This document shows, one piece after another, positions 1 to 64,000 of a stretch of DNA of 64,000 nucleotides (positions are counted from its first letter, which is position 1; each line of letters begins with the position of its first letter). The stretch is from Pseudomonas fluorescens. GTDB lineage: Bacteria > Pseudomonadota > Gammaproteobacteria > Pseudomonadales > Pseudomonadaceae. A program made the translations under genes and the position numbers. Below the pieces are notes generated by a model. The model worked only from the letters and a program-made list of their open reading frames with translations. It searched no databases and was not told the origin of the DNA. The stretch is from contig NZ_MRST01000026.1 of the NCBI RefSeq assembly GCF_001902145.1, positions 688,095 through 752,094 on the forward strand. The letters are read 5' to 3'.

Positions 1-140
1 TGATTGAGTGACGTGTGTAGATACCGACTGCGCCGGTTTCAGAAAGTGCAGTAATTCTGAACTTTCGCCTCCCAGCGGTCGCCTGAAGCAGTACGCACAT
101 TCGCTGCTAGTCTTGATTGACGATCTAAAGGAGAAACGCC

Positions 141-356
141 ATGAGTGATCATCACACGTACAAGAAAGTCGAACTGGTAGGCTCTTCCACCACCAGCATC
201 GAAGACGCGATCAACAATGCCCTGGCTGAAGCCAACAAAAGCATCAAGCATCTGGAGTGGTTTGAGGTGACCGAAACCCGTGGTCACATCAAGGATGGCA
301 AGGCTGCGCACTTCCAGGTCACGCTCAAAGTGGGATTCCGCATTGCCAGTAGTTGA
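141..356 (+). CDS. Dodecin, small flavin-binding protein
   Basis: 71 residues, the usual dodecin length, reading through the family signature around EWFEVTETRG (residues 39-48) and ending in a short beta strand (QVTLKVGFRI). Dodecins form hollow dodecamers that bind and buffer flavins in the cytoplasm. A good ribosome binding site (AAGGAG) lies 7 bases before the ATG. The gene stands alone, with a possible terminator about 60 bases downstream. Family assignment is from sequence; the ligand (FMN, FAD or riboflavin) cannot be read from it. Confidence 0.95.
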   Translation: MSDHHTYKKVELVGSSTTSIEDAINNALAEANKSIKHLEWFEVTETRGHIKDGKAAHFQVTLKVGFRIASS

Positions 357-417
357 TCGGCAGAGTTGAACTTTGCCCGCTGGCCGATTGCCATAACCTG
401 CGCTACAAACAACGGAT

Positions 418-449
418 GCCGACGCGATGAGCGTCGGCACGCTCTTTTT
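418..449 (+). terminator. Possible terminator between dodecin and DUF1161
   Basis: Stem GCCGACGC (418-425) pairs with GCGTCGGC (431-438). Five bases follow before a T run (444-448). The T tract does not directly abut the stem, so efficiency is uncertain. Confidence 0.45.
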
Positions 450-472
450 GATCAGCGCAAGGAAAGTAACGG

Positions 473-700
473 ATGAAGAAGTTTCTGTTGGCGGTAGGGT
501 TGTTGAGCATTGCGGGTACCGCTATGGCGGCGGGCAAGCCTTGTGAAGAGCTGAAAAGCGAAATCGCAGCGAAAATCGACGCCAAGGGTGCTTCGGGGTA
601 TTCGCTGGAAGTGGTGGATAAAGGTGCTACGCCAAGTGACCACACAGTAGTTGGCACCTGCGAAGGTGGCACCAAGGAAATTGCCTACAAGCGCGGTTAA
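473..700 (+). CDS. DUF1161 family small exported protein (copy 1)
   Basis: 75 residues. A cleavable signal peptide (MKKFLLAVGLLSIAGTAMAA) precedes a mature domain of about 55 residues with two cysteines (CEELKSEI and GTCEGGTK) that could form a disulfide. This matches the DUF1161 pattern; function is unknown. A close paralogue lies at 2620-2859, sharing the CEELK/R start, the GSCE/GTCE motif and the TK-I-Y end. It is followed by a strong bidirectional terminator. Confidence 0.85.
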   Translation: MKKFLLAVGLLSIAGTAMAAGKPCEELKSEIAAKIDAKGASGYSLEVVDKGATPSDHTVVGTCEGGTKEIAYKRG

Positions 701-717
701 TCTCGTGTTGTGGACAT

Positions 718-747
718 AAAAACCGACGCAAGTGCGTCGGTTTTTTT
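718..747. terminator. Bidirectional Rho-independent terminator
   Basis: Nine-base stem AACCGACGC/GCGTCGGTT (721-742) with loop AAGT, flanked by an A run on the left and seven T on the right. It can end the DUF1161 transcript on + and the convergent oxidoreductase transcript on -. Confidence 0.85.
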
Positions 748-757
748 CGCTTGGATT

Positions 758-1759
758 TCAGCCCTTCATCACGTGTGCAAGCAGCTCATAGGAATGAATC
801 CGGTCGGCGTGCTCATACAGGTCACTGGTAAAAATCAGCTCATCGGCACCGGTCTGCTCGATCAACACCTCCAGCTTGCCGCGAATCTTCGCCGGGCTGC
901 CCACCATGGCCAAACCCAGGAAGCTACCGACCGCGTCTTTTTCATGGGGCAGCCACAGGCCGTCCATGGTTTTTACCGGTGGGCGCTGCACCAGGCTCTG
1001 GCCGCGCATCAGCGCGAGAATACGTTGGTACACCGAGGTGGCCAGGTAATCGGCCTGCTCATCGGTGTCGGCTGCGACCAGCGGAATGCCGAGCATCACG
1101 TAGGGCTTATCCAGCACCGCCGAAGGCTTGAAGTGATTGCGGTACACGCGAATTGCTTCGTGCATCAGGCGCGGCGCGAAATGGGAGGCGAAGGCGTAAG
1201 GCAAGCCACGCTCACCAGCCAATTGCGCGCTGAACAGGCTTGAACCCAGCAGCCACACCGGCACATTGGTGCCGGTGCCCGGTACCGCGATAACCCGTTG
1301 GTCGGGCGTACGCGGGCCCAGGTAGGCCATCAGCTCGGCCACATCTTCGGGGAAGTCATCGGCACTGCCGGAGCGCTCACGGCGCAGGGCGCGGGCGGTC
1401 ATCTGGTCGGAACCGGGCGCGCGCCCCAGGCCCAGGTCAATACGACCGGGGTAGAGGCTTTCCAGGGTGCCGAACTGCTCGGCGATCACCAGTGGCGCGT
1501 GGTTTGGCAACATCACCCCGCCGGAACCCACGCGAATGGTCGAGGTGCCGCCCGCCAGGTAACCGAGCAGCACCGAAGTGGCCGAACTGGCGATGCCGTC
1601 CATATTGTGGTGCTCAGCTACCCAGAAACGGTGGTAGCCGAACTTCTCCACATGCTGGGCCAGGTCCAGGGAATTGCGCAGCGACTGCGCCGGGCTGCCG
1701 TTGGCGCGTACGGGCACCAGGTCGAGGGTCGAGAACTTTACGTCGGACAACGATTTCAT
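758..1759 (-). CDS. LLM-class (luciferase-like) flavin-dependent oxidoreductase
   Basis: 333 residues from [18 protein letters not shown]. That start is preferred over an in-frame ATG 66 bases upstream because GGAGAAGC lies just before it. The product resembles the bacterial luciferase-like monooxygenase family of the YhbW type: an N-terminal strand plus [11 protein letters not shown], then [11 protein letters not shown], typical of the FMN-binding TIM barrel. The substrate is unknown. It probably uses reduced FMN supplied by a reductase elsewhere. It is divergent from the osmC-like gene and convergent with DUF1161. Confidence 0.88.
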
Positions 1760-1975
1760 AAGCCTGCTTCTCCAATGGGGGCGCAGGCTTTCTAGACGAA
1801 CCAAAACCTGCCGCTTCATGTGCATGCTCTATGCAATGAGGGCATATACCCGAGATTCAATAGGTGGCTCTGAAATTTCCTACTGGATTGCTAGGTTTCT
1901 CTTACGAATGAACTTTGGTTTGACGTCTATCCTCAGAACCTTACTGACGCAAAACCACCGTACGAGGAGAAAGCT

Positions 1976-2407
1976 ATGAGTATCGTTAAAAAGGCATCCG
2001 CGCATTGGGAAGGCGACCTGAAGACTGGCCTGGGCTCCATTTCCACGGAAACCGGCGTGCTGCGCGAAGCGCCCTACGGCTTCAAGGCCCGCTTCGAGGG
2101 CGGCAAGGGTACCAACCCTGAAGAATTGATCGGCGCGGCTCATGCCGGCTGTTTCTCCATGGCGTTTTCCATGATTCTCGGCGACGCCGGGCTCAAGGCT
2201 GACAGCATCGACACCCAGGCCGAAGTGAGCCTGGACCAGGTCGAGGGCGGCTTTGCGATTACAGCAGTGCATCTGATCCTGAAGGCCAAAATCCCAGGCG
2301 CAAGCCAGGCGCAGTTCGATGAGCTGAGCAAAAAGGCCAAGGAAGGGTGCCCGGTGTCCAAGGTGCTGAATGCGACCATTACCTTGGATGCCACGCTGCT
2401 CAACTGA
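1976..2407 (+). CDS. OsmC-type organic hydroperoxide reductase
   Basis: 143 residues, typical of OsmC. The two peroxidatic cysteines are present at Cys59 (AAHAGCFSMAFS) and Cys125 (KEGCPVSKVL). OsmC reduces organic hydroperoxides in the cytoplasm using lipoyl-type thiols (family knowledge). GAGGAGAAAG provides a ribosome binding site. OsmC proper rather than Ohr is suggested by the N-terminal KKASAHWEGDLKTG pattern; Ohr cannot be fully excluded. Confidence 0.92.
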   Translation: MSIVKKASAHWEGDLKTGLGSISTETGVLREAPYGFKARFEGGKGTNPEELIGAAHAGCFSMAFSMILGDAGLKADSIDTQAEVSLDQVEGGFAITAVHLILKAKIPGASQAQFDELSKKAKEGCPVSKVLNATITLDATLLN

Positions 2408-2424
2408 CACAGCAGTAATCTTAT

Positions 2425-2514
2425 TGTGGGAGCGGGCTTGCTCGCGAATGCGGTGGATCAGCCGATATCTTCGGCGGCTGACACTTCGTATTCGCGAGCA
2501 AGCCCGCTCCCACA
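2425..2514. repeat. REPIN (paired inverted REP), GTGGGAGCGGGCTTGCTCGCGA type
   Basis: Two REP sequences in inverted orientation: the arm TGTGGGAGCGGGCTTGCTCG recurs as its reverse complement at the right end, with about 45 bases of partly palindromic spacer. It lies in the gap between osmC and the second DUF1161 gene. Confidence 0.92.
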
Positions 2515-2619
2515 TTTTAGTTCTGCGTTAAATCAGAACTCGTGTTTGCAAAATGTGGTCGAATAGCCCATGCAGCCTAGGCGCACACTCGTGCGCAGCG
2601 CATTCAGGGAGCTACACAC

Positions 2620-2859
2620 ATGAAACGTTTTGCCTTGGCAATCATCTGCGGTGTTTTGGCCACTTCGGCTGTGGCCGCGCCAAAAGATTGTGAAGAGCTC
2701 AGGAAGGAAATTGAAGTGAAGATCCAGGCCAAGGCGATTCCGTCCTACACCCTGGAAATCATCACTGCCGAAGAAGCCAAGAACCATGACAGTGCCATGA
2801 TTGTCGGTTCCTGCGAAAACGGTACCAAGCGCATCATCTATCAAAAAAACAACGACTGA
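2620..2859 (+). CDS. DUF1161 family small exported protein (copy 2)
   Basis: 79 residues. Signal peptide MKRFALAIICGVLATSAVAA, then a mature domain with Cys residues in KDCEELRKEI and VGSCENGTKR, as in the copy at 473-700. Function unknown. The stop codon is 2 bases from the stop of the convergent lipoprotein gene, so there is no room for a separate terminator between them. Confidence 0.85.
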   Translation: MKRFALAIICGVLATSAVAAPKDCEELRKEIEVKIQAKAIPSYTLEIITAEEAKNHDSAMIVGSCENGTKRIIYQKNND

Positions 2860-2860
2860 C

Positions 2861-3283
2861 TCAGATGCAGTTCACGCTGCGTTCTTCGGCCAGCAACTGG
2901 CGCGCTGCGTCATATAGCCGGATATTGGGCGTGAACGCCAGCGAGCGACCTTCGAGCACATAGCGTTGGCCGGCCTGGAAGTGGTCGTACTGCAGGGTCA
3001 TGAAGCAGGTCCGATACATCATCTGGCTAAGGCCACCCAAACCGCCGCCGGCGGGCACTTCAAAGTCAAAGCGCACCATCAGCTCGTGAGGGCCGGGATG
3101 CATTTGAAAAAAGCGCCCGTCGTCGAGGTTTTTTCCGTCCAGGCGCTGAGCCATGACCAATTTTGAGCCCGGCGTCGGCGTGGTGAAATCCACCCAGGCC
3201 TGTTGCGGGTCCACGGGTGGGATGGGGGTCGAGGCGCAAGCGCTGAGGAACAAAGCGGCGACGGAAAGCAAAAACTGGCGCAT
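2861..3283 (-). CDS. Putative lipoprotein of unknown function
   Basis: 140 residues with a lipoprotein signal (MRQFLLSVAALFLSAC, lipid-modified Cys at residue 16). The mature part has GPHELMVRFDFEVPAGGG, which resembles the beta-strand 'PGxH' region of small envelope lipoproteins. Two further cysteines (MYRTCFM and the C-terminal VNCI) may pair. Not recognised as a named family. Divergent from the peptidase gene at 3394. Confidence 0.7.
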   Translation of the reverse strand: MRQFLLSVAALFLSACASTPIPPVDPQQAWVDFTTPTPGSKLVMAQRLDGKNLDDGRFFQMHPGPHELMVRFDFEVPAGGGLGGLSQMMYRTCFMTLQYDHFQAGQRYVLEGRSLAFTPNIRLYDAARQLLAEERSVNCI

Positions 3284-3393
3284 GGCAGGTACTCAACGCG
3301 AGGAGAGGCTTGAGTATAAACACGCCACGCCGTGGAAAAATCCCCTGCAAGCGCGATAGTCTGGCGAACCCATCACCCAGGAGCAGTCAGTGC

Positions 3394-4437
3394 ATGATCA
3401 GGCGTTTTCTTCCAGGGCTGATGGTTGTGCTGCTCAGCGGCTGCTCCAGTGTCAGTTATTACGGCCAGTTGGCGAGCGGCCAGTGGCACCTGTTGCAGGC
3501 CCGGGAGCCGGTTGCCGAGGTCATCGCCGACCCTGCTCGCCCGCCAGTGCTGCGCGAGCATCTGGCTCAATCGCAGAAAGCCCGAACCTTTGCCAGTGAA
3601 CACCTGCATCTGCCTGACAATCAAAGTTACCGGCTCTATGCCGATATCGGCCGACCCTATGTGGTCTGGAATGTCTTCGCCACGCAGGAGTTTTCGCTGT
3701 CTGCGGAAAACCATTGTTTTCCCATCGCCGGTTGCGTCGCGTATCGCGGCTACTACAACCAAGGCGCGGCGCGGGGCGAGGCGGCGCTGTTGCGGCAGCA
3801 GGGCATGGATGTGTCGATCGGTGGCGTGGAGGCCTATTCCACCCTGGGCTGGTTCAACGACCCGATCATGAGTTCGATGATGAGCTGGGGCGATGAGCGC
3901 CTCGCCACGCTGATCTTCCATGAGTTGGCGCACCAGCGCTTTTACGTGAAGGATGACACCGAGTTCAATGAGTCCTATGCCAGTTTTGTCGAGCAGGAAG
4001 GCACGCGCCAATGGCGTGCGGCACGGGGCCTGGCGCCTGTCGGCAATGCGGCGTTGAAGCAGCGTGACCAATTTATCCGGCTGATTCTCGATACCCGTAA
4101 ACGTCTGGAGGCGTTGTACGCGCAGCCATTGGCAGCGGATGCGATGCGCCGGGCCAAAGCGGCACAATTCGAGCAGTTGCGCAGCGAATACCGGCAACTG
4201 CGTGATAGCCAATGGGGTGGTGACAAGCGTTATGACGCCTGGATCAACCAGCCCATGAACAATGCCCGACTGTTGCCGTTTGGGTTGTATGACCAATGGG
4301 TGCCGGCGTTTGCGGCGTTGTTTGCGCGGGAAGGTGGGGATTGGGTGAGGTTTTATGCGGCGGTGGAGCGGTTGGGTGGGTTGCCGGTGGAGCAGCGCAA
4401 GGCGGCGTTGCGGCAGTTGGAAACGGTTGGCCGCTAG
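3394..4437 (+). CDS. Putative lipoprotein aminopeptidase (PF10023-like)
   Basis: 347 residues from MIRRFLPGLMVVLLSGCSS. This start gives a lipobox (LLSGC) and has AGGAG about 10 bases upstream; an in-frame ATG 84 bases earlier would bury the signal. The central LIFHELAHQRFYVKDDTEFNESYA segment holds an HExxH zinc site, and the downstream Glu of NESYA is a likely third ligand. This is the layout of the predicted aminopeptidase family PF10023. Likely anchored in the envelope. Activity is inferred only. Confidence 0.82.
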   Translation: MIRRFLPGLMVVLLSGCSSVSYYGQLASGQWHLLQAREPVAEVIADPARPPVLREHLAQSQKARTFASEHLHLPDNQSYRLYADIGRPYVVWNVFATQEFSLSAENHCFPIAGCVAYRGYYNQGAARGEAALLRQQGMDVSIGGVEAYSTLGWFNDPIMSSMMSWGDERLATLIFHELAHQRFYVKDDTEFNESYASFVEQEGTRQWRAARGLAPVGNAALKQRDQFIRLILDTRKRLEALYAQPLAADAMRRAKAAQFEQLRSEYRQLRDSQWGGDKRYDAWINQPMNNARLLPFGLYDQWVPAFAALFAREGGDWVRFYAAVERLGGLPVEQRKAALRQLETVGR

Positions 4438-4445
4438 GGCCTCTT

Positions 4446-4523
4446 CGCAGGCAAGCCAGCTCCCACAATTGACCGCATTCTCATGTTGAAAATCGGTCAA
4501 TTGTGGGAGCTGGCTTGCCTGCG
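4446..4523. repeat. REP palindrome with a 29-bp perfect stem
   Basis: The left arm starts CGCAGGCAAGCCAGCTCCCA and the right arm is its exact reverse complement over 29 bases, with a 20-base loop. It sits between two convergent genes, where it may also act as a bidirectional transcription block. Confidence 0.9.
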
Positions 4524-4532
4524 ATAGCGGTC

Positions 4533-5192
4533 TCAAGGTTGCTGCAAAAACGCCTGATGCATCTGCGCCAACGTCTCGAAATGCCAGGTCGGTGCCTCGG
4601 CATTCAGCTCTTCAAAACTACCAAACCCATACCCCACGGCGGCCGAATCCAGCCCATTGCTGCGTGCTCCGATGAGGTCATGCTTGCGATCACCGATCAT
4701 CAAGGTGGTGGCTGGGTCCAGCCCTTCTTCACGGACCAAATGGGCAATCAATTCGACTTTGTTGGTGCGCGTACCGTCCAGTTCGCTGCCATAGATCACC
4801 TTGAAGTACTTGGCAAAGTCGAAATGCCGCGCAATCTCGCGGGCAAATTCCCACGGTTTGGAGGTGGCGACGTACAGCTGGCGCCCTTGGCTGTTCAGCT
4901 CTTCCAATAACGGCATGACGCCGTCGAACACGCGGTTTTCATACAGGCCGGTAACCTTGAAGCGCTCACGGTAGAAATTCACCGCCTCCCATGCCTTGGC
5001 CTCGTCGAAGGCGTAAAACTGCATGAACGCCTGCAACAAGGGCGGGCCGATGAAGTGTTCGAGTTTGGTCAGGTCGGGCTCATCAATGCCCAGTTTGGCC
5101 AGGGCGTACTGGATCGAACGGGTAATGCCCTCGTGTGGGTCGGTGAGGGTGCCATCCAGGTCGAACAGGACGGTGGGGTGATGCAGGGTCAT
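4533..5192 (-). CDS. HAD-family hydrolase, phosphoglycolate phosphatase-like
   Basis: 219 residues. HAD motif I is FDLDGTLTD (Asp11 nucleophile, Asp13), motif II is YVATSKPWEF, and the lysine and motif III/IV region is NKVELI...MIGDRKHDLIGA. An alpha-helical cap lies between motifs I and II, as in Gph/PgmB subfamily members. It likely dephosphorylates a small sugar phosphate. Its ATG overlaps the stop of the upstream gamma carbonic anhydrase gene (ATGA, 5189-5192), so the pair is translationally coupled. Confidence 0.9.
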   Translation of the reverse strand: MTLHHPTVLFDLDGTLTDPHEGITRSIQYALAKLGIDEPDLTKLEHFIGPPLLQAFMQFYAFDEAKAWEAVNFYRERFKVTGLYENRVFDGVMPLLEELNSQGRQLYVATSKPWEFAREIARHFDFAKYFKVIYGSELDGTRTNKVELIAHLVREEGLDPATTLMIGDRKHDLIGARSNGLDSAAVGYGFGSFEELNAEAPTWHFETLAQMHQAFLQQP

Positions 5193-5731
5193 TGATCGAA
5201 TCCTTCAGCCAGGTGCAGGTCTTTGAGCTTCACGTAGTTCGCGGCGCTGTAGGTGAAAAAGGCGCGCTCTTTGTCGGTCAATGCGCGAACCTGTTTGACC
5301 GGGCTGCCCACATACAAAAAACCACTGTCGAGTTTCTTGCCTGGCGGCACCAGGCTGCCGGCGCCGATGATCACGTCGTCTTCGACCACGGCACCGTCCA
5401 TCACGATACTGCCCATGCCGATCAGGACGCGGCTACCTACGGTGCAGCCATGCAGCATGACTTTGTGGGCGATGGTCACGTCGTCGCCGATCAGCAACGG
5501 GTAACCCTGCGGATTGAACGGCCCGGCATGGGTGATGTGCAGCACGCAGCCGTCTTGCACGCTGGTGCGCGCACCGATGCGGATGCGGTGCATATCGCCG
5601 CGAATCACGGTCAGCGGCCAAACCGAGCTGTCAGTGCCGATTTCGACATCGCCGATCACCACCGCCGAAATATCGACAAACGCCCCGGCGCCGAGGGTTG
5701 GCGTGTGGTTCTGATAGGTGCGAAGGGTCAC
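5189..5731 (-). CDS. Gamma carbonic anhydrase-like hexapeptide-repeat protein
   Basis: 180 residues from a GTG start (VTLRTYQNHTPTLG). GAGAGAGG lies 5-12 bases upstream, whereas the longer open frame has no such signal and runs into the prlC region. The protein is a left-handed beta helix with repeated hexapeptides (VVIGDVEIG, VTIAHKVMLHGC, VIIGAGS). Histidines at IRGDMHRIRIG, LHITHAG and HKVMLHGC match the zinc ligands of the YrdA/CaiE/PaaY group. Carbonic anhydrase activity is possible but often weak in this family. Confidence 0.9.
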   Translation of the reverse strand: MTLRTYQNHTPTLGAGAFVDISAVVIGDVEIGTDSSVWPLTVIRGDMHRIRIGARTSVQDGCVLHITHAGPFNPQGYPLLIGDDVTIAHKVMLHGCTVGSRVLIGMGSIVMDGAVVEDDVIIGAGSLVPPGKKLDSGFLYVGSPVKQVRALTDKERAFFTYSAANYVKLKDLHLAEGFDQ

Positions 5732-5832
5732 GATAGCCTCTCTCTCTTCTGCTGATAGCTGCGGTGGGTGTTGATTGTAATTAAGATGGCCCCATCTTTG
5801 TTCTACATGTTTCTTCAGCCAAGGTACCCACC

Positions 5833-7884
5833 GTGAGCGCGAACAACCCTCTTTTGCAGTCCTACGACCTGCCGCCGTTCTCGGCGATCCGTGCCGAGCA
5901 CGTGCAGCCGGCCATCGAACAGATCCTCGCCGACAACCGCGTGGCAATCGCAGAGATCCTGCAAAGCCAGGGTAAAAACCCGACGTGGGCCGGCCTGGTC
6001 CTCGCCATGGATGAACTCAATGATCGCCTTGGCGCGGCCTGGAGCCCGGTCAGCCACCTCAATGCCGTGTGCAACAGCGCCGAACTGCGCGAAGCCTACG
6101 AGGCGTGCCTGCCGGCATTGAGCGCCTACTCCACCGAAATGGGCCAGAACCGTGAGCTGTTCCAGGCCTTCGAAGCCCTGGCCAACAGCCCGGAAGCTGC
6201 CGGTTTCGATGTGGCGCAAAAAACCATTCTGGAACACTCTCTGCGTGATTTCCGCCTGTCGGGTATCGACTTGCCGCCGGAGCAGCAAAAACGCTACGCC
6301 GAGGTGCAGAGCAAGCTGTCCGAGTTGGGCAGCAAATTCTCCAACCAGTTGCTGGACGCCACCCAGGCCTGGACCAAGCACGTTACTGATGAAGCCACCC
6401 TTGCCGGCCTGACCGATTCGGCCAAGGCGCAAATGGCTGCCGCCGCCCAGGCCAAGGGCCTCGACGGCTGGCTGATCACGTTGGAGTTCCCCAGCTACTA
6501 CGCCGTCATGACCTACGCCCAGGACCGTGCCCTGCGTGAAGAGGTGTACGCCGCCTACTGCACCCGTGCGTCGGACCAAGGCCCGAATGCCGGCCAGAAC
6601 GATAACGGCCCGGTGATGGAGCAGATCCTCGACCTGCGTCAGGACCTGGCCCAATTGTTGGGTTATGCGTCGTTCTCCGAGCTGAGCCTGGCCACCAAGA
6701 TGGCCGAATCCAGCGACCAGGTGCTGAGCTTCCTGCGCGACCTGGCCAAGCGCAGCAAGCCGTTTGCCGCCCAGGACCTGCAGCAACTCAAGGCCTACGC
6801 CGCCGAGCAAGGCTGCGCCGATCTGCAAAGCTGGGACAGCGGTTTCTACGGCGAAAAACTGCGTGAGCAGCGCTACAGCGTGTCCCAGGAAGCGCTGCGC
6901 GCCTACTTCCCGATCGACAAAGTATTGGGCGGCCTGTTTGCCATTGTGCAGCGCCTGTACGGCATCGAGATCGCTGAGCTTAAAGGCTTTGATACCTGGC
7001 ACCCGGATGTTCGCTTGTTCGAAATCAAGGAAAACGGCGAGCACGTCGGGCGTTTCTTTTTCGACCTGTATGCCCGCGCCAACAAGCGTGGCGGTGCCTG
7101 GATGGACGGTGCCCGTGACCGCCGCCGTACCCTTGATGGCGTGCTGCAAAGCCCCGTCGCCAACCTGGTGTGCAACTTCACCCCGGCCGACAGTGGCAAG
7201 CCTGCCCTGCTGACCCACGATGAAGTCACCACCCTGTTCCACGAATTCGGCCACGGCCTGCATCACCTGCTCACCCGCGTGGAACACGCCGGCGTATCCG
7301 GTATCAACGGTGTGGCGTGGGACGCGGTGGAACTGCCGAGCCAATTCATGGAGAACTGGTGCTGGGAGCCTGAAGGCCTGGCGCTGATCTCCGGCCACTA
7401 CGAAACCGGCGAGCCCCTGCCCCAGGACCTGCTGGAAAAAATGCTCGCGGCGAAAAACTTCCAGTCCGGCTTGATGATGGTGCGTCAGCTGGAGTTCTCG
7501 CTGTTCGACTTTGAACTGCACGCCACCCATGGCGATGGTCGCAGCGTGGCCCAGGTACTTGAAGGCGTGCGCGATGAAGTCTCGGTGATGCGCCCACCGG
7601 CCTACAACCGCTTCCCCAACAGCTTCGCTCACATCTTCGCCGGCGGTTATGCGGCGGGTTACTACAGTTACAAATGGGCGGAAGTGCTCTCAGCGGACGC
7701 GTTCTCCAAGTTTGAGGAAGACGGCGTGCTCAACCCCCAGACCGGGCGTGCCTTCCGTGAAGCCATCCTGGCCCGTGGCGGCTCCCAGGCGCCGATGGTG
7801 CTGTTCGTCGACTTCCGCGGACGCGCGCCGTCGATTGACGCACTCTTGCGCCACAGCGGCCTGAGTGAGGACGCAGCAGCATGA
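5833..7884 (+). CDS. prlC: Oligopeptidase A (M3 family metallopeptidase)
   Basis: 683 residues with a GTG start. The zinc site HEFGH is at residues 470-474 and the third ligand is the Glu of VAWDAVELPSQ about 25 residues later. Length and motif match PrlC/OpdA, a cytoplasmic zinc oligopeptidase that degrades signal peptides and small peptides. The ATG of the next gene overlaps its end by 4 bases. A long open frame on the opposite strand is a codon-bias shadow. Confidence 0.96.
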   Translation: MSANNPLLQSYDLPPFSAIRAEHVQPAIEQILADNRVAIAEILQSQGKNPTWAGLVLAMDELNDRLGAAWSPVSHLNAVCNSAELREAYEACLPALSAYSTEMGQNRELFQAFEALANSPEAAGFDVAQKTILEHSLRDFRLSGIDLPPEQQKRYAEVQSKLSELGSKFSNQLLDATQAWTKHVTDEATLAGLTDSAKAQMAAAAQAKGLDGWLITLEFPSYYAVMTYAQDRALREEVYAAYCTRASDQGPNAGQNDNGPVMEQILDLRQDLAQLLGYASFSELSLATKMAESSDQVLSFLRDLAKRSKPFAAQDLQQLKAYAAEQGCADLQSWDSGFYGEKLREQRYSVSQEALRAYFPIDKVLGGLFAIVQRLYGIEIAELKGFDTWHPDVRLFEIKENGEHVGRFFFDLYARANKRGGAWMDGARDRRRTLDGVLQSPVANLVCNFTPADSGKPALLTHDEVTTLFHEFGHGLHHLLTRVEHAGVSGINGVAWDAVELPSQFMENWCWEPEGLALISGHYETGEPLPQDLLEKMLAAKNFQSGLMMVRQLEFSLFDFELHATHGDGRSVAQVLEGVRDEVSVMRPPAYNRFPNSFAHIFAGGYAAGYYSYKWAEVLSADAFSKFEEDGVLNPQTGRAFREAILARGGSQAPMVLFVDFRGRAPSIDALLRHSGLSEDAAA

Positions 7885-8156
7885 GTGAAGGGCCTGTGAT
7901 TACCAAAAAGCAATTTATCGCCGGGGCTGTCTGTCCGGCGTGCAGCGAGCCGGACAAGTTGAAGATGTGGACCGAAGACAGCGTGCCGCACCGCGAATGC
8001 GTGGCCTGCGGGTATACCGATACGCTGAATGATCAAGGCCTGTCGGTGCCCAGGGAATTGGGCACTAGGGTCAATACCTCCGCGTTGAAAGCGCCGGCCG
8101 ATCCTAAGGTGCAAGCGGTGCAGTTCTTCCCGAATCCCAAGCTCAAGAAAGTCTAG
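7881..8156 (+). CDS. YheV-like zinc ribbon protein
   Basis: 91 residues. Two CxxC pairs (AVCPACSEPDK and RECVACGYTD) form a zinc ribbon, followed by a basic tail ending in PNPKLKKV. This matches the small YheV/DUF2387 family of gammaproteobacteria, function unknown. Its ATG lies inside the end of prlC (ATGA at 7881-7884), so it is translationally coupled to the peptidase. Confidence 0.9.
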   Translation: MSEGPVITKKQFIAGAVCPACSEPDKLKMWTEDSVPHRECVACGYTDTLNDQGLSVPRELGTRVNTSALKAPADPKVQAVQFFPNPKLKKV

Positions 8157-8177
8157 CGCTCGCAAGCAATCTAAAAA

Positions 8178-8265
8178 TGTGGGAGCGGGCTTGCTCGCGA
8201 AGGCGGTATGTCAGTCATGGAATGATTGCCTGACCCACCGCCTTCGCGAGCAAGTCCGCTCCCAC
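8178..8265. repeat. REPIN, GTGGGAGCGGGCTTGCTCGCGA type
   Basis: Inverted REP pair with about 40 bases of spacer. The right arm differs by one base (CAAGTCCGC instead of CAAGCCCGC). The rest of the gap to 8458 holds a leader region in which I see no firm promoter or terminator. Confidence 0.9.
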
Positions 8266-8458
8266 TTTTTTGGCCGCGTTTTGCCTCATATCCCAGCACA
8301 ATTGTTTCTGGGAATGATTAGCCTGCTATCATTTGTAACTGTTGATTGCCGCTGCAAGCTATCCTTTGTATCGGTTGGATCCAATGCGCCAGCTCAAAAA
8401 GACAAGCCACTCTCCAGAAGCGGCTGCCAAACCCGTGACCACATGATGAGGTGTACCC

Positions 8459-9211
8459 ATGTCTGATCAAGATCAAGACAACCCCCGGCGTGACTTTTTA
8501 CGCAAATCCTTGACCTTGATCCCGGTGGTCACGGTTGCCAGCACCGGCCTTGGCGGTTCAATGCTGATGGCCACGCCAGAGCCTGCCCAGGCCGAGCCGG
8601 CCAAGCCCGCGGTCAGCGATAAAGCCTATGAGCCAAGCTATTTCACGGCCGAGGAATGGGCGTTTATCAACGCCGCCGTCGAGCGCTTGATTCCCGCTGA
8701 CGCCCAAGGCCCCGGTGCCTTGGAGGCTGGCGCGCCGGAATACATCGACCGCCAGATGAACACCCCTTACGCCAGTGGCGCCCTGTGGTTCATGCAAGGC
8801 CCGTTCAACGCCGATGCGGCGCCGGAGATGGGCTGGCAAAGCAAATTGGTACCCAAGGAGATCTATCGCCTCGGCATTGCTGCCACGGATGCGTGGTCGA
8901 AAGCGTTCAACGGTAAAACTTTTGCTGCGCAAGACAGCGCTACCCGAGACGATATGCTGCGACGCCTGGAGGCTGGCGGCAGCGAAGTGGCGGCGCATTT
9001 CGACGCCGTGCCGCCCAAGATGTTCTTTAACCTTTTGCTGCAAAACACCAAGGAAGGCTTCTTCTGCGACCCTATCCACGGCGGTAATAAAGGCATGGTC
9101 GGCTGGACCATGATCGGCTTCCCCGGCGCCCGCGCCGATTTCATGGATTGGGTGGAACGCAACGAGCAATACCCCTTCCCGGCTGTTTCCATTCGCGGCG
9201 AGAGGGCGTAA
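8459..9211 (+). CDS. Gluconate 2-dehydrogenase subunit 3 (Tat-exported small subunit)
   Basis: 250 residues. A twin-arginine signal (PRRDFLRKSLTLIPVVTVAST) starts near residue 9. The mature part (YFTAEEWAFINAAVERLIPAD) is typical of the gluconate_2-dh3 family. In this enzyme class the small subunit carries the Tat signal and takes the flavoprotein subunit across the membrane with it. It is the first gene of a three-gene operon: the flavoprotein starts 2 bases after its stop and the cytochrome follows. The operon oxidises gluconate to 2-ketogluconate (or a similar sugar acid) in the periplasm. Confidence 0.9.
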   Translation: MSDQDQDNPRRDFLRKSLTLIPVVTVASTGLGGSMLMATPEPAQAEPAKPAVSDKAYEPSYFTAEEWAFINAAVERLIPADAQGPGALEAGAPEYIDRQMNTPYASGALWFMQGPFNADAAPEMGWQSKLVPKEIYRLGIAATDAWSKAFNGKTFAAQDSATRDDMLRRLEAGGSEVAAHFDAVPPKMFFNLLLQNTKEGFFCDPIHGGNKGMVGWTMIGFPGARADFMDWVERNEQYPFPAVSIRGERA

Positions 9212-9213
9212 AC

Positions 9214-10998
9214 GTGGCGACCATCATGAAGAAAGTGGATGCAGTGATTGTGGGCTTCGGCTGGACTGGCGCGATCATGGCCAAAGAGCTGACAGAAGCG
9301 GGCCTCAACGTGGTAGCGCTGGAGCGCGGCCCGATGCAGGACACTTACCCAGACGGCAACTATCCCCAGGTCATCGACGAATTGACCTACAGCGTGCGTA
9401 AGAAGCTGTTCCAGGACATCTCCAAAGAAACGGTGACCATTCGCCACAGCGTGAATGATGTTGCCCTGCCCAATCGTCAGTTGGGCGCGTTCTTGCCGGG
9501 TAATGGCGTTGGTGGTGCGGGGCTGCACTGGTCGGGCGTGCATTTTCGCGTTGATCCCATCGAACTGCGCATGCGCAGCCATTACGAAGAGCGCTACGGG
9601 AAGAACTTTATTCCCAAGGACATGACCATCCAGGACTTCGGCGTCAGCTATGAAGAGCTGGAGCCGTTTTTCGACTATGCGGAAAAAGTCTTTGGCACCT
9701 CCGGGCAAGCCTGGACGGTCAAGGGCCAACTGGTCGGCGAAGGCCGTGGCGGCAACCCCTACGCGCCGGATCGCTCCAACCCGTTCCCGCTGGAGGCGCA
9801 GAAAAATACTGTCTCCGCCCAGCTGTTTCAGAAAGCGGCGACCGACGTAGGTTACAAACCTTACAACCTGCCTTCGGCCAACACGTCGGGGCCGTACACC
9901 AACCCCTACGGTGCGCAGATGGGCCCGTGCAACTTCTGCGGTTTTTGCAGTGGCTACGTGTGCTACATGTACTCCAAGGCTTCGCCGAACGTGAACATCC
10001 TGCCGGCCTTGCGCCAGGTGCCTAACTTCGAGCTGCGTCCCAATTCCCACGTGCTCAAGGTCAACCTCGACAGCACCAAGAAGAAAGCCACCGGCGTGAC
10101 TTACATCGACGCCCAGGGCCGCGAGTGTGAACAACCGGCCGACCTGGTGATTCTTGGCGCATTCCAATTCCATAACGTGCGCCTGATGCTGCTGTCCGGC
10201 ATCGGCAAACCCTACGACCCGATTACCAACGAGGGTGTGGTAGGTCGCAACTTCGCCTACCAGAACATGGGCACCATCAAGGCGTTCTTCGACAAGGACA
10301 CCCACACCAACAACTTTATCGGCGCGGGCGGCAATGGCGTGGCCATCGACGACTTCAACGCCGACAACTTTGACCATGGCTCCCACGGCTTCGTGGGTGG
10401 TTCGCCGATGTGGGTCAACCAGGCGGGCAGCCGGCCGATTGCGGGTACGTCCAACCCGCCGGGCACGCCGGCCTGGGGCAGCGCCTGGAAGCGCGCCACC
10501 GCCGATTACTACACCCATCAGGTCTCAATGGATTCCCACGGTGCCCATCAGTCCTACCGGAGTAACTACCTGGATCTGGACCCTGTTTACCGCGATGCCT
10601 ACGGCCTGCCGCTGCTGCGCATGACCTTCGACTGGCAAGAAAACGACATCAAGATGAACCGTTTCATGATGGAAAAAATGGGCAAAGTGGCCCAGGCCAT
10701 GAACCCGAAGGCCATCGCCGTGCTGGGTAAAAAGGTCGGTGAGCACTTCAATACCGCCTCCTACCAGACCACCCACCTCAACGGCGGCGCGATCATGGGC
10801 ACCGACCCGAAAACCAGTGCGTTGAACCGCTACTTGCAGAGCTGGGATGTGCACAACGTCTTTGTCCCGGGTGCTTCCGCTTTCCCACAAGGCTTGGGCT
10901 ACAACCCGACCGGCCTGGTGGCAGCGTTGACCTACTGGTCGGCTCGCGCGATTCGCGAGCAGTACCTCAAAAACCCCGGCCCACTGGTTCAGGCATAA
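9214..10998 (+). CDS. GMC oxidoreductase, flavoprotein subunit of gluconate 2-dehydrogenase
   Basis: 594 residues from GTG at 9214 (VATIMKKVDAVIVGFGWTG), preceded by GAGAGGG. An ATG 12 bases later is the alternative. The FAD dinucleotide fold is GFGWTGAIMAKEL with VVALERG ending the second strand. A C-terminal GMC segment reads NPTGLVAALTYWSA. Cysteines in CNFCGFCSGYVC (about residues 243-254) suggest a 3Fe-4S or related cluster, as described for FAD-dependent gluconate, fructose and sorbitol dehydrogenases. It has no signal peptide of its own, consistent with export as a passenger of the Tat subunit. Confidence 0.92.
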   Translation: MATIMKKVDAVIVGFGWTGAIMAKELTEAGLNVVALERGPMQDTYPDGNYPQVIDELTYSVRKKLFQDISKETVTIRHSVNDVALPNRQLGAFLPGNGVGGAGLHWSGVHFRVDPIELRMRSHYEERYGKNFIPKDMTIQDFGVSYEELEPFFDYAEKVFGTSGQAWTVKGQLVGEGRGGNPYAPDRSNPFPLEAQKNTVSAQLFQKAATDVGYKPYNLPSANTSGPYTNPYGAQMGPCNFCGFCSGYVCYMYSKASPNVNILPALRQVPNFELRPNSHVLKVNLDSTKKKATGVTYIDAQGRECEQPADLVILGAFQFHNVRLMLLSGIGKPYDPITNEGVVGRNFAYQNMGTIKAFFDKDTHTNNFIGAGGNGVAIDDFNADNFDHGSHGFVGGSPMWVNQAGSRPIAGTSNPPGTPAWGSAWKRATADYYTHQVSMDSHGAHQSYRSNYLDLDPVYRDAYGLPLLRMTFDWQENDIKMNRFMMEKMGKVAQAMNPKAIAVLGKKVGEHFNTASYQTTHLNGGAIMGTDPKTSALNRYLQSWDVHNVFVPGASAFPQGLGYNPTGLVAALTYWSARAIREQYLKNPGPLVQA

Positions 10999-11010
10999 GG
11001 AGCGATGACC

Positions 11011-12309
11011 ATGAAAGCACTCGTTATCGCCTCTTTGGCGCTGTTCAGCAGCTGCTCGATCAGCGCCGCCGAAGCCGACTTGATCAAGCAGGGCGAATAC
11101 CTGGCGCGTGCCGGGGACTGTGTCGCCTGCCATACCGCCAAGGGTGGCAAGCCCTTCGCTGGCGGCTTGCCGATGGAAACGCCCATTGGCGTGATCTATT
11201 CCACCAACATCACCCCGGACAAAACCGGCCTGGGCGACTACAGCTTCGAGGATTTCGACAAGGCCGTGCGCCATGGCGTCGCCAAGAACGGTAGTACGCT
11301 TTACCCGGCGATGCCCTATCCGTCCTACGCACGCGTCAGCGACAGCGATATGCAAGCGTTGTATGCGTATTTCATGAAGGGCGTCGAACCGGTTGCCCAG
11401 GAAAACAAGGCCAGCGATATTCCCTGGCCCTTGAGCATGCGTTGGCCGCTGGCGGCCTGGCGCTGGATGTTTGCCCCGGCGGTCGAGGCGCATCAGCCGC
11501 AAGCCGCTGCCGACCCGGTGATCGATCGCGGTGCCTACCTGGTGGAAGGTCTCGGACATTGCGGCGCCTGCCATACGCCGCGTGCCCTGACTATGCAGGA
11601 AAAAGCCCTGAGTGCCACGGACGGCAACGCCTTCCTCTCTGGCAGTGCGCCGTTGGAAGGCTGGATTGCCAAAAGCCTGCGCGGCGACCACAAGGACGGC
11701 CTCGGCAGTTGGAGCGAGGAGCAACTGGTGCAGTTCCTCAAGACCGGTCGCAGCGACCGCAGTGCGGTGTTCGGCGGCATGAGTGATGTGGTCGTACACA
11801 GCATGCAGTACATGTCCCAAGAGGACCTGACCGCTATCGCCCGTTACCTCAAAAGCCTGCCGGCGGTCGACCCCAAGGACCAGCCGCACCAGTACGACAA
11901 GCAGGTCGCGCAAGCGCTTTGGAAGGGGGATGACAGCAAGCCGGGGGCGTCGGTGTATATCGACAACTGCGCGGCCTGCCACCGTACCGACGGCCATGGC
12001 TATACGCGCGTGTTCCCGGCGCTGGCGGGCAACCCGGTGTTGCAGACGGCAGATGCCACGTCGTTGATCAACATTGTGTTGAACGGCGGCACCTTGCCGG
12101 CCACTCATGCAGCGCCGTCAACCTTCACCATGCCGGCGTTCGCCTGGCGTCTGTCGGACCAGGAAGTGGCGGATGTGGTCAGTTTTATCCGCGGCAGCTG
12201 GGGCAACCAGGGCGCGCCGGTCAAGGCGAGCGATGTGGCGGATCTGCGCACAGATGATCTGCACACCACCTCGGGCGATGACCTGGGGCAGGTGACGCAA
12301 AAGCACTGA
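11011..12309 (+). CDS. Triheme cytochrome c subunit of gluconate 2-dehydrogenase
   Basis: 432 residues from the ATG at 11011. AAGGAG (10997-11002) is 8 bases upstream of it but only 2 bases from the ATG at 11005. A signal peptide is followed by three CxxCH heme sites: CVACH (37-41), CGACH (184-188) and CAACH (320-324). This is the membrane-bound electron acceptor that passes electrons from the flavoprotein to ubiquinone. It is the last gene of the operon; the ribosome binding site overlaps the stop of the GMC gene. Confidence 0.93.
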   Translation: MKALVIASLALFSSCSISAAEADLIKQGEYLARAGDCVACHTAKGGKPFAGGLPMETPIGVIYSTNITPDKTGLGDYSFEDFDKAVRHGVAKNGSTLYPAMPYPSYARVSDSDMQALYAYFMKGVEPVAQENKASDIPWPLSMRWPLAAWRWMFAPAVEAHQPQAAADPVIDRGAYLVEGLGHCGACHTPRALTMQEKALSATDGNAFLSGSAPLEGWIAKSLRGDHKDGLGSWSEEQLVQFLKTGRSDRSAVFGGMSDVVVHSMQYMSQEDLTAIARYLKSLPAVDPKDQPHQYDKQVAQALWKGDDSKPGASVYIDNCAACHRTDGHGYTRVFPALAGNPVLQTADATSLINIVLNGGTLPATHAAPSTFTMPAFAWRLSDQEVADVVSFIRGSWGNQGAPVKASDVADLRTDDLHTTSGDDLGQVTQKH

Positions 12310-12350
12310 TAGGTTCGCTGGCCGCCAAACGGCACTGGTCAGAAACCTCG

Positions 12351-12390
12351 CGCCTCGGTACTGTATATAAAAACAGTATCGAGGCGTTTT
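12351..12390 (+). terminator. Hairpin upstream of the radical SAM gene, terminator-like
   Basis: A 14-base stem (12351-12364 with 12373-12386, one G-T pair), an 8-base AT loop and four T. It could end the gluconate dehydrogenase transcript. The right arm contains GAGG, the ribosome binding site of the next gene, and the loop region is the LexA box. Confidence 0.55.
12359..12378. promoter_or_regulatory. LexA (SOS) box
   Basis: TACTGTATATAAAAACAGTA fits the consensus CTG-N10-CAG with extended TA flanks. It ends 13 bases before the ATG of the radical SAM gene, so LexA would sit directly over the start of transcription and translation. Confidence 0.88.
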
Positions 12391-12391
12391 C

Positions 12392-13450
12392 ATGTCTACT
12401 CCGCTGCCGCCCCGTGGCCGAGGCACGGCCACCAACCTGCATAATCGGTTTGCACCCACCGTCAGCGTGGCCGAGGACGACGGTTGGTACCAGGAAGTGC
12501 CGCCGACCCAAGGCACCGAAGTGCGTATCGAAACGGCCAAGACCATCATCACCCGCAACAACTCGCCGGACTTGCCGTTTGATCGGTCCATCAATCCGTA
12601 TCGCGGTTGTGAACATGGTTGCATCTACTGCTATGCGCGGCCCAGCCATGCCTATTGGGACATGTCGCCCGGGCTGGACTTTGAAACCAAGTTGATTGCC
12701 AAGAGCAATGCGGCCGATGTGCTGGAACAGCAGCTGTCGAAGCCGGGCTACGTGTGCGCGCCGATCAACCTGGGCTCCAATACCGATCCGTACCAGCCTA
12801 TCGAGCGCGAATACCGGATTACCCGGCAAACCCTTGAAGTACTGCTGCGCTACCGGCACCCGGTGACTATCATCACCAAGGGCTCGCTGATCCTGCGTGA
12901 CCTCGACCTGCTGACCGAGTTGGCTCGCCAGCGCCTGGTGGCGGTGATGATCAGCCTCACCAGCCTGGACGACGAGCTCAAGCGCATCCTGGAACCGCGC
13001 ACGGCGGCCCCCAAGGCACGGCTGCGGGCGATTAGGGTAATGCGCGACGCGGGTATCCCGGTGGGCGTGCTTTGCTCGCCAATGATCCCGATGATCAACG
13101 ACAGCGAGCTGGAGAGCCTGCTCACCGAAGCTCACGCGGCCGGCGCACAAAGCGCGGCGTATATGATGCTGCGCCTGCCGTTGGAGGTGGCGCCGTTGTT
13201 CCAGGAGTGGCTGGCGGCCCATTACCCCCAGCGAGCGGCCCATGTGATGAGCCTGGTGCGCCAGGTACGCGGGGGTGAGGTGTATGACAGCCGGTTTGGC
13301 GTGCGTATGCGCGGTGAAGGACCGTTTGCCGATTTGCTGGCGCAGCGTTTCAGCAAGGCGATCAAGCGCCTGGGGCTGAATCGGCGGGAAGGGTTCAACC
13401 TCGATTGCACAGCGTTTTGCCCACCGGGCAGGCAGATGGCTTTGTTGTAG
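12392..13450 (+). CDS. Radical SAM protein, PA0069 family
   Basis: 352 residues. The radical SAM cluster ligands are Cys73, Cys77 and Cys80 (RGCEHGCIYCYA), followed by RPSHAYWDMSPGLDFE, diagnostic of the PA0069/SplB-like group. This is the wider superfamily of spore photoproduct lyase, but the substrate here is unknown. The LexA box just upstream makes it a predicted DNA-damage-induced gene, which I recall for PA0069 in P. aeruginosa. A DNA lesion or tRNA/nucleotide repair role is inference only. Confidence 0.9.
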   Translation: MSTPLPPRGRGTATNLHNRFAPTVSVAEDDGWYQEVPPTQGTEVRIETAKTIITRNNSPDLPFDRSINPYRGCEHGCIYCYARPSHAYWDMSPGLDFETKLIAKSNAADVLEQQLSKPGYVCAPINLGSNTDPYQPIEREYRITRQTLEVLLRYRHPVTIITKGSLILRDLDLLTELARQRLVAVMISLTSLDDELKRILEPRTAAPKARLRAIRVMRDAGIPVGVLCSPMIPMINDSELESLLTEAHAAGAQSAAYMMLRLPLEVAPLFQEWLAAHYPQRAAHVMSLVRQVRGGEVYDSRFGVRMRGEGPFADLLAQRFSKAIKRLGLNRREGFNLDCTAFCPPGRQMALL

Positions 13451-13678
13451 ACTGATGGAGAGACGTGCACCTTTGCTGTAGGAATAGTCGCGTTTTGACA
13501 TCACTGAAACCCGCGTTCTAGAGCGGTTCATTCAGTTTGAGTTAAGTTTCGACGGTTACCTTGTTCAGCGAGTGACTGATGAGTCGGCGGCCTGGCCGGT
13601 GCTTGTTTTACAACTATTTCCCCGCCATGGCGTCGAACTGACCTGAACCCTCCCCTGCATTGATCAAGAGGATGAATC

Positions 13679-14410
13679 ATGAGTGACAAGGATAAACAGC
13701 CGTTGGCTGCGTCGGCTTCAGCCCCTGAGGTGGCGGAATCCGCCGATGCAGCGCTGCAGCATATCGTTGACGGCTTTTTGCATTTCCATCACGACGTCTT
13801 CCCCCAACAGGAAGAACTCTTCAAGAAACTCGCCACCGCCCAGAGCCCACGGGCAATGTTCATCACCTGCGCCGACTCGCGCATCGTGCCCGAGCTGATC
13901 ACCCAGAGCTCCCCAGGCGACCTGTTCGTGACCCGTAACGTCGGTAACGTGGTGCCGCCTTACGGCCAGATGAACGGCGGTGTTTCCACGGCTATCGAAT
14001 ACGCCGTGCTCGCCCTTGGCGTACAGCACATCATCGTATGCGGGCATTCGGACTGCGGCGCCATGCGTGCCGTGCTCAACCCCGACAGCCTGGAAAAGAT
14101 GCCGACGGTCAAGGCCTGGCTGCGTCACGCCGAGGTCGCCAAGACCATGGTCCATGACAACTGCGACTGCGCCAACGAAGGCGAGAGCATGGCGGTGCTG
14201 ACCGAAGAAAACGTCATCGCCCAACTGCAACATTTGCGCACCCACCCTTCCGTGGCTTCGCGCATGGCCAATGGTCATTTGTTCATCCATGGTTGGATCT
14301 ACAACATCGAGACCAGCGAAATTCGGGCCTACGATGCGGACAAAGCGGCGTTCCGACCGCTGAACGGCACCGAGCCGATCCCTTCAGCGACGCCTAAAGC
14401 GCGCTTCTAA
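13679..14410 (+). CDS. Beta-class carbonic anhydrase
   Basis: 243 residues. Zinc ligands are Cys64 (TCADSRIVPE, with Asp66 and Arg68), His123 and Cys126 (GHSDCGAM). It interconverts CO2 and bicarbonate in the cytoplasm. The SulP transporter gene starts 85 bases downstream and is probably co-transcribed, an arrangement that suggests bicarbonate or sulfate handling. The 228-base gap before it contains no signal I can name with confidence. A ribosome binding site AAGAGG is present. Confidence 0.95.
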   Translation: MSDKDKQPLAASASAPEVAESADAALQHIVDGFLHFHHDVFPQQEELFKKLATAQSPRAMFITCADSRIVPELITQSSPGDLFVTRNVGNVVPPYGQMNGGVSTAIEYAVLALGVQHIIVCGHSDCGAMRAVLNPDSLEKMPTVKAWLRHAEVAKTMVHDNCDCANEGESMAVLTEENVIAQLQHLRTHPSVASRMANGHLFIHGWIYNIETSEIRAYDADKAAFRPLNGTEPIPSATPKARF

Positions 14411-14495
14411 AACACTTCCCTGCCGGGTAATGCGGTGGCTGCCATGGATGCAGCCAGGCTTTACCGCGCCCGGCGAATGCCTCGGGAGAGTCATC

Positions 14496-16037
14496 ATGCG
14501 TGCTGCTCAATTGAAAGCTGTATTGCCACGGGAGTTGCTTGCCTCGGTGGTTGTTTTTCTGGTCGCCTTGCCACTGTGCATGGGCATTGCAATCGCGTCC
14601 GGCATGCCGCCGGCCAAGGGACTGATCACTGGCATCATCGGTGGCCTGGTGGTGGGCTGGTTGGCCGGCTCGCCGTTGCAAGTCAGCGGCCCGGCGGCGG
14701 GTCTGGCGGTGCTGGTGTTCGAACTGGTGCGCCAGCACGGCATGCTGATGTTGGGGCCGATCCTGTTGCTGGCCGGCTTCCTGCAGCTGGTTGCCGGGCG
14801 TTTGCGCCTGGGCTGCTGGTTTCGCGTCACCGCGCCGGCGGTGGTCTACGGCATGTTGGCCGGGATTGGCGTGTTGATCGTGCTGTCGCAGATCCATGTG
14901 ATGCTCGACGGCGCGCCCAAGCCGTCAGGGCTGGATAACCTGGCAGGCTTCCCGGCAGCGCTGGCTGAAGCAATACCGACCTTCGGCGGTGGGCTCGGCT
15001 GGCAGGCTGGCGTCCTTGGCCTGTCGACGATGTTGGTTATGTACCTGTGGGACAAATTCCGCCCGCAACAGCTACGGTTTGTGCCTGGCGCATTGCTTGG
15101 CGTGGGCCTGGCGACCGTTGCCAGCCTGGTGCTGGCGTTGCAGGTCAAGCGCGTGGAAGTCCCGGAAAACCTGGCGGACGCTATCGACTGGTTGCGCCCT
15201 AGCGACCTGCTTAACCTGGCTGATCCACAGCTGTTGATCGCGGCGTTCGCCGTGGCGTTTATTGCCAGTGCCGAAACTTTGCTGTCTGCCGCCGCGGTGG
15301 ACCGGATGCACAGTGGTCAACGTTCCGACTTCGATAAGGAACTGTCGGCCCAAGGGGTGGGCAACATGCTCTGTGGCCTGGTGGGTGCATTGCCAATGAC
15401 CGGCGTGATCGTACGCAGCTCGGCTAACGTCCAGGCGGGTGCTACCACGCGCCTGTCGGCGATGTTCCATGGCCTGTGGCTGCTGGGTTTCGTGCTCCTG
15501 CTGTCGAGCGTGCTGCAAAGCATCCCGGTTGCGAGCCTGGCGGGGGTGTTGGTGTACACCGGGATCAAGTTGGTAGACGTCAAGGCGTTCAAGGCGCTGG
15601 GGCGCTACGGGCGGATGCCGATGTTCACCTATGCGGCCACGGCACTGGCAATCATCTTCACCGATTTGCTGACCGGCGTGCTGGTGGGCTTTGGGCTCAC
15701 ATTGGTGAAGCTGGCTTTCAAGGCGTCGCGCCTTAAAGTCAGCCTGATCGACCTGCCCCGGGAAGGTGAGATGGAGCTGCGTTTGACGGGGGCGGCGACC
15801 TTTCTGAAGGTGCCGGCGTTGACTCAGGTGTTGTCAGCGGTACCAGCGGGGACCACCCTGCATGTGCCGCTGAATAACTTGAGCTACATCGACCACTCTT
15901 GCCTTGAGTTGCTGGAAGAATGGGGCCGGGCCAATGCGGCCAAAGGCTCGACGTTGGTGATCGAGGCGCGCGGTTTGAAGCGTCGGCTGGAAGGTCGGGT
16001 GAGAACGACAGTGGGGATCGGCTCAGCGCCTGCCTGA
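14496..16037 (+). CDS. SulP family inorganic anion transporter with STAS domain
   Basis: 513 residues from MRAAQLKAVLPRELLASVV. GGGAGAG lies about 7 bases upstream, which favours it over an ATG 66 bases earlier. Ten or more hydrophobic segments match the SulP transporter core, with a C-terminal STAS domain (about the last 90 residues). Members carry sulfate, bicarbonate or other anions. Its position directly after a beta carbonic anhydrase suggests bicarbonate, but synteny alone cannot decide. Confidence 0.92.
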   Translation: MRAAQLKAVLPRELLASVVVFLVALPLCMGIAIASGMPPAKGLITGIIGGLVVGWLAGSPLQVSGPAAGLAVLVFELVRQHGMLMLGPILLLAGFLQLVAGRLRLGCWFRVTAPAVVYGMLAGIGVLIVLSQIHVMLDGAPKPSGLDNLAGFPAALAEAIPTFGGGLGWQAGVLGLSTMLVMYLWDKFRPQQLRFVPGALLGVGLATVASLVLALQVKRVEVPENLADAIDWLRPSDLLNLADPQLLIAAFAVAFIASAETLLSAAAVDRMHSGQRSDFDKELSAQGVGNMLCGLVGALPMTGVIVRSSANVQAGATTRLSAMFHGLWLLGFVLLLSSVLQSIPVASLAGVLVYTGIKLVDVKAFKALGRYGRMPMFTYAATALAIIFTDLLTGVLVGFGLTLVKLAFKASRLKVSLIDLPREGEMELRLTGAATFLKVPALTQVLSAVPAGTTLHVPLNNLSYIDHSCLELLEEWGRANAAKGSTLVIEARGLKRRLEGRVRTTVGIGSAPA

Positions 16038-16070
16038 ACACCCCCCCAAACTGTGGGTGACACTGTTCTT

Positions 16071-16170
16071 TGTAGGAGCGAGCTTGCTCGCGAGAAACGC
16101 TAACGATAACGCGTGCTTGCTGAATAAACGCGGCGTCTGTGAGTTTTTCGCGAGCAAGCTCGCTCCTACA
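16071..16170. repeat. REPIN, GTAGGAGCGAGCTTGCTCGCGA type
   Basis: 100-bp inverted REP pair whose spacer contains AACGATAACGCG, shared with the copies at 34757, 45731 and 53744. Located between two convergent genes. Confidence 0.92.
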
Positions 16171-16205
16171 AAAAGCTTGTCCAGCTCCCCTGTTGGATCT
16201 GCGAT

Positions 16206-16853
16206 TTATGCCGGCTGATCCAGCGACAGCTCAACCCCAAGCTGGCGCGACAGGCATGGCCAGCGCTTCCAGGACGCTTCGGTCTGCGGGCTCTTGAGCT
16301 GTTCGCGATAGGCCTCGACCGACTCCAGCGCAAAGCTGTCCTCGTTAAGCATCTCATCCACCGCCAGGTGCACGGCTTCATCCAATTGGTTGGCGAAGTC
16401 TTCACCGATCAGTTGATGGGCGATCACGTTGGCCACGGTGGTATCTGCTGGAATCAACGGCTGGCCAAAATGCTTGATATACAGATCGTTCACTTCTTCG
16501 ACCAGGCGATGCGCCAGGTAGGCCTCATCCAGCAGGCCATCAAGGCCGTCGTGGCCGGCCAGAATCGCTGGCGGCTGCAGGAAGAAATGTTCAGCGATTT
16601 TCAGTACCGGTTTGATCTGGCTTTCAATCCCGGCCTCACGGGCCACGTCATTGGCGGCGTCGAGCAAATCAGGAACCAGGTCGATGTAAGCGGTCACAAA
16701 ACGGGTCATGACCATGTTGCGATCACCGTCAGCCAGGGCGATGGACGAATGCAGGTGCGGCATTTGTTTTTTCAGCTGGCTGACGAGCTGGCCGGTGCTG
16801 GCTTCGTGTTGATGGGCACGGGAAATCTGCTCGCGCAATGCGGCGGTGTTCAT
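16206..16853 (-). CDS. Conserved protein of unknown function (PA0104-like)
   Basis: 215 residues from MNTAALREQISRAHQH; a longer frame reaches 16928 but lacks support. Mostly alpha-helical and acidic, soluble, with no signal peptide, membrane segment or motif that I recognise. It lies divergent from the caa3 oxidase operon, in the place held by PA0104 in P. aeruginosa, so a link to respiration is possible but unproven. Confidence 0.75.
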   Translation of the reverse strand: MNTAALREQISRAHQHEASTGQLVSQLKKQMPHLHSSIALADGDRNMVMTRFVTAYIDLVPDLLDAANDVAREAGIESQIKPVLKIAEHFFLQPPAILAGHDGLDGLLDEAYLAHRLVEEVNDLYIKHFGQPLIPADTTVANVIAHQLIGEDFANQLDEAVHLAVDEMLNEDSFALESVEAYREQLKSPQTEASWKRWPCLSRQLGVELSLDQPA

Positions 16854-17054
16854 GAAGGCTCCAGTGAAGCAGGCGTAGGAAAAGGGAGAGGATAAGGTAG
16901 TTCGTTTATACGAGCGCCTAAGACGCATTTGTCATAATTATTTCATGGTTATAGGCAGGGGTTATATCGAAATGCCATCGTTCGTCGGATAAACGATTCT
17001 GCCGCCCATTTTACGGGCTCCGTCTGTCTGTTTCTATTCATTTGCCCCCACACA

Positions 17055-17082
17055 TTGCGGGGTTGCTACGGCTGTCTATACT
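17055..17082 (+). promoter_or_regulatory. coxB: Candidate promoter of the caa3 oxidase operon
   Basis: TTGCGG (17055-17060), 16-base spacer, TATACT (17077-17082) preceded by C, giving the CTATACT core favoured by RpoS. It lies about 140 bases before the coxB ATG. RpoS control of this oxidase is reported in P. aeruginosa; here it is only a motif match. The rest of the 369-base gap contains a possible Pho box at 16929. Confidence 0.45.
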
Positions 17083-17222
17083 CGATTTTGTACGCAATTA
17101 GCTGATGACGCCCAACTGCATGGCGCAGGCAAGGCTTGGCGGTTGTAAGCAGTATGGAAGCCGCTCCCTTCGCCGCAGGTGCAAACCGGCGGGATAACAA
17201 GAAACATAAAGGGGAACCCGCA

Positions 17223-18350
17223 ATGACGCGACATCCACACGTTTGGATGGGCCTTCTGTTGTGGTCAGTATTCGGTCAGGCGCACGCCGCCTGGACCACG
17301 AATATGGCGCCAGGGGCGACTGAAGTCAGCCACGCTGTGTTTGACCTGCACATGACCATTTTCTGGATCTGTGTGGTGATCGGCATCGTCGTGTTTGGCG
17401 CGATGTTCTGGTCGATGATCCTGCACCGCCGGTCCACGGGCCAGGTAGCGGCCAAGTTCCACGAAAGTACCACCGTGGAAATCCTCTGGACCGTGGTGCC
17501 CTTGCTGATCCTGGTGGCCATGGCCATTCCGGCCACCAAGACCCTGATCAATATCTACGACAGCAGTGAGTCGGATATCGATATCCAGGTCACCGGCTAT
17601 CAGTGGAAGTGGCACTACAAATACCTGGGCCAGGATGTGGAGTTCTTCAGCAACCTGGCCACGCCCGCCGAGCAGATCAATAACCAGGCCACCAAGGGCG
17701 AACACTACCTGTTGGAAGTCGACCAGCCGCTGGTGTTGCCGGTGGGCGCCAAGGTGCGCTTTCTCGTAACCGCCGCCGACGTGATCCACTCCTGGTGGGT
17801 GCCGGCCTTTGCGGTCAAGCGCGATGCCATCCCCGGTTTCGTCAACGAGGCCTGGACCCGCGTGGAGAAGCCGGGCATCTACCGTGGCCAGTGCGCCGAA
17901 CTGTGTGGCAAGGACCACGGCTTCATGCCCATCGTGGTTGAGGTCAAGTCCAAGGCCGACTACGACACCTGGCTGGGCGAGCGCAAGGAAGAAGCGGCCA
18001 AGCTCAAGGAGCTGACTTCCAAAGAGTGGACGCTGGACGAACTGGTGGCTCGTGGCGACAAGGTCTACCACACCACCTGCGTGGCCTGTCACCAGGCCGA
18101 GGGCCAGGGTTTGCCGCCGATGTTCCCGGCGCTCAAGGGTTCGAAAATCGCCACCGGGCCTGCCGCCGAGCACCTGGGCATCGTCTATCACGGCAAGCCC
18201 GGCACGGCGATGGCAGCCTTCGGCAAACAACTCTCGGAAGTAGATATCGCCGCCGTGGTGACTTATGAGCGTAACGCCTGGGGCAATAACAAAGGCGACA
18301 TGGTCACACCCAAAGACGTGCTGGCTCTGAAACAGGCCCAAAGCAAATGA
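17223..18350 (+). CDS. coxB: Cytochrome c oxidase subunit II with fused cytochrome c (caa3 type)
   Basis: 375 residues from MTRHPHVWMGLLLWSVFGQAHA, a signal peptide; GGGGA lies before the ATG. Two N-terminal membrane helices, then the CuA site with Cys224 and Cys228 (CAELCGKDHGFM). A C-terminal cytochrome c domain has CVACH (286-290). The fused heme makes this a caa3-type oxidase that takes electrons from cytochrome c. It starts a long operon of structural and assembly genes. Confidence 0.96.
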   Translation: MTRHPHVWMGLLLWSVFGQAHAAWTTNMAPGATEVSHAVFDLHMTIFWICVVIGIVVFGAMFWSMILHRRSTGQVAAKFHESTTVEILWTVVPLLILVAMAIPATKTLINIYDSSESDIDIQVTGYQWKWHYKYLGQDVEFFSNLATPAEQINNQATKGEHYLLEVDQPLVLPVGAKVRFLVTAADVIHSWWVPAFAVKRDAIPGFVNEAWTRVEKPGIYRGQCAELCGKDHGFMPIVVEVKSKADYDTWLGERKEEAAKLKELTSKEWTLDELVARGDKVYHTTCVACHQAEGQGLPPMFPALKGSKIATGPAAEHLGIVYHGKPGTAMAAFGKQLSEVDIAAVVTYERNAWGNNKGDMVTPKDVLALKQAQSK

Positions 18351-18408
18351 CGACTTTCATTGCCAATGCCCTGAATCGTCCCGCCCACTCGCTTGCAGGA
18401 GAACGGCC

Positions 18409-19992
18409 ATGAGCACTGTGATCGACCATGGTCATGCCGACCACGCCCACGGCCCAGCCAAGGGGCTGATGCGCTGGGTGCTGACCACCAACCACAAAGA
18501 CATCGGCACGATGTACCTGTGGTTCGCCTTCGCCATGTTCCTGCTCGGCGGCTCGTTCGCCATGGTGATCCGTGCCGAGCTGTTCCAGCCTGGCCTGCAG
18601 ATTGTGCAGCCGGCGTTCTTCAACCAGATGACCACCATGCACGGCCTGATCATGGTGTTCGGCGCGGTAATGCCGGCGTTCGTCGGCCTGGCCAACTGGA
18701 TGATCCCGCTGATGATCGGCGCGCCGGACATGGCCCTGCCGCGCATGAACAACTTCAGCTTCTGGCTGCTGCCGGCGGCGTTCCTGCTGCTGGTGTCCAC
18801 CTTGTTCAGCCCCGGCGGCGGGCCGAATTTCGGCTGGACCTTCTACGCCCCGCTCTCCACCACCTATGCGCCGGAAAGCGTGACGTTCTTCATTTTTGCC
18901 ATCCACCTGATGGGCATTAGTTCGATCATGGGCGCGATCAACGTGGTGGCCACCATCCTCAACCTGCGCGCGCCGGGCATGACCCTGATGAAAATGCCGC
19001 TGTTCGTGTGGACCTGGCTGATCACCGCGTTCCTGTTGATCGCGGTGATGCCGGTACTGGCGGGCTGCGTGACCATGATGCTGATGGATATCCACTTCGG
19101 CACCAGCTTCTTCAGTGCGGCCGGTGGCGGCGATCCCGTGCTGTTCCAGCATGTGTTCTGGTTCTTCGGCCATCCCGAGGTGTACATCATGATCCTGCCG
19201 GCCTTTGGCGCGGTCAGCTCGATCATCCCGACCTTCTCGCGCAAGCCGCTGTTCGGTTACACCTCGATGGTCTACGCCACCGCGAGCATCGCGTTCCTGT
19301 CGTTCATCGTGTGGGCACACCACATGTTCGTGGTGGGCATTCCGCTGGTGGGTGAGTTGTTCTTCATGTACGCCACCCTGCTGATCGCCGTGCCTACGGG
19401 CGTGAAGGTGTTCAACTGGGTCAGCACCATGTGGCAAGGCTCACTGACGTTCGAGACGCCGATGTTGTTTGCGGTGGCCTTTGTGATCCTGTTCACCATC
19501 GGCGGCTTCTCCGGGCTGATGCTGGCGATTGCTCCGGCGGACTTTCAGTACCACGACACCTACTTTGTGGTGGCGCATTTCCATTACGTACTGGTGCCCG
19601 GCGCGATCTTCGGGATCTTCGCCTCGGCCTACTACTGGCTGCCGAAATGGACCGGCCACATGTATGACGAAACCTTGGGCAAGCTGCACTTCTGGTTGTC
19701 TTTCGTGGGCATGAACATGGCGTTCTTCCCCATGCACTTCGTGGGGCTGGCCGGTATGCCGCGCCGGGTGCCGGACTACAACCTGCAGTTCGCTGACTTC
19801 AACATGGTCTCGTCCATCGGTGCCTTCATGTTCGGCGCCACGCAGATCTTCTTCCTGTTCATTGTCATCAAGTGCATCCGTGGCGGCCCAGCAGCGCCGG
19901 CCAAGCCCTGGGATGGCGCCGAAGGCCTGGAATGGAGCGTGCCTTCGCCTGCGCCGTACCACACCTTCACCACGCCGCCGGAGGTCAAATGA
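18409..19992 (+). CDS. ctaD: Cytochrome c oxidase subunit I
   Basis: 527 residues with twelve predicted membrane helices. Heme and CuB ligands are in HGLIMVFGAVMP, the WFFGHPEVYIMILP stretch (the cross-linked His-Tyr region), WAHHMFVVG and VVAHFHYVLVPG. This is the proton-pumping catalytic subunit of the caa3 oxidase. AGGAG precedes the ATG. A REPIN separates it from ctaG. Confidence 0.97.
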   Translation: MSTVIDHGHADHAHGPAKGLMRWVLTTNHKDIGTMYLWFAFAMFLLGGSFAMVIRAELFQPGLQIVQPAFFNQMTTMHGLIMVFGAVMPAFVGLANWMIPLMIGAPDMALPRMNNFSFWLLPAAFLLLVSTLFSPGGGPNFGWTFYAPLSTTYAPESVTFFIFAIHLMGISSIMGAINVVATILNLRAPGMTLMKMPLFVWTWLITAFLLIAVMPVLAGCVTMMLMDIHFGTSFFSAAGGGDPVLFQHVFWFFGHPEVYIMILPAFGAVSSIIPTFSRKPLFGYTSMVYATASIAFLSFIVWAHHMFVVGIPLVGELFFMYATLLIAVPTGVKVFNWVSTMWQGSLTFETPMLFAVAFVILFTIGGFSGLMLAIAPADFQYHDTYFVVAHFHYVLVPGAIFGIFASAYYWLPKWTGHMYDETLGKLHFWLSFVGMNMAFFPMHFVGLAGMPRRVPDYNLQFADFNMVSSIGAFMFGATQIFFLFIVIKCIRGGPAAPAKPWDGAEGLEWSVPSPAPYHTFTTPPEVK

Positions 19993-20012
19993 ACCGGCCT
20001 GCGCAATTGCCC

Positions 20013-20102
20013 TGTGGGAGCGGGCTTGCTCGCGAAGGCGGTGTTTCAGTCGCCGCAAATGGCGCCTGGCTTACCGCATTCGCGAGCAAGCCCGCTCCCA
20101 CA
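20013..20102. repeat. REPIN inside the oxidase operon, between ctaD and ctaG
   Basis: Inverted REP pair of the GTGGGAGCGGGCTTGCTCGCGA type. It begins 20 bases after the ctaD stop and ends about 30 bases before the ctaG start, within an otherwise tight operon. Confidence 0.92.
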
Positions 20103-20130
20103 CTGACCGAGTTCGGTTTGGGTGTTCGTC

Positions 20131-20682
20131 ATGGCTGACTCCGTACCGCTCAAGCGCCTGGTCACCCGCCTGCTGATCCTGGTGCTGGCGATGTTCGCCT
20201 TCGGTTTCGCCCTGGTGCCGATCTACGACGTGATGTGCAAGGCATTTGGCATCAACGGCAAGACCGCCGGGCAGTACGAGGGTGAGCAAATGGTCGATCC
20301 TTCGCGCCAGGTGCGGGTGCAGTTCCTGTCCACCAACGCCATCGACATGGTCTGGGAATTTCATTCCAAGGCCGATGAGATTGTGGTCAACCCCGGTGCG
20401 GTCAACGAGATGCTGTTCGTGGCCTACAACCCCACCGATAAGCCGATGACCGCCCAGGCGATACCCAGTATTTCCCCGGCCGAAGCGGCGATGTACTTCC
20501 ACAAGACCGAATGCTTTTGCTTCACCCAGCAAGTGTTGCAGCCCGGTGAGCGCATTGAGATGCCCGTACGTTTCATTGTCGACCGCGCGATGCCCAAGGA
20601 TGTGAAGCATTTGACCCTGGCGTACACGCTGTTCGATATCACTGCGCGCCAGCCGCCCGTGGCCGTCAGGACCGGGGGCTAG
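20131..20682 (+). CDS. ctaG: Cytochrome c oxidase assembly protein CtaG (Cox11)
   Basis: 183 residues from ATG at 20131; a GTG 9 bases earlier is in frame and neither has a clear ribosome binding site. One N-terminal membrane helix precedes a periplasmic domain with the copper motif ECFCF, plus a Cys in VMCKAFG near the membrane. Cox11 delivers copper to the CuB site of subunit I. Confidence 0.94.
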   Translation: MADSVPLKRLVTRLLILVLAMFAFGFALVPIYDVMCKAFGINGKTAGQYEGEQMVDPSRQVRVQFLSTNAIDMVWEFHSKADEIVVNPGAVNEMLFVAYNPTDKPMTAQAIPSISPAEAAMYFHKTECFCFTQQVLQPGERIEMPVRFIVDRAMPKDVKHLTLAYTLFDITARQPPVAVRTGG

Positions 20683-20717
20683 CTACTGTTTGCCCCCTCA
20701 ATCAGGAGAGCGAATAC

Positions 20718-21605
20718 ATGTCGACTCATGATACGTACTACGTACCAGCGCAAAGCAAATGGCCAATAATTGCCACGATTGGCCTGCTGGTCACCGTGTA
20801 TGGCCTGGCCGTGTGGTTCAACGACTTGAAGGCCGCGCGGCCAGAATCCCACGGGCCGTGGATCTTTTTCGTTGGCGGTTTGTTGCTGGCCTACATGCTG
20901 TTTGGCTGGTTTGGCGCGGTGATCAAGGAAAGTCGTGCCGGGCTGTACAGCGCGCAGATGGACCGCTCGTTCCGCTGGGGCATGACGTGGTTCATCTTTT
21001 CGGAGGTGATGTTCTTCATCGCCTTTTTTGGTGCACTGTTCTACGTGCGCGTCTGGGCTGGGCCTTGGTTGGCTGGCGAGGGGCCCAAGGGCATTGCCCA
21101 CATGCTGTGGCCGAACTTTGAGTTTGCCTGGCCCCTGCTGAACAACCCCGACCCCAAGCTCTACCCTGCGCCCAAAGGCACCATCAGCCCCTGGGGCCTG
21201 CCCTTGGTCAACACCATCCTGCTGGTGAGTTCCAGCGTGACCATCACCATCGCCCACCATGCCCTGCGCAAAGGCCATCGTGGTGCACTGAAACTCTGGC
21301 TGGCGATCACCGTGCTGCTGGGTTTGGCGTTTCTCGGGTTCCAGGCCGAGGAATACATCCACGCCTACAAAGAGCTGGGACTCACCCTGGGTTCAGGCGT
21401 GTACGGCGCGACGTTCTTCATGCTCACGGGCTTTCACGGCGCCCACGTGACCATCGGCACCATCATTCTGTTTGTGATGCTGATGCGCATCCTGCGCGGG
21501 CATTTCAACGCCGAGCACCAGTTCGGTTTTGAGGCGGCCAGTTGGTATTGGCACTTTGTGGACGTGGTGTGGATCGGGCTGTTTTTCTTTGTCTATGTGC
21601 TGTGA
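20718..21605 (+). CDS. ctaE: Cytochrome c oxidase subunit III
   Basis: 295 residues, seven predicted membrane helices, with family segments FIFSEVMFFIAFFGALFYVR, FHGAHVTIG and the C-terminal YWHFVDVVWIGLFFFVYVL. It stabilises the catalytic core of the oxidase. AGGAG lies 11 bases before the ATG. The next gene, 21612-21815, runs in the opposite direction. Confidence 0.96.
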   Translation: MSTHDTYYVPAQSKWPIIATIGLLVTVYGLAVWFNDLKAARPESHGPWIFFVGGLLLAYMLFGWFGAVIKESRAGLYSAQMDRSFRWGMTWFIFSEVMFFIAFFGALFYVRVWAGPWLAGEGPKGIAHMLWPNFEFAWPLLNNPDPKLYPAPKGTISPWGLPLVNTILLVSSSVTITIAHHALRKGHRGALKLWLAITVLLGLAFLGFQAEEYIHAYKELGLTLGSGVYGATFFMLTGFHGAHVTIGTIILFVMLMRILRGHFNAEHQFGFEAASWYWHFVDVVWIGLFFFVYVL

Positions 21606-21611
21606 CGCCGC

Positions 21612-21815
21612 TTACCACGGCGCATGAGAGACCAATTGGCCGCTGAAAAAGCCCCAGGCGATCAAGCCCACGGTGATCACGGCCAGCGTGACACGCACGG
21701 TCAAGGCAGTGACGAGGCGGTTGGAGTTGCCCTCGTCCTTGACCAGGAAGAACAAGCCACTGAACAGGCTCACGACGGTCGCGATCAGCATCAGGGCAAT
21801 GGCGGCTTTGAGCAT
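21612..21815 (-). CDS. Small two-helix membrane protein (DUF2909/twin-transmembrane type)
   Basis: 67 residues from MLKAAIALMLIATVVSLFSG. Two hydrophobic helices flank a short polar loop (KDEGNSNRLVT). It resembles the DUF2909 'twin transmembrane' proteins found in oxidase clusters, as in P. aeruginosa. It runs opposite to the oxidase genes around it, with its stop 6 bases from that of ctaE. Function unknown. Confidence 0.75.
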   Translation of the reverse strand: MLKAAIALMLIATVVSLFSGLFFLVKDEGNSNRLVTALTVRVTLAVITVGLIAWGFFSGQLVSHAPW

Positions 21816-21847
21816 GGTCTGGCTCCGGGCTAATTGGGGGAGGGGCG

Positions 21848-22612
21848 ATGAGATCGAGTATAGCCAGTGCCATGCAACGCTTTCGTCCGGGCATCGCGCC
21901 GACGCTGGTGGTACTGGTGTTGCTGCCATTGATGGTGGGCCTGGGGTTTTGGCAATTGTCCCGTGGGCACGAAAAGCAACTGTTGGTAGACCGTTATACC
22001 GAGCGCCGCGCCACCGAACCGGCCAGCAGTGCGCAGCTCAATGACATGGCTGATCCAGCCTTCCGTCGCGTTCACCTTCGCGGGCAACTGGATGGTGAAC
22101 ACAGCATATTGCTGGATAACCGCATGCGTGACGGCAAGGCCGGTGTCGAGTTGCTGCAACCCTTTCATGACCAGGCCAGCGGCCTGTGGCTGTTGCTCAA
22201 TCGCGGCTGGCTGCCTTGGCCGGACCGGCGTGTCGCACCCGCCTTTACTACCCCTGAACAGACGCTGAACCTCGACGCCTGGGTGTACGTCGCCCCCGGC
22301 GAGATCTTCCAACTGCATGCCGACCCGGCCAGCACGCAATGGCCGCGCCTGCTTACCGCACTGCACCCCGCCGCGCTGTGGGACGAACTGGGGCGCAGCG
22401 GTTTTGCCTATGAACTGCGCGCCGAAGCGGGCCCCGGTACCTACGAAACCCGCTGGCCCATCGTCGCCATGGGCCCGGAAAAACACCTGGCCTACGCTGT
22501 GCAATGGTTCGCCATGGCCGTGGCGTTGCTGGCGCTTTACCTCTACCTCGGATGGCATAACAAAAAGGAGAAGCCCCATGGGAGCGGCCATGAATCCACC
22601 CAGCACACCTGA
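21848..22612 (+). CDS. SURF1-family oxidase assembly protein
   Basis: 254 residues. An N-terminal helix (APTLVVLVLLPLMVGLGFWQL) and a C-terminal helix (YAVQWFAMAVALLALYLYL) bracket a periplasmic domain with LDNRMRDGKAGVELLQPF and LLNRGWLP, the Surf1 signature. SURF1 assists heme A insertion into subunit I. The start follows GGGAGGGGCG closely. It overlaps the next gene by 35 bases. Confidence 0.92.
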   Translation: MRSSIASAMQRFRPGIAPTLVVLVLLPLMVGLGFWQLSRGHEKQLLVDRYTERRATEPASSAQLNDMADPAFRRVHLRGQLDGEHSILLDNRMRDGKAGVELLQPFHDQASGLWLLLNRGWLPWPDRRVAPAFTTPEQTLNLDAWVYVAPGEIFQLHADPASTQWPRLLTALHPAALWDELGRSGFAYELRAEAGPGTYETRWPIVAMGPEKHLAYAVQWFAMAVALLALYLYLGWHNKKEKPHGSGHESTQHT

Positions 22613-23162
22613 CACGCCTGATCGGCGCAAGGGGCGCTGGCAGCTGATTTTGATCCTGATGATGGTGATCGGCCCGATGGTGCTGGCCACCTTCATGTAC
22701 AAATTGCAGTTCTGGGTGCCGGACAGCCGCAGCTATCACGGCGAACTGATCGGCAACGGCCAGACCCGCGCCGACATCGGCGTGCAGGCCGATGAACAGC
22801 GCTGGCAACTGCTGGTCACCGCCCCCACCGCCTGCGCTGCCGATTGCCAGCAACTGGTGTACCTGGCGCGCCAGCTGCAGATCAGCCTTGGCCGTGATGC
22901 ATCCCGTGCCAGCCATGCCCTGGCCGGCGCGCAGCCGTTGAGCAGCGAATACGAGGCCAAGCTCAAGGCCGAATATCCACAGCTGCAGCGCTACCCGCTG
23001 GATGTGTCGACCTTTGCCAGGAACGCTGCCGCGCCCGGCGAGGCACAACTGTGGATCGTCGATCCCCACGGCAATCTGGTGCTGCGCTACGACGCCAAGG
23101 TCAAGGGCAAGGACTTGCTCAATGATCTGCGCTTGCTGCTGAAACTGTCGAACATCGGATAA
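22578..23162 (+). CDS. Membrane-anchored SCO-like protein of the oxidase locus
   Basis: 194 residues from ATG at 22578, 6 bases after AAGGAG. One membrane helix (about residues 21-40) and a periplasmic domain. The domain has CAADC at residues 86-90 and VDPHGNLVLRY with His164, matching in order and spacing the CxxxC and His of SCO copper chaperones (compare the SCO gene at 25136). It is usually left as 'hypothetical' in such clusters (PA0111 position). A copper or thiol-redox role in CuA assembly is my inference. Confidence 0.82.
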   Translation: MGAAMNPPSTPDTPDRRKGRWQLILILMMVIGPMVLATFMYKLQFWVPDSRSYHGELIGNGQTRADIGVQADEQRWQLLVTAPTACAADCQQLVYLARQLQISLGRDASRASHALAGAQPLSSEYEAKLKAEYPQLQRYPLDVSTFARNAAAPGEAQLWIVDPHGNLVLRYDAKVKGKDLLNDLRLLLKLSNIG

Positions 23163-23172
23163 GGGCACCATC

Positions 23173-24252
23173 ATGGCCAAGCCTGGATTTCGCCTCGCGC
23201 TGTTTGCCACGCTACTGGCGTTGTTTGTCGTGCTGCTCGGCGCCTATACCCGCCTGACCCACGCCGGCCTTGGCTGCCCGGACTGGCCGGGCTGCTATGG
23301 CTTTATCAGCGTGCCGCAAAGCGAAGCCCAACTGGCCCATGCCGAGTTGCACTTTCCCGACACGCCGGTGGAGGCCGACAAAGGCTGGGCCGAGATGACC
23401 CATCGCTACTTCGCGGGCAGCCTGGGACTGTTGATCGCGCTGCTGGCGGCGCGTTCGTGGCGTCATCGGCGTGATCCGGGCCAGCCGGTGAAGCTGCCGT
23501 TGTTCCTGCTGGCGGTGGTGCTCGCCCAAGCGGCGTTTGGCATGTGGACTGTGACCTTGAAGCTCTGGCCGCAAGTGGTCACCGGGCACCTTTTGGGCGG
23601 CTTTGCGACCTTGAGCCTGCTGTTTCTGCTGACCCTGCGGCTGTCCGGCGTACTACCGGCGCTGGTCGTGCCCAAGCGCCTGCAATATTGGGCGACGGCG
23701 GGGCTGGTGCTGGTGATCGGGCAGATCGCCCTGGGCGGCTGGGTCAGTTCCAACTACGCGGCGGTGGCCTGCGTCGATTTGCCCACCTGCCATGGCCAAT
23801 GGTGGCCGGCAGCGGACTTCGCCAATGGCTTTCACCTGACCCAGCACATCGGCCCCAATTATCTGGGGGGCCAGCTCGACAGCGAAGCGCGCACTGCCAT
23901 CCACCTGACGCATCGCATCGGTGCCGTGCTGGTCACGCTGGTGCTGCTCGGTTTGGCCTGGCAACTGCGGGCAGTGGGGATGACGCGCCTGGCCGGCCTG
24001 CTGTTGATCGCCCTGGCCGCGCAGATCTGCCTGGGGGTGAGCAATGTGGCGTTCGGCCTGCCGCTGTCGGTGGCGGTCGCGCACAACGCTGGCGGGGCAA
24101 CGTTGTTGATGACGCTGGTGCTGGTCAATTATCACGCGCGCACCAGCCTGGTTCGGGTGCGTCACCCGCGCCTGTTCGGCTGGCGTTTTATCCCGCGCAA
24201 ACAGGTGTCGGGCCTCATCACCCTTAAAGGAGAACTGCCATGGCGACCGTGA
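23173..24252 (+). CDS. ctaA: Heme A synthase
   Basis: 359 residues with eight predicted membrane helices. Conserved features include [17 protein letters not shown], the EMTHRYFAG histidine and [14 protein letters not shown], which carries paired cysteines. CtaA converts heme O to heme A for the oxidase. AAGGG precedes the ATG. Its end overlaps the ctaB start by 13 bases. Confidence 0.95.
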
Positions 24253-25139
24253 TCGGCGCACGTCACGACCGGGCGATCTGGCGTGACTATTTAGAGCTGA
24301 CCAAGCCCAAAGTGGTGGTGTTGATGCTGATCACTTCGCTGGTGGGCATGTTCCTTGCCACCCGCGCCGGGGTGCCCTGGGCAGTGCTGGTGTTCGGCAA
24401 CCTCGGCATTGCCCTGTGTGCCGGCGGCGCGGCCGCGGTCAATCATGTGGTCGATCGACGGATTGATGCCGTGATGGCGCGCACTCACAAGCGGCCGATG
24501 GCTGAGGGGCGTGTCTCGCCGATGGCGGCGTTAGCGTTTGCGTTGTTCCTGGCTATTGCAGGATTGGCCCTGCTGCTGGCGTTCACCAACCCGCTGGCGG
24601 CCTGGCTGACCTTGGCTTCGCTGCTGGGTTATGCGGTGATATACACCGGCTTTCTCAAGCGAGCGACGCCGCAGAATATCGTCATCGGCGGTCTGGCCGG
24701 TGCGGCGCCGCCGCTGCTGGGCTGGGTGGCTGTCACTGGGCATGTGAGTGCCGAACCCTTGCTGCTGGTGCTGATCATCTTCGCCTGGACCCCGCCACAT
24801 TTCTGGGCCCTGGCCATTCACCGCAAAGAGGAATACGCCAAGGCCGACATCCCGATGCTGCCGGTCACCCATGGCGAGCACTACACCAAGGTGCATATCC
24901 TGCTGTACACCTTCGCCCTGCTGGCGGTGAGCCTGATGCCCTACGTTATCCACATGAGCGGGCTGCTCTACCTGGGCTGTGCGCTGGTATTGGGTGCGCG
25001 CTTTCTGCAATGGGCCTGGGTGTTGTACCGTGGCAGCCAGCCGCACGCGGCGATCAACACGTTCAAGTACTCTATCTGGTACTTGCTGCTGCTGTTTATC
25101 GCCCTGCTCGTAGACCACTACTTATTGTTGAACCTATGA
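24240..25139 (+). CDS. ctaB: Protoheme IX farnesyltransferase (heme O synthase)
   Basis: 299 residues, a UbiA-type polytopic membrane prenyltransferase. The Asp-rich motif is [19 protein letters not shown] and the second is near [26 protein letters not shown]. It makes heme O, the substrate of CtaA encoded just upstream. AAGGAG lies at the ctaA end. Its stop overlaps the ATG of the SCO gene (ATGA). Confidence 0.96.
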
Positions 25140-25771
25140 CTCGAACTCAAAAAACCGTCTTCATCCTCGTGGCCCTGGTGGCGTTGATCATGGGCCTGAC
25201 CGTCAACAAAGTGCTCTCGGGCAAAGGCCAGGGCGATCCCACTGCGCTGATCGACGCCGGCATCATTCTGCTGCCGCAAAGCCGCCAGTTGCCAGCGGTG
25301 ACCATGACCGACCAGGAAGGCCAGCCGGTGGTGGTCAATGAGTTGAAGGGCAAGTGGAGCCTGCTGTTCTTTGGTTACACCTTCTGCCCGGATATCTGCC
25401 CGACCACCCTCGCCCAGCTTCGCCAGATCAAGAGCGAGCTGCCCAAAGAGGCTGTGGATAAGTTGCAGGTGATCCTGGTCAGCGTCGATCCGCACCGCGA
25501 TACCCCGGCGCAGCTCAAGCAGTACCTGGGTTACTTCGACCCACAGTTCCAAGGCCTGACTGGCGCGAACGTGGAGGATGTGCAAAAGGTCTCGAATGCG
25601 GTGAGCATTCCCTTCATTCCGGCGGATACCAGCAAGCCGAACTACACCGTCGACCACAGCGGCAACCTGGCACTGATCGGCCCGGATGGTACCCAGCGTG
25701 GGTTTATTCGTGCGCCGTTGAACAACCAGAAGCTGGTGGCGCAGTTGCCAGCCTTGCTACAGCGCGAATAA
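25136..25771 (+). CDS. SCO1/SenC family copper chaperone
   Basis: 211 residues. An N-terminal membrane anchor ([16 protein letters not shown]) and a thioredoxin-like fold with Cys84 and Cys88 (TFCPDICPT) and His174 (VDHSGN), the three copper ligands. It loads the CuA centre of subunit II. It is translationally coupled to ctaB and is the last gene of the oxidase locus. A REPIN follows 17 bases after its stop. Confidence 0.95.
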
Positions 25772-25788
25772 AGACAACACAAAGCAAA

Positions 25789-25878
25789 TGTGGGAGGGGG
25801 CTTGCCCCCGATAGCAGGGTGTCAATCGATGAAGATGTTGACTGACCCACCGCTATCGGGGGCAAGCCCCCTCCCACA
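25789..25878. repeat. REPIN, GTGGGAGGGGGCTTGCCCCCGAT type
   Basis: Inverted REP pair of a third subtype in which the central CTCGCGA is replaced by CCCCCGA. It lies between the convergent SCO and metQ genes. Confidence 0.92.
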
Positions 25879-25911
25879 TTTTGATCTTCAGTGTTTGGAG
25901 ACTGAGGCGGA

Positions 25912-26682
25912 TCAGAACGCCGGCTTGATCGCGCCTTTGTACTTATCTTCGATGAACTTCTTCACTTCAGGCGTGTGCAAGGCTGCAACCAGCTTCTTCA
26001 CCGCGTCCGCATCCTTGTTGTCTTCGCGGGTTACCAGGATGTTCACGTAAGGCGAGTCGCTGCCTTCGATCACCAGGGCATCCTTGGATGGATCCAGCTT
26101 GGCTTCCAGGGCGTAGTTGGTGTTGATCAGCGCCAGGTCGACCTGGGTCAGCACGCGCGGCAGGGTGGCGGCTTCCAGTTCGCGGAATTTCAGGTTTTTA
26201 TCGTTGCCGGTGATGTCCTTGATGGTCGACAGGATGTTGGTCGGGTCCTTCAGGGTGATCAGGCCGTTCTTGGCCAGCAGCAACAGCGCACGGCCGCCGT
26301 TGGTGGCGTCGTTCGGGATCACCACGTTGGCGCCGCTTGGCAGGTCTTCGAGCTTCTTGTACTTGCTGGAGTAAGCGCCCAGGGGCTCCAGATGCACAGC
26401 GCCGACGCTCACCAGGTGAGTGCCTTTGGCCTTGTTGAATTCATCCAGGTACGGCTGGTGCTGGAAGAAGTTGGCATCCAGGCGCTTTTCAGCCACCTGT
26501 ACGTTCGGCTGCACGTAGTCGGTGAAGACTTTGACCTTCAGATCCACGCCTTCTTTGGCCAGGGCAGGCTTCACGAATTCGAGGATTTCGGCGTGAGGCA
26601 CCGGCGAAGCAGCGACCGTAATGGTCTCGGCGTGGGCGGAAAACGCAGCCACGGCGGCGAAAGCAACCAGTAGTTTTTTCAT
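25912..26682 (-). CDS. metQ: Methionine-binding protein of the MetNIQ ABC transporter
   Basis: 256 residues from MKKLLVAFAAVAAFSAHA; AAGGAGC precedes it. An NlpA/MetQ-type substrate-binding protein: ITVAASPVPHAEILE, then VKVFTDYVQPN and FFQHQPYLDEFN. The signal peptide has no lipobox cysteine, so it is predicted to be released to the periplasm rather than lipidated. It is the third gene of the metN-metI-metQ operon. Confidence 0.94.
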   Translation of the reverse strand: MKKLLVAFAAVAAFSAHAETITVAASPVPHAEILEFVKPALAKEGVDLKVKVFTDYVQPNVQVAEKRLDANFFQHQPYLDEFNKAKGTHLVSVGAVHLEPLGAYSSKYKKLEDLPSGANVVIPNDATNGGRALLLLAKNGLITLKDPTNILSTIKDITGNDKNLKFRELEAATLPRVLTQVDLALINTNYALEAKLDPSKDALVIEGSDSPYVNILVTREDNKDADAVKKLVAALHTPEVKKFIEDKYKGAIKPAF

Positions 26683-26733
26683 CCAGCAAGCTCCTTGTTC
26701 GGGCATCTGCCGGCTATGTGCCGGCAATGGCCG

Positions 26734-27408
26734 TTATTTACGAGAAAAATGCACCACCAGCCGGTCGCCGACGGTTTGCAGAATTTGCACCAGGATCAAC
26801 AGCATCACCACAGTGACCACCATCACATCGGTCTGGAAGCGCTGGTAGCCAAAACGGATTGCCAGGTCGCCCAGGCCGCCAGCACCGACCACACCAGCCA
26901 TCGCGGTGTAGGAAACCAGTGTAATCGCCGTCACCGTAATCGCCGCGAAGATGCCAGGGCGGGCTTCGGGCAACAGGGCATTGGTGATGATCTGGCGAGT
27001 GGTGGCGCCCATGGCCTGGGTGGCTTCGATGATGCCACGGTCCACTTCGCGCAGGGCGGTTTCCACCAGGCGCGCAAAGAATGGCGTGGCACCGACGACC
27101 AGCGGTGGGATCGCACCGGCGACACCCAGCGACGTGCCGGTGATCAGTACCGTGAACGGAATCATCACGATCAGCAGGATGATGAACGGCAGCGAGCGCA
27201 AGATATTCACGATCAGCGACAACAGCGCGTACAGGCCTTTTTGTTCGAACAGCTGGCGCGGGCTGGTCAGGAACAACAGCACGCCCAGAGGCAGGCCCAG
27301 CAGCACGGTGAAGAACAGCGAGCCGAACAGCATAGTCATGGTGTCGCCGGTGGCGAGCCAGATTTCAGACCAGTCGATATTGGCGAAGAAACTCAGGAAA
27401 ACGTCCAT
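26734..27408 (-). CDS. metI: Methionine ABC transporter permease
   Basis: 224 residues with five predicted helices. The ABC permease coupling loop is EATQAMGATTRQIITNALLPEARPGI. Its ATG shares one base with the metN stop (TGATG), so translation is coupled to the ATPase gene. It forms the membrane channel for D- and L-methionine. Confidence 0.95.
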   Translation of the reverse strand: MDVFLSFFANIDWSEIWLATGDTMTMLFGSLFFTVLLGLPLGVLLFLTSPRQLFEQKGLYALLSLIVNILRSLPFIILLIVMIPFTVLITGTSLGVAGAIPPLVVGATPFFARLVETALREVDRGIIEATQAMGATTRQIITNALLPEARPGIFAAITVTAITLVSYTAMAGVVGAGGLGDLAIRFGYQRFQTDVMVVTVVMLLILVQILQTVGDRLVVHFSRK

Positions 27409-28415
27409 CAGCGCAGGACCTCCATGTGAACGTCGGCGGCGGTGAAGCGTGCAAACGCGGCTTCCATGTCACCGCCGGTGACGGCGAGGGTCAGTTGCCC
27501 GTAAGGGATGTCTTTGATGCGGTCGATACGACCGGCAAGGATGCTGTAGTCCACCCCCGTTTCACGGGCGACGGTACCCAGCAATGGCGCGTAGGTCGCG
27601 TCCCCTTGGAATGTCAGGCGCACGATACGGCCTGGCACATGGGCAAAGTCGTCGCGCTGCTCGCCTTCGTCCACCTGTTCGGCTTCTTGTACGAAGCGTT
27701 TGGTGGTCGGATGCTTGGGGTGCAGGAACACGTCGGCCACCGAGCCTTGCTCGACAATCACGCCGGCGTCCATCACGGCGACCTGGTCGCATACGCGGCG
27801 GATCACGTCCATTTCATGGGTGATCAACACGATGGTCAGGTTCAGCTCGCGGTTGATCTCGGCCAGCAGTTGCAGGACCGACGCCGTGGTTTGCGGGTCG
27901 AGGGCGCTGGTGGCTTCGTCGCACAGCAGGATCTTTGGCTTGGTCGCCAGGGCGCGGGCGATGCCCACACGTTGTTTCTGGCCGCCGGACAACTGCGCCG
28001 GGTACTTCTTGGCATGGTCCGACAAGCCGACGCGGGCGAGCAGCTCTGCTACACGCTGGTCGATTTCCTTGCGCGACAGTTCGCCGGCGAGCGTCAGCGG
28101 CAGAGCGACGTTGTCTGCCACGGTCTTGGACGCCAGCAGGTTGAAGTGCTGGAAGATCATGCCGACTTGCTGACGGAAGCGCCGCAGGCCGTTGGCGTCC
28201 AGGGCAGTGACTTCTTCGCCATCCACCTTGATCTGGCCGCCACTGGGCTCTTCCAGGCGGTTGATCAGGCGCAACAGGGTGCTTTTACCGGCACCCGAGT
28301 GGCCAATCAGGCCAAACACCTGGCCGTTCTCGACGCGCAGGCTGGTGGGGTGCAGGGCGGGGATATCCTTACCGGCGACGCGGTAGGTTTTATGGACGTT
28401 TTGAAACTCGATCAC
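27408..28415 (-). CDS. metN: Methionine ABC transporter ATP-binding protein
   Basis: 335 residues. Walker [10 protein letters not shown], signature LSGGQKQR, Walker [10 protein letters not shown]-loop ITHEMDV. A C-terminal domain of about 90 residues ([13 protein letters not shown]...[13 protein letters not shown]-like) is the NIL regulatory domain that senses methionine. It is the first gene of the metNIQ operon. I see no riboswitch in the leader. Confidence 0.95.
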
Positions 28416-28600
28416 GTAGCGAACCTTGTGGGGCGCATTGAAAAGGGATCAGCGGTTAGCCGGGCGCGCATTTTAGCCTGTCCATCTAGTGTTTCTTAGC
28501 ATTTATTTCGTATCCATCCAGCGATTTGGCAATAACGAGACCAAAGGTCATAAAAAAGGAACGGCCCAAAACCCTGTCAGTCACTACTTAGGCAATTCGA

Positions 28601-28647
28601 GGTCCCGGGTGCCGTGCCTGGGGTTTCGCTCAAATGAGCCGGGGACC
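28601..28647 (+). promoter_or_regulatory. Structured leader upstream of katE
   Basis: GGTCCC (28601-28606) pairs with GGGACC (28642-28647), enclosing GCTCAAATGAGC, which folds on itself. It ends 33 bases before the catalase ATG. It could be a terminator-like or regulatory leader structure; no T run follows. Confidence 0.35.
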
Positions 28648-28680
28648 GCTCTGGCCACTTTGACTAAGGAGTTTTGACTG

Positions 28681-30822
28681 ATGAGTACCAAGAAGCCAGC
28701 CACCCCGCCCAAGAGTGAACTCGCGGGTACCGATACTCTGGACCGAGGCAACACCAACGCCAAACTGCAGGCGTTGGAAGAGTCCCGTTCGGATGCGACC
28801 GGGCAGGCCCTGCGCACCAACCAGGGCGTGAAGATTTCCGATAACCAGAACAGCCTGAAAGTCGGCGCCCGCGGCCCTTCGCTGCTGGAAGACTTCATCA
28901 TGCGTGAAAAGATCACGCACTTCGACCATGAGCGCATCCCGGAGCGCATCGTGCATGCGCGTGGTACGGGCGCCCATGGCTATTTCCAGAGTTATGGCGA
29001 CCATTCGGGGCTGACCAAGGCAGGTTTCCTGCGCACGCCTGAGCATAAAACCCCGGTATTTGCGCGTTTTTCCACGGTGCAGGGCCCGCGTGGTTCCGGC
29101 GACACTGTGCGTGACGTGCGTGGTTTTGCCGTGAAGTTCTTCACCGACGAAGGCAACTTCGACCTGGTGGGCAACAACATGCCGGTGTTCTTCATCCAGG
29201 ATGCGATCAAATTTCCTGACTTCGTCCACGCGGTGAAGCCCGAGCCTCATAACGAGATTCCTACCGGCGGTTCGGCCCACGATACGTTCTGGGACTTTGT
29301 CTCGCTGCAACCGGAATCCGCGCACATGGTGATCTGGGCCATGTCCGACCGCGCCATTCCCAAAAGCCTGCGGGCCATGCAGGGCTTTGGGGTGCACACC
29401 TTCCGGTTGATCAATACCGAAGGTAAGTCCAGCTTCGTGAAATTCCACTGGCGTCCAAAAGTCGGCACCTGCTCCCTGGTATGGGACGAAGCGCAAAAGC
29501 TGGCCGGCAAGGATACGGACTACCACCGTCGTGACCTGTGGGAAGCGATTGAAAGCGGCGATTACCCCGAGTGGGAGTTGGGCGTACAGATTGTGGCCGA
29601 AGAAGACGAGCACACGTTTGACTTTGACTTGCTCGACCCGACCAAGATCATTCCCGAAGAACTGGTACCGATCACGCCGCTGGGCAAAATGGTGCTCAAC
29701 CGTAACCCCGACAACTTCTTCGCTGAGGTCGAGCAGGTTGCGTTCTGCCCGGGTCACATCGTGCCGGGCATCGACTTCACCAACGACCCATTGCTGCAGG
29801 GCCGTCTGTTTTCCTACACCGATACCCAGATCAGCCGACTGGGCGGGCCGAACTTTCATGAGATTCCAATCAACCGGCCTGTCGTGCCTTTCCATAACGG
29901 CCAGCGCGACGCTCAGCATCGCACCGTGATTGATAAGGGGCGTGCGTCCTACGAGCCAAACTCCATTGATGGTGGTTGGCCGAAGGAAACCCCTGCTGGT
30001 CCTACCGATGGTGGTTTTGAGTCCTACTACGAGCGCGTCGATGCCAACAAGGTGCGTGAGCGTAGCGAATCCTTCGGTGACCATTTCTCCCAGGCGACGC
30101 TGTTCTACCACAGCATGAGCCACCACGAGAAAGAGCACATTATCGCGGCCTACAGCTTTGAGCTGGGCAAGGTGGAGCGCGAGTTCATCCGTGCGCGCCA
30201 GGTCAACGAGATCCTGGCCAATATCGACCTGGAGCTGGCCAAGCGCGTTGCGCAGAATCTGGGCTTGCCGGCGCCGGCCAAGGGCACGGTGCCTGCCCGT
30301 GAAACGTCGTTGAAAGAATCGCCAGCCTTGAGCCAGGTGAATTTGCTATCGGGCGATATCAAAACGCGCAAAGTGGCGATTCTGGCAGCCAACGGCGTTG
30401 ATGGTGCGGCCATTGACGCGCTAAAAGTAGCGCTGGAAGTTGAAGGCGCCCATGCCAGGTTGCTGGGGCCTACTTCGGCGCCTGTGACCACCGCGCAGGG
30501 CAAGACGCTGCCGGTCGACGCCTCGATGGAAGGCATGCCGTCCATTGCCTTCGACGCAGTGTTTATCCCGGGCGGCAAAGAGTCGGTGAAGGCGCTGAGC
30601 GGTGATGGTGTGGCGTTGCATTACGTACTGGAAGCCTACAAACACCTGAAGGCGATTGCGGTAGCCAGTGATGTGAAACCCTTGCTGGATCAGCTGAAAC
30701 TGGAGGCGGATGCAGGGTTGATCGTGGGCGCGGATGCCAAGGCGTTCAAGGCCTTCTTTGCGGCGATTGCCCAGCATCGGGTGTGGGAGCGTGAGCCGAA
30801 ATCCAAGGCGATTCCGGCTTAA
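28681..30822 (+). CDS. katE: Large-subunit monofunctional catalase HPII
   Basis: 713 residues. The catalytic His92 is in [14 protein letters not shown], the distal Asn region is [14 protein letters not shown], and the heme-binding Tyr is in [12 protein letters not shown]-terminal DJ-1/GATase-like domain (about residues 560-705) marks the large HPII clade. It breaks down hydrogen peroxide in the cytoplasm. AAGGAG lies 10 bases before the ATG. It is flanked by metN (divergent) and a REP element, which suggests a self-contained insertion relative to P. aeruginosa gene order. Confidence 0.96.
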
Positions 30823-30848
30823 ATTATCGGTTGTTTGTTAGATCGTCA

Positions 30849-30902
30849 TCGCAGGCAAGCCAGCTCCCACACCGTTCAAATGTGGGAGCTGCTTGCCTGC
30901 GA
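30849..30902. repeat. Short REP palindrome
   Basis: Arms TCGCAGGCAAGCCAGCTCCC and its reverse complement with a 9-base loop. The right arm has lost one G. It lies between the convergent katE and the 30908 lipoprotein. Confidence 0.88.
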
Positions 30903-30907
30903 TGCTT

Positions 30908-31627
30908 TTAGTCCGCCTTGCGCGGAATCAGCACAACCTGCGCTGGAATATGCTTCAGGATTTGCCGGTGAATCTTCAGGTCATACCCCGAATCAATTCG
31001 CTTGACCCGCTTGGTCAGTAACGTGGCCAGCCACGGGTAATCCTGGGTGCGTGGCACCTGGATGCTGACATCGCACTGGTAATTCACCACATCGGTGGCG
31101 ATGGCGTCCAACTGATGGCGCATGTCTTCGACATCCGCGAGGTTCAGCGCCACGGTGGTGCTCGGCGCCGCGGGGTCTATGACCTTGGCGGCAGGCTTGG
31201 CTTCTGCGGCTTTCAATGCAGCCTCTGCCTGATCCAGCTCGGCTTTGCGCGCATGGCTGATGGCGCTGTTGACGCCACCGGTCAGCGCAGGAGCCTTGGG
31301 CATCAAGGCGCGGGCACGGCTCAGGGCCGTGGCGGCCGCGTTGACGTCGCCTTTTTGCAGCACGATCTGGCTGCGCTGCAGGTAGGCTTCGGCCAATTGA
31401 CGCTGGTAGGCCTCAAGTGCCGGGTCGTTGGGCGATTGGGCCTGCAGTGCGGCCAATTGGTCTTCGGCGGTGGCCAATTCGCTGCTGGCCAGGTTTTGTT
31501 CCAGCTGCGCGATGGCCGCAGCCCGCGGATCCGGAGCCTGAGGGGCAGCGGGCGGCGTACTTTGGCAGGCGCCCAGCAGCAGTGAAAATGCGGCAAGGAG
31601 CAGATAACGGGAGGTGAACGGCTTCAT
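30908..31627 (-). CDS. PA5502-like lipoprotein with helical repeats
   Basis: 239 residues. Lipobox LLLGACQS (Cys20). A long helical region rich in Ala, Leu and Gln (about residues 35-140) looks like TPR-type helical repeats, followed by a C-terminal domain (CDVSIQVPRTQDYPWLATLL). It matches the lipoprotein beside the znu genes in P. aeruginosa (PA5502); function unknown. It may be read with znuB, which starts nearby on the same strand. Confidence 0.78.
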   Translation of the reverse strand: MKPFTSRYLLLAAFSLLLGACQSTPPAAPQAPDPRAAAIAQLEQNLASSELATAEDQLAALQAQSPNDPALEAYQRQLAEAYLQRSQIVLQKGDVNAAATALSRARALMPKAPALTGGVNSAISHARKAELDQAEAALKAAEAKPAAKVIDPAAPSTTVALNLADVEDMRHQLDAIATDVVNYQCDVSIQVPRTQDYPWLATLLTKRVKRIDSGYDLKIHRQILKHIPAQVVLIPRKAD

Positions 31628-31664
31628 TCCTGCGACTCTCTATTTGCGCAAAAAGCGAGCAAGT

Positions 31665-32453
31665 CTACACCCCTCGACGGGGCAGGACAAAACTCAGCAG
31701 AAACAGGGCGGCCGCCGTAACCACAATCGACGGCCCGGCCGGTGTGTCCTTGAACCAGGACAGCGCCAGGCCACCACACACTGCAAGCATCCCCAGGAGG
31801 CTGGCGCCAATCGCCATCTGCTCCGGAGAGCGAGCGTGGCGCTGGGCGGCGGCGGCTGGAATGATCAGCAGCGACGTGATCAACAATACGCCGACAATCT
31901 TCATCGCGACAGCAATCACCACGGCGATGAGCAACATCAAGGCCATACGCAGGCCTGCGACGGGCAAGCCTTCTACCTTGGCCAGTTCTTCATGCACGGT
32001 GATCGCCAGCAACGGGCGCCACAGGGTGACCAGCAACACCAGCACCGCAGCGCTGCCGCCGAGGATCCAGGCCAGGTCGGTCGGGCTGATCGCCAGCAGG
32101 TCGCCGAACAGGTAGGCCATCAGGTCGATGCGCACTTCATGCATGAAGCTCAGCACCACCAGGCCCAGGGACAAGGTACTGGGCGCGAGGATGCCCAGTA
32201 GTGTGTCGGAGGCCAGTGGCTGGCGTTGCTGCAGGGTCACTAGCAGCACCGCCAGCAGCAGGCAGCCGACGGTCACGGCGATGGCAGGGCTTACATCCAG
32301 CAGAAAGCCCATGGACACGCCCAGCAAGGCGGCATGGGACAAGGTGTCACCGAAATAGGCCATGCGTCGCCAGACCACAAACGAGCCCAATGGGCCCGCC
32401 ACCAGTGCCAAAGCCAAGCCTGCCAGCAGGGCGTAGAGCAGAAAATCAGCCAT
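31665..32453 (-). CDS. znuB: Zinc ABC transporter permease
   Basis: 262 residues from [20 protein letters not shown], seven or more helices, ABC-3 family ([36 protein letters not shown]). Its ATG lies 8 bases inside the end of znuC. It forms the zinc channel of ZnuABC. Third gene of the zur-znuC-znuB operon. Confidence 0.95.
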
Positions 32454-33216
32454 GCTTGCAGCTATCTCCATGAACGTGGGGGGTATCGACGACGGCGCCA
32501 TGCAGGTCATGGGCGTGGTCATGGTGGTGATGGTAGATCGCCAGGCTCTGGGCGTTCTTGCCGAACAGCTCCACAAACGCAGGGTCGCCACTGACCTGTT
32601 CCGGGTGGCCGGAGCAGCACACGTGGCGATTGAGGCAGACCACTTGGTCGGTGGTGCTCATGACTAGGTGCAAGTCGTGGGAAACCATCAGCACGCCGCA
32701 ACCATGGCGGTCGCGCAGGCGGGTGATCAGGCTGTACAGCTCGGCCTGGCCGGCGACATCGACGCCTTGCACGGGCTCATCGAGTACCAGCAGCTCGGGC
32801 TCGCGCAGCAAGGCGCGGGCCAGCAGCACGCGCTGCATTTCGCCGCCGGAGATACTTTGCACCGGGTTGTCGATGACGTGTTCGGCGCCGACTTCCTTAA
32901 GCGCGGCCTGGGCGCGGGCGCGGTCTACGCCTGGCACCAGGCGTAGGAAGCGCAATACAGAGAGCGGCAATGTCGGGTCCACATGCAGTTTTTGCGGCAT
33001 ATAGCCCACGCGCAGCTTGGGCTTGCGCCAAACCGTACCGCTATGGGGTTTGAGCAGCCCGAGTACGGCGCGCACCAGGGTGGTCTTGCCGGCGCCGTTG
33101 GGGCCGATCAAGGTGACGATTTGGCCTGGCTCCACGCTCAGTGCGATGTTTTCCAGCACGTTTTGCCCGGCGAACGTGACGCCGACCTGCTCCAGGCGGA
33201 TTAGCGCATTGCTCAT
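32446..33216 (-). CDS. znuC: Zinc ABC transporter ATPase
   Basis: 256 residues from [12 protein letters not shown]. Walker [10 protein letters not shown], signature SISGGEMQR, Walker [11 protein letters not shown]. The C-terminus is histidine-rich ([13 protein letters not shown] and [10 protein letters not shown]), a likely zinc buffer. Its ATG overlaps the zur stop by one base (TGATG). Confidence 0.96.
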
Positions 33217-33698
33217 CAAACCCCCTGGCAGCCTGCGCACAGGCCGACCACTTCGACCGTTTGCCCCTCGACTTTGAAACCGACGTCGGCAGAGCTTTTG
33301 ATAATGGCGTCGCTGATGCTTTTTTGTTCAAGCTCGATGGCGGCATGGCACTCGCGGCAGATCAGGAACTGGCCCTGATGCGCGTGCTCCGGGTGGTTGC
33401 AACCGACAAAGGCGTTGAGCGAGGCGATACGGTGCACCAGGCCGTTTTCCAGCAGGAAATCCAGCGCACGGTAAACGGTAGGCGGCGCGGCGCGGCGGCC
33501 GTCCTGCTCGCTGAGTACGCCAAGAATGTCGTACGCGCCCAAAGGCTTGTGGCTCTGCCACACCAGCTCCAGCACCCGGCGACGCAAGGCGGTCAGGCGC
33601 AAGCCTTTCTTCGCGCACAGGGTGTCGGCCTCTGACAATGCGGTGTGCACGCAGTGAGAGTGGTCGTGAGGACGGCTGGCAAGCGGTGTTTTAGGCAT
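33216..33698 (-). CDS. zur: Zinc uptake regulator (Fur family)
   Basis: 160 residues. Fur-type winged helix ([28 protein letters not shown]) and the [16 protein letters not shown] recognition region. Two CxxC pairs (CRECHA and CAGCQ) hold the structural zinc. An N-terminal HDHSHCVH segment is His-rich. It represses zinc uptake when zinc is sufficient and is the first gene of its operon, divergent from znuA. Confidence 0.95.
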
Positions 33699-33723
33699 GA
33701 GCGGCGACAGATATTTGATAGAG

Positions 33724-33740
33724 ACGTTATTATGTTACCC
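33724..33740. promoter_or_regulatory. Candidate Zur box in the zur/znuA divergent region
   Basis: ACGTTATTATGTTACCC agrees with the E. coli-type Zur core (ATGTTATAnTATAACAT) at about 10 of 16 positions by eye, mostly in the left half-site. It is centred in the 67-base gap between the two divergent zinc units, the expected operator location. Confidence 0.5.
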
Positions 33741-33765
33741 GTTCCTACGCCATCGAGTGGTCATC

Positions 33766-34686
33766 GTGTCCCGACTTTTTCCCGTTTTTATCGTATTTGT
33801 CGCCAGTTTGTTCGTTGCCGGTGCCGCTCAGGCCGAGGTCAAGGTGCTGACGAGCATCAAGCCGTTGCAGCTGATTGCGGCTGCCGTGCAGGACGGCGTG
33901 GCCGTTCCAGAGGTGCTGCTGCCGCCGGGGGCCTCGCCGCACAACTTCGCTTTGCGCCCATCCGACGTACGGCGTGTGCAGTCGGTGGACCTGCTGTACT
34001 GGATCGGGCCGGACATGGAAACGTTTTTGCCGCGTGTACTCAAAGGCCGTACGGCGCCAACGGTGGCCGTGCAGGATCTGCCGGGCATGAAACTGCGCGT
34101 TTTCGGCGAAGATAGCCATTCTCATACCGACGAAGCCGACGAACATGACCACGATCACCGCACAGGCAGTGTCGATGCGCACCTGTGGCTGTCGACTATC
34201 AATGCACGTGTGATCGCCGCGCGGATGGCGGCCGATCTGAGCGCCGCCGACCCGACTAATGCCCAGCGTTATCAGAGCAATGCGAAGGCTTTCCAAGAGC
34301 GCCTCGACGCGCTGGATGCGCGCCTGAAGCAGCGTTTGGCGGGCGTTGATGGCAAACCTTACTTCGTGTTCCACGAAGCCTTTGATTACTTTGAAGAGGC
34401 GTACGGCTTGAAGCATGCCGGCGTGTTCAGCGTGGCCGCCGAAGTGCAGCCGGGCGCCCAACACGTAGCGGCGATGCGTGCGCGTTTGCAGGAAGTGGGC
34501 AAGACTTGCGTGTTCAGCGAGCCGCCATTGCGACCGAGGTTGGCGGAAACCCTGGTGGCCGGGTTGCCGGTGAAGTTGGCGGAATTGGATGCGTTGGGTG
34601 GTTATACGCCGGCTACCGCGCTGGGTTATGAGCAGGTGCTGGAAAAACTTGGCAATGACCTGGCCGGTTGCCTGGAGTCGCTCTAA
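33766..34686 (+). CDS. znuA: Zinc-binding periplasmic protein
   Basis: 306 residues from GTG (VSRLFPVFIVFVASLFVAGAAQA), a signal peptide; GAGTGG is 5 bases upstream. Zinc ligands are suggested by LPPGASPHNF, VDAHLWLST and FHEAFDYFE. The charged His loop EDSHSHTDEADEHDHDH is typical of ZnuA. It captures zinc for ZnuBC. Divergent from zur. Confidence 0.94.
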   Translation: MSRLFPVFIVFVASLFVAGAAQAEVKVLTSIKPLQLIAAAVQDGVAVPEVLLPPGASPHNFALRPSDVRRVQSVDLLYWIGPDMETFLPRVLKGRTAPTVAVQDLPGMKLRVFGEDSHSHTDEADEHDHDHRTGSVDAHLWLSTINARVIAARMAADLSAADPTNAQRYQSNAKAFQERLDALDARLKQRLAGVDGKPYFVFHEAFDYFEEAYGLKHAGVFSVAAEVQPGAQHVAAMRARLQEVGKTCVFSEPPLRPRLAETLVAGLPVKLAELDALGGYTPATALGYEQVLEKLGNDLAGCLESL

Positions 34687-34723
34687 CAGGCAACACAAAA
34701 CCCCTGTGGGAGCGGGCTTGCCC

Positions 34724-34881
34724 CTAATGCCGTTCAGTTAAGCGTATATCGCCCTCTGTAGGAGCGAGCTTGCTCGCGAAAAACGTCAACGATAACGCGT
34801 GTTTCCTGATTGAACGCGGCGCCTGTGAGTTTTTCGCGAGCAAGCTCGCTCCTACAAAAAGCCTTAACTGAACGGCATTAG
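34724..34881. mobile_element. 158-bp MITE-like element carrying an internal REPIN
   Basis: Perfect 19-bp terminal inverted repeats, CTAATGCCGTTCAGTTAAG at 34724-34742 and its reverse complement at 34863-34881. It is flanked by the direct repeat GGCTTGCCC (34715-34723 and 34882-34890), a 9-bp target duplication. It has no coding capacity. It would need a transposase elsewhere, possibly of an IS4-like family given the 9-bp duplication. Confidence 0.82.
34757..34856. repeat. REPIN inside the MITE-like element
   Basis: 100-bp inverted REP pair of the GTAGGAGCGAGCTTGCTCGCGA type with the spacer AACGTCAACGATAACGCG. It is nearly identical in the arms and left spacer to the copies at 16071, 45731 and 53744. 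Confidence 0.92.
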
Positions 34882-34960
34882 GGCTTGCCCGCGATAGCGT
34901 TGGCTCAGTCGATACCGCTATCGCAGGCAAGCCAGCTCCCACATTGACCGAGTCGGGCTT

Positions 34961-35914
34961 TTAGAGGGCGAACGGCAGCTGGACGTTGACCTGCTGACGC
35001 TGCGCCAAGCGGTGCTCGAACTCAGCCGGGTCATGAATCAACACATCCTGCCCGGCAAATGACTCGGCCGCGATCAGCCGGGACAGCCAGAACCGTACGC
35101 ACGCCACGCGCAGCATGGTCGGCCATAGCTCGGCTTCCTTCGCGGTAAACCCCCGTAGCCCCGCGTAAGCGCCCAGCAGCGCCCGGGCACGGTGACCGTC
35201 AATCACGCCATCGGCATCCGAGCACCAGTCATTCAAGGCGATTGCCACGTCGTAGAGCATCGGCCCCGAACAAGCGTTGTAGAAGTCGATCAGGCCTGTC
35301 AGGTGCGTGCCTTCAAACATCGCATTATCGCGAAACAGATCGGCGTGCACATTCGCCCGTGGCAGGCCGAGGATGTCGGCCTTGTGGGCGTCGATCTCGG
35401 CCAGCGCATCGCGCAACAGGCGTTGCTGGGCCTCGTTGAGGTGCGAAATAAGCTGCGCGCCCTCGCAGAGCATCCAATCCAGGCCACGGTCGGTCTTGCG
35501 TTCAAGTACCTTTTCGCCTTGGGTTGCCAGGTGCAGGTGGCCGAGCAGTTCGCCAACCTGGGCACAATGCTGCGCATTGGCCTCCTTGATGTGCTTGCCC
35601 GCCAGACGCGGTTGCAGCAAGGCCGGTTTGCCCTTGAGTTCGCGCAAAGCGATGCCGTCGGTGGTACGCAGGGCGTACGGCACAGGCAGGTCGGCGTCGT
35701 GGAGCACGTCGAGCAGTTCGATGAAGAACGGCATTTCTGCCACCGGGCCACGCTCAACCAGGGTCAGGACGAACTCGCCCTGCTCCAGGCTGATAAAGAA
35801 ATTGGTGTTTTCGCTGCCGGCGGCAATCCCCTGGAAATCAAGCAGGCGGCCGAGCCCATAAGGGGCGAGAAAGGTTTCCAGCTCAGGCCGAGCCAGGGGG
35901 GTGAACACAGACAT
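34961..35914 (-). CDS. thrB: Homoserine kinase (APH-type ThrB)
   Basis: 317 residues with an aminoglycoside phosphotransferase-like kinase fold. SENTNFFISL is the nucleotide loop region, the catalytic loop is ANVHADLFRDNAMF and the Mg2+ Asp is in LTGLIDFYNACSG. It phosphorylates homoserine in threonine synthesis. It follows the DUF2782 gene on the same strand by 56 bases. Confidence 0.94.
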   Translation of the reverse strand: MSVFTPLARPELETFLAPYGLGRLLDFQGIAAGSENTNFFISLEQGEFVLTLVERGPVAEMPFFIELLDVLHDADLPVPYALRTTDGIALRELKGKPALLQPRLAGKHIKEANAQHCAQVGELLGHLHLATQGEKVLERKTDRGLDWMLCEGAQLISHLNEAQQRLLRDALAEIDAHKADILGLPRANVHADLFRDNAMFEGTHLTGLIDFYNACSGPMLYDVAIALNDWCSDADGVIDGHRARALLGAYAGLRGFTAKEAELWPTMLRVACVRFWLSRLIAAESFAGQDVLIHDPAEFEHRLAQRQQVNVQLPFAL

Positions 35915-35970
35915 GGTTAAAACTGCCGTTACGGGCGCTGCGGTGGGCAGCGCCGGTTAAAATTAAGAAA

Positions 35971-36261
35971 TCATTTCCATTCGAAGATCTTCCATGACGG
36001 GATCAGCATATCCGGCTGGTCAGAGCGGATGAAGTTCGCGTCGGTGCCGTCCGCACGTACCAGAAAGTACGGTGGTGCGCCCTTCGGGGTGACTTTGATT
36101 GCGTACAGAAAGCCGTTTTGGCGGTATTCCTGGATGGTTTTGTCGCCTTCCGTGCGAATGGTAACTTCCGGATCACCTCCAGGGGCACTGTCTGCCGCCA
36201 TGGCAGCCATCGGAGCGAGTGCAATCAAACCGGTCAACAGCAGGCGATTGAATGTACGCAT
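35971..36261 (-). CDS. DUF2782 small exported protein
   Basis: 96 residues with a signal peptide (MRTFNRLLLTGLIALAPMAAMAA). The mature domain reads EVTIRTEGDKTIQEYRQNGFLYAIKVTPKGAPPYFLVRADG, the DUF2782 pattern. Function unknown. Conserved between thrB and polA in pseudomonads. Divergent from polA with 74 bases between starts. Confidence 0.88.
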   Translation of the reverse strand: MRTFNRLLLTGLIALAPMAAMAADSAPGGDPEVTIRTEGDKTIQEYRQNGFLYAIKVTPKGAPPYFLVRADGTDANFIRSDQPDMLIPSWKIFEWK

Positions 36262-36335
36262 GATAACCTTGTCCCTTTGTTTTCATTGGTCCGGCTATTC
36301 TAGCGCCTGACCCGCCGAAAAGGTTGATCCTGCTC

Positions 36336-39131
36336 ATGAGCCAAGCGCCCCTCGTCCTGGTGGACGGTTCTTCTTATCTGTACCGCGCCTTCCACGCGCT
36401 GCCACCGCTGACCACCTCCAAAGGCCTGCCCACCGGTGCGGTCAAGGGCGTGTTGAACATGCTCAAAAGCCTGCGCAAGCAGTACCCGGACAGCCCATTT
36501 GCGGTGGTCTTCGATGCCAAGGGTGGGACGTTTCGCGATGAAATGTACGCCGAATACAAGGCCAACCGCCCGAGCATGCCCGATGACATGCGCCTGCAGA
36601 TCGAGCCGCTGCATCAAAGCGTGATCGCTCTTGGCTTCCCGTTGCTGTGCGTCGAGGGCGTCGAGGCCGATGACGTGATCGGCACCCTGGCCCGCAGCAG
36701 CGCGGCCGCCAGCCGCCCGGTGGTGATCTCGACCGGTGACAAAGACATGGCGCAACTGGTGGATGGCCACATTACCCTGGTCAACACCATGACCGGTAGC
36801 TCGATGGACATCGAGGGCGTTAAGGAGAAATTCGGCGTCGCTCCGGAGCAGATCATCGACTATCTGGCGTTGATGGGGGATTCGTCTGACAACATTCCCG
36901 GCGTTCCGGGCATTGGCCCCAAGACCGCCTCCGGCTTGCTGGTGGGAGTCAATGGCGGCCTCAAAGAGCTTTATGAGCAGCTGGATATTGTGCCGACCCT
37001 GCCTATCCGTGGGGCCAAGACCCTGCCGGCCAAGCTGGAGGAGCATAAGGAGATGGCATTCCTGTCCTATCAGTTGGCGACGATCAAGATCGATGTGCCG
37101 CTGGATATCGGGCTGGATGACCTGCATCTGATCGAACCGGATCGCGAAAAGCTGCTTGAGCTGTACGCATTGCTTGAGTTCAAGAGCTGGTACGACGAAA
37201 TCCAGCGTGATACCAAGCGTGTCGAACTCAAGACGGCCAATGAAGTCGCGCCTGTTGCGGATGTACCCATGGAAGCGCTGGTATCGGTGCCCGTGGAGGC
37301 GGTTTACACCACCATCCTTGACCAGGCCACGTTCGATCTGTGGCTGAAGAAGCTCAACGACGCGAAGCTGTTTGCGTTCGATACCGAAACCACCGGGATC
37401 GACGCCCAGCAGGCGCAATTGGTCGGGGTTTCGTTCGCGGTGCAGCCCCATGAGGCGGCGTATGTTCCGCTGACGCACGCCTACATCGGTGCACCGCAAC
37501 AGCTGGACCGCGACACCGTGCTGCTGGCCCTGAAACCGCTGCTGGAAGACCCGACCAAGCTCAAGGTGGGCCAGCACGCCAAGTTCGACATGAACATCCT
37601 GGCTAACTGCGCCATTGGCGGCGACCCTGCGCAGGGCATTACCGTGCGCGGCATCGCCTTCGACACCATGCTCGAATCCTACGTGCTCAATTCCACCGCG
37701 ACGCGGCACGATATGGACAGCCTGGCGAAGAAGTACCTGGACCACGACACGGTCAGTTTCCAAGACATCGCCGGCAAAGGTGCCAAGCAACTCACGTTCG
37801 ACCAGATCGCCCTTGAGCAAGCCGGCCCTTACGCGGCCGAAGATGCCGATGTGACGTTGCGCCTGCACCAGCACCTGTACGCGCAGCTGACGGCGATCCC
37901 GAGCCTGGCCAGTGTGCTGACGGACATTGAGATCCCGCTGGTGCCGGTGCTGGCACGCATCGAGCGCCAGGGCGCACTGGTGGACAAGGACCTGCTCGGC
38001 ATCCAGAGCATCGAGCTGGGTAACAAGATGGTTGAGCTGGAGCGCCAGGCGTACGAGATCGCCGGCGAAGAATTCAACCTGGGGTCGCCCAAGCAGCTCG
38101 GGGCGATTCTGTACGAGAAGCTCGGCATGCCGGTGCTGAAAAAAACCGGCAAGGGCCAGGCATCCACGGCTGAGGAAGTGTTGGCCAAACTGGCCGAAGA
38201 TGATTTTCCGCTGCCCAAGGTACTGATGCAGTACCGCAGCATGAGCAAGCTCAAAAGTACCTATACCGACCGCTTGCCGGAACAGATCAACCCGCGCACC
38301 GGGCGTATTCATACGTCTTACCATCAGGCCGTCGCGGCGACCGGGCGCTTGTCCTCCAGCGATCCGAACCTGCAGAACATCCCGGTGCGCACCGCCGAGG
38401 GGCGGCGCATTCGCCAGGCGTTTGTCGCGCCCAAGGGCTACAAGCTGCTGGCGGCGGACTATTCGCAGATCGAGCTGCGGATCATGGCGCATTTGTCCAA
38501 GGACGAAGGCTTGATGAACGCCTTCCGCAATGACCTAGACGTGCACACGGCCACGGCGGCCGAAGTGTTCAAGGTCGAGTTGAATGAGGTCACGTCCAAC
38601 CAGCGCCGCAGCGCCAAGGCGATCAACTTCGGCCTGATCTACGGCATGGGTGCCCAGAAGCTCGGCAAGGATATCGGTGTCGATACCAAGACCGCCAAGG
38701 CTTACATCGACGTGTACTTCGCCCGCTACCCAGGGGTTCGCGAATACATGGAGCGCACCCGCGCCCAGGCGGCGGATCAGGGGTATGTCGAAACCTTCTT
38801 CGGGCGGCGCCTGTACTTGCCGGACATCAACTCCAACAAGCCCCAGGAGCGCGCGGCGGCAGAGCGCACCGCGATCAACGCGCCGATGCAGGGCACGGCG
38901 GCGGACATCATCAAGAAAGCCATGGTGCAGGTGGATAACTGGCTGACCGAGTCGGGCCTGGATGCCAAGGTCATCCTTCAGGTGCACGACGAATTGGTGC
39001 TGGAGGTGCGTGAAGACCTGGTCGCGCAGGTCAGCGAGAAAATTCGCGAGCATATGAGCGCTGCGGCGCAGTTGGACGTGCCTTTGGTGGTGGACGTAGG
39101 CGTAGGCGATAACTGGGACGAGGCGCACTGA
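36336..39131 (+). CDS. polA: DNA polymerase I
   Basis: 931 residues from the ATG of MSQAPLVLVDGSSYLYRAF; an in-frame TTG 12 bases upstream is less likely. The 5'-3' exonuclease domain (1-300) has DKDMAQLV and GVPGIGPKTA. The 3'-5' exonuclease has FAFDTETTGID, so proofreading residues are present. The polymerase domain has LLAADYSQIELRIMAHLS and LQVHDELVLEV. It acts in gap filling and Okazaki fragment maturation. A 730-codon open frame on the opposite strand is a shadow. Confidence 0.98.
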   Translation: MSQAPLVLVDGSSYLYRAFHALPPLTTSKGLPTGAVKGVLNMLKSLRKQYPDSPFAVVFDAKGGTFRDEMYAEYKANRPSMPDDMRLQIEPLHQSVIALGFPLLCVEGVEADDVIGTLARSSAAASRPVVISTGDKDMAQLVDGHITLVNTMTGSSMDIEGVKEKFGVAPEQIIDYLALMGDSSDNIPGVPGIGPKTASGLLVGVNGGLKELYEQLDIVPTLPIRGAKTLPAKLEEHKEMAFLSYQLATIKIDVPLDIGLDDLHLIEPDREKLLELYALLEFKSWYDEIQRDTKRVELKTANEVAPVADVPMEALVSVPVEAVYTTILDQATFDLWLKKLNDAKLFAFDTETTGIDAQQAQLVGVSFAVQPHEAAYVPLTHAYIGAPQQLDRDTVLLALKPLLEDPTKLKVGQHAKFDMNILANCAIGGDPAQGITVRGIAFDTMLESYVLNSTATRHDMDSLAKKYLDHDTVSFQDIAGKGAKQLTFDQIALEQAGPYAAEDADVTLRLHQHLYAQLTAIPSLASVLTDIEIPLVPVLARIERQGALVDKDLLGIQSIELGNKMVELERQAYEIAGEEFNLGSPKQLGAILYEKLGMPVLKKTGKGQASTAEEVLAKLAEDDFPLPKVLMQYRSMSKLKSTYTDRLPEQINPRTGRIHTSYHQAVAATGRLSSSDPNLQNIPVRTAEGRRIRQAFVAPKGYKLLAADYSQIELRIMAHLSKDEGLMNAFRNDLDVHTATAAEVFKVELNEVTSNQRRSAKAINFGLIYGMGAQKLGKDIGVDTKTAKAYIDVYFARYPGVREYMERTRAQAADQGYVETFFGRRLYLPDINSNKPQERAAAERTAINAPMQGTAADIIKKAMVQVDNWLTESGLDAKVILQVHDELVLEVREDLVAQVSEKIREHMSAAAQLDVPLVVDVGVGDNWDEAH

Positions 39132-39223
39132 TTCTGCGGCTTTGCCATCACCATGAGTGGTGGCGAAGCGGTTTAGATCGGAAACCTTCGTCAGTTATTT
39201 CCAATAGTTTTTTGAGCCTGTCG

Positions 39224-39251
39224 GAACTTAACCTGTGAACTGCCACTCAGA
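39224..39251 (+). promoter_or_regulatory. AlgU (sigma-22)-type promoter of ersA
   Basis: GAACTT (39224-39229), 17-base spacer, TCAGA (39247-39251), matching the GAACTT-N16/17-TCtgA envelope-stress consensus. Confidence 0.78.
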
Positions 39252-39257
39252 GTTACT

Positions 39258-39389
39258 GAATGGGTGGTGAAGCCCTTCAATGCTCCTATGTTGTGTTAAG
39301 TGTTGGCAGATAATTCTGGGCCCCGCCCTAGCGGTCCGGAACTTGAACCCCGAACTTCCCCTCCCCAAAAGAAGTCCGGGGTTTTTTTT
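39258..39389 (+). ncRNA. ersA: ErsA small RNA (Spot 42-like)
   Basis: The polA-engB gap holds an AlgU-type promoter with a predicted start near 39258. It ends in a strong terminator, CCCCGAACTTC (39348-39358) pairing with GAAGTCCGGGG (39371-39381), followed by eight T. The predicted length of about 132 bases and the location match ErsA of P. aeruginosa, which I recall as an Hfq-linked, AlgU-dependent regulator of envelope and alginate genes. The C-rich loop (CCCCTCCCC) is a probable target-pairing region. Confidence 0.85.
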
Positions 39390-39402
39390 GCCCGCAGAAA
39401 AG

Positions 39403-40044
39403 TTATTCGGCGATTTCTGTGCCCTTGTCCGCCAATTCCATCCAGCCGGCCAGTACGGTGTAGGCTTCTTCCAGGCCCATGCGCTTGGGGGCGGAGAACA
39501 GCTGAATCGTGATGGTATCGCCCCAGCCCTTACGGATTTCGGACTGCACTTTGAGCAGGGTGTTCTTGGCTGCGCCGTAGGTAAGCTTGTCGGCCTTGGT
39601 CAGCAAAATGTGCATCGGCATGCCGCTGGCGACAGCCCAGTCGAGCATCAGCAAGTCGAAGTCGGTCATTGGATGGCGGATGTCCATCATCAGGATCAAA
39701 CCCTTCAAACTCTCGCGACCACCCAGGTATGCCTCAAGGTGACGCTGCCAGTGCAGCTTCAGCGGGATAGGTACTTTTGCATAACCGTAGCCCGGCAGGT
39801 CGACCAGACGCCGATCATCGTCTAGCTTGAAGAAGTTGAGTAGTTGCGTGCGGCCCGGGGTTTTCGAGGTGCGCGCCAGGCTGGCGTGGGTCAGGGTGTT
39901 CAGTGCGCTGGATTTACCGGCGTTGGAACGGCCGGCAAAGGCGACTTCAAAGCCCTCGTCATCGGGGCATTGGTCCACTTTGGCGGCGCTGAGCATGAAG
40001 GTGGACTGTTGGCACAGGCCGAGGATGGGGTTCTTGAGTTGCAT
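39403..40044 (-). CDS. engB: Ribosome biogenesis GTPase YihA/YsxC
   Basis: 213 residues from [21 protein letters not shown]; a longer upstream frame has no support. G1 [10 protein letters not shown]2 TPGRTQ, G3 [11 protein letters not shown]4 LTKADKL. An essential GTPase in large-subunit assembly. It is convergent with polA and the ersA sRNA; the ersA terminator ends 14 bases before its stop codon. Confidence 0.95.
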
Positions 40045-40094
40045 GAGATTTCCGATGTGGGCGGTGCCGAGAAAGGGTGCGGCAAGCGGTGTCG

Positions 40095-40123
40095 TTTCCG
40101 TTTCAGTAGCGCCAGTATATAAT
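40095..40123 (+). promoter_or_regulatory. Candidate promoter for the cytochrome c5/c4 genes
   Basis: TTTCCG (40095-40100), 17-base spacer, TATAAT (40118-40123). The -10 is perfect and the -35 weak. Located 110 bases before the broken c5 gene. Confidence 0.45.
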
Positions 40124-40236
40124 GCCGCAGATTTTGTGTGTGCTTTGTCCCAGCGAAGGGTGAGGCTCACGGGAGCGAAAGACCTTTATTGCGCATTAGA
40201 ACGCAAAACGCTCTCAAACCCTGAAAAGGTCGATGT

Positions 40237-40444
40237 ATGGACCGACGGTTGCTCGCTTCTGCTGCCCTGATTGCGCTCTACGGCGCTCAGGCTACACAGG
40301 ATCAACCGAGTTTGCATGGTCAGGCTGACGCAGCACGTGACCCAGGGTTTCAAGGCAATGCCGCCGCGTGGTTTGTGCATGGACTGCAGTACTGAGGATT
40401 ACCAGGCCGTCATTGATGTGATGGTGAGTAAACCCGGTAGATAA
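40237..40444 (+). pseudogene. Cytochrome c5-like gene, heme site lost and frameshifted
   Basis: AAAAGG precedes an ATG that starts a signal-peptide-like sequence (MDRRLLASAALIALYGAQAT, then QDQ). One frame over, the DNA reads NRVCMVRLTQHVTQGFKAMP followed by PRGLCMDCSTEDYQAVIDVM, the C-terminal half of a cytochrome c5. The CxxCH heme motif and about 30 residues between NRVCM and LTQHV are missing. This implies a deletion plus a frameshift. The first frame stops at 40395, the second at 40444. The intact gene occupies the same position (PA5491) in P. aeruginosa. Confidence 0.75.
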
Positions 40445-40477
40445 CTCTTAAACCCTTAGCCGTAGTTGGATTAGCTG

Positions 40478-41104
40478 ATGAACAAACTGATCGTGAGTCT
40501 GCTGTTGACCTTGGGCATCACAGGCGCTGCCGTCGCTGCAGAGGGCCCCCTCAAAGGTGATGCCACTGCCGGTCAAGCGAAGGCCGCCGTATGTGGTGCC
40601 TGCCACGGGCCGGATGGTAACAGCCCGGCACCGAACTTCCCCAAACTGGCCGGCCAGGGTGAACGTTACCTGAGCAAGCAGATGCACGACATCAAGAGCG
40701 GCAAGCGCACGGTGCTGGAAATGACCGGCATGTTGACCAATCTCAGCGATCAGGACCTTGCGGACCTTGCGGCATATTTTGCCAGCCAGAAGGGCAGCGT
40801 GGGAGCTGCCGATCCTAAATTGGTCGCCCGAGGAGAGCAGTTGTTCCGTGGCGGTAACCTGGAAAAAGGCTTGCCCGCCTGCACCGGTTGCCACTCGCCC
40901 AATGGCGCAGGTAACGCTGCCGCAGGCTTCCCGCACCTGAGCGGCCAGCACGCCACCTACATCGCCAAGCAGTTGACCGACTTCCGCAAAGAAGAAGCCG
41001 GCCGGGCCAACGATGGCGACGCCATGACCATGCGTACCATCGCTCGCAAGCTGAGCGACGAAGACATCGCAGCCCTCTCCAGTTATATCCAGGGCCTGCA
41101 CTGA
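40478..41104 (+). CDS. Diheme cytochrome c4
   Basis: 208 residues with a signal peptide (MNKLIVSLLLTLGITGAAVAA). Two heme sites, CGACH (near residue 40) and CTGCH (near residue 135), in two similar halves of about 90 residues, each with a distal Met. c4 cytochromes carry electrons in the periplasm to terminal oxidases, so this is a plausible donor for the oxidase encoded at 17-25 kb. Followed by a good terminator. Confidence 0.95.
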   Translation: MNKLIVSLLLTLGITGAAVAAEGPLKGDATAGQAKAAVCGACHGPDGNSPAPNFPKLAGQGERYLSKQMHDIKSGKRTVLEMTGMLTNLSDQDLADLAAYFASQKGSVGAADPKLVARGEQLFRGGNLEKGLPACTGCHSPNGAGNAAAGFPHLSGQHATYIAKQLTDFRKEEAGRANDGDAMTMRTIARKLSDEDIAALSSYIQGLH

Positions 41105-41150
41105 CGGGGCTGGGCGTTAACGCTCGATTAATCCCGCGATGCAAGCATAA

Positions 41151-41178
41151 AAAGGGTGGCTTAGGCCGCCCTTTTTTG
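41151..41178 (+). terminator. Rho-independent terminator after cytochrome c4
   Basis: AAAGGGTGGC (41151-41160) pairs with GCCGCCCTTT (41165-41174, one G-T pair), loop TTAG, followed by further T. Confidence 0.85.
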
Positions 41179-41271
41179 TGGCCGCTGCCGTTACACTAAC
41201 GAACTCATGTCCGCGTAGACCTGTCACAACAAAGGTCGCGTGAGGCGACTTTATTTGTCCAGGAGTAAAGC

Positions 41272-41907
41272 ATGCGTAATCTGATCCTCAGCGCCGCTCT
41301 CGTCACTGCCAGCCTCTTCGGCATGACCGCACAAGCTGCCGATGTGCCGCTTGAAGCCGGTAAAACCTATGTAGAACTGGCTAACCCGGTTCCGGTTGCG
41401 GTACCCGGCAAGATCGAAGTGGTGGAGCTGTTCTGGTACGGCTGCCCGCATTGCTACGCCTTCGAGCCGACTATCAACCCATGGGCTGAAAAGCTGCCCA
41501 AGGACGTTAACTTCCGTCGCATTCCTGCCATGTTCGGTGGCCCATGGGACGCCCACGGCCAACTGTTCCTGACCCTGGAAGCCATGGGCGTGGAGCACAA
41601 GGTCCATAACGCGGTATTCAACGCGATTCAGAAAGAAGGCAAGCGCCTGACCAAGCCGGAAGAAATGGCTGACTTCGTTGCCACTCAAGGTGTCGACAAG
41701 GACAAGTTCCTGGCGACCTTCAACTCCTTCGCTATCCAGGGCCAGATCAAGCAGGCCAAGGAACTTGCGCAGAAGTACGGCGTGCAAGGCGTTCCAACCC
41801 TGATCGTCAACGGCAAATACCGTTTCGACCTGGGCACTACCGGTGGTCCTGAAGCGACCCTGAACGTTGCTGACCAACTGATTGCCAAAGAACGCGCTGC
41901 CAAGTAA
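41272..41907 (+). CDS. dsbA: Periplasmic thiol:disulfide oxidase DsbA
   Basis: 211 residues. Signal peptide MRNLILSAALVTASLFGMTAQAA, active site CPHC in FWYGCPHCYAFEP, and the cis-Pro loop GVPTLIVNGKYRF. It introduces disulfides in exported proteins. The start has CAGGAG nearby. The next gene begins 10 bases after its stop. Confidence 0.95.
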   Translation: MRNLILSAALVTASLFGMTAQAADVPLEAGKTYVELANPVPVAVPGKIEVVELFWYGCPHCYAFEPTINPWAEKLPKDVNFRRIPAMFGGPWDAHGQLFLTLEAMGVEHKVHNAVFNAIQKEGKRLTKPEEMADFVATQGVDKDKFLATFNSFAIQGQIKQAKELAQKYGVQGVPTLIVNGKYRFDLGTTGGPEATLNVADQLIAKERAAK

Positions 41908-41917
41908 GGGGCTCGCC

Positions 41918-42796
41918 ATGCGCCGCTGGGGTACCGAGCGTGTCGTTGGCCTGCATGAACCGCAGGTCAACGAGCATCACCTGGAGTCCACAGGCCTGCC
42001 GGCAGACAGCCGCTTGCGCCTGCTCAGCTTCAATATCCAGGTGGGCAACAGTACCGAGAAGTATCGCCACTACCTCACGCGTGGCTGGCAGCACCTGCTG
42101 CCCCACAAGGGGCGTACCGGTAACCTGCAGAAAATTGGCGACCTGCTCAGCGACTTCGACTTGGTCGCCCTGCAGGAAGCCGACGGCGGCAGCCTGCGCT
42201 CCGGCTATATCAACCAGGTGGAGCACCTTGCTCAGCTAGGGGCCTTCCCGTACTGGTATCAGCAACTCAACCGCAACCTGGGGCGCCTGGCGCAGCACAG
42301 CAACGGCGTACTCAGCCGCCTCAAACCCACGGCTATTGAAGATCACCCCTTGCCAGGCCCCAAAGGGCGCGGGGCGATCCTTGTGCGTTTTGGCGAAGGC
42401 CCGGAAGCCTTGGTGGTGGTGATGATGCACTTGGCCCTCGGGGGGCGTACGCGCAACCTGCAACTGGCCTACGTGCGTGAATTGATTGGTAACTACAAGC
42501 ACCAGGTGCTCATGGGTGACATGAACACCCATGCCAACGACCTGCTGCAGAATTCTCCGCTGCGCGACCTTGGGTTATTGGCGCCGCAAGTCGAAGCCAC
42601 GTTTCCCAGCTGGCGCCCGCAGCGCTGTCTGGACCATATCCTGCTCAGCCCAAGCCTCACACTGGAAAGTGTGCAGGTGCTAGCGCAGCCCATTTCCGAT
42701 CACCTGCCGGTCGCGGTAGAGATTCGTCTGCCGGGTTCGCTCACGGCTGATGCATTACCCGCGTTGAGCCCAGGCCCTCGCGGACCCCTTGCATGA
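41918..42796 (+). CDS. Endonuclease/exonuclease/phosphatase-fold protein
   Basis: 292 residues from MRRWGTERVVGLHEP; AAGGGG precedes the ATG. EEP motifs: LLSFNIQVGNS, LVALQEADGG, MMHLALGGR, LMGDMNTHAND and the C-terminal ISDHLPVAVE. A metal-dependent phosphodiesterase or nuclease of unknown substrate. Translationally coupled to the diguanylate cyclase gene (ATGA, 42793-42796), suggesting a shared function. Confidence 0.88.
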   Translation: MRRWGTERVVGLHEPQVNEHHLESTGLPADSRLRLLSFNIQVGNSTEKYRHYLTRGWQHLLPHKGRTGNLQKIGDLLSDFDLVALQEADGGSLRSGYINQVEHLAQLGAFPYWYQQLNRNLGRLAQHSNGVLSRLKPTAIEDHPLPGPKGRGAILVRFGEGPEALVVVMMHLALGGRTRNLQLAYVRELIGNYKHQVLMGDMNTHANDLLQNSPLRDLGLLAPQVEATFPSWRPQRCLDHILLSPSLTLESVQVLAQPISDHLPVAVEIRLPGSLTADALPALSPGPRGPLA

Positions 42797-44853
42797 GCGA
42801 CGACGCCCAGCGCTGGAAAGAGAAATACCTCCAGAGTATCGAGCAACAAGACAAACTCGAACGCCGCTGGGCTGCCCGCCTCGATTTGCTGCGCCGCGGG
42901 CTGGTGCGCAGCACGCTGGCCGCCGAAGGCACCGACCGCGCCGTCGATCAATGCATGAAAGAAATGCGCGATGTCGTGCGCACGGACGACATGGATGCTG
43001 CCCTCGCCGCTTTACTGCCGCGCCTGGAAAAGGCCGTGCTGGATTCGGAGCAGCGCCGCGAAACCCGCGTCGATCAGATCAGCACTGCGCTCACCGCCTT
43101 GGTCACCCAATTGCAAAAGCTGCCGCTGCCCCGCGAGGTGGCTCGCCCGCTGAAAACCTTCGCCAAGCAGCTTGATGGTCGCGTGGCACAAGCGCGGGAG
43201 ATACCCCTGCTACTCAGTGAGCTGAGCAGCCTGCAGGGGCAGGCGCTGAATAATCTGGAGCCTGAAGGCGAATCCGCACGCCCAGGCCCGGGCCTGTTGC
43301 AACGCCTGTTCGGTAGTAAAGAGGCCGCCAGTGAAGCGCTCCCGGTTGACGCTGAGCCACTGCCGGCAGCGCAATTGGCACCGCCAAAGCCTGTAGCGCC
43401 CACACCCGCGCCCGAACCGGAAGAACCTGCGCAATCGGAAGAATTGACCCAAGCCTTGCGTGCCTTTGCGCCGCTGTCACCCACACCCGTGGCCTTGAAG
43501 CCTGCGCCTGTTGCAGCGGCCGAAGGGCCAGAGGTCGCCAGCGAAACGCCGGTATTCGACGCTCCAGAGCTGCCGTCGATTGCGGTGCCTGAGCAATTAT
43601 CTGAACCCGACGTGCAGGCGCCACCGGTTGCGGAGCCTGCTCACGAAAGCGCACTCGCCGCCTTTATCGAACCGCCGCCGGCTCCAGTCGAAACGCCGGA
43701 TGAGACCACCATCGGCAGCCTGTCGCTGCCCCCTGTGCTGGAAAGCCCCGAGCCTGACGAACTGCAACCGGACGGCACCTACGCCCTGCCCGATTCGCCT
43801 GAACCGTCCTACAGTTCGGTGGCCAAGCACATTGAAGGCACTTTGCTTGGCCTGCTGGAAGATCTTTCCCTGCCCGAACGTCACCAGCCCCAGGCCGAGG
43901 CAATGCGTGAGCGTCTCGCCCATGGTTTGAATTGGTACGAACTGCTGCCGATCCTCGACGACCTGGCCGTGCTGATGCTGGCGGTCACCGACAGTGGCCA
44001 GCATGAGTTCGAGGCTTACCTCAAGCAGCTCAACGAGCGTCTCGAGGCATTCCAGGGTCATCTGCAGGTCGCTAGCGAGGGCCACGCCGACAGCAGCCTG
44101 GCCGCACGGGAGCTGGACACACAGATTCGTGAGCAGGTCGACGGCCTGCAAAGCAGCGTGCAGGACGCCGCCGACCTGGACAGCCTCAAGCAGGTGCTCG
44201 AAAGCCACCTTGAGGGCTTGCTCGGCACCATGGATGAACACCAGCAACAGCGTGACCTGCGCGAACAGGAAGTGGCCGCACGCCTTAAAGGCCTGGCTGA
44301 ACGCGTGGCCAATATGGAGCAGGAAGCCCAGGGCTACCGCGAGCATCTGGAGGTGCAGCGCCAGAAGGCCCTGATCGATCCGCTCACCGGCCTGCCCAAC
44401 CGCGCGGCGTGGAGCGAACGCCTCGATTACGAAGTCAACGCCTGGCATCAGCGGGGCAACAGCCTGTCGCTGGCCATGCTCGATCTGGACCACTTCAAGC
44501 GCATCAACGACGGCTACGGGCACTTGGCGGGGGACAAAGTCTTGAAGATCATCGCCAATGTGCTGAGAAAACGCCTGCGACCGACTGACTTCATCGCGCG
44601 TTTTGGCGGTGAAGAGTTTGTGCTGCTAATGCCCGACTCGGCCTTGGCAGATGCCTTGGCCGTAGGTGAAGTATTGCGTGAGGCTATTGCAGCGTGCCCG
44701 TTCCACTTCAAGGGTGAGCCGGTAACGATCACGGTGTCCATGGGCGTGGCGCAGTTTCAGGCCGGCGAGCGCAGTGACCTGGCGCTCAAGCGTGCCGACG
44801 AGGCGCTCTACAGGGCAAAGGCTGCGGGACGTAATCAGGTGCAGGCGGCATAA
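42793..44853 (+). CDS. dgcH: GGDEF diguanylate cyclase (DgcH-like)
   Basis: 686 residues. N-terminal helical region (1-140), a long Pro/Ala/Glu-rich linker (about 180-340), a second coiled-coil region (350-540) and a C-terminal GGDEF domain. The active site GGEEF is at 605-609, with the inhibitory RPTD site five residues upstream. All residues for c-di-GMP synthesis are present. No membrane helix is evident. By position it is PA5487, named DgcH in P. aeruginosa; the name is given on synteny. Confidence 0.88.
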   Translation: MSDDAQRWKEKYLQSIEQQDKLERRWAARLDLLRRGLVRSTLAAEGTDRAVDQCMKEMRDVVRTDDMDAALAALLPRLEKAVLDSEQRRETRVDQISTALTALVTQLQKLPLPREVARPLKTFAKQLDGRVAQAREIPLLLSELSSLQGQALNNLEPEGESARPGPGLLQRLFGSKEAASEALPVDAEPLPAAQLAPPKPVAPTPAPEPEEPAQSEELTQALRAFAPLSPTPVALKPAPVAAAEGPEVASETPVFDAPELPSIAVPEQLSEPDVQAPPVAEPAHESALAAFIEPPPAPVETPDETTIGSLSLPPVLESPEPDELQPDGTYALPDSPEPSYSSVAKHIEGTLLGLLEDLSLPERHQPQAEAMRERLAHGLNWYELLPILDDLAVLMLAVTDSGQHEFEAYLKQLNERLEAFQGHLQVASEGHADSSLAARELDTQIREQVDGLQSSVQDAADLDSLKQVLESHLEGLLGTMDEHQQQRDLREQEVAARLKGLAERVANMEQEAQGYREHLEVQRQKALIDPLTGLPNRAAWSERLDYEVNAWHQRGNSLSLAMLDLDHFKRINDGYGHLAGDKVLKIIANVLRKRLRPTDFIARFGGEEFVLLMPDSALADALAVGEVLREAIAACPFHFKGEPVTITVSMGVAQFQAGERSDLALKRADEALYRAKAAGRNQVQAA

Positions 44854-44942
44854 AAGATGTTCTGTTTTGTAATTTGACCGCCTGGTCGTGAGCCTTACGT
44901 TACACTGTTGCATTATCGTCTTTCAGTGTAATGCCTCTCGCC

Positions 44943-45719
44943 ATGAAATCCTTGTATATCGCTTTAGCGTTTCTTCTGCTCGCCGGCTGCGCCAGCGGCC
45001 CGCGCCTGAACACCAGCCATCCCTCGGTCAACCACGACAACCGTGTGCAGTTCGTTGTGGTGCATTACACCTCGACCAACCTTGAACGTTCCCTGGCGCT
45101 GTTGACCCATGGCCAGGTCAGCAGCCATTACCTGATCGGCGACGACGCCTCCGGCACCATCTACAAGCTGGTGGATGAAAGCCAGCGCGCCTGGCACGCC
45201 GGGGAAAGCGAGTGGATGGGGCGCACGTGGCTCAATTCCAGCTCCATCGGCATCGAGATCGTCAACCCAGGGTTCAGCGATACCCCGACGGGGCGTGTGT
45301 GGTACCCGTATTCCGAAGCGCAGGTACAGTCGCTGATCGTGCTGCTCAAGGACATCAGCAAGCGCAATGGCATCGACCCCAAGAACATCATCGGGCACAG
45401 CGACATTGCCCCGCTGCGCAAGCTGGACCCGGGGCCGTTGTTCCCCTGGAAGCGCCTGGCGGCAGAAGGCCTGGCCGTGTGGCCGGATGCCCAGGCGGTG
45501 GCCCGGTTCCAGGTGCAGTACGCCGCGCAGTTGCCAAGCATTACCTGGTTCCAGGAGGAGCTGGCGCGCCTGGGCTACCAGACGCCGCAGACCGGTGAGC
45601 TGGATGTGGCCACGCGGCACGTCATCGCTGCGTTCCAGATGCGCTTTCGCCCGTCATTGTTTGACGGCACCCCAGATGCTGAAAGTGCCGCGATCCTGAG
45701 GGCCTTGAATCACCGCTGA
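44943..45719 (+). CDS. ampDh2: N-acetylmuramoyl-L-alanine amidase AmpDh2
   Basis: 258 residues. Lipobox LLLAGCAS gives an outer-membrane lipoprotein. The amidase_2 domain has VVVHYTS, IEIVNPG and IGHSDIAPLRKLDPGP, the zinc His residues, and a C-terminal peptidoglycan-binding domain (QEELARLGYQTPQTGELDVA). It cleaves peptidoglycan in the periplasm, with a role in cell wall recycling and AmpC control. The ATG at 44943 is chosen by the signal; an ATG 12 bases upstream is possible. Confidence 0.92.
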   Translation: MKSLYIALAFLLLAGCASGPRLNTSHPSVNHDNRVQFVVVHYTSTNLERSLALLTHGQVSSHYLIGDDASGTIYKLVDESQRAWHAGESEWMGRTWLNSSSIGIEIVNPGFSDTPTGRVWYPYSEAQVQSLIVLLKDISKRNGIDPKNIIGHSDIAPLRKLDPGPLFPWKRLAAEGLAVWPDAQAVARFQVQYAAQLPSITWFQEELARLGYQTPQTGELDVATRHVIAAFQMRFRPSLFDGTPDAESAAILRALNHR

Positions 45720-45730
45720 TGGTGTAAAAA

Positions 45731-45831
45731 TGTAGGAGCGAGCTTGCTCGCGAAGAACGCATAGACGACGCGGGCTGCCTGACAGCACAGCGTTATCGTT
45801 GACGTTCTTCGCGAGCAAGCTCGCTCCTACA
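45731..45831. repeat. REPIN overlapping the kinB stop codon
   Basis: GTAGGAGCGAGCTTGCTCGCGA-type inverted pair. Its right end supplies CTA at 45827-45829, which is the TAG stop of kinB on the minus strand. Confidence 0.92.
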
Positions 45832-47614
45832 GGGGTAATGCCATATAGAACTGCGTACCCTGCCCTGGCCGTGAGTACACACCCATGCGGCCGCCGTGCA
45901 ATTGCACGATTTCCTTGCACAGTGCCAACCCCAGGCCCGCACCGCCTTTCTTGCGGCCCACCTGTACAAAGGGTTCGAAGATCCGCCCTTGCTGGCCGTA
46001 GGCAATGCCTTCGCCGTTATCCTCGACGCTGATAATCACCCGCTCGCCATGCCGCCGTGCCTGCAGACGAATCTGCCCGCCTTCGGCGGTGTGGCGCAGG
46101 GCATTGCCCAGCAGATTGTCGAGCACCCGCTCCAATTGCACTTGGTCGGCATACAGCCGTGGCAACTCAGGTTGAGCTTCTACCAGTAACTCAATGCGCT
46201 GGGCGTTCGCAGGCTCAGCAAACCGGGCCCGTGCGTGCTCCAGTAAGTCGGTGACATCGCACGTGCCCAGGGTGAGTTTTTGTAGGCCGTTCTGGTAGCG
46301 CGAGAAGTTGAGCAGGTCGTTGATCAACTGCATCAGGCGCTGCATTTCTTCATTGACCGTATCCAGCAGGTCCGCCTCGCGGGAGTCCGGTGGGAACTTG
46401 GCTCGCTCACGGAACAAGCCGAAGGCCATGTGCATGCCGGTAACCGGCGTGCGCAGCTCATGGGAGGCGCGCAACACGAACTCGCTGCGCACCCGTTCGA
46501 AGGCGCGCTGTTCAGTCACATCATGCAGCACCATCACGGCTCCGAGAATGTGCCCCTGTGTATGGCTGACCGGGGTCAGGCTGTAGGTCAGCAGGCGCAA
46601 CTCACCCTCGACTTCCACCTCCAGGTCATCCGGAGCCCGCTCCAGGTTGCCGCCGCGCAGCACCAGTTGCAGCTGTTCGTCCATTTCCGCGCGACCCATG
46701 GCTTCGCCAAGGCCTTGACCCAGCCGCTCTTCATCCCAGCCCAATTGGCGCTGCGCTACAGGGTTGAGGTGCTCCAGGCAGCCTTGGCGATCAATCATCA
46801 ACAGGCCATCATCGATACTGTCGAGCACCGCTTGCAGGCGCTGTTGGCCGGCCAGCAGCTCATCGATGTTAGTGGCCTGATGTTGACGCAATGCTTCGGC
46901 CATGATGCCGAAGCGGCGGGTCAGCAGGTTCATTTCCGCTGCGGAGGAGATCGGCAGGGTGACTTCGAAATCGCCCTGCCCGATCTTGTCGGCGGCCTTG
47001 GCCAGCGCCTCGATGGGGCCGCCGAAACGCCGGGCGATGCCATGGGCCGTGACGAAACCGATGATCAGCACCGCGAGCCCCACCAGCCCGAGCAGGCCGG
47101 CAATCAACAGCGCGCGCTCGCGGGATTTATGCTCGCTGGTACTGATATTTTCCAGCGCCCGCTTGTGATCGGCGATCAGGCCGTTGCGCAGTATGTTGAA
47201 GGTTTCGGTGAGCTTTTCCTTGCTGCCCGCAGGCGGTGATGCCTGTTGGGATTGGTCAAACGCCTTGAGCAGATTCTGGTAATCCGAGCGTGCCTGGCTG
47301 AAACCATGGTTTTTGCCGTCGACCTGCTCATGGGCGATGCCCTGGTCCAACAGATCGAAATAATGCTGCTTGGAGGCTTGCAGGGCGTCCGGGTCGGGAC
47401 GCTTCTCCAGCATCATGATCAACTGGTCGCCCAGGCTCTGACGCAACTTGAGCCCCAGGTCCAGGGTGATGAAATTACTGCGGATCAACGATTCCTGGGT
47501 CTTGGCCATTTGCATGACGCTGACCAAGCCCAGGATCAACCCCAGCAAAGCCACGGTGATCAACGCTGAGATGCTCAGGAATAACCGGGTGCGCAGTTTC
47601 ATCGCGAGCTTCAT
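45827..47614 (-). CDS. kinB: Sensor histidine kinase KinB
   Basis: 595 residues from [25 protein letters not shown] precedes the start. Two N-terminal membrane helices bracket a periplasmic domain (about 40-165). Then a HAMP region ([16 protein letters not shown]), a PAS domain (about 255-370), HisKA with ASHELRTP, and the ATPase boxes VEDNGEGI and [14 protein letters not shown]. It is the kinase partner of AlgB, which lies 10 bases upstream, in alginate and virulence control. The last codon abuts a REPIN. Confidence 0.95.
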
Positions 47615-47624
47615 AAAGTCCTGT

Positions 47625-48971
47625 TCAAAGGTTGTACTGCTTGCGTTTGCGGTACAGCGTCGACGCATCGATGCCGAGTGTGCGGGCCGCCTGGTCCAGC
47701 GTGTCGCTGGTCGCAAGTACGGCGCCGATATGGGCCTTTTCCAGCTCGTCCAGGCTCAAAGCCGCCCCGATACGCGGTGCATTGTTGGCAGGTTGCTCGG
47801 CCATCCCCAGGTGGCTGATCTCCACCTTCTCCTGGGGGCAGATGATGCTGGCGCGTTCCACCACGTTTCGCAGTTCGCGGATGTTGCCAGGCCAGCGATA
47901 GTTGAGTAGCGCTTCGCGGGCATTATCACTGAAGCCGCGCGCAGGGCGTGCGTATTCCTTGACGAAACGGGCGAGAAAGCGGTCGGCCAGGGTCAGAATG
48001 TCTTCACTGCGTTCGCGCAACGGCGGCAAGTGCAAGGTGATGACATTCAGGCGGTAGAGCAAGTCTTCACGGAAACGGCCATCGCGCACCATGTCTTCCA
48101 GGTTCAGGTTGGTGGCTGCGAGGATGCGCACGTCGGCGCGGCGGGTAACCGGGTCGCCCACACGCTCATACTCTTTATCTTGAATAAATCGCAGCAACTT
48201 GGGTTGCAACGTGAGGGGGAAATCGCCGATCTCGTCGAGAAACAGCGTACCGCCGTCCGCCTGGTTCACTCGGCCCAAGGTGCTTTCACTGGCGCCTGTA
48301 AACGCACCGCGGCTGTGGCCGAACAGTTCGCTTTCCATCAGTTCGGCGGTCAGTGACGGGCAGTTGATGGTCACGCAGGACTTCTTCGAGCGTTTGCTCC
48401 AGCCGTGGATCGCCCGGGCCAGCTCACCTTTACCGGTGCCGGATTCGCCGAGAATCAAGATATTGGCGTCCGTCCCGGCCACCTGCCGCGCGGTTTCCAA
48501 CACCACCATCATTGCCGGGCTATGGGAGTCCAGGCCATCTTTGGGCTGGCGCACCTCGCCTTCCAGCGCTTCCAGGCGCGCAGAGAGCTGACGCACCTCC
48601 AGTTGCTTGGCCGTGGCCAGGCGCAGTTGGTCGGGGCTGCAAGGTTTGACCAGGTAGTCGGCGGCGCCAGCCTGGATGGCGTCCACGGCGGTATCCACGG
48701 CCGAATGAGCGGTCACAATCACCACGCGCATCCACGGTGCCTGCACACGCATCTGGGCCAGCACGTCCAGGCCATTGTCCTCGCCCAGGCGCAGGTCGAG
48801 GAAGCACAGGTCGAACACCTGACGCTGCATCAGGGCATCGGCCTGTGCGGCGCTGTTCGCAGTGGCGACGGTGTAGCCCTCATCTTCCAGGCAATAGCGG
48901 AAGGTGCGCAGGATCGCGGATTCGTCATCCACTAAAAGAATGCGGCCTTGAAGTTCCTTGGCTGAATCCAT
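47625..48971 (-). CDS. algB: NtrC-family response regulator AlgB
   Basis: 448 residues. Receiver domain with phospho-acceptor Asp59 (FLDLRLGED). AAA+ domain with Walker A GESGTGKGE, the sigma-54 contact loop GAFTGA (in GHSRGAFTGASE) and Walker B GGTLFLDEIG. A C-terminal Fis-type helix-turn-helix (ASTLYRKRKQYNL). It controls algD and related genes with KinB. Its AAA+ core retains the sigma-54 loop. The divergent gap carries a sigma-54 promoter at 49289. Confidence 0.96.
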   Translation of the reverse strand: MDSAKELQGRILLVDDESAILRTFRYCLEDEGYTVATANSAAQADALMQRQVFDLCFLDLRLGEDNGLDVLAQMRVQAPWMRVVIVTAHSAVDTAVDAIQAGAADYLVKPCSPDQLRLATAKQLEVRQLSARLEALEGEVRQPKDGLDSHSPAMMVVLETARQVAGTDANILILGESGTGKGELARAIHGWSKRSKKSCVTINCPSLTAELMESELFGHSRGAFTGASESTLGRVNQADGGTLFLDEIGDFPLTLQPKLLRFIQDKEYERVGDPVTRRADVRILAATNLNLEDMVRDGRFREDLLYRLNVITLHLPPLRERSEDILTLADRFLARFVKEYARPARGFSDNAREALLNYRWPGNIRELRNVVERASIICPQEKVEISHLGMAEQPANNAPRIGAALSLDELEKAHIGAVLATSDTLDQAARTLGIDASTLYRKRKQYNL

Positions 48972-49179
48972 CTGTCCCGCACCCCTTAACTATAAATGTG
49001 ATGGTGTTTAGTCCCGGAATAATCGGGCAAGTTGCATGGTTTATTCTGATTCATAAAAGGCTTCTTCGTGCAGCTATCTGTGCGCCTTCCTACAGACGAC
49101 GTCTGAGGGCATTTTCCTTCCTTTCATCCTTCGATCCTTCGATGTCTGCGCTGGGTGACTGGTTCCGACCACTGGCCAT

Positions 49180-49194
49180 CGTGCATTTCGCACG
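49180..49194. promoter_or_regulatory. Candidate enhancer dyad
   Basis: CGTGC-N5-GCACG, centred about 102 bases upstream of the sigma-54 -24 element, a typical enhancer-binding-protein distance. A second dyad, CAGACGACGTCTG, lies at 49093-49105. Confidence 0.35.
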
Positions 49195-49248
49195 GCCTGC
49201 AAGGAGGCATCGTGCAGGATGCTAGGCGACGAATCTATCGATCAAGTT

Positions 49249-49261
49249 TAACTATTTGATT
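49249..49261 (-). promoter_or_regulatory. Candidate IHF binding site
   Basis: Minus strand AATCAAATAGTTA fits the WATCAAnnnnTTR consensus exactly. It lies 28 bases upstream of the sigma-54 promoter, where IHF commonly bends DNA for an enhancer-binding protein. Confidence 0.55.
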
Positions 49262-49288
49262 TTATTGTGTTTTATTTTGCAATAAAGC

Positions 49289-49304
49289 TGGCATGCACTC
49301 TGCA
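49289..49304 (+). promoter_or_regulatory. Sigma-54 promoter
   Basis: TGGCATGCACTCTGCA matches TGGCACG-N4-TTGCA with the invariant GG (49290-49291) and GC (49302-49303) ten bases apart. It is 55 bases before the 49360 gene. Confidence 0.72.
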
Positions 49305-49359
49305 ACATCTCCCCCAAGAGCGTCATGAACGAATAATCAGAATGCGGGAGTAATGCAGC

Positions 49360-49644
49360 ATGACTCGCCAAAGCCTCAGCCAATTGCGTGTATCGCCGCT
49401 GCGCTTGCAGCAGGGCCTGTTCGCCAGCCTGGCCTTGATGGTCACGTTGATTGCCGGCCAGCAGTTGCAGCATTGGCAGGAGCGTGCGCAGCCAGCCCCG
49501 CAATTTGAACGTCCAGTCATGACTCAGACCCATTTCCGTTCCATTGGCAGCGCCAGCGCCGATGTGACTGCCCCGCAATTGAGCCTGGTAGATCAGGGTT
49601 CCACCCTGGACGAACTGCCGGCCCATGACCGTTGGGTGTTCTAG
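49360..49644 (+). CDS. Small membrane protein of unknown function (PA5482-like)
   Basis: 94 residues. One hydrophobic segment near residues 19-34 (LFASLALMVTLIAG) in a type II orientation, followed by an exported-looking polar tail. Not recognised as a named domain. First gene of a three-gene cluster with DUF1328 and Ivy genes, after a sigma-54 promoter. GGGAG lies about 10 bases before the ATG. Confidence 0.78.
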   Translation: MTRQSLSQLRVSPLRLQQGLFASLALMVTLIAGQQLQHWQERAQPAPQFERPVMTQTHFRSIGSASADVTAPQLSLVDQGSTLDELPAHDRWVF

Positions 49645-49721
49645 GCAAAAAACGTCGCTTGTGTTGAGCGGCTGCACGGCATCACCGCTGTTACCCCTAT
49701 AGAAGCATAAGGAGAATCACC

Positions 49722-49886
49722 ATGTTGAGTTGGGCAATCACATTTCTGATCATCGCCATTGTGGCTGCAGTCCTGGGCTTCGGTGGTATCGCTGGCACCG
49801 CCACCGGCATCGCCAAGATCCTGTTTGTGGTCTTCCTGGTGATGTTCATCGCTTCGTTCTTCTTTGGTCGCAAAGGCCGAGGTTGA
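49722..49886 (+). CDS. DUF1328 small membrane protein
   Basis: 54 residues ([20 protein letters not shown] to the FFGRKGRG end), two hydrophobic helices and a basic tail, the DUF1328 pattern seen in envelope-stress genes. AAGGAG precedes the ATG. The Ivy gene starts 2 bases after its stop. Overlaps in another frame the long open frame leading into Ivy. Confidence 0.88.
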
Positions 49887-49888
49887 AT

Positions 49889-50356
49889 ATGGTCAGCCTG
49901 CCTTTTAAAGCCCTTGCTGCCGCCCTGCTGTTAGGCGGCAGCGGCCTGGCCTTGGCCGCCAACGACGGCCAATCCCGGGCTAACGAATTGCTCAGCGCGG
50001 ATCCGCAGTACCGTGAAACCTGGCAAGACGTGGTGAAGAAAGAGGAGCGCCTGCCCGAATGGGTGATGAACCTGTCGGGCACGGCCGAGCAAATGAATGC
50101 CGTTGAGGAAGATGGCGACAAGTACTTGGTCGGGCCGCTCTGCGAAACCGCTGACACCTGCCTGAACAAGCGCCTGATCGTCGCCTTCAGCCTCGACAAG
50201 GAAGATGCCTACGCCATGTTGGTGGAAGTCCCGGCTGGTTTACCAGCGGACAAGTCCCCGACACGGCACGCCGATTACCGTTTTCTCGGTAAGCCGGACG
50301 AGGGTATGCAAAAGCTGCTGATGGAGCAGCTCAAGAAAGATCCGAATTGGTACTAG
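49889..50356 (+). CDS. ivy: Ivy-family (inhibitor of vertebrate lysozyme) periplasmic protein
   Basis: 155 residues from ATG 49889 with a signal peptide (MVSLPFKALAAALLLGGSGL, then ALA). The fold is seen in YRETWQDVVKKEERLPEWVMN and the paired cysteines Cys85 and Cys91. Where E. coli Ivy has the inhibitory loop CKPHDC, this protein has CETADTC, with one extra residue and no histidine. Lysozyme inhibition by the canonical loop is therefore doubtful. Last gene of the sigma-54 cluster. Confidence 0.85.
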   Translation: MVSLPFKALAAALLLGGSGLALAANDGQSRANELLSADPQYRETWQDVVKKEERLPEWVMNLSGTAEQMNAVEEDGDKYLVGPLCETADTCLNKRLIVAFSLDKEDAYAMLVEVPAGLPADKSPTRHADYRFLGKPDEGMQKLLMEQLKKDPNWY

Positions 50357-50383
50357 GTTCCGTCTCACGGAGCCGGCGTCCAT

Positions 50384-50413
50384 AGAAGGAAGCCCTTGTG
50401 CTTCTTTCTGTTT
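50384..50413 (+). terminator. Possible terminator after ivy
   Basis: AGAAGGAAGC (50384-50393) pairs with GCTTCTTTCT (50400-50409, one G-T pair). The downstream T run is poor, so it may be a stabilising hairpin rather than a true terminator. Confidence 0.4.
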
Positions 50414-50457
50414 GCATCGCTCATTGAGTGATGCATGACCAGGGGGCCGGGTTGCTC

Positions 50458-50620
50458 TGATCGATCAGGATCGGCGTGACCTACGGGTACAGGGAGTACC
50501 TGCGCGAGGGCCGGGTCAGGCGAAAAGCTGCGACGCAAGTTCACAAGACCTCAAGCTTGCTGAACTTGCGGCGGGCTTATGACTCTCATGCCCGCACTTC
50601 ATGCCGCCCATAGCCGCAGT
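50458..50620 (+). other. Structured intergenic region upstream of gltP
   Basis: Contains the palindrome TGATCGATCA (50458-50467), a short hairpin GGTAC/GTACC near 50489, a perfect 10-bp stem CGCAAGTTCA/TGAACTTGCG (50534-50543 and 50561-50570), and directly after it GCGGGC/GCCCGC (50571-50576 and 50590-50595). No reading frame there looks coding. It may be a structured RNA or a long leader. The whole gap, 50357-51068, has no recognised plus-strand gene. Confidence 0.35.
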
Positions 50621-50853
50621 TTTGCTTTTTGCCTCTGGCTAACCATTACCGAGTATGTCGGCGTGACCATCTATCGAGAAATTTTCATCTGCGCTATAGG
50701 ATCTTTCCGACCCTAGGTGATGGATTTCTCAGACATTTCTGCCAGCCAATCCAAGTCGTCCAGTATCTCTGCGCGAGCCTGATTTGGCTGCTTAACGGCA
50801 TATTCACCCGCTCGAATGGCGGATACGAACTGACCGTTTGGACAAATATTTTC

Positions 50854-50878
50854 AAAAAAAGCCATGCCGATTCGGCAT
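50854..50878 (-). terminator. Rho-independent terminator on the minus strand
   Basis: Minus strand reads ATGCCG-AAT-CGGCAT then GGC and seven T. It lies 20 bases beyond the stop of the minus-strand frame at 50898, facing away from gltP. Confidence 0.65.
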
Positions 50879-50897
50879 AGGGTAGGCGTTTACGGCA

Positions 50898-51083
50898 TTA
50901 GACGTCGTTCCCTTGCATGGGAATAGTTGCGCCTTTTTTCGCCTGCCAGTAAGCCATTTCGGCCACGCTGCGGTGACCTTCCATGGAGGCAGATGCACAC
51001 ACGTTTTCGCTTTCGAGCGTTGCAGCTGGCGCATTTGCCGTAAGTCCACTTGAAGCAAGGGTAATGACATGAAGAAGGCAAAG
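50898..51083 (-). other. Minus-strand open frame resembling a small exported protein, no start codon
   Basis: Frame open from 51083 to TAA at 50898. It reads LCLLHVITLASSGLTANA (signal-like) followed by PAATLESENVC and MEGHRSVAEMAYWQAKKGAT. A terminator follows. No ATG, GTG or TTG is available before the signal-like part, because a TAG at 51084-51086 closes it inside the start of gltP. It may be a 5'-truncated gene remnant or a chance frame. Confidence 0.4.
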
Positions 51084-52400
51084 CTAAGCCTCGCCTGGCA
51101 GATCCTCATCGGTTTGGTACTGGGCATTGCAATCGGTGCAGTGCTCAACCATTTCAGTGCTGAAAAGGCCTGGTGGATCAGCAATGTGTTGCAGCCGGCG
51201 GGCGATATCTTTATCCGCCTGATCAAGATGATCGTGATCCCGATTGTGATTTCTTCGCTGATCGTCGGTATTGCCGGTGTCGGCGACGCGAAAAAGCTCG
51301 GTCGTATCGGCGTCAAAACCATCCTCTACTTCGAAATCGTCACCACCATCGCCATCGTGGTGGGCCTGTTGCTCGCCAACCTGTTCCACCCAGGGGCTGG
51401 CATCGACATGAGTACCCTGGGTACCGTCGATATCTCCAAGTACCAGGCGACTGCCGCCGAAGTGCAGCATGAACATGCGTTCATCGAGACCATCCTCAAC
51501 CTGATCCCCTCGAACATCTTCGCCGCTGTCGCCCGTGGCGAGATGCTGCCGATCATCTTCTTCTCGGTGTTGTTCGGCCTGGGCCTGTCGAGCCTCAAGC
51601 CTGAGCTGCGCGAGCCGCTGGTGACCATGTTCCAGGGCGTGTCCGAGAGCATGTTCAAAGTCACCCACATGATCATGAAGTACGCCCCTATCGGTGTATT
51701 TGCACTGATCGCGGTGACGGTCGCCAACTTCGGCTTCGCCTCGCTGCTGCCGCTGGCCAAGCTGGTGATCCTGGTTTACGTCGCGATCCTGTTCTTCGCC
51801 TTCGCAGTACTGGGTTTGATCGCACGCCTGTTTGGCTTCTCGATCCTCAAGCTGATCCGCATCTTCAAGGATGAGCTGGTACTGGCTTACTCCACCGCCA
51901 GCTCCGAAACCGTGCTGCCGCGTGTGATTGAAAAGATGGAAGCCTACGGCGCGCCGAAAGCGATCTGCAGCTTCGTGGTACCGACCGGTTATTCGTTCAA
52001 CCTCGACGGTTCGACGCTGTACCAGAGCATCGCGGCCATCTTCATTGCCCAGCTATATGGCATCGACCTGTCGATTGGCCAGCAACTGATGCTGGTACTG
52101 ACCCTGATGGTTACCTCCAAAGGTATCGCCGGCGTGCCGGGCGTGTCCTTCGTGGTGTTGTTGGCGACTCTGGGCAGCGTGGGCATCCCGCTGGAAGGCT
52201 TGGCGTTTATCGCCGGTGTCGACCGTGTGATGGACATGGCGCGTACCGCCCTGAACGTGATCGGCAACGCCTTGGCCGTACTGGTTATCTCCCGTTGGGA
52301 AGGCATGTACGACGACGCCAAGGGCGAGCGCTACTGGAATTCCCTGCCGCACTGGCGCAGCAAGCAAGCGCTGCCAGCCGGTGAGGCCACTCGCGGTTGA
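51069..52400 (+). CDS. gltP: Dicarboxylate/glutamate:cation symporter
   Basis: 443 residues, DAACS family. The signature spans SETVLPRVIEKMEAYGAPKAICSFVVPTG with SFNLDGST, and the second re-entrant loop region is VTSKGIAGVPGVSFVVLLATL. Imports glutamate, aspartate or C4-dicarboxylates with protons or sodium. The ATG has a modest AAGG upstream. A strong terminator follows. Confidence 0.93.
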   Translation: MKKAKLSLAWQILIGLVLGIAIGAVLNHFSAEKAWWISNVLQPAGDIFIRLIKMIVIPIVISSLIVGIAGVGDAKKLGRIGVKTILYFEIVTTIAIVVGLLLANLFHPGAGIDMSTLGTVDISKYQATAAEVQHEHAFIETILNLIPSNIFAAVARGEMLPIIFFSVLFGLGLSSLKPELREPLVTMFQGVSESMFKVTHMIMKYAPIGVFALIAVTVANFGFASLLPLAKLVILVYVAILFFAFAVLGLIARLFGFSILKLIRIFKDELVLAYSTASSETVLPRVIEKMEAYGAPKAICSFVVPTGYSFNLDGSTLYQSIAAIFIAQLYGIDLSIGQQLMLVLTLMVTSKGIAGVPGVSFVVLLATLGSVGIPLEGLAFIAGVDRVMDMARTALNVIGNALAVLVISRWEGMYDDAKGERYWNSLPHWRSKQALPAGEATRG

Positions 52401-52418
52401 TGGTGCGACTGCTCTGAC

Positions 52419-52446
52419 ACAAACCCCGGATAATTCCGGGGTTTGT
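52419..52446 (+). terminator. Rho-independent terminator after gltP
   Basis: ACAAACCCCGG (52419-52429) pairs with CCGGGGTTTGT (52436-52446), loop ATAATT, an 11-bp perfect stem with T-rich 3' side. Confidence 0.85.
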
Positions 52447-52498
52447 CGTTTCTGCCAGCCCCGCTATCATTCGCCCCATCTTTAGGGGGATTTAACTG

Positions 52499-53728
52499 AT
52501 GCTCAATGGCCTGTGGCTTGGCTTCTTTGTCGTGGCAATGGTGTCAGCGCTGACGCAATGGCTGGTGGGCGGTAACGCCGGGATCTTCGCGGCGATGGTC
52601 GAAAGCATTTTCGCCATGGCCAAATTGTCGGTGGAAGTCATGGTGCTGCTGTTCGGTACGCTGACGTTATGGCTGGGCTTTCTGAGGATTGCCGAAAAAG
52701 CCGGGATCGTCGATTGGCTGGCCAAGGCCCTCGGCCCGCTGTTTCGCCGCCTGATGCCGGAAGTGCCCGCCGGGCACCCCGCGATCGGTTTGATCACCCT
52801 CAACTTTGCCGCCAACGGCCTGGGCCTGGATAACGCCGCCACGCCCATCGGCCTTAAAGCCATGAAGGCGCTGCAAGAGCTCAACCCCATCCCCAATACG
52901 GCGACTAACGCTCAGATCCTGTTCCTGGTGCTCAACGCGTCCTCGCTGACGCTGTTGCCGGTGACCATTTTCATGTACCGCGCCCAGCAAGGCGCCGCGG
53001 ACCCGACGCTGGTGTTCCTGCCGATTCTGCTGGCCACCAGTGCGTCGACGCTGGTGGGCCTGCTGTCGGTGGCGGTGATACAGCGCCTGCGGTTGTGGGA
53101 CCCGGTGGTGCTGGCCTATCTGATCCCCGGCGCGCTGGTACTGGGCGGCTTCATGGCGCTGCTGGCGACCCTGTCCGCCACGGCGCTGGCGGGTTTGTCG
53201 TCGATCCTGGGCAACCTCACGCTGTTTGGCCTGATCATGCTGTTCCTGGTGATCGGCGCGTTGCGCAAGGTCAAGGTGTACGAGGCCTTTGTCGAAGGCG
53301 CCAAGGAAGGCTTCGACGTGGCCAAGAACCTGTTGCCCTATCTGGTGGCGATGCTGTGTGCGGTGGGCGTGTTGCGTGCCTCGGGCGCCTTGGAGTTCGG
53401 CCTGGAAGGGATTCGCCATGTGGTGGCCTGGACTGGCCTGGATACGCGCTTCGTCGACGCGCTGCCGACCGCGATGGTCAAGCCGTTCTCCGGCAGTGCG
53501 GCGCGGGCGATGCTGATCGAGACCATGCAGACCCAGGGTGTGGACAGCTTTGCGGCGTTGGTGGCGGCGACGATCCAGGGCAGTACGGAAACCACTTTCT
53601 ATGTGTTGGCGGTGTACTTTGGTTCGGTGGGTATCCAGCGGGCTCGGCACGCCGTGGGTTGTGCGTTGCTGGCGGAGTTTGCCGGTGTAGTGGCGGCTAT
53701 CTCCGTGTGCTACTGGTTCTTCGGTTAA
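52499..53728 (+). CDS. SpmA-SpmB fusion, nucleoside-recognition/Gate domain membrane protein
   Basis: 409 residues with many hydrophobic helices. Two Gate-type halves: the first around NFAANGLGLDNAATPIGLKA, the second around VKPFSGSAARAMLIETMQ and GSTETTFYVLAVYFGSVG. These are the SpmA and SpmB signatures fused in one chain, as in proteobacterial homologues. AGGGGGA precedes the ATG. Transport role is inferred; the substrate is unknown. Confidence 0.85.
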   Translation: MLNGLWLGFFVVAMVSALTQWLVGGNAGIFAAMVESIFAMAKLSVEVMVLLFGTLTLWLGFLRIAEKAGIVDWLAKALGPLFRRLMPEVPAGHPAIGLITLNFAANGLGLDNAATPIGLKAMKALQELNPIPNTATNAQILFLVLNASSLTLLPVTIFMYRAQQGAADPTLVFLPILLATSASTLVGLLSVAVIQRLRLWDPVVLAYLIPGALVLGGFMALLATLSATALAGLSSILGNLTLFGLIMLFLVIGALRKVKVYEAFVEGAKEGFDVAKNLLPYLVAMLCAVGVLRASGALEFGLEGIRHVVAWTGLDTRFVDALPTAMVKPFSGSAARAMLIETMQTQGVDSFAALVAATIQGSTETTFYVLAVYFGSVGIQRARHAVGCALLAEFAGVVAAISVCYWFFG

Positions 53729-53743
53729 GCATGAGCCGCACTC

Positions 53744-53843
53744 TGTAGGAGCGAGCTTGCTCGCGAAAAACGTCAACGATAACGCGGGGCTTCAGACTCC
53801 CCAAGGCGGTCTCAGGTTTTTCGCGAGCAAGCTCGCTCCTACA
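53744..53843. repeat. REPIN, GTAGGAGCGAGCTTGCTCGCGA type
   Basis: 100-bp inverted pair with the spacer AACGTCAACGATAACGCG shared with the copies at 16071, 34757 and 45731. It lies between the convergent SpmAB and MCE-operon genes. No further REP element is seen from here to the end of the window. Confidence 0.92.
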
Positions 53844-53854
53844 GGGCGGCGGAA

Positions 53855-54466
53855 TCATCGTTTCGGCGCAGTATTACCCTGTTGTACTACCCAATCCACC
53901 ACCTGCTTATTCAACTGATCCCCGGCCTGGCCAAAAGCCGCCACCACCGCTGGCACCTGGGTGTCACTCACTGGCTGCCTCACTTCAAACCGCCGGCTGG
54001 CGATAATTCTTTGGTCACGCCCACGCACCAATCGCGCGTCGAGGCGAATCACCACCTCCACCGCCGTGCCCCGATACTCGCTCTGAAACGCCTGCAACTG
54101 CCCGCCCAGCTCATAGTCGGCTTGCAGGTTGGTGTCGTCAGTGCTCAACAATGTCACGCGCCCGTCGCGCTGGAAGCCATCCAGTAGGCGATTACGCAGC
54201 AGCACCGGCGCCGGGTCGCTCCAGCGTGAGTTCGCGTAGTTGCTGATCAAGTTGCCGTCAGGCACTACGGCGATGCGCGGGCTGTCGAGAAACTCGCTGG
54301 TCTGCGGCTTGGTCACGCGCAGCGACCAATTCACCGGCGTGCCTTGGTTGGCCGGTTGAGCCGACGCCAGACGATACACGTCTGACGGGTCCGGCTTGGG
54401 CAGGATCGAGCACGCGCTGACCAGTGCCAGGGCCATGGGGACGAGCATGTGGTAAGCACGCTTCAT
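53855..54466 (-). CDS. ABC-type transport auxiliary lipoprotein (PqiC/ABC_trans_aux type)
   Basis: 203 residues. Lipobox ALVSACSIL, then PDPSDVYRLASA and PRIAVVPDGNLISNYANSRWSDPAP, typical of the auxiliary lipoproteins of MCE systems. It likely links the inner-membrane MCE protein to the outer membrane. Its ATG overlaps the end of the MCE gene (54463-54466). Last gene of the four-gene operon. Confidence 0.88.
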   Translation of the reverse strand: MKRAYHMLVPMALALVSACSILPKPDPSDVYRLASAQPANQGTPVNWSLRVTKPQTSEFLDSPRIAVVPDGNLISNYANSRWSDPAPVLLRNRLLDGFQRDGRVTLLSTDDTNLQADYELGGQLQAFQSEYRGTAVEVVIRLDARLVRGRDQRIIASRRFEVRQPVSDTQVPAVVAAFGQAGDQLNKQVVDWVVQQGNTAPKR

Positions 54467-55401
54467 GGCGTGAACTCCTTGTTCTTGTCACTGCCCAGCA
54501 GGTAACCGCTGGGGTTGGCTTCCAGGCGGCGAGAGATGGCGCGCAGCGAGCCGAGGGTTTCACGCAGCTCGCGCACGGCTGGCGCCAGTTCGTTAAGGCC
54601 CTGCATGCCGCTGTTCACCGAGTCCTGGTTATTGGTCAGCAAGGTATTGATGGTGGCGGTGCTTTGCTCCAGGGATTTCATCGCCTGTTCGGCGCTGCCG
54701 AAGGCTTGCTTGCCTTGTTCACTGAGCAAACCATTGGCGCTGCGCATCAGCACGGTGGTTTGCTCCAGCGCGGCGCCCGCCTGTTTGCTCACCTGCATCA
54801 ATTGCTGCATCACCACCTTGATGTCGCCCCGTTGCTCGGCAATGGCGCCGGTGGTTTGTTGCAGGTTATCCAAGGTGTTGCTCAGGCGTTCGACGTTTTC
54901 CCGCGAGAACAGGTGGTTGGCGTTGTGCAGCAGCAGGTTGACGCTGGTCATCAGGTCGTTGCTGTTATTGAGCAGGCGTGCGATAGGCGATGGCGACGCG
55001 ATGATTTCCGGCAGGTTGCCGTCCTTGCCCTTGAGTTCCGGGCTCTGCGGGGTACCGCCACTGAGCTGGATGATCGAGGTGCCGGTGATGCCGGTCAGGG
55101 CCAGCTTGGCCTGAGTGTCTTCCTTGATCGGTGTTTGCCCGGCCAGGCGGATGCGAGCCAGGACGCGGCGCGGGTCTTTGGGATCCAGACGCAGGCTGAT
55201 CACGTCGCCCACCTTGATGCCGCTGTACTGCACCGCACTGCCCTGGGACAGGCCGCTGACCGCCTCGTTGAAGATCACTTCGTAATCCTGGAAGGCGGTA
55301 TCCACGCTGGACTTGGCCAGCCACAGGCCAAACAGCATCGCGCCGACCACCACAATTACGCTGAACAGTCCGATCATCACATGATGGGCTCGGGTTTCCA
55401 T
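54463..55401 (-). CDS. MCE-domain substrate-binding protein
   Basis: 312 residues from METRAHHVMIGLFSVIVVVG. One N-terminal membrane helix, then an MCE domain (about 40-120; VSGLSQGSAVQYSGIKVGDV), then a long helical tail (160-300) rich in Gln, Asn and Leu that can form a needle or coiled coil. Such proteins hold lipids between membranes. Third gene of the operon, downstream of the ATPase gene. Confidence 0.9.
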   Translation of the reverse strand: METRAHHVMIGLFSVIVVVGAMLFGLWLAKSSVDTAFQDYEVIFNEAVSGLSQGSAVQYSGIKVGDVISLRLDPKDPRRVLARIRLAGQTPIKEDTQAKLALTGITGTSIIQLSGGTPQSPELKGKDGNLPEIIASPSPIARLLNNSNDLMTSVNLLLHNANHLFSRENVERLSNTLDNLQQTTGAIAEQRGDIKVVMQQLMQVSKQAGAALEQTTVLMRSANGLLSEQGKQAFGSAEQAMKSLEQSTATINTLLTNNQDSVNSGMQGLNELAPAVRELRETLGSLRAISRRLEANPSGYLLGSDKNKEFTP

Positions 55402-55402
55402 G

Positions 55403-56206
55403 TCATACCTCGTTGAGCGATTGAGCGGCATCCAATGCCGCGCGGCCCCGGGGGCCGTGGAAATATTCGTGTATCCAGGCGTCGTCCGTTTCCGAAACGA
55501 CATCGATGGCGTCGGCCACCAGCACTTTCTTCTGCGCCAGCACCGCCACACGGTCGGTGATGGTGTACAGCGTGTCGAGGTCGTGGGTGACCAGGAACAC
55601 ACTCAAGCCCAACGCATCGCGCAGGGTAAGGATCAGTTGGTCGAATTGCGCCGCGCCAATCGGATCGAGACCGGCGGTGGGTTCGTCCAGGAACAAGATG
55701 TCTGGGTCCAAGGCCAGTGCGCGGGCCAGGGCCGCGCGCTTGATCATGCCGCCGGATAACGAGGCCGGATATTTATCGGCCGCCGACAGCGGCAACCCCG
55801 CCAGGGCCAGCTTGACCGCCGCCAAGTGTTCGGCATCGGCGCGGCTGAGGCCGGCGTGCTCGATCAATGGCAGGGCAACGTTCTCGGTCACCGTCAGCGA
55901 GGAAAACAGCGCGCCCTTCTGGAACAGTACGCCAAAGCGGCGTTCTACCAGTGAGCGTTCATGTTCAGGCAAGCTCGGCAGGTTTTTGCCGAACACCCGT
56001 ACTTCACCTTCGCTGGGGCGCCGCAGGCCAACAATGCTGCGCAACAACACGGATTTACCGCTGCCAGAGCCCCCCACCACCGCCAGGATTTCGCCCTTGT
56101 ACAAATCCAGATCGAGGTGCTCATGCACGCTTTGGCTGCCAAAGCGATTGCACAGGCCACGCACTTCAATCACCGCCTCAGTGGGCGCACGGTGTAGACG
56201 ACTCAC
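55403..56206 (-). CDS. ABC transporter ATP-binding protein (Mla/MCE type)
   Basis: 267 residues from a GTG (VSRLHRAPTEAVIEVRGLCN) that overlaps the permease stop by four bases (GTGA). Walker A GGSGSGKS, signature LSGGMIKR, Walker B ILFLDEPTAGLD. The SGGM signature is typical of MlaF-like ATPases. The open frame extends far upstream on the same strand but only as a shadow of the permease. Confidence 0.93.
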   Translation of the reverse strand: MSRLHRAPTEAVIEVRGLCNRFGSQSVHEHLDLDLYKGEILAVVGGSGSGKSVLLRSIVGLRRPSEGEVRVFGKNLPSLPEHERSLVERRFGVLFQKGALFSSLTVTENVALPLIEHAGLSRADAEHLAAVKLALAGLPLSAADKYPASLSGGMIKRAALARALALDPDILFLDEPTAGLDPIGAAQFDQLILTLRDALGLSVFLVTHDLDTLYTITDRVAVLAQKKVLVADAIDVVSETDDAWIHEYFHGPRGRAALDAAQSLNEV

Positions 56207-57351
56207 CAGCCCATCTCCATGAAGAACATCGCCGCGACCGCATCCAGCACGATCACCACAAAAATCGATTGCACCACACTGGATGTGGTGTGCGCGCCGA
56301 CTGACTCGGCACTGCCGCTGACTTTGAAACCTTCCAGACAGCCAATGGCCGCGATCAAAAAGGCGAAGATCGGCGCCTTCACCATGCCCACCAGAAAATG
56401 CTGCACGCCGATGTCCGATTGCAGCAGCGAAAGAAACATCGCCGGCGAAATATCCAGGGCCACGGCACACACCACGCCACCGCCGACGATCCCCGAGAGC
56501 ATCGCCAGGAAGGTCAGCATCGGCAGCGCCACCAGCAGCGCCAGCACGCGGGGCAATACCAACAGCTCCATGGGGTCCAGGCCCAGGGTACGGATGGCGT
56601 CGATTTCTTCGTTGGCTTTCATGGAGCCGATTTGCGCGGTGAACGCACTTGCGGTACGCCCGGCGATGAGGATTGCGGTAAGCAACACGCCGAATTCGCG
56701 CAGGAAGGAAAAGGCCACCAGGTCCACGGTAAAGATCGTCGCGCCGAAGCTCTTGAGCACGGTGGCGCCGAGGAAGGCCACAACGGCGCCCACCAGAAAG
56801 GTCAGCAGCGCGACAATAGGCGCCGCATCCAGGCCCGTCTGTTCGATGTGGGCGACCATGGGCGTCAGGCGCCAGCGCTTGGGCCGCCAAATGCCGCGGG
56901 CGAAGGTTTCGAGGATCAGGCCGATAAAGCCCAACAGCTTCATTGCGTCTTGCCAGACCGTGTCTACTGCGCGACCGATACGGGCCAGCACTTGAATGCC
57001 GGCGGCGTCTTCCGGCTCTTTGATCGGTACGCAAAAGTCATTCAGAGAGCGGTAGACGGTCTTGAGCAGTGCGCGATCGGCGGCTGCCAGGGTGCAATCG
57101 GTCTGTTCGGCAGAGTGTTCGATGCGCGCAGGGCCCAGCAGCTCCACCAGCAGCGAGGCGCCGGCGGTATCCAGCGCACCGAGGCCGTTGAGGTCAATGC
57201 GGGCGCCGGCGTCGTATTGGCCGTCGAGTGTGGCCGACAGCTTCTTCAGGTGGGCGTAGTGGGCCAGCGTCCAGTCGCCGGTAATTCGTAGCGAAGGCGG
57301 GGTGCTGGACGTATCAAGATGGGCCGCGCCGGCCGTCGTGCGAGTGGTCAT
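56203..57351 (-). CDS. MlaE-type permease with an N-terminal STAS domain
   Basis: 382 residues from MTTRTTAGAAHLDTSST; GGAG lies 3 bases upstream. Residues 20-110 form a STAS-like domain (LRITGDWTLAHYAHL, DLNGLGALDTAGASLLVEL), unusual for plain MlaE. The C-terminal half is the MlaE permease (GRTASAFTAQIGSMKANEEIDA, IRTLGLDPMELLVLPRVLA). First gene of the operon permease-ATPase-MCE-lipoprotein. It probably moves lipids across the envelope; it is a second system besides the canonical Mla. Confidence 0.9.
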   Translation of the reverse strand: MTTRTTAGAAHLDTSSTPPSLRITGDWTLAHYAHLKKLSATLDGQYDAGARIDLNGLGALDTAGASLLVELLGPARIEHSAEQTDCTLAAADRALLKTVYRSLNDFCVPIKEPEDAAGIQVLARIGRAVDTVWQDAMKLLGFIGLILETFARGIWRPKRWRLTPMVAHIEQTGLDAAPIVALLTFLVGAVVAFLGATVLKSFGATIFTVDLVAFSFLREFGVLLTAILIAGRTASAFTAQIGSMKANEEIDAIRTLGLDPMELLVLPRVLALLVALPMLTFLAMLSGIVGGGVVCAVALDISPAMFLSLLQSDIGVQHFLVGMVKAPIFAFLIAAIGCLEGFKVSGSAESVGAHTTSSVVQSIFVVIVLDAVAAMFFMEMGW

Positions 57352-57405
57352 AAGCTCCGAGCTTGTTTGGCTATCCACAATGGCTACGTAATAGCACGAT
57401 CCGGC

Positions 57406-58437
57406 CTACTTTGGGTTGTCCGCTTGTGCTGTGTCTATCACCTTGAAGCGCAGAACGCCGATGACCTGGCCGTCTTCGGTGAGCACCTGCACCTGCCAGC
57501 GCCCCACGGCGTCACCCGGGAAATTCTGCTTGTGGGTCCAGGCGCGATAGCCTTCCTTGCGCCCACCATGGATGTCCAGGGCAATGCGGTCGACTTCCTG
57601 GCCATTGAATTTCCACACATGGTAGATCCGCTCATCCAGCCCGCGTGGCGCGTTGATCGCGGTGTACGCATACAGCCCACCGCTGCGCAGTTGGGCGGCG
57701 GTAACTTGCTTGAGGTCGTCGCCCGGCGTGCGGTCTTGCAGTTGAGTGCTGATGGCTACTTCGGTCATCCACAGGGTGGCGGGCGGTACCCAGCTGCGCA
57801 GGAACCAGCCGGCGCAGCCGATGGCCGCCGTCACCCCCAGCAGCATCGCCCAGCCCTTGAGGCTGCGCAGCGGCAGGCTCACAGCCAGGCTTGGAATGGA
57901 CAGGACCATGGCCACGCCCAACGCCAGTTTGTAACTCTGGGCGGTGGTCAGGTGCATGATGATCGGCAGTGCGGTCAGCAACGCGGCGAATAGGGTCAGG
58001 GTGTGCAGGGCCAGGAACAGCGAGCGCTTGGGCGCCAGCCATTTGTAATACAGCGGGTCGATGATCGACACCAGCGCCGCCGCGCCCAGCAGGCCGGTGA
58101 ACAGCGATTGGCCGCTGTTCCAGGCGGTGGTGACGAAAAAGAACGGCAGGACGAAAAACAGACTTTCCTGGTGGATCATCTGGGTGGCGTAGCGCAGCAG
58201 TGGCTCGGGGATCTCGCGATTGAAAACCTTGGTGAACAGTTGCGTAAAGCTGTTCTCCAGCATCAGCCACAACCAGCTCACCAGCATGATCACCGCGATC
58301 CAGCTGGCCATGCCCTGCTGGCGGTCTACCAGGATGAAGCTGCCCACCCCCGAGATGAAGCCGCCGAGTGCAATCACCCCTGGGTAGCGCTTGATCAGTT
58401 CTATAACGCGCTGGATGAGGGGCGGTAAGTTCGGCAT
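57406..58437 (-). CDS. DUF5924/DUF2914 membrane protein
   Basis: 343 residues from MPNLPPLIQRVIELIKRYPG. Seven or so helices in residues 15-230 (DUF5924), then a soluble C-terminal domain (EVAISTQLQDRTP, YHVWKFNGQEVDRIALDIHGGRKEGYRAWTHK), DUF2914-like. Function unknown. An in-frame ATG at 58506 overlaps the upstream peptidase stop (TAATG) and is an alternative start. Confidence 0.82.
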   Translation of the reverse strand: MPNLPPLIQRVIELIKRYPGVIALGGFISGVGSFILVDRQQGMASWIAVIMLVSWLWLMLENSFTQLFTKVFNREIPEPLLRYATQMIHQESLFFVLPFFFVTTAWNSGQSLFTGLLGAAALVSIIDPLYYKWLAPKRSLFLALHTLTLFAALLTALPIIMHLTTAQSYKLALGVAMVLSIPSLAVSLPLRSLKGWAMLLGVTAAIGCAGWFLRSWVPPATLWMTEVAISTQLQDRTPGDDLKQVTAAQLRSGGLYAYTAINAPRGLDERIYHVWKFNGQEVDRIALDIHGGRKEGYRAWTHKQNFPGDAVGRWQVQVLTEDGQVIGVLRFKVIDTAQADNPK

Positions 58438-58505
58438 GGGCGGTTCACTGGTTGTGGGAAAAATCTCAGACAGAATAACGCCTTGGCCCGATATTCTGTG
58501 CCTCA

Positions 58506-59888
58506 TTACTCAACAGGTTTGCGATAAACCCTCAGGCCGATCAAACCAAGGATGATCAGGCCCAGTACGCCCGCACCGATCCAGGTCAAGGCGTCATAAC
58601 TCAACAGCGGTTTTTCGATGCGCCAGTAGCCCGGCTGCTGGAACGCTTCGCGCATGGCCTGGTTGGTTTGCGCCAGGCTCACGGCCTTGATGCGTTTGAC
58701 CGGGTCGCTGAAACGTCCATTGGAGTAGTCGCCTGCCGCACTCCAGTAATAGTCGGCCAGCGCGCTGTTGCCCTGCACTGCCCAGGCCTGGCGGGCAATG
58801 GCGGCTTGCTGCAGGCGTGTGAATACTGTTGGGTCGAGGCCGTCCTTGAGAAGCTGGGCCTTGAGGTCTTGCAAGACCTGCTCGGCTTCAGGGAGGTTTT
58901 CTCGCTCAAGGTCGGCATTCAGGCTGAGGAACCCAACGCCGCCGAGTACTTCGCGTTCCACCCATGGGCCGTAGGACAAACCGTGCTTGAGGCGCAGTTG
59001 CCGGTACAGCGCCCAGTCGAGGTAGTCCTTGAGCAGGTTGTAGGTTTCATCATGCTGGTCGTCCAGCACAGGCTCGGGGAACAGCCAGTGCAGCTTGGCG
59101 CCATCGCCCACCCAGCCGCGGATCAGGTCGCGGTGGCTGGCGGCGGTGTGCTGGATTTGCGGGAGCGGGCGATGTTCGCTCGGCTCCACTGGGTCGAGTT
59201 CACCATAGGTGCGTTCCAGGTAGGCGGGCAGCAGTTTGTCGAGATCGCCGACGACGATCAGGGTCATGTTGTTCGGCGCGTACCATTCGTTGCGCAGCTT
59301 CTCTAACTGGCCGCGGGTGAGGTGGCTGACCTCGGCGCGTTCGGCGCACTTGAGGCCCAACTCCACGGCCAATTGGTTGCTGGCGCTGTGACCGAGGTCC
59401 TGGCGATCCAGCAGGCGTTGCAAGTGTGAGTAATGGCCGCCGTCTTCGCGCTCCACCACCTGTTTGGCGGCATTGATATGGGCGTCGGTCAGTTGCGTGC
59501 GCGTGAGGATTGCCAGCAGCAGGTCCAGTACTTTGCGTTGGTTTTGCGCGGGCGCCTCGATCACGAAGGTGGTGTCGGCGTTGCTGGTGTAGGCGTTCCA
59601 CTCGCCGCCCAGGGCTTGCATGCGGTCTTCGAGGTCGCCTTCGCCGCCGCCGTCGATGCCGCTGAACAGCAAGTGCTCGAACAAATGCGGCAGTTCTTTT
59701 TCTTCGCAACTGAAATCGTCCAGGCCCACACCAACCACCAGGCGAATGGCGACATGCCCACGCTCGGTGCCCGGTTTGAGCAGCAGTTGCAGGCCGTTGG
59801 GCAAGGTGTAGCCCTCGACTTGCAGGCGGTCAAAGGCAAAGGCGTGTACCGAGCCCAAGAGCAGGCAGGCGAGTAACAGGCGACGCAT
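58506..59888 (-). CDS. M16 family zinc peptidase
   Basis: 460 residues. Signal peptide MRRLLLACLLLGSVHAFA, inverted zinc motif HLFEH (in LPHLFEHLLFSG) and the downstream Glu region VVEREDG. A C-terminal helix (LIILGLIGLRVYRK) anchors it. Active periplasmic insulinase-type peptidase with only one N-domain pair in view. Followed by the DUF5924 gene. Confidence 0.9.
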   Translation of the reverse strand: MRRLLLACLLLGSVHAFAFDRLQVEGYTLPNGLQLLLKPGTERGHVAIRLVVGVGLDDFSCEEKELPHLFEHLLFSGIDGGGEGDLEDRMQALGGEWNAYTSNADTTFVIEAPAQNQRKVLDLLLAILTRTQLTDAHINAAKQVVEREDGGHYSHLQRLLDRQDLGHSASNQLAVELGLKCAERAEVSHLTRGQLEKLRNEWYAPNNMTLIVVGDLDKLLPAYLERTYGELDPVEPSEHRPLPQIQHTAASHRDLIRGWVGDGAKLHWLFPEPVLDDQHDETYNLLKDYLDWALYRQLRLKHGLSYGPWVEREVLGGVGFLSLNADLERENLPEAEQVLQDLKAQLLKDGLDPTVFTRLQQAAIARQAWAVQGNSALADYYWSAAGDYSNGRFSDPVKRIKAVSLAQTNQAMREAFQQPGYWRIEKPLLSYDALTWIGAGVLGLIILGLIGLRVYRKPVE

Positions 59889-59946
59889 AACAAGCTTCCT
59901 GGCGAATGAGGTCCATTGTTAACTGACTTCGCTCGCGGGCGTACGT

Positions 59947-61605
59947 TCAGGGCGAATGGGTGATGTCGGCAATACTTTCGGCGGAGAGTGCGCCGGTGTC
60001 GGACGTTTCCAACACTACATAAGCACTGCTGCAGAACAACGAGTTCAAGCGTTTCATGTCGGCAATCAGTTCCAGGTGCAGGGAACTGGTTTCCAGGCTC
60101 TGTACGATCTTGCGCTGCAGGCGGCTGACATGGGCATGGGCCAGGCGGCGTTCCTGGGCGCGGAAGCGGCGCTTTTCACGCAGTAATTGGCGGGCGCTTT
60201 CCGGGTCGCCGCTTAGAAACACCGACAAGCCCAGGCGCAGGTTGGCGATCAACTGGCTGTGAAGGCCGCTGAGTTCCTCCAGGCCCACTTCGGAAAATTG
60301 CCGGCGCTGCGAGGTCTTCTGTTGCTGGACCTTGCGCAGCATGCGTTCGATCAGGTCACCCGCCAATTTCAAGTTGATCGACAGCTCGATGATCTCTGCC
60401 CAGCGGCGGTTGTCCTGTTCACTCAGGTCTTCACGGGGCATTTGCGCCAGGTAGAGCTTGATCGCGCTGTTGAGCGCCTCGACGTCATCGCTGAGGCTGC
60501 GCATTTGCTGGGTGATTGCGGTTTGGTTGCCGCGCAGCACTTCCTGCATCGAAGTGAGCATATTGTCGATCAAGTCACCCAGGCGCAGGGTTTCGCGGGC
60601 GGCGTTCGCCAGGGCCAGGCTTGGGGTATTCAATGAGGCCAGGTCCAGATGGCGTGGCTTGGCCTTGCCATTGGTTTCGGGGCGTTCGGGCAACAGCCAT
60701 TCGCACAGGCGTGCCATGGGCCCGATGGTGGGCAACAGGATCAGGCAGCGGCTGACGTTGTAGAGCAGGTGGAAGGTGATGACCATGCCCTGGACGCTGT
60801 AGTCCAGGTCGTCCATCCAGCCTACGAGTGGGTCAAGCACCGGAATGATCAGCAACAGACCGATCAATTTGTACAACAGGCTGCCGAGGGCCACTTGGCG
60901 ACCGGCAGTGTTTTGCATGCTGGTGCTGAGAAAGGCCAGCACGCCGCTGCCGATGTTGGCGCCGATCACCAGGCCGATGGCCACGTGCAAGCCGATCACG
61001 CCGGCACCGGCCAGGGTGGCAGTGAGCAATACCGCAGCGAGGCTGGAGTAGGAAATCATGGCGAACAGCGCGCCGACCAGGGCGTCCAGCAAGATATCGC
61101 CGGTCAGCGAAGCGAAGATGACTTTGACGCCTTGAGCATGGGTAATGGGCCCGGCGGCTTCGACGATCAATTGCAGCGCGAGGATGATCAGGCCCAGGCC
61201 GATCCCGACTCGCCCCAACTGCCCTGCCCGCGTCTGCTTGCGTGACAGGAAGAAAATAACCCCGAGGAAGATCAGCAGCGGCGACAGCCAGGACAAATCG
61301 AACGTCAGCACCCGCGCCATCAAGGCCGTACCGACGTCGGCGCCAAGCATGGTGGCCAAGGCCGGCGTGAGGCTCATCAGCCCTTGGCCAACAAACGAAG
61401 TCACCAGCATCGCGGTGGCGTTACTGCTTTGCACCATGGCCGTCACCAGGATACCGGCGACAAATGCCAGCCAGCGCTTGGACATGTTCTGCCCGATGAC
61501 TTGGCGCAAATTGGAACCGTAGACCCGCAGGATGCCGGTTCGGACGATATGCGTGCCCCAGATAAGCAGGGTCACGGCGGAAAGCAGATTGAGCAAGGTC
61601 AGCAT
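59947..61605 (-). CDS. Na+/Pi cotransporter family protein with PhoU-like domain
   Basis: 552 residues from MLTLLNLLSAVTLLIWGTH; a GGGGGG tract is upstream. Two repeats of the NptA/YjbB type (VQSSNATAMLVTSF and FAMISYSSLAAVLLTATLAG), then a C-terminal helical PhoU-like region (about 330-540). Likely exports or imports phosphate; direction is not determined by sequence. Confidence 0.9.
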   Translation of the reverse strand: MLTLLNLLSAVTLLIWGTHIVRTGILRVYGSNLRQVIGQNMSKRWLAFVAGILVTAMVQSSNATAMLVTSFVGQGLMSLTPALATMLGADVGTALMARVLTFDLSWLSPLLIFLGVIFFLSRKQTRAGQLGRVGIGLGLIILALQLIVEAAGPITHAQGVKVIFASLTGDILLDALVGALFAMISYSSLAAVLLTATLAGAGVIGLHVAIGLVIGANIGSGVLAFLSTSMQNTAGRQVALGSLLYKLIGLLLIIPVLDPLVGWMDDLDYSVQGMVITFHLLYNVSRCLILLPTIGPMARLCEWLLPERPETNGKAKPRHLDLASLNTPSLALANAARETLRLGDLIDNMLTSMQEVLRGNQTAITQQMRSLSDDVEALNSAIKLYLAQMPREDLSEQDNRRWAEIIELSINLKLAGDLIERMLRKVQQQKTSQRRQFSEVGLEELSGLHSQLIANLRLGLSVFLSGDPESARQLLREKRRFRAQERRLAHAHVSRLQRKIVQSLETSSLHLELIADMKRLNSLFCSSAYVVLETSDTGALSAESIADITHSP

Positions 61606-61776
61606 GCTCGGCCCCCCGTGTGGGTGCACTCCAGCAGGAGCGAAGGAAAGTTACCGCGTGCCGCTCTACGTCTTGTACCTAAGCTGTAGTTGGCGAATGG
61701 GCTCTGCGCCAGCATCGCATAGCTAAACTCGGGATTGAAACAAAACTGTCATGAAATCAATTTTTTGCGGATGAAA

Positions 61777-61801
61777 AAAAGGGGCTCGAAAGCCCCCTTT
61801 T
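61777..61801 (-). terminator. Rho-independent terminator after terC
   Basis: Minus strand stem GGGGCT/AGCCCC (61791-61796 with 61781-61786) followed by seven T, 20 bases beyond the terC stop. The rest of the 61606-61817 gap shows nothing else. Confidence 0.85.
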
Positions 61802-61817
61802 CCACAGCGGGTCAAAG

Positions 61818-62585
61818 TTACTGACCCGGAAAATCCTTGCGCAGTTTCACTGGATCCTGCTGTTTCTTCTTTTTCGCGATGGCGGTACGCATCTTGATGT
61901 TCACCGCTTCCACCGCCAACGAGAACGCCATGGCGAAGTAGACGTAGCCTTTTGGCACGTGTACGTCGAAGGACTCAGCGATCAGCACGGTACCCACTAC
62001 CAGCAGGAACGACAGCGCCAGCATTTTCAGCGACGGGTGCTTGTCGATGAATTCGCTGATAGTGCCGGCGGCCAGCATCATCACCAGGACAGCAACGATA
62101 ATGGCGGCAACCATCACCGGCACGTGGGAAACCATGCCGACGGCGGTAATCACCGAGTCCAGGGAGAATACGATGTCGATGATGGCGATCTGAATAATGG
62201 TGTAGATGAACTTGCCACCGGCGCCTTTGGGCTCGTCGTGGGTTTCATCTTCACCTTCCAGCGCGTGGTACATCTCCTGGGAGCTTTTCCACAGCAGGAA
62301 CAGGCCACCGAAGAACAGGATCAGGTCGCGTCCGGAGATTCCCTGGCCAAACACCACGAACAGGTCGGCGGTCAGTTGCATGACCCAGGTGATCGACAGC
62401 AGCAACAGGATGCGCGTGACCATGGCCAACGCCAGGCCGAAGATCCGAGTGCGTGCCTGCATATGCTTGGGCATGCGGCTGACCAGGATCGAAATCATGA
62501 TGATGTTATCGATGCCCAGGACGATCTCAAGGGCCGTCAGGGTGAAGAAGGCAATCCAGATTTCCGGATTGGTCAGCCATTCCAT
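61818..62585 (-). CDS. TerC family integral membrane protein
   Basis: 255 residues from MEWLTNPEIWIAFFTLTALE; AAAGGA lies 6 bases upstream. Seven helices with the TerC Asp motifs LGIDNIIMISILVSR and VFSLDSVITAVGMV. Family members handle metal efflux, particularly Mn2+ in secreted-protein metallation, or tellurite tolerance. No companion tellurite genes are near, so a metal role is more likely. Confidence 0.9.
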   Translation of the reverse strand: MEWLTNPEIWIAFFTLTALEIVLGIDNIIMISILVSRMPKHMQARTRIFGLALAMVTRILLLLSITWVMQLTADLFVVFGQGISGRDLILFFGGLFLLWKSSQEMYHALEGEDETHDEPKGAGGKFIYTIIQIAIIDIVFSLDSVITAVGMVSHVPVMVAAIIVAVLVMMLAAGTISEFIDKHPSLKMLALSFLLVVGTVLIAESFDVHVPKGYVYFAMAFSLAVEAVNIKMRTAIAKKKKQQDPVKLRKDFPGQ

Positions 62586-62652
62586 GTGTATTCCTTTGAG
62601 CAAGTGTTAACCGCGCAAGCTGTAGCGCCGCGCGGTAAATGAGTCGGTACGA

Positions 62653-63960
62653 TTATAGAGTGCTGAACAGCGGAAAAATCCCCATCAGCAATGCGGCGAA
62701 CATTATGCACAGGCACACCAGCACTGCCCACTTCAAGGTGAAGCGCTGGTGGTCGCCAAACTCGATACCCGCCAAGGCGACCAGCAAGTAAGTCGAGGGT
62801 ACCAGCGGGCTGAGCAAATGCACGGGTTGCCCGACGATCGACGCCCGCGCCATTTCCACAGCGGTGATGCCGTAATGGCTGGCAGCTTCGGCCAGTACCG
62901 GCAGTACACCGTAGTAGAACGCATCGTTGGACATGAAGAAGGTGAACGGCATGCTCACCAGCGCGGTGATCACCGCCAGGTAAGGGCCCATCGCTTCGGG
63001 GATGACCGCCAACAAGCTCTTGGACATGGCGTCGACCATGCCAGTGCCCGACAGGATGCCGGTGAAGATACCGGCGGCGAAGATCAAGCCCACCACCGCC
63101 AATACGCTACCGGCGTGAGCCGCGACGCGGTCCTTCTGCTGCTGCAGGCACGGGTAGTTGACGATCATTGCGATACTGAATGCCACCATGAACAGCACCG
63201 GCAGCGGCAACAGGCCGGCAATCAGGGTGCACATCAACGCCAGGGTCAGGGCGCCGTTGAACCAGATCAGTTTTGGACGACGGGCGTCGGGGAATTGCGA
63301 CACGCTGATTTCGCTGTGGTCGATCTCGTCGCCCTGCAGGTGCAATTCACCCAGGCGCGCACGTTCGCGCTTGCCGTACATGTAGGCAATCACCAGGATC
63401 GCCACCACACCGGCGGCCATGGCTGGGATCATCGGTACGAAGATGTCCGACGGGTCTACATGCAGCGCACTGGCGGCGCGCGCCGTCGGGCCGCCCCAGG
63501 GGGTCATGTTCATGACGCCACCGGCGAGAATGATCAGGCCGGCCATGATCCTTGGGCTCATGCCGATGCGCTGGTACAGCGGCAGCATGGCCGCGACGCA
63601 GATCATGTAGGTGGTGGCACCGTCACCGTCCAGAGATACCACCAGGGCCAGTACGGCGGTGCCGACCGACACCTTGAGCGGGTCGCCCTTGACCATCTTG
63701 AGGATCTTGCGCACGGCCGGGTCGAACAGGCCGGAGTCGATCATCAAGGCAAAATAGAGGATGGCGAACATCAGCATCACGCCGGTCGGCGCAAGCTTGG
63801 TGATGCCTTCGAGCATCATCGGGCCGATCTTCGGTGCGAAACCGCCGAACAGCGCGAACAGGATCGGCACGATGATCAAGGCGATCAGCGCAGACAGGCG
63901 CTTGGTCATGATCAGGAACATGAACGTGATGACCATGGCAAAGCCAAGGAAAGTCAGCAT
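62653..63960 (-). CDS. CitMHS family citrate-metal/proton symporter
   Basis: 435 residues, about 12 helices. Family regions SLDGDGATTYMICVAAMLPLY, MNMTPWGGPTARAASAL and MSNDAFYYGVLPVLAEAA. CitMHS proteins import citrate complexed with Mg2+ or Ca2+. The gene is complete within the window; its start is 40 bases from the end. Confidence 0.93.
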   Translation of the reverse strand: MLTFLGFAMVITFMFLIMTKRLSALIALIIVPILFALFGGFAPKIGPMMLEGITKLAPTGVMLMFAILYFALMIDSGLFDPAVRKILKMVKGDPLKVSVGTAVLALVVSLDGDGATTYMICVAAMLPLYQRIGMSPRIMAGLIILAGGVMNMTPWGGPTARAASALHVDPSDIFVPMIPAMAAGVVAILVIAYMYGKRERARLGELHLQGDEIDHSEISVSQFPDARRPKLIWFNGALTLALMCTLIAGLLPLPVLFMVAFSIAMIVNYPCLQQQKDRVAAHAGSVLAVVGLIFAAGIFTGILSGTGMVDAMSKSLLAVIPEAMGPYLAVITALVSMPFTFFMSNDAFYYGVLPVLAEAASHYGITAVEMARASIVGQPVHLLSPLVPSTYLLVALAGIEFGDHQRFTLKWAVLVCLCIMFAALLMGIFPLFSTL

Positions 63961-64000
63961 AGGAATACTCCAGGCGTAGCGCGGCTAGGGAATGGCGGAC

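Follow-up and report, generated by a model that had tools for sequence, protein, structure and literature searches.

A putative IS4-group MITE carrying a REPIN interrupts a second REPIN in Pseudomonas fluorescens

The 158-bp insert described here is very probably a non-autonomous IS4-group transposon that carries a REPIN and was moved in trans into the centre of a palindrome. It lies in a 64-kb window, the whole stretch of 64,000 nucleotides of the P. fluorescens genome that we analyzed, and its sequence places it in a genus-wide family with the REP arm as a regular target, which goes beyond what the initial annotation had claimed. In the mechanism we propose, an IS4-family transposase acting in trans would recognize the MITE ends AATGCC..TCAGTTAAG and insert the element into the middle of palindromic DNA, with a duplication of 10-12 bp. 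The palindrome hit in the host genome is nearly always a GTGGG-type REP arm; REP arms and terminator-like hairpins are frequent targets in other species. The REPIN would be brought along as cargo. At the window locus the GTGGG REPIN came first, and the MITE with its GTAGG REPIN then split the left arm, probably recently.

The element and the REPIN that it interrupts

The features of the locus are as follows, with positions of the window.

34705..34943, no strand: GTGGG-type REPIN split by the element (72 bp when rejoined), recognized by its inverted arms and its match to relative G197
34714..34723 (34715-34723 in the 9-bp reading), plus strand: left target duplication GGGCTTGCCC, from flank comparison
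34724..34881 (34725-34880 in the 10-bp reading, with 34724 as an extra C), no strand: putative IS4-type MITE of 158 bp
34724..34742, plus strand: left terminal inverted repeat CTAATGCCGTTCAGTTAAG, a near-match to the E. coli IS4 ends
34757..34856, no strand: internal REPIN of GTAGG type, two 28-bp arms with 44 nt between them, recognized by its inverted arms; the same REP class also lies beside the RAYT gene L290
34863..34881, minus strand: right terminal inverted repeat, the complement of the left repeat
34881..34890 (34882-34890 in the 9-bp reading), plus strand: right target duplication GGGCTTGCCC, from flank comparison
34891..34943, plus strand: remainder of the target REPIN (rest of the first arm, loop and second arm)

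As the initial annotation had described, the segment is bounded by perfect 19-bp terminal inverted repeats (34724-34742 and 34863-34881, 100% complementary), and no match with up to 3 mismatches arose when the window was shuffled 100 times. At 158 bp it thus has the short size and the terminal repeats of a MITE. Its interior has the form of a REPIN, two inverted REP arms with GTRG heads over about 100 bp; the arms at 34757-34784 and 34829-34856 are 28 bp each, 100% complementary and of the GTAGG type. The outer arms of the target are 94% complementary and of the GTGGG type, so both class assignments proposed earlier were correct. The sole open reading frame of at least 60 aa over the element (34724-34942, minus strand, 72 aa) starts outside it and spans the repeats. 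Rfam returned just microRNA-hairpin matches for the element, far under the gathering score, which we take as chance. Elsewhere in the window, further pairs of GTAGG heads at 16071-16170, 45731-45831 and 53744-53843 (ends approximate) resemble free-standing REPINs.

The proposed 9-bp target duplication, GGCTTGCCC at 34715-34723 and 34882-34890, holds if the ends of the element are drawn at CTAATG/CATTAG. Other copies show 10 bp of flank identity (for example GGGCTTGCCC, GGGCAAGCCC and TGGCTTGCCT) and ends at YAATG/CATTR. Read in this way, the window copy has GGGCTTGCCC at 34714-34723 and 34881-34890 and begins with TAATG from 34725, and 34724 is one extra C.

Removing the insert together with one duplication leaves a 72-bp REPIN, which includes the proper REP arm that excision had been expected to rebuild. 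We compared the orthologous interval at 29 loci of relatives (L261-L289), out of 198 genomes with a match. The empty site is present in one of them: relative G197 (L263) has an uninterrupted REPIN with a single decamer at the orthologous place, and 67 of the 72 positions are identical to it. L267 and L271 also have an uninterrupted REPIN there, at lower similarity. By eye, an intact element was seen at none of the 29 orthologous intervals, one of which (L264) contains a GTAGG REPIN plus an apparent remnant of a MITE end. As the orthologous REPIN in G197 is uninterrupted, with the GTGGG-type pair intact, the alignment is most simply read as a GTGGG REPIN that predates the insertion. Of the datable order of two mobile repeat systems that had been suggested, the order of events is shown by the sequence; the dating goes no further than a relative one.

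Copies in the host genome

The host genome (5.97 Mb in 27 contigs) contains 46 matches to the terminal repeat with up to 3 mismatches, compared with 3 for a reversed-pattern control. We read 29 host regions, 26 covering terminal-repeat matches and 3 found by similarity to the element. This census is a lower bound, with 40 candidates scored and the repeat search limited to 3 mismatches. It yielded at least 17 complete copies with a GTAGG REPIN at no fewer than 14 loci, four of the copies lying in one tandem array. The further copies that the initial annotation had called for therefore exist.

At 14 of 14 loci the insertion lies at the identical point of a GTGGG-type REP arm, centred on GGCTTGCC or GGCAAGCC. 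Some of the target REPs are degenerate (the tandem array and L031), and one copy (L034) has its left decamer in one form and its right decamer in the other. The window contains 18 decamers of the target kind, including the 2 that are the duplication itself; at this density, about 3 in 10,000 random insertions would fall on such a point. Over the full 158 bp, two host copies in different flanks (G000:C4:147322-147479 and G000:C21:397351-397508) match the window copy exactly, and two more differ from it by 2 and 3 bases. These identical and near-identical copies suggest that some of the movement was recent; older subfamilies share about 90% identity with the window copy. One complete element (L019) has a GTGGG REPIN inside and a target that is not a REP. 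Truncated copies lie partly in REPs, and several lie outside them. In two of the regions read, L021 and L025, at different loci, an identical piece of the right terminal repeat is missing up to the junction.

Since the targets are near-identical repeats, an assembly artefact, or homologous exchange or gene conversion between REPs, might have produced this distribution in place of transposition. The flipped decamers of some copies fit such a history. So does the array at G000:C11:206303-207355 (L017), where four REP-flanked MITE copies, REPIN included, follow one another as direct repeats with a 298-bp period and indicate that recombination or amplification acts on composites. However, the REP-located copies share their junction and differ in their outer flanks, the empty site is present in a relative, and elements of other species lie in unrelated terminator-like sites with 10-12-bp duplications. 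We consider exchange or misassembly extremely improbable as the origin of the copies and rejected it.

REPINs are thought to spread within a genome via one domesticated transposase, RAYT. The host has two RAYT genes, L290 beside GTAGG REPs and L291 beside GTGGG REPs, both matching NF047646 'REP-associated tyrosine transposase' (162.6 bits for L290, cutoff 80), so a cognate RAYT is adjoined by REPs of the class found inside the element. Conceivably, this machinery itself was the mover and RAYT copied the REPIN with its flanks, the terminal repeats being an outer extension of the hairpin. Folded as a single strand, the whole region indeed forms one long nested hairpin (-92.2 kcal/mol, z -15.56), and the 1322 GTAGG arms of the host genome (up to 3 mismatches; control 0) imply that most host REPINs spread without a MITE. 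But TTAAG lies 2-18 bases upstream of just 56 exact arms, part of them by chance. Most REPINs are thus without these flanks, and a few percent of the host GTAGG REPINs would be MITE-borne. The complete copies moreover have 10-bp target duplications and IS4 ends, neither of which RAYT movement is known to create, and the listed elements of Herbaspirillum, Collimonas and Cupriavidus with the same ends have no REP pair. We therefore rejected movement by RAYT as highly improbable and retain transposition by an IS4-type enzyme as the preferred reading.

IS4-type ends and a putative transposase

An IS with matching ends, the second item that the initial annotation had proposed to look for, was found in relatives and in E. 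coli. The domain PF13006 (Nterm_IS4) is present in 18 of 199 genus genomes and, among 14 control genomes, solely in E. coli. Seventeen of 30 PF13006 loci were used for targets (8 with MITE-type ends and 9 of a sister type); the 13 left out are fragments, shortened copies and copies with a single clear end, and in 5 of the 13 one end is of the MITE type. Both ends are within 2 mismatches of AATGCCAGTCAGTTAAG at 8 of the 30 loci. Exact 10-12-bp duplications flank 6 of these 8 IS copies. Judged by eye, each of the 8 occupies a terminator-like site with runs of A and T; none lies in a REP, so that we infer REP targeting by the IS4-type transposase from the MITEs. Duplications of 10-12 bp at palindromes are common to these IS copies and the MITEs.

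Against NF033592 'IS4 family transposase', the L043 transposase scores 270.9 bits (cutoff 115); over its length it shares 56% identity with E. coli proteins that carry an IS4 annotation. An IS4 annotated on an E. coli plasmid has the ends AATGCCGATCAGTTAAG and AATGCCAGTCAGTTAAG, from which the 17-base core of the window repeat differs at 1 of 17 positions (left end) and 2 of 17 (right end). E. coli IS4 (IS4 family, IS4 group; the insG element) and the Pseudomonas IS4-group elements share the termini AATGCC..TCAGTTAAG. IS4-family target duplications are about 10-13 bp long; those of the PF13006 IS copies measure 10-13 bp and those in the REP targets of this genome 10 bp. On the match of its ends to IS4, we assign the 158-bp element to the IS4-group MITEs. 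It differs from IS4 in having no transposase gene, in its length (158 bp compared with about 1.42 kb for L300) and in the REPIN inside.

The host genome gave no PF01609 or PF13006 match and, in a protein search run without a positive control, no L043-like match, hence no mover is known to be present there now. Every one of the 46 host matches to the terminal repeat is more than 15 kb away from the nearest contig end, which gives no hint of a collapsed IS with these ends. The suggestion that a REPIN can hitchhike inside a transposase-dependent element is accordingly upheld for the carriage, with complete copies at 14 loci; the dependence on a transposase is one we infer, as the searches of the host genome revealed no IS4-type transposase.

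The sister IS4-group IS, with ends AATGCTGTTCACTTAAG, occurs at 9 loci (L035, L039, L041, L046, L047, L054, L055, L057 and L061). It likewise lies in terminator-like sites and has exact 11-13-bp duplications at 6 of the 9. In P. palleroniana G158, terminal-repeat matches 87-192 bases from the start of contigs C4, C5, C38, C43, C51, C63 and C69 look as if a longer element bounded by these ends had been collapsed in assembly. That the MITE might be a solo palindromic IS4 end with a central REPIN was also considered; the idea was dropped, as the full TCAGTTAAG is present in the left repeat of the MITE but missing from the left half of the IS-end palindrome.

Targets and REPIN cargo across species, and relation to known systems

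The sequence AATGCCNNTCAGTTAAG is present in 86 of 199 genus genomes, compared with a single match (in G014) for the reversed control. A scan restricted to exact ends and interiors of 101-161 bases gave at least 117 stretches; 80 matches were listed and all of these were examined. Seventy of them come from 37 Pseudomonas genomes; no two of these 70 have the same flanks, and 64 different interiors occur among them; the other 10 are from Herbaspirillum, Massilia, Collimonas, Cupriavidus and three gammaproteobacterial bins or symbionts.

Among the 80 listed elements, 46 have an exact 8-12-bp duplication, in most cases of 10-12 bp; it is absent in 34, two of them with masked flank bases. By simple pattern rules, the targets of the 70 Pseudomonas elements divide into 34 REPs, 16 terminator-like hairpins and 20 of neither kind, and those of the 10 elements from other taxa into 2 terminator-like hairpins and 8 of neither kind. 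The 34 elements that lack an exact duplication and the 28 of 80 listed targets that fit neither rule count against the main reading. Perfect stems of at least 5 bp surround the insertion point in 35 of the 80 listed elements, compared with 65 of 1600 random positions, which suggests that the target is often, by this stem measure not always, the centre of a palindrome. With such base-precise entry into REP arms and terminator-like hairpins, the element may alter transcript ends.

The decamers on the two sides of REP-target copies differ in their central dinucleotide in 1 of 13 host copies, in 4 of 17 copies from a picked set (40 regions chosen by eye among the matches listed, two ends in 38) and in 5 of 27 copies from the scanned set of matches listed. 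One such element is common to the picked and scanned sets, and the window copy was left out of this scoring because of its extra C. In L034, L130, L132 and others, an AA decamer stands on one side and a TT decamer on the other, with outer stems that fit one REP. These differences would be explained most simply by REP conversion or by recombination among the copies.

A REP pair is present in 66 of the 70 listed Pseudomonas elements, and the other 4 have a single REP motif. Random windows of the same length at the same loci gave 6 pairs and 153 singles in 3500, and chance nesting of a REPIN in a MITE was rejected on this comparison. The pairs belong to the classes GTGGGAG (31), GTGGCGAG (17), GTAGGAG (16) and GTAGCAG (2). 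In the listed elements from other taxa there is no pair (0 of 10) and one single motif (1 of 10). L146, L147, L168, L170, L176, L188 and L195, from Herbaspirillum, Massilia, Collimonas and Cupriavidus, have IS4-type ends without REP motifs. Inverted repeats of at least 12 bp occur in 72 of the 80 listed interiors, compared with 0 of 80 letter-shuffled ones. In the 199 genomes, eight short elements with interiors of 8-68 bases were found, each showing a REP head on visual inspection. None of the Pseudomonas elements examined (interiors of 8-68 and 101-161 bases) was free of REP sequence.

The spacers between the ends and the REPIN fall into several unrelated families. Several REP classes together with unrelated spacer families do not fit one capture and suggest several separate captures of REPINs by MITEs, whether through insertion or through recombination. 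Similarity between spacers from different classes exceeded all 100 shuffles in 53 of 1423 pairs, compared with about 14 expected by chance; the convincing pairs (z 5.1-7.1) are confined to those that join P. fildesensis or BCA17 to P. palleroniana, and L189 to L182. In P. palleroniana, REPINs with two kinds of loop occur in MITEs whose spacers resemble each other. These similarities suggest that REPIN cargo is exchanged inside MITE backbones, a picture that in-place divergence of the arms would equally give.

The cargo might also be a by-product of frequent intergenic REPIN insertion, for which the 1322 GTAGG arms of the host speak, or one old capture inherited since. The MITE-borne REPINs were compared with the free REPINs of their hosts, which were few, in 11 species-by-class comparisons: the closer match was a MITE-borne REPIN of another species in 8 and a free one in 2, and 1 was a tie. 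This would fit inheritance with the MITE. We nevertheless think either origin unlikely, as pairs are present in 66 of 70 listed elements and 6 of 3500 random windows, several REP classes and unrelated spacer families are involved, and the only 8 short elements in 199 genomes all have a REP head by eye.

Beyond the single insertion, IS4-type MITEs and REPINs of Pseudomonas may form a lasting partnership, with nearly every MITE loaded, several REP classes entered or exchanged, and delivery into REPs and terminators. We put this forward tentatively, at a little less than an even chance. As MITE cargo, a REPIN would have a route of dispersal besides its own RAYT. If the partnership is real, REPINs would be able to spread by a DDE transposase, independently of RAYT, and might also enter genomes without a matching RAYT. 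Such a second-transposase vehicle in many species would alter models of REPIN spread and persistence.

MITEs, REPINs and REP targets are each known already, and the element is not categorically new. REPINs and RAYTs are known systems (Bertels and Rainey 2011, PMC3116915; PMC2817692), and the window interior is likewise a REPIN, of the class beside the host RAYT L290. The accessible portion of PMC3116915, however, describes no REPIN enclosed by IS4-type ends and a target duplication. ISs that target REPs have been described, among them ISRm22 of S. meliloti, a member of the IS4 family (Tobes and Pareja 2006, PMC1525189). Insertion at the REP symmetry axis is thus shared with the window MITE and the IS4 family was already tied to REPs; as far as that source was available, its elements are ISs, whereas the window case is a MITE carrying a REPIN of another class. 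REP dimers within outer palindromes of fixed sequence, as in the window MITE, are known from A. variabilis and H. neapolitanus (PMC3733652), but those hosts are not Pseudomonas and the sections consulted assign the palindromes to no IS family. P. syringae has the MITEs MITEPsy1 and MITEPsy2, one of them shown to transpose (PMC3189936). They too are Pseudomonas MITEs; unlike the window element, they have ends like those of ISPsy2 and ISPsy30, not IS4, and, in the available text, no REPIN cargo.

A whole-word search of the main text of the MITE review PMC10969869 gave 0 matches for REPIN or IS4 (plurals would be missed), and the accessible parts of PMC3390384, PMC4596501 and PMC8266576 contain nothing of the kind. 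In the open-licence literature, judged by titles, the starts of abstracts and the texts cited here, we found no report of an IS4-type MITE carrying a REPIN. The combination and the genus-wide rule therefore appear new as far as these searches go, in a comparison that lay apart from R178 and the other P. fluorescens repeat families catalogued in PMC2718517.

Compared with plasmids, the element had no place covering 80% of its length, and the best places cover the REPIN part. On the P. aeruginosa plasmid NZ_CP131786.1, positions 317660-317713 (H11) correspond to bases 3-56 of the element, including the terminal repeat, with an 81.8% match.
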